Part shown: positions 1 through 16,404 of the stretch, one piece after another
How the letters are laid out: each line of letters starts with the position of its first letter
Position numbering within the stretch: position 1 is the first letter of the stretch
Source: Dehalococcoidia bacterium
GTDB lineage: Bacteria; Chloroflexota; Dehalococcoidia; UBA3495
Reading direction: 5' to 3'
DNA length: 16,404 nucleotides
NCBI GenBank assembly: GCA_028822675.1
Contig: JAPKDE010000039.1
Coordinates: 1 to 16,404, forward strand
Notes under the pieces: generated by a model
What the model saw: only the letters and a program-made list of their open reading frames with translations
What the model was told of the DNA's origin: nothing
Databases searched by the model: none
Program-made: the position numbers and the translations under genes

Positions 1-88
1 ATGAAACCAATTCCAAGTCACGGTCCATGGCCAGTGTGGGGTTTTCACCTACTCGATGAAATGGCCCCATGAAAATTCCAAATTTCAT
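1..88 (-). CDS. luciferase-like (LLM class) flavin-dependent oxidoreductase, N-terminal fragment
   Basis: Reading the minus strand from an ATG at 88-86 gives an open frame to the left edge (29 codons) beginning MKFGIFMGPFHRVGENPT and continuing into an acidic LAMDRDLELVS stretch. This matches, from memory, the N-terminus of bacterial-luciferase-like flavin monooxygenases, where the first beta strand (KFGIF) is followed by a loop and the helix leading to a conserved GY(D)EAW..EHH segment, which would lie outside the window. These are TIM-barrel FMN or F420 enzymes oxidising organic substrates in the cytoplasm. The upstream SD is weak (AGAG a few bases before the ATG). It is divergent from the dienelactone hydrolase at 473, sharing a 384-nt intergenic region. 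The family call rests on a short stretch, so the exact subfamily and substrate are unknown. Confidence 0.7.
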   Translation of the reverse strand, partial: MKFGIFMGPFHRVGENPTLAMDRDLELVS

Positions 89-317
89 TCGCTCTGGTAG
101 CGCCATTTTGTATTTGCTCCTAACTGATTGCCCACACTGATAATTTGCCGCGTCGAATCCGACCGAAATGTTCCATTGAGCTTAGTTGCGTCTAGATCGA
201 CATAAATTAGCTACGGTGGGTGAGATTGGGCGCATTATAGCCGCACCTACTTTGCATTGCCAATGAAATTGCCAGCAGCCTAGGCGAATAGGGAGATGCA
301 GTCTGACGCACGCCCGT

Positions 318-346
318 TTGACTGATACCCCTGCCGGTAGTAGTCT
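318..346 (+). promoter_or_regulatory. weak sigma70-like promoter candidate for the dienelactone hydrolase
   Basis: TTGACT at 318-323 and TAGTCT at 341-346 are separated by exactly 17 nt. The -35 matches consensus at five of six positions, the -10 at only three of six. Orientation and position suit the hydrolase gene at 473, leaving a leader of about 120 nt that contains the direct repeat at 395-449. Such matches occur by chance in a region this size, so this is only a candidate. Confidence 0.25.
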
Positions 347-394
347 AGCCGCCTGCGCTCTGCCTCAACTTTGGGCTGAGTCATTTTTAGATTT

Positions 395-449
395 CAGGGG
401 TCTAGCCTAAAGAATCTATCAAGCCCCAGGGGTCTAACCCCAAGAAACT
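395..449. repeat. imperfect direct repeat (two 23-nt units, 32-nt period)
   Basis: Units at 395-417 and 427-449 both begin CAGGGGTCTA and agree at 19 of 23 positions, spaced 32 nt apart (about three helical turns). They lie directly upstream of the dienelactone hydrolase SD, so they could be paired regulator sites or a leader structure. No palindrome is evident inside a unit. Confidence 0.5.
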
Positions 450-472
450 ACTAAATTAAGGAAGGATCATTC

Positions 473-1216
473 ATGCCGTACGAAGGATTACTAGCGGAAA
501 CCGTACTCATCAATGGACACGAAGGAACCCAAATCGATGGCTACCTGGCCCGCCCCTTGGGCGCAGGCCCAGTTGGCTCCGTAGTTTTGATTCATCACAT
601 GCCCGGCTGGGACGCAGCCTCCAAAGAGATGGCGCGCAAACTGGCCTACAACGGCTTTGCGACAATCTCCCCCAACCTGCACTTCCGCGAGGGCAAGGGC
701 TCTCCCGCAGAGAACAGCACCAGCATCCGCGAGGCCGGTGGAATGCCCGACGCACGCACCATGGGCGACGTCCAAGCCGCGATGGATTACCTGCGCAGCT
801 TGCCCTACACCAATGGCAAGGTTGGCCTGATCGGTTTCTGCTCCGGCGGACGCCAGACCTACTTGGGCGCTTGCACGCTGGAAAACGTCAACGCCGCAGT
901 AGACTGCTGGGGCGGCGGAGTCACCAAGGGTAATGACGAACTGTCTCCTGCCATGCCCGCATGGCCCATAGACTTCACCGATGGTCTGAACTGCCCGATA
1001 TTGGGACTGTTCGGAGAAGAGGACGGCAGGCCGTCTCCCGCCGACGTGGCTGAGACCGAGGCCGAGCTGAAACGCTTGGGCAAGGACTATGATTTCCACA
1101 TGTATCCGGGCGCTGGCCACGGCTTCTTCGCGGTCGATCGACCTAGCTATCACCAGGAAGCCGCCACCGACGGCTGGCAGAAGGTAGTTTCCTTCTTTGG
1201 AAAGCACCTCAGCTAA
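473..1216 (+). CDS. dienelactone hydrolase family protein
   Basis: 247-aa cytosolic alpha/beta hydrolase of the dienelactone hydrolase family, the usual length. Members hydrolyse cyclic ester or lactone intermediates (classically dienelactone to maleylacetate in the chlorocatechol branch of aromatic degradation). The catalytic Cys-Asp-His triad is visible: Cys123 in the nucleophile elbow G-F-C-S-G-G, Asp184 in L-F-G-E-E-D, and His216 in P-G-A-G-H-G-F. The early segment VVLIHHMPGWD (about 37-47) supplies the strand and oxyanion region, and SPNLHFREG (66-74) is typical. The ATG at 473 follows AAGGAAGG at a good distance. The gene is monocistronic, with a strong terminator at 1238-1273. The actual substrate is not determined; many members act on other esters. 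Confidence 0.9.
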   Translation: MPYEGLLAETVLINGHEGTQIDGYLARPLGAGPVGSVVLIHHMPGWDAASKEMARKLAYNGFATISPNLHFREGKGSPAENSTSIREAGGMPDARTMGDVQAAMDYLRSLPYTNGKVGLIGFCSGGRQTYLGACTLENVNAAVDCWGGGVTKGNDELSPAMPAWPIDFTDGLNCPILGLFGEEDGRPSPADVAETEAELKRLGKDYDFHMYPGAGHGFFAVDRPSYHQEAATDGWQKVVSFFGKHLS

Positions 1217-1237
1217 GCTTCCGTTAACCCGCAAACC

Positions 1238-1273
1238 AAGAAAGGGCGGCCACATGGCCGCCCTTTCTTTTTG
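1238..1273 (+). terminator. rho-independent terminator after the dienelactone hydrolase
   Basis: A near-perfect 14-bp stem (AAGAAAGGGCGGCC at 1238-1251 with GGCCGCCCTTTCTT at 1256-1269) closes a 4-nt ACAT loop and runs into a T-rich tail to 1273. It begins 21 nt after the TAA of the hydrolase. The A-rich left flank would give a partial T-tract on the other strand too, so it may also act on transcripts from the convergent permease gene. Confidence 0.9.
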
Positions 1274-1275
1274 TT

Positions 1276-1370
1276 CGTCATTCCTGCGAAGGCAGGGATC
1301 GATGTTGGCTGCCGTGAAAACGTTCCTAGCGAATAGCATTTCTGGATTCCTGCCTGCGCAGGAATGACGG
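1276..1370. repeat. small element bounded by inverted copies of a CGTCATTCCTGCG-type repeat
   Basis: The left arm at 1276-1300 begins CGTCATTCCTGCG and ends AGGCAGGGATC. The right arm at 1341-1370 is its inverted counterpart: its reverse complement differs at about two of 25 positions. The right arm itself folds (ATTCCTGC at 1346-1353 with GCAGGAAT at 1358-1365). From memory, this sequence type is a common dispersed extragenic palindrome in many bacterial genomes. The layout with terminal inverted repeats and about 45 nt between them is MITE-like, but no transposase or target duplication was recognised. Confidence 0.6.
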
Positions 1371-1398
1371 GGGGCGGAGCGCTAGCGATACCCATCCT

Positions 1399-1484
1399 CC
1401 GCTCATAGTGAGCCTGTCGAACCACCTGATTCGCGTCAACTTTGCTCAACCAAATCGGTCCTTCGACAAGCTCAGGATGAGCGG
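1399..1484. repeat. second inverted-repeat element (TTCGACAAGCTCAGGATGAGCGG type)
   Basis: The left arm 1399-1426 starts CCGCTCATAGTGAGC, and the right arm 1457-1484 ends CTCAGGATGAGCGG. The right arm's reverse complement matches the left arm at about 23 of 28 positions. About 30 nt lie between. This is again a repeat type that I recall as dispersed in intergenic DNA of many bacteria. It lies next to the element at 1276-1370 and the hairpin at 1528-1557, so three repeat units share one convergent intergenic gap. Confidence 0.6.
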
Positions 1485-1527
1485 AATAAAGTCATAAACC
1501 TTGCTTCATCAATATCCGTATTCATCT

Positions 1528-1557
1528 CCGTAATTCCTGCCTTCGCAGGAATTACGG
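1528..1557. repeat. perfect 13-bp extragenic palindrome
   Basis: CCGTAATTCCTGC at 1528-1540 pairs with GCAGGAATTACGG at 1545-1557 around a CTTC loop. It is a third copy of the ATTCCTGC...GCAGGAAT core seen at 1276-1370. There is no T-tract on either side, so it is more likely a REP-like element than an intrinsic terminator, though it lies between convergent genes and could protect mRNA 3' ends. Confidence 0.7.
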
Positions 1558-1627
1558 TGGGTAGACAACCGTGAGTGGAAAGGCAAACTTGGTGGGGTTT
1601 GGGTGGGGGCAGCCAAAGCTGCAAAAC

Positions 1628-2584
1628 CTAGTTGTAGCGGATGCGGGGGTCAATCCATCCGTAGAGCAGGTCCACGACTAGATTGATGAGTAGTACACCG
1701 GTCCCTATGACCACGATTACTGCCTGGATCATGGGGAAATCCCGGTGGAAGATAGCCTCAATTAGTATCCGACCCACACCTGGTATGAGGAAGATGGTCT
1801 CTATGATCACGGCACCCTCAAACAGCCGGGCAAACTGCCAGCCAGAGATGGTCAAAATCGGCAAGAACGCGTTCTTGAGACCGTGTCTGACCAACACAAC
1901 ACGCTCGCTAAGCCCTTTGGCCCGGGCGGTGCGCATGTAGTCTTCCCGCAGCACTTCCATCATGGCAGAGCGGGTTACCCGCGCGATGAAAGCCATGTCG
2001 TAGATCGCGAGCGCTATGGCTGGGAAAATCATCTGTTGCATATTCTTGATCGGATCCTCCCACAACTCCACATAGCCCAATGGCGGCAGCCAATTGAAGA
2101 CCGTCAAGAGGAAGATGATCATCAGGATTGCCATTAAGAAATTAGGTATGGCGATTCCCACAATCGTGAACGAGCGTGCGCCAAAGTCCAGCCAACTGTT
2201 TGGTTTAATGGCGGAAATAACGCCCATCGGCACGGAGAAAACAACAGAAAGGACGATGGCGAAAACTGCCAGTTCCAAGGTCCTGGGCATTCGATCGCCC
2301 AACTCAGTCATGACTGACGCTTTGAACCAGTAGGAGTCGCCAAAGTCGCCGTGCATGATGCCGCCGATCCAGGTCATATACTGCGCGGCTATGTTCCGGT
2401 CGGTGCCCAATTCTTCCCTGAGGTTCTGCAAGTCCTGCGCGGAATAAGAACCGCCACCATCTCCCTCAAGCAGGGCAATGGCTGGGTCTCCGGGGACGAT
2501 GCGCATGACCACAAAGACCAAGATGGTCATCAGTAATAGCGTTGGAATGAAAAGGCCGATTCTTTTGAGGGTGTATTGCTGCAT
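1628..2584 (-). CDS. ABC transporter permease, dipeptide/oligopeptide (DppB) type
   Basis: 318-aa integral inner-membrane permease of the binding-protein-dependent DppB/OppB family, full length. An N-terminal segment with the family signature (hydrophobic 9-29, then RIVPGDPA) is followed by membrane segments near 103-125, 138-163, 187-203 and 287-308. The EAA loop that contacts the ATPase is at about 211-235, with E-D-Y-M-R-T-A-R-A-K-G-L. The C-terminus D-L-L-Y-G-W-I-D-P-R-I-R is characteristic. Such permeases pair with a DppC-type permease, two ATPases and a lipoprotein substrate binder, importing peptides, nickel or other small solutes. None of these partners is in the window: the gene ends facing the hydrolase and has no same-strand neighbour. 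Its SD is poor. The substrate cannot be deduced. Confidence 0.9.
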   Translation of the reverse strand: MQQYTLKRIGLFIPTLLLMTILVFVVMRIVPGDPAIALLEGDGGGSYSAQDLQNLREELGTDRNIAAQYMTWIGGIMHGDFGDSYWFKASVMTELGDRMPRTLELAVFAIVLSVVFSVPMGVISAIKPNSWLDFGARSFTIVGIAIPNFLMAILMIIFLLTVFNWLPPLGYVELWEDPIKNMQQMIFPAIALAIYDMAFIARVTRSAMMEVLREDYMRTARAKGLSERVVLVRHGLKNAFLPILTISGWQFARLFEGAVIIETIFLIPGVGRILIEAIFHRDFPMIQAVIVVIGTGVLLINLVVDLLYGWIDPRIRYN

Positions 2585-2625
2585 CTAGGCGTAAAACTAT
2601 CTCTTTAAGTAACGGAAATTGGGCA

Positions 2626-2654
2626 TTGACGGTGGATTACGTTGATACTGTAAC
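2626..2654 (+). promoter_or_regulatory. candidate promoter of the dioxygenase operon
   Basis: TTGACG at 2626-2631 and TGTAAC at 2649-2654 lie 17 nt apart, matching the consensus at five and four of six positions. They sit in the 227-nt gap between the divergent permease and the dioxygenase gene, giving a leader of about 150 nt. Two copies of GAACCG in tandem (2781-2796) lie in the leader before the SD and could be operator half-sites. This was judged by eye only. Confidence 0.35.
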
Positions 2655-2811
2655 TTGCCTACTATATCAGAATGGCAGGTCAATATGACTCACCGGGCCG
2701 GCAAGAAGAGGTTGCGAAATCTGCCGTTCCAGCGGATTATGTATCCAGCATTTTCTTTCCCGGTTGTTGGCGCGAATATAGAACCGTTGAACCGACCAAA
2801 TAGGAGTTAAC

Positions 2812-3861
2812 ATGGCTGAGATTGTATTGGGCCTCGGTACTTCCCACAGCCCCATGTTGAGCCTGCCGGGAGATATGTGGGGCGAATACGCCGCTCGCGA
2901 CAAGGGCAATCCAATGCTGTTGTCCTTGGATGATGGCTCCCACAAGACCTACGATGAACTCCTAGCTGTGGCCGACCCAGTCATTGCCACTAGGCTCACG
3001 CCTGAAGTCTTCCAAGCGCAGTACGAAGCCTGTCAGAGGGGCATAATCGCCCTGGAAGACGCCATGAACGAGGCCAACCCAGACGTGGTGGTGATTGTCG
3101 GCGACGACCAAGAAGAACTGTTCTTTGAAGACAACATGCCCATGTTCTCCATCTACTGGGGAGAGAGCATGCACCTGACTCCGCGCGGAATGGGCGACAA
3201 CGCCTCCCCAGCCACCAAGGCCTCCATGTGGGGCTATGGCACAGAAGAAATGGACGTGCCCGTGGACTCAGCCTTGGGTCTGCACCTGATTGAGAGTCTT
3301 ATCGAAGACGATTTCGACATCGCCCACGCCCGCTACATGAACAAGGAAGTAGGCGGCGCAGTTGGACCTCTGGGTTACGTAAGAGAAAAAATCGTAACTG
3401 AGAGGCGACATCAAGCGATGCCCCATGCCTACTCTTACGTGGTCAAGCGGATCATGAACAATAACATCCGGCCAATAGTGCCGGTGTCTCAAAACACTTT
3501 CTATCCGCCGAACCAGCCCACCCCCAAGCGCTGCTACAGCCTGGGCAAGTCCATCGCCAAAGCCATTGAAGCGTGGGACAGCGGAAAGAAGGTTGCCGTT
3601 GTCGGTTCCGGCGGTTTGAGCCACTTTTTAGTCGATGAAGAGATCGACCAATTGGCGCTCAAGGGCATGAAAGAGAAAGACGGCGCTGCGTTGGCTGCCT
3701 TGCCCCGCTATCGCCTGAATTCCGGTAGCTCTGAAATCCTGAACTGGATCACCGCAGCGGCAGCCTGTGAACACCTGGACATGGACTTGGTAGAATACGT
3801 GCCGGTGTACCGCTCTCCTGCCGGGACTGGCGGCGGCTGGGGATTCGCAATCTGGCGCTAA
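2812..3861 (+). CDS. class III extradiol dioxygenase, LigB/protocatechuate 4,5-dioxygenase beta-like
   Basis: 349-aa cytosolic protein of the LigB superfamily (non-haem Fe(II) ring-opening dioxygenases). Signature parts are visible: the N-terminal LGLGTSHSP with His12 as the first expected metal ligand, a G-D-D-Q-E-E segment at 97-102, and G-S-G-G-L-S-H at 265-271, whose His271 corresponds to the conserved catalytic histidine of LigB. A Glu near 308 (G-S-S-E-I) could be the acidic ligand, but that assignment is less certain. His44 in D-G-S-H-K-T may be the second ligand. It is longer than LigB itself (about 300 aa). The ATG follows TAGGAG at 2801-2806. It heads a five-gene co-directional cluster with hydrolases and a ThDP enzyme, consistent with meta-cleavage chemistry. 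The substrate may be a catechol-like, gallate-like or non-aromatic enediol. Confidence 0.8.
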   Translation: MAEIVLGLGTSHSPMLSLPGDMWGEYAARDKGNPMLLSLDDGSHKTYDELLAVADPVIATRLTPEVFQAQYEACQRGIIALEDAMNEANPDVVVIVGDDQEELFFEDNMPMFSIYWGESMHLTPRGMGDNASPATKASMWGYGTEEMDVPVDSALGLHLIESLIEDDFDIAHARYMNKEVGGAVGPLGYVREKIVTERRHQAMPHAYSYVVKRIMNNNIRPIVPVSQNTFYPPNQPTPKRCYSLGKSIAKAIEAWDSGKKVAVVGSGGLSHFLVDEEIDQLALKGMKEKDGAALAALPRYRLNSGSSEILNWITAAAACEHLDMDLVEYVPVYRSPAGTGGGWGFAIWR

Positions 3862-3890
3862 GCTAACCCGGCTATTTAAGAGTTAAACAA

Positions 3891-3920
3891 GGCCCGCTTG
3901 TATATTGGTCCAGGCGGGCC
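3891..3920 (+). promoter_or_regulatory. stable intercistronic hairpin after the dioxygenase gene
   Basis: GGCCCGCTTG at 3891-3900 pairs with CAGGCGGGCC at 3911-3920 (10 bp including one G-U) around a 10-nt loop. It lies 30 nt after the dioxygenase stop and about 65 nt before the next start. It has no T-tract, so it is more likely an mRNA stability or partial attenuation element that sets relative expression within the operon than a true terminator. Confidence 0.5.
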
Positions 3921-3986
3921 GGTCTGAGTCCGGGGTACCAGAGATTTTCCGGACAAGTATTTTCATACAGAATCGAGGTTTTGCAG

Positions 3987-4859
3987 ATGGCAAACGCCCC
4001 CAAAGATGAATGGGTGACAGTAGACGGCATGAGCTTTCATTACCGGGACTGGGGCGGTTCCGGCCAGCCCATAGTGTTGTTCCACGGCCTGGCATCCACC
4101 TGCCATATCTGGGATATGGTTGCTCCCATCCTGGCGCAAGACTACACCGTGATTGCCGTTGACCAAAGGGGTCACGGCCTGAGTGACAAACCGGACGAAG
4201 GCTACGACATAGAGTCGGTGACCCAAGACGCCCTGGGTGTGATCAAGGGACTTGGTGTTGCTAACCCGGTGGTGATCGGCCACTCGTGGGGTGGCAGCGT
4301 TGCGCTGAACATGGCAGTTGAAGCCCCAGAGTCCGTAAAGGGCCTGGTCTGGGTGGACGGCGGCATGATTAACGTGTCCAACCGCTACCCCAGTGTTGAA
4401 GAAGCCAAGGTGGAAATGGCCCCACCCGATTTCACCGGCGTAAAGGTAGAATCTTTCCTGGAACGAGTTCGCGGCAGGCACCAAGAGACTGGAATGTCGT
4501 CTGAAGTGGCCGACATTGTAATGGCCAACTTCCAGATACTGGAAGACAACACAATCAAGGCCAACCTAAGCCGAGATAACCACCTGAGAATCATTGAGGG
4601 GCTCTGGGACCACAAACCCAGAGAACTCTACGCTCAGGTGCAATGCCCTGTGTTAATCATGCCGGCCCGGCAGGATAACAACCTGGCCACCCACGAGCAC
4701 GGCAAACGCCGACTGATGCTGGTGGAAGAGGCTGAGGAGCGGCTTCCCAAGAGCAAGACTGTGTGGCTTGAAGACAGCATCCATGACGTGCCAATTCAGA
4801 GGCCGGAACTGGTGGCTGACGTCATAAAAAGCCACCTGTCTGACGGATTCTTTGGCTAA
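3987..4859 (+). CDS. alpha/beta hydrolase (MhpC/haloperoxidase-like fold)
   Basis: 290-aa alpha/beta-hydrolase with an oxyanion-hole motif FHGLAS (32-37), strand and turn V-A-V-D-Q-R-G-H-G-L-S (57-66), nucleophile elbow G-H-S-W-G-G with Ser100, an acidic residue in M-P-A-R-Q-D (Asp230) or at Asp124, and catalytic His266 in S-I-H-D-V-P. Standing directly after an extradiol dioxygenase, it is a good candidate for a hydrolase cleaving a ring-fission product or an ester intermediate. The family also contains epoxide hydrolases and esterases, so the reaction is inferred. ATG 3987 is chosen because GAGG at 3975-3978 is 8 nt upstream; an in-frame TTG at 3981 is too close to it. The cap region (about 135-210) is helical and charged. 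Confidence 0.85.
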   Translation: MANAPKDEWVTVDGMSFHYRDWGGSGQPIVLFHGLASTCHIWDMVAPILAQDYTVIAVDQRGHGLSDKPDEGYDIESVTQDALGVIKGLGVANPVVIGHSWGGSVALNMAVEAPESVKGLVWVDGGMINVSNRYPSVEEAKVEMAPPDFTGVKVESFLERVRGRHQETGMSSEVADIVMANFQILEDNTIKANLSRDNHLRIIEGLWDHKPRELYAQVQCPVLIMPARQDNNLATHEHGKRRLMLVEEAEERLPKSKTVWLEDSIHDVPIQRPELVADVIKSHLSDGFFG

Positions 4860-4874
4860 TCGCGCCTTAAATAA

Positions 4875-4892
4875 CGTCCGGAATATCGGACG
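4875..4892 (+). promoter_or_regulatory. small hairpin between the two hydrolase genes
   Basis: CGTCCG (4875-4880) pairs with CGGACG (4887-4892) around a GAATAT loop, just upstream of the GGAG used by the next gene. The stem is short, there is no T-tract, and the site is within the operon. It could modestly affect translation or mRNA processing, but function is unproven. Confidence 0.35.
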
Positions 4893-4911
4893 CAATAACG
4901 GAGAAATAAAG

Positions 4912-5676
4912 ATGGTCCAAGTGGACTACTCGGTATTGGACGACCCTGACATATCAATGAACTCCTTCTTCCCCCGGCAGGGTTGGACGCCCACACCGGA
5001 CGGAGTGCAGGACTATACGGTTAACGTTGGCGACGATATTGGCCTGTCTTGCCGGTTTTTCCCGGCAGGAAACAGCAACCCAACGATATTGTTCTTCTAC
5101 GGCAACGGCGAAACGGCCATTGACTACAACTCTATAGCCCCGCTGTACAACCAGATCGGCGTGAACTTCTTTGTTGCCGACTACCGTGGCTACGGTAAGA
5201 GCGGCGGCACCCCGTCGTTCACCACCATGCTGTCTGATGCCAATACCGTGCTTGAGGCCATGCAGATTGTGCTGGGGGCCAGCGGTTTCCACGGGCCGGT
5301 TTACGTTATGGGCCGTTCTATGGGGCGTCACTCCGCCTTTGAATTGGCGGCCAAAGAGAACCCACAAATCAAAGGCGTGATCATCGAGAGCGGGCGGCCC
5401 AGTCTGGGTCAGTTCACCGGCGTTCTAGCCCCGCAACATGCGTTAGACCTGGAAGAAGCCTACAAGGCCAAGGCGGCTTCCATCGCCATACCAGTTCTGG
5501 TCATCCACGGAGAAGTTGATACTTTGGCTCCGCTACAACACGCTGAAGAGATGTTTGAGAGCTTCGCCTCGACCAACAAGAAGATGCTTAAAATCCGAGG
5601 CGCAGGACACAACGACTTGCTATTTAAGGGAATGGACGAATACTTCACGGCCATCAGAGATTTTATATTTGGATAA
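4912..5676 (+). CDS. alpha/beta hydrolase, BEM46/ABHD13-like
   Basis: 254-aa alpha/beta-hydrolase of the serine-hydrolase type often annotated as BEM46-like or prolyl oligopeptidase-like. It contains F-F-Y-G-N-G-E (61-67) at the oxyanion position, D-Y-R-G-Y-G-K-S-G-G (90-99), the nucleophile elbow G-R-S-M-G with Ser136, Asp203 in H-G-E-V-D-T-L-A-P, and His233 in G-A-G-H-N-D. There is no signal peptide, so it is probably cytosolic. ATG 4912 follows GGAG (4900-4903) with 8 nt spacing; an open frame extends upstream to a TTG overlapping the previous gene's end, but lacks an SD. It is 52 nt after the preceding hydrolase and unrelated to it beyond the fold. The substrate is unknown; the role in the cluster is inferred from position. 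Confidence 0.8.
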   Translation: MVQVDYSVLDDPDISMNSFFPRQGWTPTPDGVQDYTVNVGDDIGLSCRFFPAGNSNPTILFFYGNGETAIDYNSIAPLYNQIGVNFFVADYRGYGKSGGTPSFTTMLSDANTVLEAMQIVLGASGFHGPVYVMGRSMGRHSAFELAAKENPQIKGVIIESGRPSLGQFTGVLAPQHALDLEEAYKAKAASIAIPVLVIHGEVDTLAPLQHAEEMFESFASTNKKMLKIRGAGHNDLLFKGMDEYFTAIRDFIFG

Positions 5677-5733
5677 GCGGCCCGTGGTTAACCTGCTGTT
5701 AGTCCGCCGTTTACCGATTAAGGAGACCCAAAC

Positions 5734-6192
5734 ATGATAGCTACCTGTGTAACCCACGTTGGAATTTGCGTCCGTGACATGGCAGAGTCACTTAAGTTCT
5801 ACCGGGACGCCCTGGGGATGAAAGTGGTCGGTGAGAAGATCACAGACATCACAGAAGGCGGCACCCAGACCGCACGCTTGGACAACTATGCCGAGGAACG
5901 CAACACCCGCCACTGGGTTAGCCTGGCCTACGGTGATGGCCTCACTCCCACCCTGACACTGACCAGCCACCCGGGCGAGAAACCCAGCGGTGAGCCCATT
6001 CTGCTTGACCAAGTGGGCATCAGCCACATTTCCTTTGGCGTTGCTGACGTGGCCGGTCTGGCCGACGAACTGGAAGCCAAAGGTTTTCGTCTGGCCGGTT
6101 CCAAAGAGTCGTTCACCAACGCCAACGGCGAGATTCGCAGCATCTACGTGCGTGACCCGGACGGCATCTTGGTGCAATTCAACAATCCCTAG
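5734..6192 (+). CDS. VOC superfamily (glyoxalase/bleomycin resistance/dioxygenase) protein
   Basis: 152-aa single-copy VOC protein made of two beta-alpha-beta-beta-beta modules. The first starts T-H-V-G-I-C-V-R-D (His8 as expected metal position) with S-L-K-F-Y-R-D-A-L-G-M (19-29). The second starts G-I-S-H-I-S-F-G-V-A-D (His98) and ends R-D-P-D-G-I-L-V-Q-F (140-149). Where many members carry Glu as the last metal ligand (I-E-L/F), Gln148 is present, as in some glyoxalase and isomerase members. Functions in this fold include glyoxalase I, epimerase and type I extradiol dioxygenase; none can be chosen here. AGGAG at 5721-5725 precedes ATG 5734 by 8 nt. It lies 57 nt after the hydrolase, within the same operon. 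Confidence 0.85.
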   Translation: MIATCVTHVGICVRDMAESLKFYRDALGMKVVGEKITDITEGGTQTARLDNYAEERNTRHWVSLAYGDGLTPTLTLTSHPGEKPSGEPILLDQVGISHISFGVADVAGLADELEAKGFRLAGSKESFTNANGEIRSIYVRDPDGILVQFNNP

Positions 6193-6209
6193 CCAAAATT
6201 ACTGAGCCT

Positions 6210-6245
6210 AAGTACGGGCCCAAGCACGGACCCAAGAACGCGCAA
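6210..6245. repeat. 12-bp tandem repeat, about three degenerate units
   Basis: Units at 6210-6221 (AAGTACGGGCCC), 6222-6233 (AAGCACGGACCC) and 6234-6245 (AAGAACGCGCAA) follow one another without spacers. The first two differ at two positions and the third is more diverged. They lie in the 96-nt gap between the VOC gene and the ThDP-enzyme gene. They may be slippage-generated spacer DNA or protein-binding repeats. Confidence 0.6.
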
Positions 6246-6288
6246 GATAAAATACGAGATCAATAAAGTTAAAGGAAGTTTCAAACAC

Positions 6289-7899
6289 ATGGTTAAGATG
6301 ACCGGCGGCCAGGCTCTGGCCAAGTCCCTATACCGCGAGGGCGTCCGGGTGATATTCGGACTGCCAGGCGTTCAGCTCTACCACATGATGGACGGCCTCT
6401 ACGATGAACCGGGCATTCGTTTCATCACTGTCCGCCACGAACAGGCCACCGCCTACATGGCCGATGGCTACGCTCGCGCCAGCGGCGAAATTGGCACCGC
6501 GTTGGTGGTGCCTGGTCCCGGACTCTTGAATGCGTCTTCGGCATTGTCCACCGCCTATTCCGCGTCGTCACCGGTGCTAATGGTTACCGGACAGATCGAA
6601 AAAGACGAGATTGGCGGTGATCGGGGCATGCTCCACGAGGTCAACGACCAACTGGACGCCATCAAGCCGGTCACCAAATGGGCCAAGAGGATGCTCGACC
6701 CTGCGGAAGTTCCTGAGATTGTCCATGAGGCTTTCTTCCATCTCAAAAACGGCCGCCCCCGCCCCGTGGAAATCGAGATTCCCCCGGAGACTCTGGCTGA
6801 AGTTGGCGAGGTAGAACTGCTGGAGCCTGAAGCGCCCCGAAAAATTGCTGCCCCCGCTGACCAGATTGAAGCTGCCGCTGAAGCTCTAGCCGGCGCTGCC
6901 AAGCCACTGATCTGGGCTGGTGGTGGAGTCATTTCCGCCGAAGGTTCCGAGGCGCTGACCAAACTGGCAGAGTTCTTGCAGGCTCCGGTGGTGACCACCG
7001 CTGAGGGCAAGGGCGCAATCTCAGACCACCACCCGCTAAGTCTGGGCGCTCTGTGGCTGCGTAACGACACCATTGCCAAGAAAGAGTTCGGCCATGACGT
7101 GATTCTGGCCGTGGGCACACGTCTGGTTACCTCCCAGTGGCTGGACGGACAGAAGGTAGTGCAGATCGACATTGACCCAGAAGAGATCGGCCGCGGCTAC
7201 GAGAACACCATGCGCGTCGAAGGCGACGCCAAACTGACCATGGAAAACCTACTCACCGCCCTCGCCGCCAAGACCTCCGCTAAGGAAGACAACTCGGCTG
7301 CAATAGACGCCCAAAAGACCCAACGGGACAGTGACATCATCAAGGTGGAGCCCCAGAAAGAACTGCTGGAGGCGGTCCGGAAGGGCATGCCTGAAGACGG
7401 CATCTTGATCTCTGGGATGACCCAGCTTGGTTACTACAGCCGGGCCCACTTCCCGGTTTACGAACCGCGCACGTTCATCACTTCCTCCTACTCCGGAAAC
7501 CTAGGTTACGCCTACCCCACGGCTCTGGGAGCCAAGGTAGCCCAGCCGGACAAGGCAGTGGTCTGCATCTCTGGTGACGGTGGATTCATGTTCAACTCGC
7601 AAGAGATGTCCACCGCCGTGGCCCACAACATCAACGTGGTTGTGGTCGTGTTTAACGATAACGCTTACGGAAACGTGAAGCGTGACCAAATGAACCAGTT
7701 CAGCGGCCGCACCATTGGCGTTGAACTCCACAACCCCGACTTTGTGAAGCTGGCAGAGGCCTATGGTGCTATAGGCTTCGTCGCCAACGGACCAGCAGAA
7801 CTGGAATCCACCCTAAAGAAGGCACTGACCCTCAACGCCCCAGTGCTAATTGAAGTGCCAGTTGGCGCAATGCCGTCACCGTTCTTCAAGAATCCTTAA
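6289..7899 (+). CDS. thiamine pyrophosphate-dependent enzyme, acetolactate synthase/benzoylformate decarboxylase superfamily
   Basis: 536-aa cytosolic ThDP enzyme with the three-domain POX/AHAS layout. The N-terminal pyrimidine-binding domain (about 1-165) has catalytic Glu51 in V-R-H-E-Q-A-T-A-Y-M-A-D-G-Y and the family segment P-G-P-G-L-L-N. The central domain spans about 185-320. The C-terminal pyrophosphate-binding domain has the Mg/ThDP motif from G-D-G-G at 429-432 to N-D-N at 457-459. Members ligate or decarboxylate 2-oxo acids. As last gene of a dioxygenase/hydrolase cluster it could process a 2-oxo acid released by ring or chain cleavage, or make acetolactate-like products. No small regulatory (IlvN) subunit gene follows, which argues against a dedicated biosynthetic AHAS. 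The SD AAAGGAAG (6271-6278) is about 10 nt from ATG. The terminator at 7921 closes the operon. Confidence 0.88.
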   Translation: MVKMTGGQALAKSLYREGVRVIFGLPGVQLYHMMDGLYDEPGIRFITVRHEQATAYMADGYARASGEIGTALVVPGPGLLNASSALSTAYSASSPVLMVTGQIEKDEIGGDRGMLHEVNDQLDAIKPVTKWAKRMLDPAEVPEIVHEAFFHLKNGRPRPVEIEIPPETLAEVGEVELLEPEAPRKIAAPADQIEAAAEALAGAAKPLIWAGGGVISAEGSEALTKLAEFLQAPVVTTAEGKGAISDHHPLSLGALWLRNDTIAKKEFGHDVILAVGTRLVTSQWLDGQKVVQIDIDPEEIGRGYENTMRVEGDAKLTMENLLTALAAKTSAKEDNSAAIDAQKTQRDSDIIKVEPQKELLEAVRKGMPEDGILISGMTQLGYYSRAHFPVYEPRTFITSSYSGNLGYAYPTALGAKVAQPDKAVVCISGDGGFMFNSQEMSTAVAHNINVVVVVFNDNAYGNVKRDQMNQFSGRTIGVELHNPDFVKLAEAYGAIGFVANGPAELESTLKKALTLNAPVLIEVPVGAMPSPFFKNP

Positions 7900-7920
7900 G
7901 GATTATCGAACGACCCGAAA

Positions 7921-7955
7921 ACCGCAGCCCCGAAAATCGGGGCTGCGGTTTTTTT
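7921..7955 (+). terminator. rho-independent terminator of the dioxygenase-ThDP operon
   Basis: ACCGCAGCCCCGA at 7921-7933 pairs perfectly with TCGGGGCTGCGGT at 7937-7949 around an AAA loop, followed by a run of T to 7955. It lies 22 nt after the TAA of the ThDP enzyme. The preceding AAA gives a short T-run on the other strand, so it may weakly stop transcripts from the convergent regulator gene as well. Confidence 0.95.
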
Positions 7956-7982
7956 GTTGATCGGCCTAATGGTGATGCTTAT

Positions 7983-10900
7983 TTAGCCTGCGGAGTCGGT
8001 TGGCGCTGGGCTAGTAGTGATCTGGTGGCCAGTGGCGTAACTCGCGGCTTCGGTACGGTTGGCGGTATTGGTTTTGTTGAGGATGCTGCTGACGTGATTG
8101 CCCACAGTCTTAATGTTGATGAATAATTCTTCGCCAATCTCCCGATCAGTCTTGCCTCCACTGACGAGCCGTAAAACCTCGACTTCCCGTTGAGTAAAAC
8201 CGTCGGGGTAAGCGGGCTTCTTAGCCGGAAAGGATTCGGCCTGTGTTTGGAGTGCGGCAATCCGTTCCATGAGAGGGCGCAAGCCCAACTCAGTGGAAAT
8301 TCCCAACGATTCGTCGAGCAATTCCATGGCTTTGGCACGGTCGCTTCGTCCCTTTCGGGCAAGCAAAGTCTCAGCGTAGTCGAATCAACTCGACGCTACT
8401 TCAGGTTTATAACCAGCGGCCCGGCAGAATTCCAACGAGTCCTCAAAGTGATTGATGGCTTGGACTGGGTTTCCAATCGTCCGAGCAGTAAGGCCAAGCA
8501 GATGGTCAACGGAGACTGACAACGCCGACACGAAAGTACCTTGCCACGGCCCGAGGGCGGTGTATTGCTCTGCAGCGAGAGCCACATCGCCGGAATTTAC
8601 GGCTTCCAATGCGAGTCCTAAAGTGACGATCCCGGCAATCAAAGGCATGGCTTTGCCAGCGGCAATAACAACTTGGGTAGCGGTTTTTGCAGCGTCTTGA
8701 TGCCGATGAACACCAGATATTCCCTGGATTAAGGGAATCATTCCAGCGATGGACGCGTATTCAAACGTTGGACCCGGCTCAACATGGCGCATAGCTTCTA
8801 AAGAACGCTCCAAGTACGTTGCGCCCAGTTCGAATTCCCTTAGCCGGTACGCCACCAAGATTTTACTGGCTAGCAGGCGAGGGTTCAAAGGGAGCAACTC
8901 CAACCCCTGGTCAGCCAACCTCTGGGCTGTCTGCCAGTCGCCCTCTGCCTCGCCCAGCGATGCGGCTCTATAAAAAGTGCCACAGGAAAGCTGCCGGTCG
9001 CGAAGTCTTTCTGCAAGTACCATTTCTTCTGCAACATCCCGTTTAGCAGTGTCCCGGTTGCCAGTTGCTATCTCGGCTGATATCGCGCCCCAACAGGCCA
9101 GCAATTCCTCCACAGGGTTATCTACGGTCCTGGCAAGTTCCATCGCGCGCGGTACTTTATCCAAGATCTCCTGCCACTTGAAATGCCACATGCTCACGTA
9201 GGATTCTTCGGCGATGGTTTTCAATTCCAAAGCTGGGTCGTTTTCTTGCCGTGCGATCGCTAATGCTTTGCTGAAGGCGGCTGCCGCAGCCTCATAATCT
9301 CCTTCCTGGGAGCCTGCGATTCTTCCCAACAAGGACAAGAGCCGGCCAGCCGTTCGGGAATCCGGAGGAACCATCTCCAAGGCAAGCGATATGCGTTTGC
9401 TGGCTCCAATGTTGAGGCCGGCGATGTTGGGAACCGGGTGTTCAGCCACCGCCACTGCCCGTTCCACATCGTCGGACGCAGCGAAATAGTTAAAGGCCTG
9501 GTCAAGGTTTCTGTGCGTCTCCGGAAACTGACTTCTGCCGAGGTCCGCTAATTGTGCCCGGCCCAGACCAAACAGCAACGACGCAGATTCAGCGTCAATC
9601 TCACCCTTTTCCTTGGCTGCCAAACCTTGCTGAAAGAGGGCCAAAGCCTGGTCATGGGCGTAGGCTTCAAGGCTGAATTCTCCAGCCATAAGGGAGTATC
9701 TAACGAGTTTTTCTGGACCTGATATCGTCTTGGCTTGAGAGAAATGGTAGGCCAATTCCCCCGCATGTTGCGCGAGATAGTCCTGATGTATTTCTTCTAG
9801 CGCCTCAGCGGTGGCAAGATGGATTTGGGCTCGCTGTATGGGCGCGATTGCCTCGTAAACGGCTTGCTGTAGGAGCGCATGACTAAATCGATAACCCCCG
9901 TGTCCGGAAGGTATGGTTTCGGCGGTCCCAGTAGTATTGGCTTCGTCTATCGCGTCGGAGAAATCGTCTTCAGAAATATCTGGGGTGAGGGTGCGGAGCA
10001 ATGGAAGGTCGAAGTCTCGACAGATAACAGCGGCGGACCTCAATATCTCGTTGCAGGTCTCTGAAACCCGCCCCAAGCACCGGGAGATTGCTTCTCTGAC
10101 AGCCTGAGGAATACCGTCCACCCGGTCTTCGTTTCGGCTCATTTCCTCCGGGCTGACCGCGCTAACAACCTCGCCAACAAATAAGGTATTGCCTTCTGTG
10201 CGTTGATGTAACGAGTCAACCGCTGCTTCGGGTACTGTGACCCCAGCCCGCGCTTCGACGAGATTGCCTACTTCTTCTCGATTGAGGCCGGTCAGCAGTA
10301 CCCGGTGGAAGTTGTTTTCACGGACGAGGCTGCCCAGCGTTTGTGCCAACGGGTGGCTTCCGGTCACTTCATTGTCCCGGTAGGTGCCCACGACCATGAC
10401 GGAAGAAGATGAAATCTCGCGGGCAAGAAACTCCAATAGTAATAGAGATGACTCGTCGGCCCAATGAAGATCGTCTAGGACGAGCACCAGTGGCTGAGAC
10501 CGGCTGACGTTTTTCAGGAATGTGGTGATGGAGAAAAACAGGCGGAAACGGGCTTGCTCGAGTCCAAGTGCAGGAGGCTGGCCCGATCTGTCCAAGATGG
10601 CGGTTAGCTCGGGAAGTATCAGGGCGATGTCAGCAGCCCCCGGCCCCATGCCCTGGCGGAGTTTCCCTGCATCGGTCGTTTCCAACTGAGCGCGAATCAA
10701 CTGCAACCATGGCCAATAAGGAGGTGCTCCGGTTTGTTCATGACACCAGCCCCACAGCACTTGCGCGCCACGTTGCTCAGCCTCGTTTGTGAGTTCGCGG
10801 GCGGTGCTGGTCTTGCCCATTCCGGGCTCTCCAGCAAGCATGACCATTTGACTGCGTCCGGCCAGGGTCGTGTCCAAAACTGAGACGAGAGCGCTCATCT

Positions 10901-11009
10901 CCTGCTGGCGACCGACAAAGACCTGCCCTCGTTACGTAGTCATCCAATTAGTCCACGGGTCAGAATTTTGTTTATTTTTCACCAGTGTAGATTTACCAAA
11001 TCGCATCAT
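7983..11009 (-). pseudogene. AAA-ATPase/TPR/LuxR-type transcriptional regulator with two in-frame stops
   Basis: Read from ATG 11009-11007 (preceded by AAAGGAG), one continuous frame of 1008 codons runs to 7983, interrupted by TAA at 10934-10932 (codon 26) and TGA at 8387-8385 (codon 875). The layout is that of large MalT/LAL-like regulators. After codon 26 comes V-F-V-G-R-Q-Q-E-M, then Walker A G-E-P-G-M-G-K-T (60-67), Walker B L-V-L-V-L-D-D-L-H-W-A-D (about 173-184), a helical TPR-like region to about 930, and a LuxR HTH (F-T-Q-R-E-V-E-V-L ... T-V-G-N-H-V, about 938-993). No start codon exists between the TAA and the ATG at 10898, so re-initiation would lose the VGR motif. The TGA would remove the DNA-binding domain. 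Sequence on both sides of each stop is well conserved in character, so the lesions look recent, or are errors or recoding. It is divergent from the selenoprotein gene. Confidence 0.8.
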
Positions 11010-11028
11010 TTGCTCCTTTCGGAATAAC

Positions 11029-11057
11029 TTGACACGGCAAATCGGAAGCCGTAGCCT
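11029..11057 (+). promoter_or_regulatory. weak promoter candidate for the UGSC selenoprotein gene
   Basis: A perfect TTGACA at 11029-11034 is followed after 17 nt by TAGCCT at 11052-11057, a poor -10 (three of six). It lies in the 97-nt gap between the divergent regulator and the selenoprotein gene. The downstream leader has no good SD within 10 nt of ATG 11107; the nearest purine run, AAGG at 11087-11090, is about 16 nt away. Translation may therefore be leaderless-like or weak. Confidence 0.3.
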
Positions 11058-11106
11058 TCAAACAATCTTCATAAGTTACTGCCTGTAAGGTGTACAAAAC
11101 GAAAAT

Positions 11107-11655
11107 ATGACTACTACTGACAAACCTAAATTGATAGTTCTTGACCCCACGGTTGCCCCGAGGGAGATGGTCCAGGCCATGGCCCCGGCGCTGGAAGGTC
11201 TTGGTGGACAGTCCATTGGATTCCTATGGAACAGCAAGCCCAACGGCGACCTGCTCTTTGAGCGGCTGGAAAAACTTCTCCGAGAGAAATACGAGATTGC
11301 CAACGTCGTCTATAAGCGTAAGCCAACAGCCTCGCTGCCAGCCAAGGACGAGGTGATCGACGAACTGGTCGAGTCCGTCCAGGCGGTGATCGTCGGTCTT
11401 GCGGATTGAGGGTCCTGCACATCGTGGAGTATCCACGACGCAGTTGAACTGGAAAAACGGGGCATCCGAACCGTGGTGGTCGGCACCGACCGTTTCAGGC
11501 GGTTGGGAGAAGTCGAGCGCCGCTCCCTGGGCATGCCGGAACTTACCATGGCCATCGCAGAGCACCCTCTGGGCGGTCTGCAGGCAGAAAAACTCCTGGC
11601 CAAGGCCGACGGACTGCTTGAGCAAGTAGTGCAAGGTCTGACCGAGCAGCGGTAG
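11107..11655 (+). CDS. UGSC-motif selenoprotein (in-frame TGA = selenocysteine at residue 101)
   Basis: One frame of 182 sense codons (11107 to TAG at 11653-11655) contains a single TGA at 11407-11409. The TGA is followed by GGG TCC TGC, giving L-A-D-U-G-S-C-T-S-W. The downstream part continues S-I-H-D-A-V-E-L-E-K-R-G and V-V-V-G-T-D-R-F and keeps coding character to the end. This is the motif naming the UGSC family of (seleno)proteins, whose Sec-free members have Cys in place of Sec. The Sec/Cys pair U-x-x-C suggests a redox active site, but the family's reaction is unknown to me. The N-terminal half (I-V-L-D-P-T at 10-15 onward) and the second half look like alternating beta/alpha segments. 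A SECIS-like hairpin begins 5 nt after the TGA. Standard annotation would give a 100-aa truncated protein or a pseudogene. Start: ATG, SD weak. Confidence 0.85.
11415..11443 (+). promoter_or_regulatory. bacterial SECIS-like element directing selenocysteine at 11407
   Basis: In the mRNA just after the UGA, CUGC (11415-11418) pairs with GCAG (11440-11443), then an asymmetric internal loop (11419-11421 against 11439). UCGUGGA (11422-11428) pairs perfectly with UCCACGA (11432-11438), leaving a GUA apical loop (or a 6-bp stem with loop AGUAU). The loop starts 19 nt after the UGA, within the usual spacing for bacterial SECIS elements, and has G at the first loop position, the base expected for SelB binding. 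It is entirely within the coding sequence, as bacterial SECIS elements are. Confidence 0.75.
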
Positions 11656-12012
11656 CTAGGCCGCGTAATGGGCGAACGCTTTGACGACCAAATGGTGGTC
11701 GTCAAAGTGAAAGCACTCTGCAGACAATCCCCGGTGTCCCTGGTAGTAGATGGTTATGCTGTTGGCGCCAATCAGGGTCGTTATAAGATTGAAATGAAGA
11801 TTTGGGTTGAGGTCTAATGCCTTAGTCCAGTATTCTCCCACCGCAGATTTCCCGGTCAGAGTGCCTGATGGCTCATTGACCAGGAGGACAATTGCCGGCG
11901 AGCTCATCTCAAACGTATCAAAGTAGCGGGAGAGGATTCGATTAAGGTCGTGGTCGTTCTATGAATCGATCCAGTCCGCTGCAAAATGGGTGACAAACGT
12001 TTCGTCAATCAC
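11656..12012 (-). pseudogene. SnoaL-like/NTF2-fold protein interrupted by an amber codon
   Basis: From GTG 12012 (GGAG SD 6 nt upstream on the minus strand) a 118-codon frame runs to TAG 11656. It reads M-I-D-E-T-F-V-T-H-F-A-A-D-W-I-D-S, then TAG (11961-11959, codon 18), then N-D-H-D-L-N-R-I-L-S-R-Y-F and onward to a C-terminal F-A-H-Y-A-A. This is the pattern of small SnoaL-like proteins (cone-shaped NTF2 fold; polyketide cyclase, isomerase or unknown roles). In those proteins the segment is commonly W-I-x-x-W-N-x-H-D-L, so the stop replaces a Trp. A single TGG to TAG change explains it. The remaining frame is undamaged. The stop codon abuts that of the selenoprotein gene, tail to tail. An internal ATG at 11907 could make an 83-aa fragment lacking the first helix and would probably not fold. 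Confidence 0.7.
11679..11707. repeat. perfect 12-bp inverted repeat at the convergent gene junction
   Basis: CTTTGACGACCA (11679-11690) and TGGTCGTCAAAG (11696-11707) flank a 5-nt AATGG loop. It begins 24 nt after the selenoprotein stop, inside the 3' end of the SnoaL-like gene. It lacks a T-tract, so it is not a standard terminator, but as the first strong hairpin of the selenoprotein mRNA 3' end it could protect the transcript or assist termination. Confidence 0.75.
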
Positions 12013-12119
12013 AGGTTCTCCGTTTTATTTACTGAATTTTATCTACTGAATCTCCGCTGTCGGCTGGTTGTATTCTAGTACCATTGCACCAAGCCGTATC
12101 GTTTATTGAGAGGCCCACA

Positions 12120-13151
12120 TTGCCCGACCTAGTATCCGAACAACTGGAAGTGGACGACGACTTTGAGGCCATCCAGAGCCTTTATCTGGAGCGCGGTTGG
12201 ACCGACGGTCTACCGGTAGTACCGCCCACGCCGGAGCGGGTCGCTGCCATGCTGGCTGCCACTCCCCTCAGTCCTCAGGACATCATCGGCGAGATTCCTC
12301 CCAACTGGGGCTCGGCAACCGTGGAGAAGCTGGCGGTGAACGCCGTGATGGCTGGCTGCAAGCCTGAATACCTGCCGGTGGTGATTGCCGCAGTGGAGGC
12401 CATGTGCGATGAGGTGTTCAACCTCTACGCCATCCAAGCCACCACTCACCCTTGTGCGCCGCTGATCATCGTCAACGGGCCCATTTGCGACGATATTGGG
12501 TTGCACGGCGGCTCTGGTGCTTACGGGCCCGGCTGGCAGCCCAACGCGACCATTGGACGCGCGGTCAGACTGGCGCAATTGAACATCGGCGGTGCCCATC
12601 CGGGCGTGGGGGATATGTCCACCCAGGGCGCGCCCTCCAAGTACACCTACTGCGTGGCCGAAAACGAAGAGGCCAACCCGTGGGAGCCGCTGTACATTGA
12701 ACGCGGTTTTCGCGCCAATCAAAGCACCGTGACAGTGATGGCCGGTGAACCACCTCACAACATCAACGACCACTCTGGCAGCTCTGCCGAAGACATTCTG
12801 ACCATCATCGCAGGGGCCATATCGATCACGGGGGCCAACAACGCCTATACCGGCGGCGAGACCCTGCTGGCTCTGGGTCCAGAGCACGCAGCAACCATCG
12901 CCGAAGACGGTTTTGGCAAAAAAGAAATCAGGGAGTGGCTGCACCAGAACGCGCGCATACCTCTGGAGCGGTACACCCACGAGACCATGATGGAGCGGTT
13001 CCAGCAGATACCAGACGGCCCTGTGCCGATGGTCGTAGACCCAGACCTGCTCACCATCATCGTCTTGGGCGGTCCCGGCAAACATTCCTCATGGGTGCCT
13101 ACGTTTGGCGGCTCCACCCACTCGGCCACGAAAGAGATTCGACGGGTTTAG
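12120..13151 (+). CDS. conserved protein of unknown function, possible UGSC-protein partner
   Basis: 344-aa protein starting at TTG 12120 with a good SD (GAGAGG at 12108-12113, 6 nt away). An in-frame TTG at 12084 would add 12 residues but has no SD. The recognisable signature is G-W-T-D-G-L-P-V-V-P-P-T-P-E-R-V near residues 27-42, followed by G-E-I-P-P-N-W-G-S-A-T-V-E-K-L-A-V-N. Later come conserved-looking glycine-rich loops (G-L-H-G-G-S-G-A-Y-G-P-G; G-V-G-D-M-S-T-Q-G) and a C-terminal I-I-V-L-G-G-P-G-K-H. I recognise this as a conserved uncharacterised family but cannot assign a reaction. Several Cys (A-G-C-K, M-C-D-E, H-P-C-A, P-I-C-D) could interact with a redox partner. Its nearness to the UGSC gene, separated only by an antisense SnoaL gene, suggests a functional pair; this is inference. 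There are no signal peptide or membrane segments. Confidence 0.65.
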   Translation: MPDLVSEQLEVDDDFEAIQSLYLERGWTDGLPVVPPTPERVAAMLAATPLSPQDIIGEIPPNWGSATVEKLAVNAVMAGCKPEYLPVVIAAVEAMCDEVFNLYAIQATTHPCAPLIIVNGPICDDIGLHGGSGAYGPGWQPNATIGRAVRLAQLNIGGAHPGVGDMSTQGAPSKYTYCVAENEEANPWEPLYIERGFRANQSTVTVMAGEPPHNINDHSGSSAEDILTIIAGAISITGANNAYTGGETLLALGPEHAATIAEDGFGKKEIREWLHQNARIPLERYTHETMMERFQQIPDGPVPMVVDPDLLTIIVLGGPGKHSSWVPTFGGSTHSATKEIRRV

Positions 13152-13191
13152 CAGGCCTGACAGGTCTAGCTTCGCCTAGGGAGTACGATCG

Positions 13192-14113
13192 ATGCCAGAT
13201 GGTCCCTAGATTGATTTAATCGTGCCGCGTAATTTAGAGATCCCTTCTTTCTACCAAGTAGCTGAACAGATGGGATTCCACGCCTTGTGGTTCACCGAAA
13301 CGCTGTTTAGCCGAGCACCGACCGGTCCGGGATAGACCTCCGTCGGCAGTGGCGGGGATCGCGCGAGCGCCCTGGGCACCGACGCCGCGGAGACATCGCG
13401 GATACGGCTGGGGATTGCGCCGTCAGTGAAGCCTGACTCGTTAGTGTCTTTTGCCACGGAAACAGCCACCAAGACATCCTTTCCCACGGGCGGTTGAGCC
13501 TGGGATTGTCCCAGCATAGTTGGCTTGACGAAGGTGTATCGGAAGGCTGTCGGCCAAGGGTTGGTGTTCGTTTACAAGAGACTATTACGCTCCTGAATCG
13601 GTTGTGGAGCGAGGACGAGGTCTCGTTCAAGGGCAGTCATCACCATCTGGAAAAGGCCTCTATTGACGTCAGGCCGGTCCAAGAAGGGGGTATCTCGCTC
13701 TTTGTCGCCGGGGCTACCAGTGCTTCTATTCGGCAGGCAGCGACTTTGGCGGATGGATAGGTGCATCCTTCAGGGGGAATTCCTGAAGGTGTTGCGCGCG
13801 GTTGTGAATTTGTAAAACGATTAGCCCGCGACGCAGGCCGAGACCCAGATTCAATTGAGTTGGGGAAAATCATCTATCTCTCCATAGATGACAATTGTCG
13901 CCGGGCAAAAAATCAAATCGCACCGCTTCTACAATCGTTCTATACCGGCTACAACGTCGATAGTTGGTGCGCTTTTGGCAATCCGGCTGAGTGTGCCGCC
14001 TTCATCCAAGGCTTCCTTGATGGGGGATAACGACGTTGATGCTATGTCTAGTGCCGGCCAATGTCGAACATCTTGAGCGGTTACACAAAGAGGTTTTGCC
14101 TCTGCTAAGGTGA
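13192..14113 (+). pseudogene. luciferase-like (LLM class) monooxygenase remnant
   Basis: Joining frames recovers a flavin/F420 luciferase-like oxidoreductase. From ATG 13192 (SD-like GGGAG upstream): I-D-L-I-V-P-R-N-L-E-I-P-S-F-Y-Q-V-A-E-Q-M-G-F then H-A-L-W-F-T-E-T. Further on are T-S-R-I-R-L-G-I-A, then G-R-L-S-L-G-L-S (from about 13491), L-L-N-R-L-W-S-E-D-E-V-S-F-K-G, a G-G-I-S-L-F-V-A-G segment and A-A-T-L-A-D-G. The C-terminal part H-L-E-R-L-H-K-E-V-L-P ends at TGA 14111. Lesions are TAG at 13207-13209, TAG at 13333-13335, a frameshift near 13490, TAG at 13758-13760 where A-D-G-W is expected, and a frameshift near 14028. The stretch 13320-13390 is poorly matched and may be scrambled. The gene is clearly non-functional as one protein. 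The start is uncertain. Confidence 0.75.
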
Positions 14114-14216
14114 AGCACGGCTGCAGACGGAGTTTTACGACCCAAACGGAGATATTAAAATAATAAAGTGAGTTCGAGAGCTTAATCTAACCAGCGACTA
14201 GCATGTCCGAGTGAAC

Positions 14217-14261
14217 AAAAAGCCCCGGTCACTCCAATTAATCAGAGAAACCGGGGCTTTT
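14217..14261. terminator. bidirectional rho-independent terminator
   Basis: AAAAGCCCCGGT from 14217 pairs with ACCGGGGCTTTT ending at 14261 around a loop of about 20 nt. The A-run on the left and T-run on the right make it usable on both strands. It serves the minus-strand gamma-glutamyltranspeptidase gene (stop at 14294) and plus-strand transcription from the monooxygenase remnant. The 14114-14216 gap before it holds nothing recognisable. Confidence 0.85.
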
Positions 14262-14293
14262 AAAATGCTGTTTTACTGCTAGGTTGCGAGGGC

Positions 14294-16096
14294 TTACATG
14301 CCCATGGCGTAGCAGGCGCGGCGGGGGTCAGCGCCGGTGCTAAGGTTGCCGGTTTTGATGTCTTTAACCGAAATTGTGGCTCCCAATCCGCAGTTGGCGG
14401 ACCGGGTCATCTTGTGACCTCGGGCCTCTAGAGCATCTGATGTGCTCTGGGAGATGCCGCCCTCTAATTCCAACACGCCAGGAAGGTAGGTGTGGGGGAA
14501 GAAGGAATTCGCGACGTTTGCGGTGGCGAACCGGGGTGCTTCAACAGACAACTGTGGGTCCATGCCGAAGACTAGCGAGTTCAGTATTATCTGCACGTTG
14601 GCCTGCGCCTGATTGTCGCCGCCTGGACAACCAATGGTCATCACGGTCTGGCCGTCTTTCTTGGCCATGTAGTTGATCAGTGTGGTGCGGGGGCGCTTGC
14701 CAGGCTCGACAACGTTGGGATGACCTTCTTCGCAATTGAACATCTCTATGCGAGTGCTCAGCGCACAACCAAGTTCAGGGAAGAACACAGACTTCACGAA
14801 CGCTCCGCCGCTAATCGTCCCGCAGACCATGTTCCCGTCATTGTCGATCACTGACACGTGGGTGGTTCCTTCGTGATTGTTGGAATCGTGTGTTCCGTTT
14901 GGAGCACCTGCCAGAACAGCGGTTTTGGGTACAACGCCAGCGCCCTGGGAGTATTTCCAGGGGTCGCCTGGGGCCGCTTGCTCGGGTAGCGCGCGCTCCG
15001 GGTCGATCAGCTCAACCCGTTCAGCGGCATATTCCTTGGAGAGCAGGCCGTCTATGGGAATCTCCGCGTAACTTGGGTCTGCGTAATAGGCTTCACGGTC
15101 TCCGAAGACCAGTTTTAGGGCTTCGCAAACGGTGTGAATGTACTCGGGGCTATTGTGGCCCATGGCTTTGAGGTCGAAGTTCTCCAGAATGTTTAGGGTT
15201 TGTTGCACCATTGGGGCCTGGGTCCAGGTGTCGTGGCCAACAATCTCATATCCCTGGAAGGTGCTGGACACTGGTTCGCCGAAGATGCTGGTGTAGTTGG
15301 CTAGGTCATCCATGGTGAGAATCCCGCCAACACTCGCGGAGGAATCAACGATCTTCTTCGCGATCGAGCCCTTGTAGAAAACTTCCTTGGCAGCTTTAAG
15401 TCCAGCGGCCCGGTCGCCTTCGACAGCCGCGGCAGACATGGCCTTCATGGTGTTGGCCAGTCCGGGCTGGATTAGCGTGGAGCCAGGCTCTGGGACCTCT
15501 CGGTTGTCATAAAACACGTCCCAACCGCCGGGAGGATAGTTATCAAATTGCTTTCCGGTGGTTTCATTGTCCAGGCGGTTCAGCATGTATTCGTAGTGGG
15601 GTATGCCATTTTCCGCGTAATCGATCGCCGGTGCCAAGACCTGATCGATGGTCATCGTGCCGTAGCGTTCCAGCATGGAGATATAGGCGTGAACGATGCC
15701 CGGGACAGTAAAGGAAAGATGAGCATCTTTGCCTGGTCCAGTGGGGATGCGATCGAAGCCCTTCGACTTGTAAAACTCTGCTGTAGCCAGGCCAGGAGCG
15801 GTGCCCTGTCCACTGAGGGACAATGTCTCGTCGTTGTTCACGTCATAGAGCATGAAAACGCCCTCTGCGGCGAGGGAATATGAGGCGATGGGCTCGATGA
15901 CTGCGGCGGCAAAACCGGCGGCAACCATGGCATCAAAGGCGTTTCCGCCGTTCAGAAGCATCCTCATTCCAGCCATGGAGGTGAGGTAGTGTCCACTGGA
16001 AATAACACCCTTGGTGGATCGGACAACCGGACGTCCGGTTTCTGGAAGCTTGTAATCGCCTTGTTCCAATTCGTGAAGGGCTTCTTTTTGGGCCAT
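14294..16096 (-). CDS. gamma-glutamyltranspeptidase family protein
   Basis: 600-aa N-terminal-nucleophile hydrolase of the gamma-glutamyltranspeptidase family, full length. Near the N-terminus is V-I-S-S-G-H-Y-L-T-S followed by G-G-N-A-F-D-A-M-V-A-A (50-60), the usual large-subunit start. The autoprocessing site is H-E-G-T-T-H-V-S-V-I-D, with Thr411 as the predicted cleavage point and nucleophile. The small subunit (411-600) includes G-K-R-P-R-T-T (467-473) and G-C-P-G-G-D-N-Q (489-496), the latter resembling the glycine-rich oxyanion loop. Unlike classical GGTs it shows no signal peptide, so it is probably cytosolic. Such paralogues may act on gamma-glutamyl compounds, glutathione conjugates or beta-lactam-type amides. 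ATG 16096 is preceded by AGGAG with 6-nt spacing. It is transcribed alone, divergent from the FAH-family gene. Confidence 0.92.
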   Translation of the reverse strand: MAQKEALHELEQGDYKLPETGRPVVRSTKGVISSGHYLTSMAGMRMLLNGGNAFDAMVAAGFAAAVIEPIASYSLAAEGVFMLYDVNNDETLSLSGQGTAPGLATAEFYKSKGFDRIPTGPGKDAHLSFTVPGIVHAYISMLERYGTMTIDQVLAPAIDYAENGIPHYEYMLNRLDNETTGKQFDNYPPGGWDVFYDNREVPEPGSTLIQPGLANTMKAMSAAAVEGDRAAGLKAAKEVFYKGSIAKKIVDSSASVGGILTMDDLANYTSIFGEPVSSTFQGYEIVGHDTWTQAPMVQQTLNILENFDLKAMGHNSPEYIHTVCEALKLVFGDREAYYADPSYAEIPIDGLLSKEYAAERVELIDPERALPEQAAPGDPWKYSQGAGVVPKTAVLAGAPNGTHDSNNHEGTTHVSVIDNDGNMVCGTISGGAFVKSVFFPELGCALSTRIEMFNCEEGHPNVVEPGKRPRTTLINYMAKKDGQTVMTIGCPGGDNQAQANVQIILNSLVFGMDPQLSVEAPRFATANVANSFFPHTYLPGVLELEGGISQSTSDALEARGHKMTRSANCGLGATISVKDIKTGNLSTGADPRRACYAMGM

Positions 16097-16175
16097 GATC
16101 GACTCCTGGTAATTATCGTGATTTGGGGTTCAGCTTACCATCGAGAAGCCTGATATCAAAGTAGCCTATGACTGC

Positions 16176-16215
16176 TGTGCGATTCTGTTGTGTGACCTAC
16201 AACGGTGTGCGATTC
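16176..16215. repeat. 10-bp direct repeat in a divergent promoter region
   Basis: TGTGCGATTC occurs at 16176-16185 and again at 16206-16215, 30 nt start to start (about three helical turns). It lies in the 229-nt gap between the divergent gamma-glutamyltranspeptidase and FAH-family genes. The phased spacing suits a regulator binding the same DNA face, but two copies are thin evidence. Confidence 0.45.
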
Positions 16216-16325
16216 AGAATCAAAAAATGGGGTACCCACCGAACCCGTATTCAATTATCATGGCAATCTGAGCTATCTGAGCCCCTAACCAGGCACTGGT
16301 TAAGCACTAGGCATAAGGAGCGCAC

Positions 16326-16404
16326 ATGAAATTCGCTAGATTCGAGATTAATGGTTGGCAAAGTTACGCTGTCGTAGAGGGTGACCAACTGCGGGTCATC
16401 CAGG
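16326..16404 (+). CDS. fumarylacetoacetate hydrolase family protein, N-terminal fragment
   Basis: A frame starting at ATG 16326, with AAGGAG at 16315-16320 and 5-nt spacing, reads M-K-F-A-R-F-E-I-N-G-W-Q-S-Y-A-V-V-E-G-D and continues open to the right edge (26 codons). This fits the N-terminal beta-rich segment of FAH-family enzymes (fumarylacetoacetase, 2-hydroxyhepta-diene-dioate isomerase, acylpyruvase), which typically begin M-K-x-x-x-F ... G-x-V-x-G-D. Those act late in aromatic meta-cleavage or tyrosine degradation, which would suit the dioxygenase cluster in this window. The catalytic metal-binding E-x-E...D residues lie outside the window, so the call rests on the N-terminus only. Confidence 0.7.
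   Translation, partial: MKFARFEINGWQSYAVVEGDQLRVIQ

Follow-up and report, generated by a model that had tools for sequence, protein, structure and literature searches.

The selenium-dependent reductases of glycine and proline and the thioredoxin-fold selenoproteins are the described systems with which the gene studied here can best be compared. In glycine reductase, the selenocysteine (Sec) of subunit B takes part in the reductive cleavage of a C-N bond. Thioredoxin-fold selenoproteins have a set order of strands and helices, in which the CxxC or UxxC motif comes after the first strand. For the UGSC family itself, we know of no biochemistry. The family has been in print since at least the GOS selenoproteome paper of 2008, passages of which place it among the commonest selenoprotein families of marine metagenomes (255 Sec forms in GOS), suggest a thioredoxin-like fold for it, and describe its fusion to a domain named 'Unknown_1' (PMC2398784). 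Passages of a survey published in 2016, covering more than 5,200 organisms, give 33 UGSC selenoproteins in total, and a 2026 review, in the passage concerned, counts UGSC among the families with largely uncharacterised functions. In a further paper, GrdB-like proteins are tied to fluoroacetate reduction in Cloacibacillus, with a transporter-type gene in the operon (PMC10838667); these proteins are subunit-B-like and act on a substrate that is not an amino acid, and as they belong to another family and another phylum they are considered here as an analogy only.

The window analysed is the whole stretch of 16,404 nucleotides of contig JAPKDE010000039.1, from a Dehalococcoidia bacterium. The following features (with the evidence in brackets) define the gene and its in-frame TGA:

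11107-11655, + strand: UGSC-family selenoprotein gene, 182 aa with Sec101 (translation, family scores, relatives, codon substitutions)
11407-11409, + strand: in-frame TGA read as selenocysteine, residue 101 (TGA in 29 of 29 relatives; Cys in P0113, P0120 and P0121)
11416-11418, + strand: codon of Cys104, a likely resolving cysteine (invariant in 66 aligned sequences)

Translation of 11107-11655 with TGA as U produced 182 residues (M...ADUGSCTSW...QR) with a single TGA and a terminal TAG, Sec101 standing in the context GLADUGSCTSWSIHDAVE. The initial annotation had proposed that the frame is coding on either side of the TGA at 11407-11409 and that it encodes the U-G-S-C motif of a known family, and both proposals were borne out: the matches to NCBIfam NF041046 (UGSC_fam, 'UGSC family (seleno)protein'; 137.7 bits, cut-off 125) and to Pfam PF24696 (UGSC; 167.7 bits, cut-off 25) span the TGA, and substitutions behind it are mostly synonymous. 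Downstream of the TGA, the window gene differs from its relative L001 by 43 synonymous and 4 non-synonymous codon changes; the weakest of eight close relatives in this respect, L010, has 29 synonymous and 11 non-synonymous changes. These comparisons of the window with eight relatives indicate that the codons 3' of the TGA are under purifying selection.

A search of genome contigs yielded 29 relatives, all of which have a TGA at the same codon, at identities down to 38%. The nearest is 91% identical to the window gene, and the ten nearest are found in metagenome-assembled genomes (MAGs) of Chloroflexi, Dehalococcoidia or SAR202; judged from its relatives, the window falls close to SAR202/Dehalococcoidia. 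Cys homologues aligned at position 101, which had been suggested as a check of the Sec assignment, were found in P0113, P0120 and P0121, distant database proteins (44% identical) that have CGSC, with Cys at the Sec position. Among the database proteins listed (best 120 of 215), 116 of 120 are 100-104 aa long and are thus cut at the TGA, in line with the expectation that conventional gene calling hides the gene. The Sec codon is present in 148 of 152 distinct UGSC copies outside the window, and the sole invariant columns among 66 diverse UGSC domains, an alignment from which the Ser and Gly copies of genome G025 (described below) were left out, are 101 (Sec or Cys), G102 and C104. The window gene resembles the family defined by NF041046 and PF24696 in score, UGSC motif and marine source, with no departure seen, and on these sequence criteria 11107-11655 is an intact member of a selenoprotein family that is known but functionally unexplained.

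Genes of the Sec machinery were searched in the genomes of the 29 relatives. SelA scored over the curated cut-off in 24 of the 29 genomes, SelB in 23 and SelD in 26, and all 26 SelD-positive genomes have an in-frame TGA within the SelD match itself. A tRNA-Sec of at least 64 bits was found in 22 of the 29 (26 over the cut-off if matches of about 47-50 bits are counted, which may be other tRNAs). Nearly all of these genomes are MAGs, so that missing Sec genes among the 29 mean little. The genome of the nearest relative, G001, has SelA (557 bits), SelB (348), SelD (377) and a tRNA-Sec with anticodon tca, and UGA is presumably decoded as Sec in the window's own organism. Two pieces in G001 match the 3' part of its tRNA-Sec gene at 99% and 95% (L152, L154 and G001:C4:69481-69542 being the gene and the pieces); they are perhaps integration-site duplicates.

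Immediately behind the UGA, a hairpin was delimited as follows:

11422-11438, + strand: upper stem of a bacterial-SECIS-like hairpin, 7 bp (window fold; covariation)
11429-11431, + strand: apical GUA loop (direct reading; fold)
11416-11442, + strand: lower stem, 11416-11418 with 11440-11442, weakly conserved (67% of cells paired)

A two-part stem with a GUA loop after the UGA had been claimed in the initial annotation. Its upper stem and loop can be read in the window (11422-11438, TCGTGGA-GTA-TCCACGA) and covary among relatives, whereas conservation of the lower stem is partial. In one or other of two registers, 131 of 147 distinct post-UGA stretches form all five of the stem pairs tested, a count in which pairing is favoured because registers were assigned by fit, and 146 of 147 form at least four of the five. 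Pairs were counted on 110 of the 147 sequences (103 distinct rows), the 37 dropped being mostly a group with the stem shifted by one base; on this set, 90.8% of cells are paired in the seven-pair upper helix and 67% in the three-pair lower helix. The whole structure has 41 doubly changed cells versus 8.6 (sd 2.6) in shuffles, and pairing drops from 83.7% to 27-58% when the hairpin partner is slid by 1-3 columns. Under a null that draws synonymous codons and keeps the protein, the 147 sequences have a median z of -1.22, with 44 of 147 at 5%, versus 5, 6, 7 and 11 of 147 at 5% for four control regions taken from these genes. The window hairpin taken alone did not reach 5% against the protein-preserving null (z -1.57, fraction 0.075), so that support for the hairpin comes from the set of relatives. 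The Rfam scan of the window returned no family at gathering score.

Downstream of the UGSC gene, on the same strand, lies a second gene whose product is referred to here as the partner:

12084-13151, + strand: partner protein, 355 aa, fused to UGSC in other genomes (loci, profile, fusion counts)

No Pfam or NCBIfam family matched this protein. A relative of it is encoded downstream of UGSC on the same strand at 27 of the 29 loci, and at the remaining two the contig stops just past UGSC; at L003 the partner is split over several frames, and at L026 and L028 UGSC and partner form one ORF. Of the UGSC domains outside the window, 86 are flanked by at least 1500 bases on either side, and for 85 of these the partner occurs on the same strand no more than 700 bases away: 55 are fused without an intervening stop, 2 are in the same frame with a TGA between and 28 are separate, the last of the 86 having no partner. 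With repeats removed, the partner is beside or fused to UGSC in 83 of 84 distinct copies (58 of 59 in G025, 25 of 25 elsewhere). Another 84 UGSC domains lie too close to the end of a stretch, 17 of them without a partner in view. The order of the domains is variable (UGSC-partner or partner-UGSC). The partner is thus near-universal in the loci fetched, an association that is new as far as checked, being absent from the passages of the 2008 paper (PMC2398784); the product of 12084-13151 is perhaps the 'Unknown_1' domain of that paper (PMC2398784). Residues invariant in 39 aligned partner sequences include D41-P44, N154, G158, R159, C190, E193 and W200, and Cys92 is nearly invariant in the same alignment. 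The partner profile matches at least 7,999 database proteins, and no Pfam domain was found in the 120 matches listed.

Other genes of the window encode hydrolases, a LigB-type dioxygenase and a thiamine pyrophosphate (TPP) enzyme. The TPP enzyme, within the segment 6289-10898, is close upstream of UGSC and is 84-93% conserved in the ten closest loci. In the window it is separated from UGSC by an AAA-ATPase gene (8385-10898, minus strand), which among the 29 loci has a match only in L003, elsewhere on the contig. Between UGSC and the partner, an ORF of 83 residues on the minus strand (11656-11907) matched no Pfam family, and among the 29 loci has a match in L009 only (74%). Near the intact UGSC gene there is also a decaying one, a luciferase-like monooxygenase gene (13494-14030) interrupted by a TAG (13758-13760) and, upstream of this, by a frame change; relatives have intact copies.

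The structure of the UGSC domain was modelled with AlphaFold2 from 66 aligned sequences (pLDDT 94.5). The model has five alternating strand-helix units, with Sec101 between strand 3 (93-99) and helix 3 (102-117), and its matches in the PDB are of generic type (Rossmann, flavodoxin and receiver folds). A model of the fused UGSC-partner protein of L026 has a pLDDT of 94.0 and a pTM of 0.93, so that the partner too is predicted with confidence. The UGSC domain is predicted to be five-stranded and Rossmann/flavodoxin-like, not thioredoxin-like, which is new as far as checked. UGSC and the thioredoxin-like UxxC selenoproteins have in common the two residues between Sec and Cys, but differ in strand-helix order and in the position of Sec: in the predicted model strands and helices alternate and Sec follows the third strand, which is not the thioredoxin order.

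Proteins of family PF07355, to which selenoprotein B of glycine/sarcosine/betaine reductase and PrdB of D-proline reductase belong, were collected from ten related genomes, full-length in two and as short GRDB-like forms in nine. When 19 of them were read on, all 19 had a TGA at the end of the Pfam match or a few codons past it; the PF07355 model ends just before Sec, which would explain why family scans miss a link to UGSC. The UGSC profile was aligned with hhalign to the Sec module of full-length subunit B (3 sequences; P 1.3e-5, 81% probability) and to the short forms (13 sequences; P 1.2e-5, 81% probability), in both cases with Sec on Sec. In the controls, P was 0.25 and 0.19 for the reversed subunit-B profiles and 0.17 for the partner profile, and 60 column shuffles of each subunit-B profile reached 0.11 and 0.053 at best. 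This relation between the Sec modules of UGSC and subunit B, predicted by a single method from small profiles of 3 and 13 sequences at 81% probability, is new as far as checked. The likeness is limited to the C-terminal Sec module, in which Sec and the residues following it as far as the HP.G segment are aligned; unlike the window protein, selenoprotein B and PrdB have the PF07355 domain, and their partner is different. PF07355 was not listed for the window protein (P0001) at E up to 10, a search in which HMMER filters drop most weak matches, and no reductase subunit was named among the window proteins scanned. The openly licensed literature yielded no published link between UGSC and glycine reductase, and the passages that name both give them as separate families. 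The short GRDB-like proteins L040-L045, L107-L112 and L115-L119, from SAR202-type and other genomes, continue through the TGA into a UPxC or UGxC module.

The number of UGSC matches per genome ranges from 1 to 13 in the genomes of the 29 relatives except G025, a groundwater Chloroflexi MAG of 5.0 Mb. Searched alone, G025 gave 150 scored UGSC matches of 208 candidates, 146 with TGA (143 with one, 3 with two) and 4 without, an expansion that is new as far as checked. The Sec column is U in 94 of the 98 distinct copies fetched from G025 (Ser in 3, Gly in 1) and in all 54 fetched from other genomes. Strain mixture was dismissed as the source of the many matches, since no pair among the 97 distinct UGSC domains of G025 is 95% identical or more (2 reach 90%) and contig C9 has 18 of the matches and C99 has 20. 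Use of TGA as a sense codon throughout G025 was also rejected, as 12 of 57 partner ORFs and 9 of 59 solute-binding ORFs have TGA as their first stop and exactly one TGA is found in 143 of the 150 scored UGSC matches. SelA, SelB and SelD are present in G025. The main result against its selenoprotein count is that no tRNA-Sec was found in it, among 150 scored of 734 candidates and with short contigs that may be missing; the best candidate, at 43.1 bits, is below the cut-off and is a tRNA-Ser by ARAGORN, and BLAST of the tRNA-Sec of genome G018 against G025 gave no match. A second genome, G056 (2.7 Mb), has 46 UGSC matches, with TGA in 41 of the 42 listed, and a tRNA-Sec is present. No literature joining SAR202 with a selenoprotein was found among openly licensed papers.

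In 16 G025 stretches, 91 flanking ORFs of 150 aa or more lie within 2.5 kb, and 47 of these encode SBP_bac_5 solute-binding proteins; in twenty G025 stretches, 52 of 73 UGSC domains are accompanied on the same strand by such a protein no more than 600 bases away and 21 of 73 are not, the stretches having been chosen partly for their clusters of UGSC genes. At 15 loci (including L025), where 95 of 147 flanking ORFs were scanned, SBP_bac_5 was outside the 25 commonest families, and the largest flanking family had at most 5 members (alpha/beta-hydrolase types); the link to solute-binding proteins was observed in a single genome, G025. Many of the G025 copies (L025, L070, L076-L104, L123-L142) are fused UGSC-partner proteins adjoining a solute-binding protein. 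In L125 (G025:C101:30937-31443) a second TGA falls exactly on the Cys104 codon (UGTU), which would be either a Sec-Sec motif or the mark of a decayed copy. Ser or Gly replaces Sec in L123, L124, L125 and L126, three of them sharing a frame with the partner and the fourth adjoining it; these are possibly inactive or altered paralogues.

We consider it fairly probable that the intact UGSC selenoprotein is the catalytic half of a two-component reductase that uses selenolate chemistry on imported small molecules. This reading is favoured because of the invariant positions 101, G102 and C104, the near-obligate partner, the relation of the Sec module to that of subunit B, and the binding proteins that accompany UGSC in G025. 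The UGA would be decoded by SelB and tRNA-Sec with the hairpin directly behind it, and UGSC would form the catalytic half, and the product of 12084-13151 the other half, of an enzyme that elsewhere is one chain. Sec101, which in the model of a Rossmann-like domain follows strand 3 and precedes helix 3, would as a selenolate attack a small substrate held at the partner interface, by analogy with subunit B in the glycine and proline reductases, and would cleave it reductively. Cys104 would resolve the Se-bound intermediate or the oxidised selenium, and a cellular reductant would reset the enzyme. The initial annotation had suggested a redox enzyme using Sec101 and Cys104; the partner gene, the fold, the relation to subunit B and the expansion go beyond that annotation. 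Many UGSC relatives are marine and probably aerobic, whereas the classical reductases are anaerobic.

A general redox protein of thiol-disulfide or peroxide type, as in the thioredoxin-like interpretation of the 2008 paper, for which the partner would be no more than a docking or regulatory domain, would agree with the UxxC motif and with the invariance of position 101 and Cys104. We regard it as unlikely, given that the five predicted strand-helix units, with Sec after strand 3, do not follow the thioredoxin order, that the near-obligate partner has about 350 residues and invariant residues of its own, and that the 146 paralogues of G025, many of them by solute-binding proteins, suit substrate diversification over housekeeping.

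It is distinctly improbable that the protein serves in selenium or metal handling or in repair of oxidised thiols, its Sec binding a metal or a reactive electrophile with no nutrient turnover. Nothing direct speaks for such a role; Cys190 of the partner is invariant and Cys92 nearly so, and family-5 binding proteins can carry metals, but the G025 neighbours include the catabolic enzymes PrpD, 2-hydroxyacid dehydrogenase and CoA-transferase (2-4 of the 91 ORFs each), the window encodes hydrolases, a LigB-type dioxygenase and a TPP enzyme, and 146 divergent copies would hardly be needed for metal handling. That the gene is a pseudogene or a sequencing error, with TGA a real stop and the downstream part not made, has next to no probability, for although the broken luciferase-like gene at 13494-14030 shows that decay occurs in the window, TGA is kept in 29 of 29 relatives, 148 of 152 distinct copies outside the window retain the Sec codon, and the sequence downstream of the TGA has synonymous substitutions and a covarying hairpin.

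Beyond the preferred reading of UGSC and its partner as a two-component reductase, we put forward, tentatively and at less than even confidence, that the pair may form, as a sister group of the glycine and proline reductases, a new class of reductases that depend on selenium and would degrade many imported organic compounds in SAR202-type and groundwater Chloroflexi, with one genome having at least 146 such selenoprotein genes. The published maximum of bacterial selenoprotein genes was 57, then 63, in the passages of the paper concerned (PMC13188914). If true, the 146 genes of G025 would be more than twice that maximum of 63, and if the count stands, the published ceiling would be far too low. 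The main interest of the locus lies in what its relatives reveal about the UGSC family: with the partner defined, the fold predicted and an enzyme of known chemistry as a relative, 'function unknown' would become a question of purification and assay.
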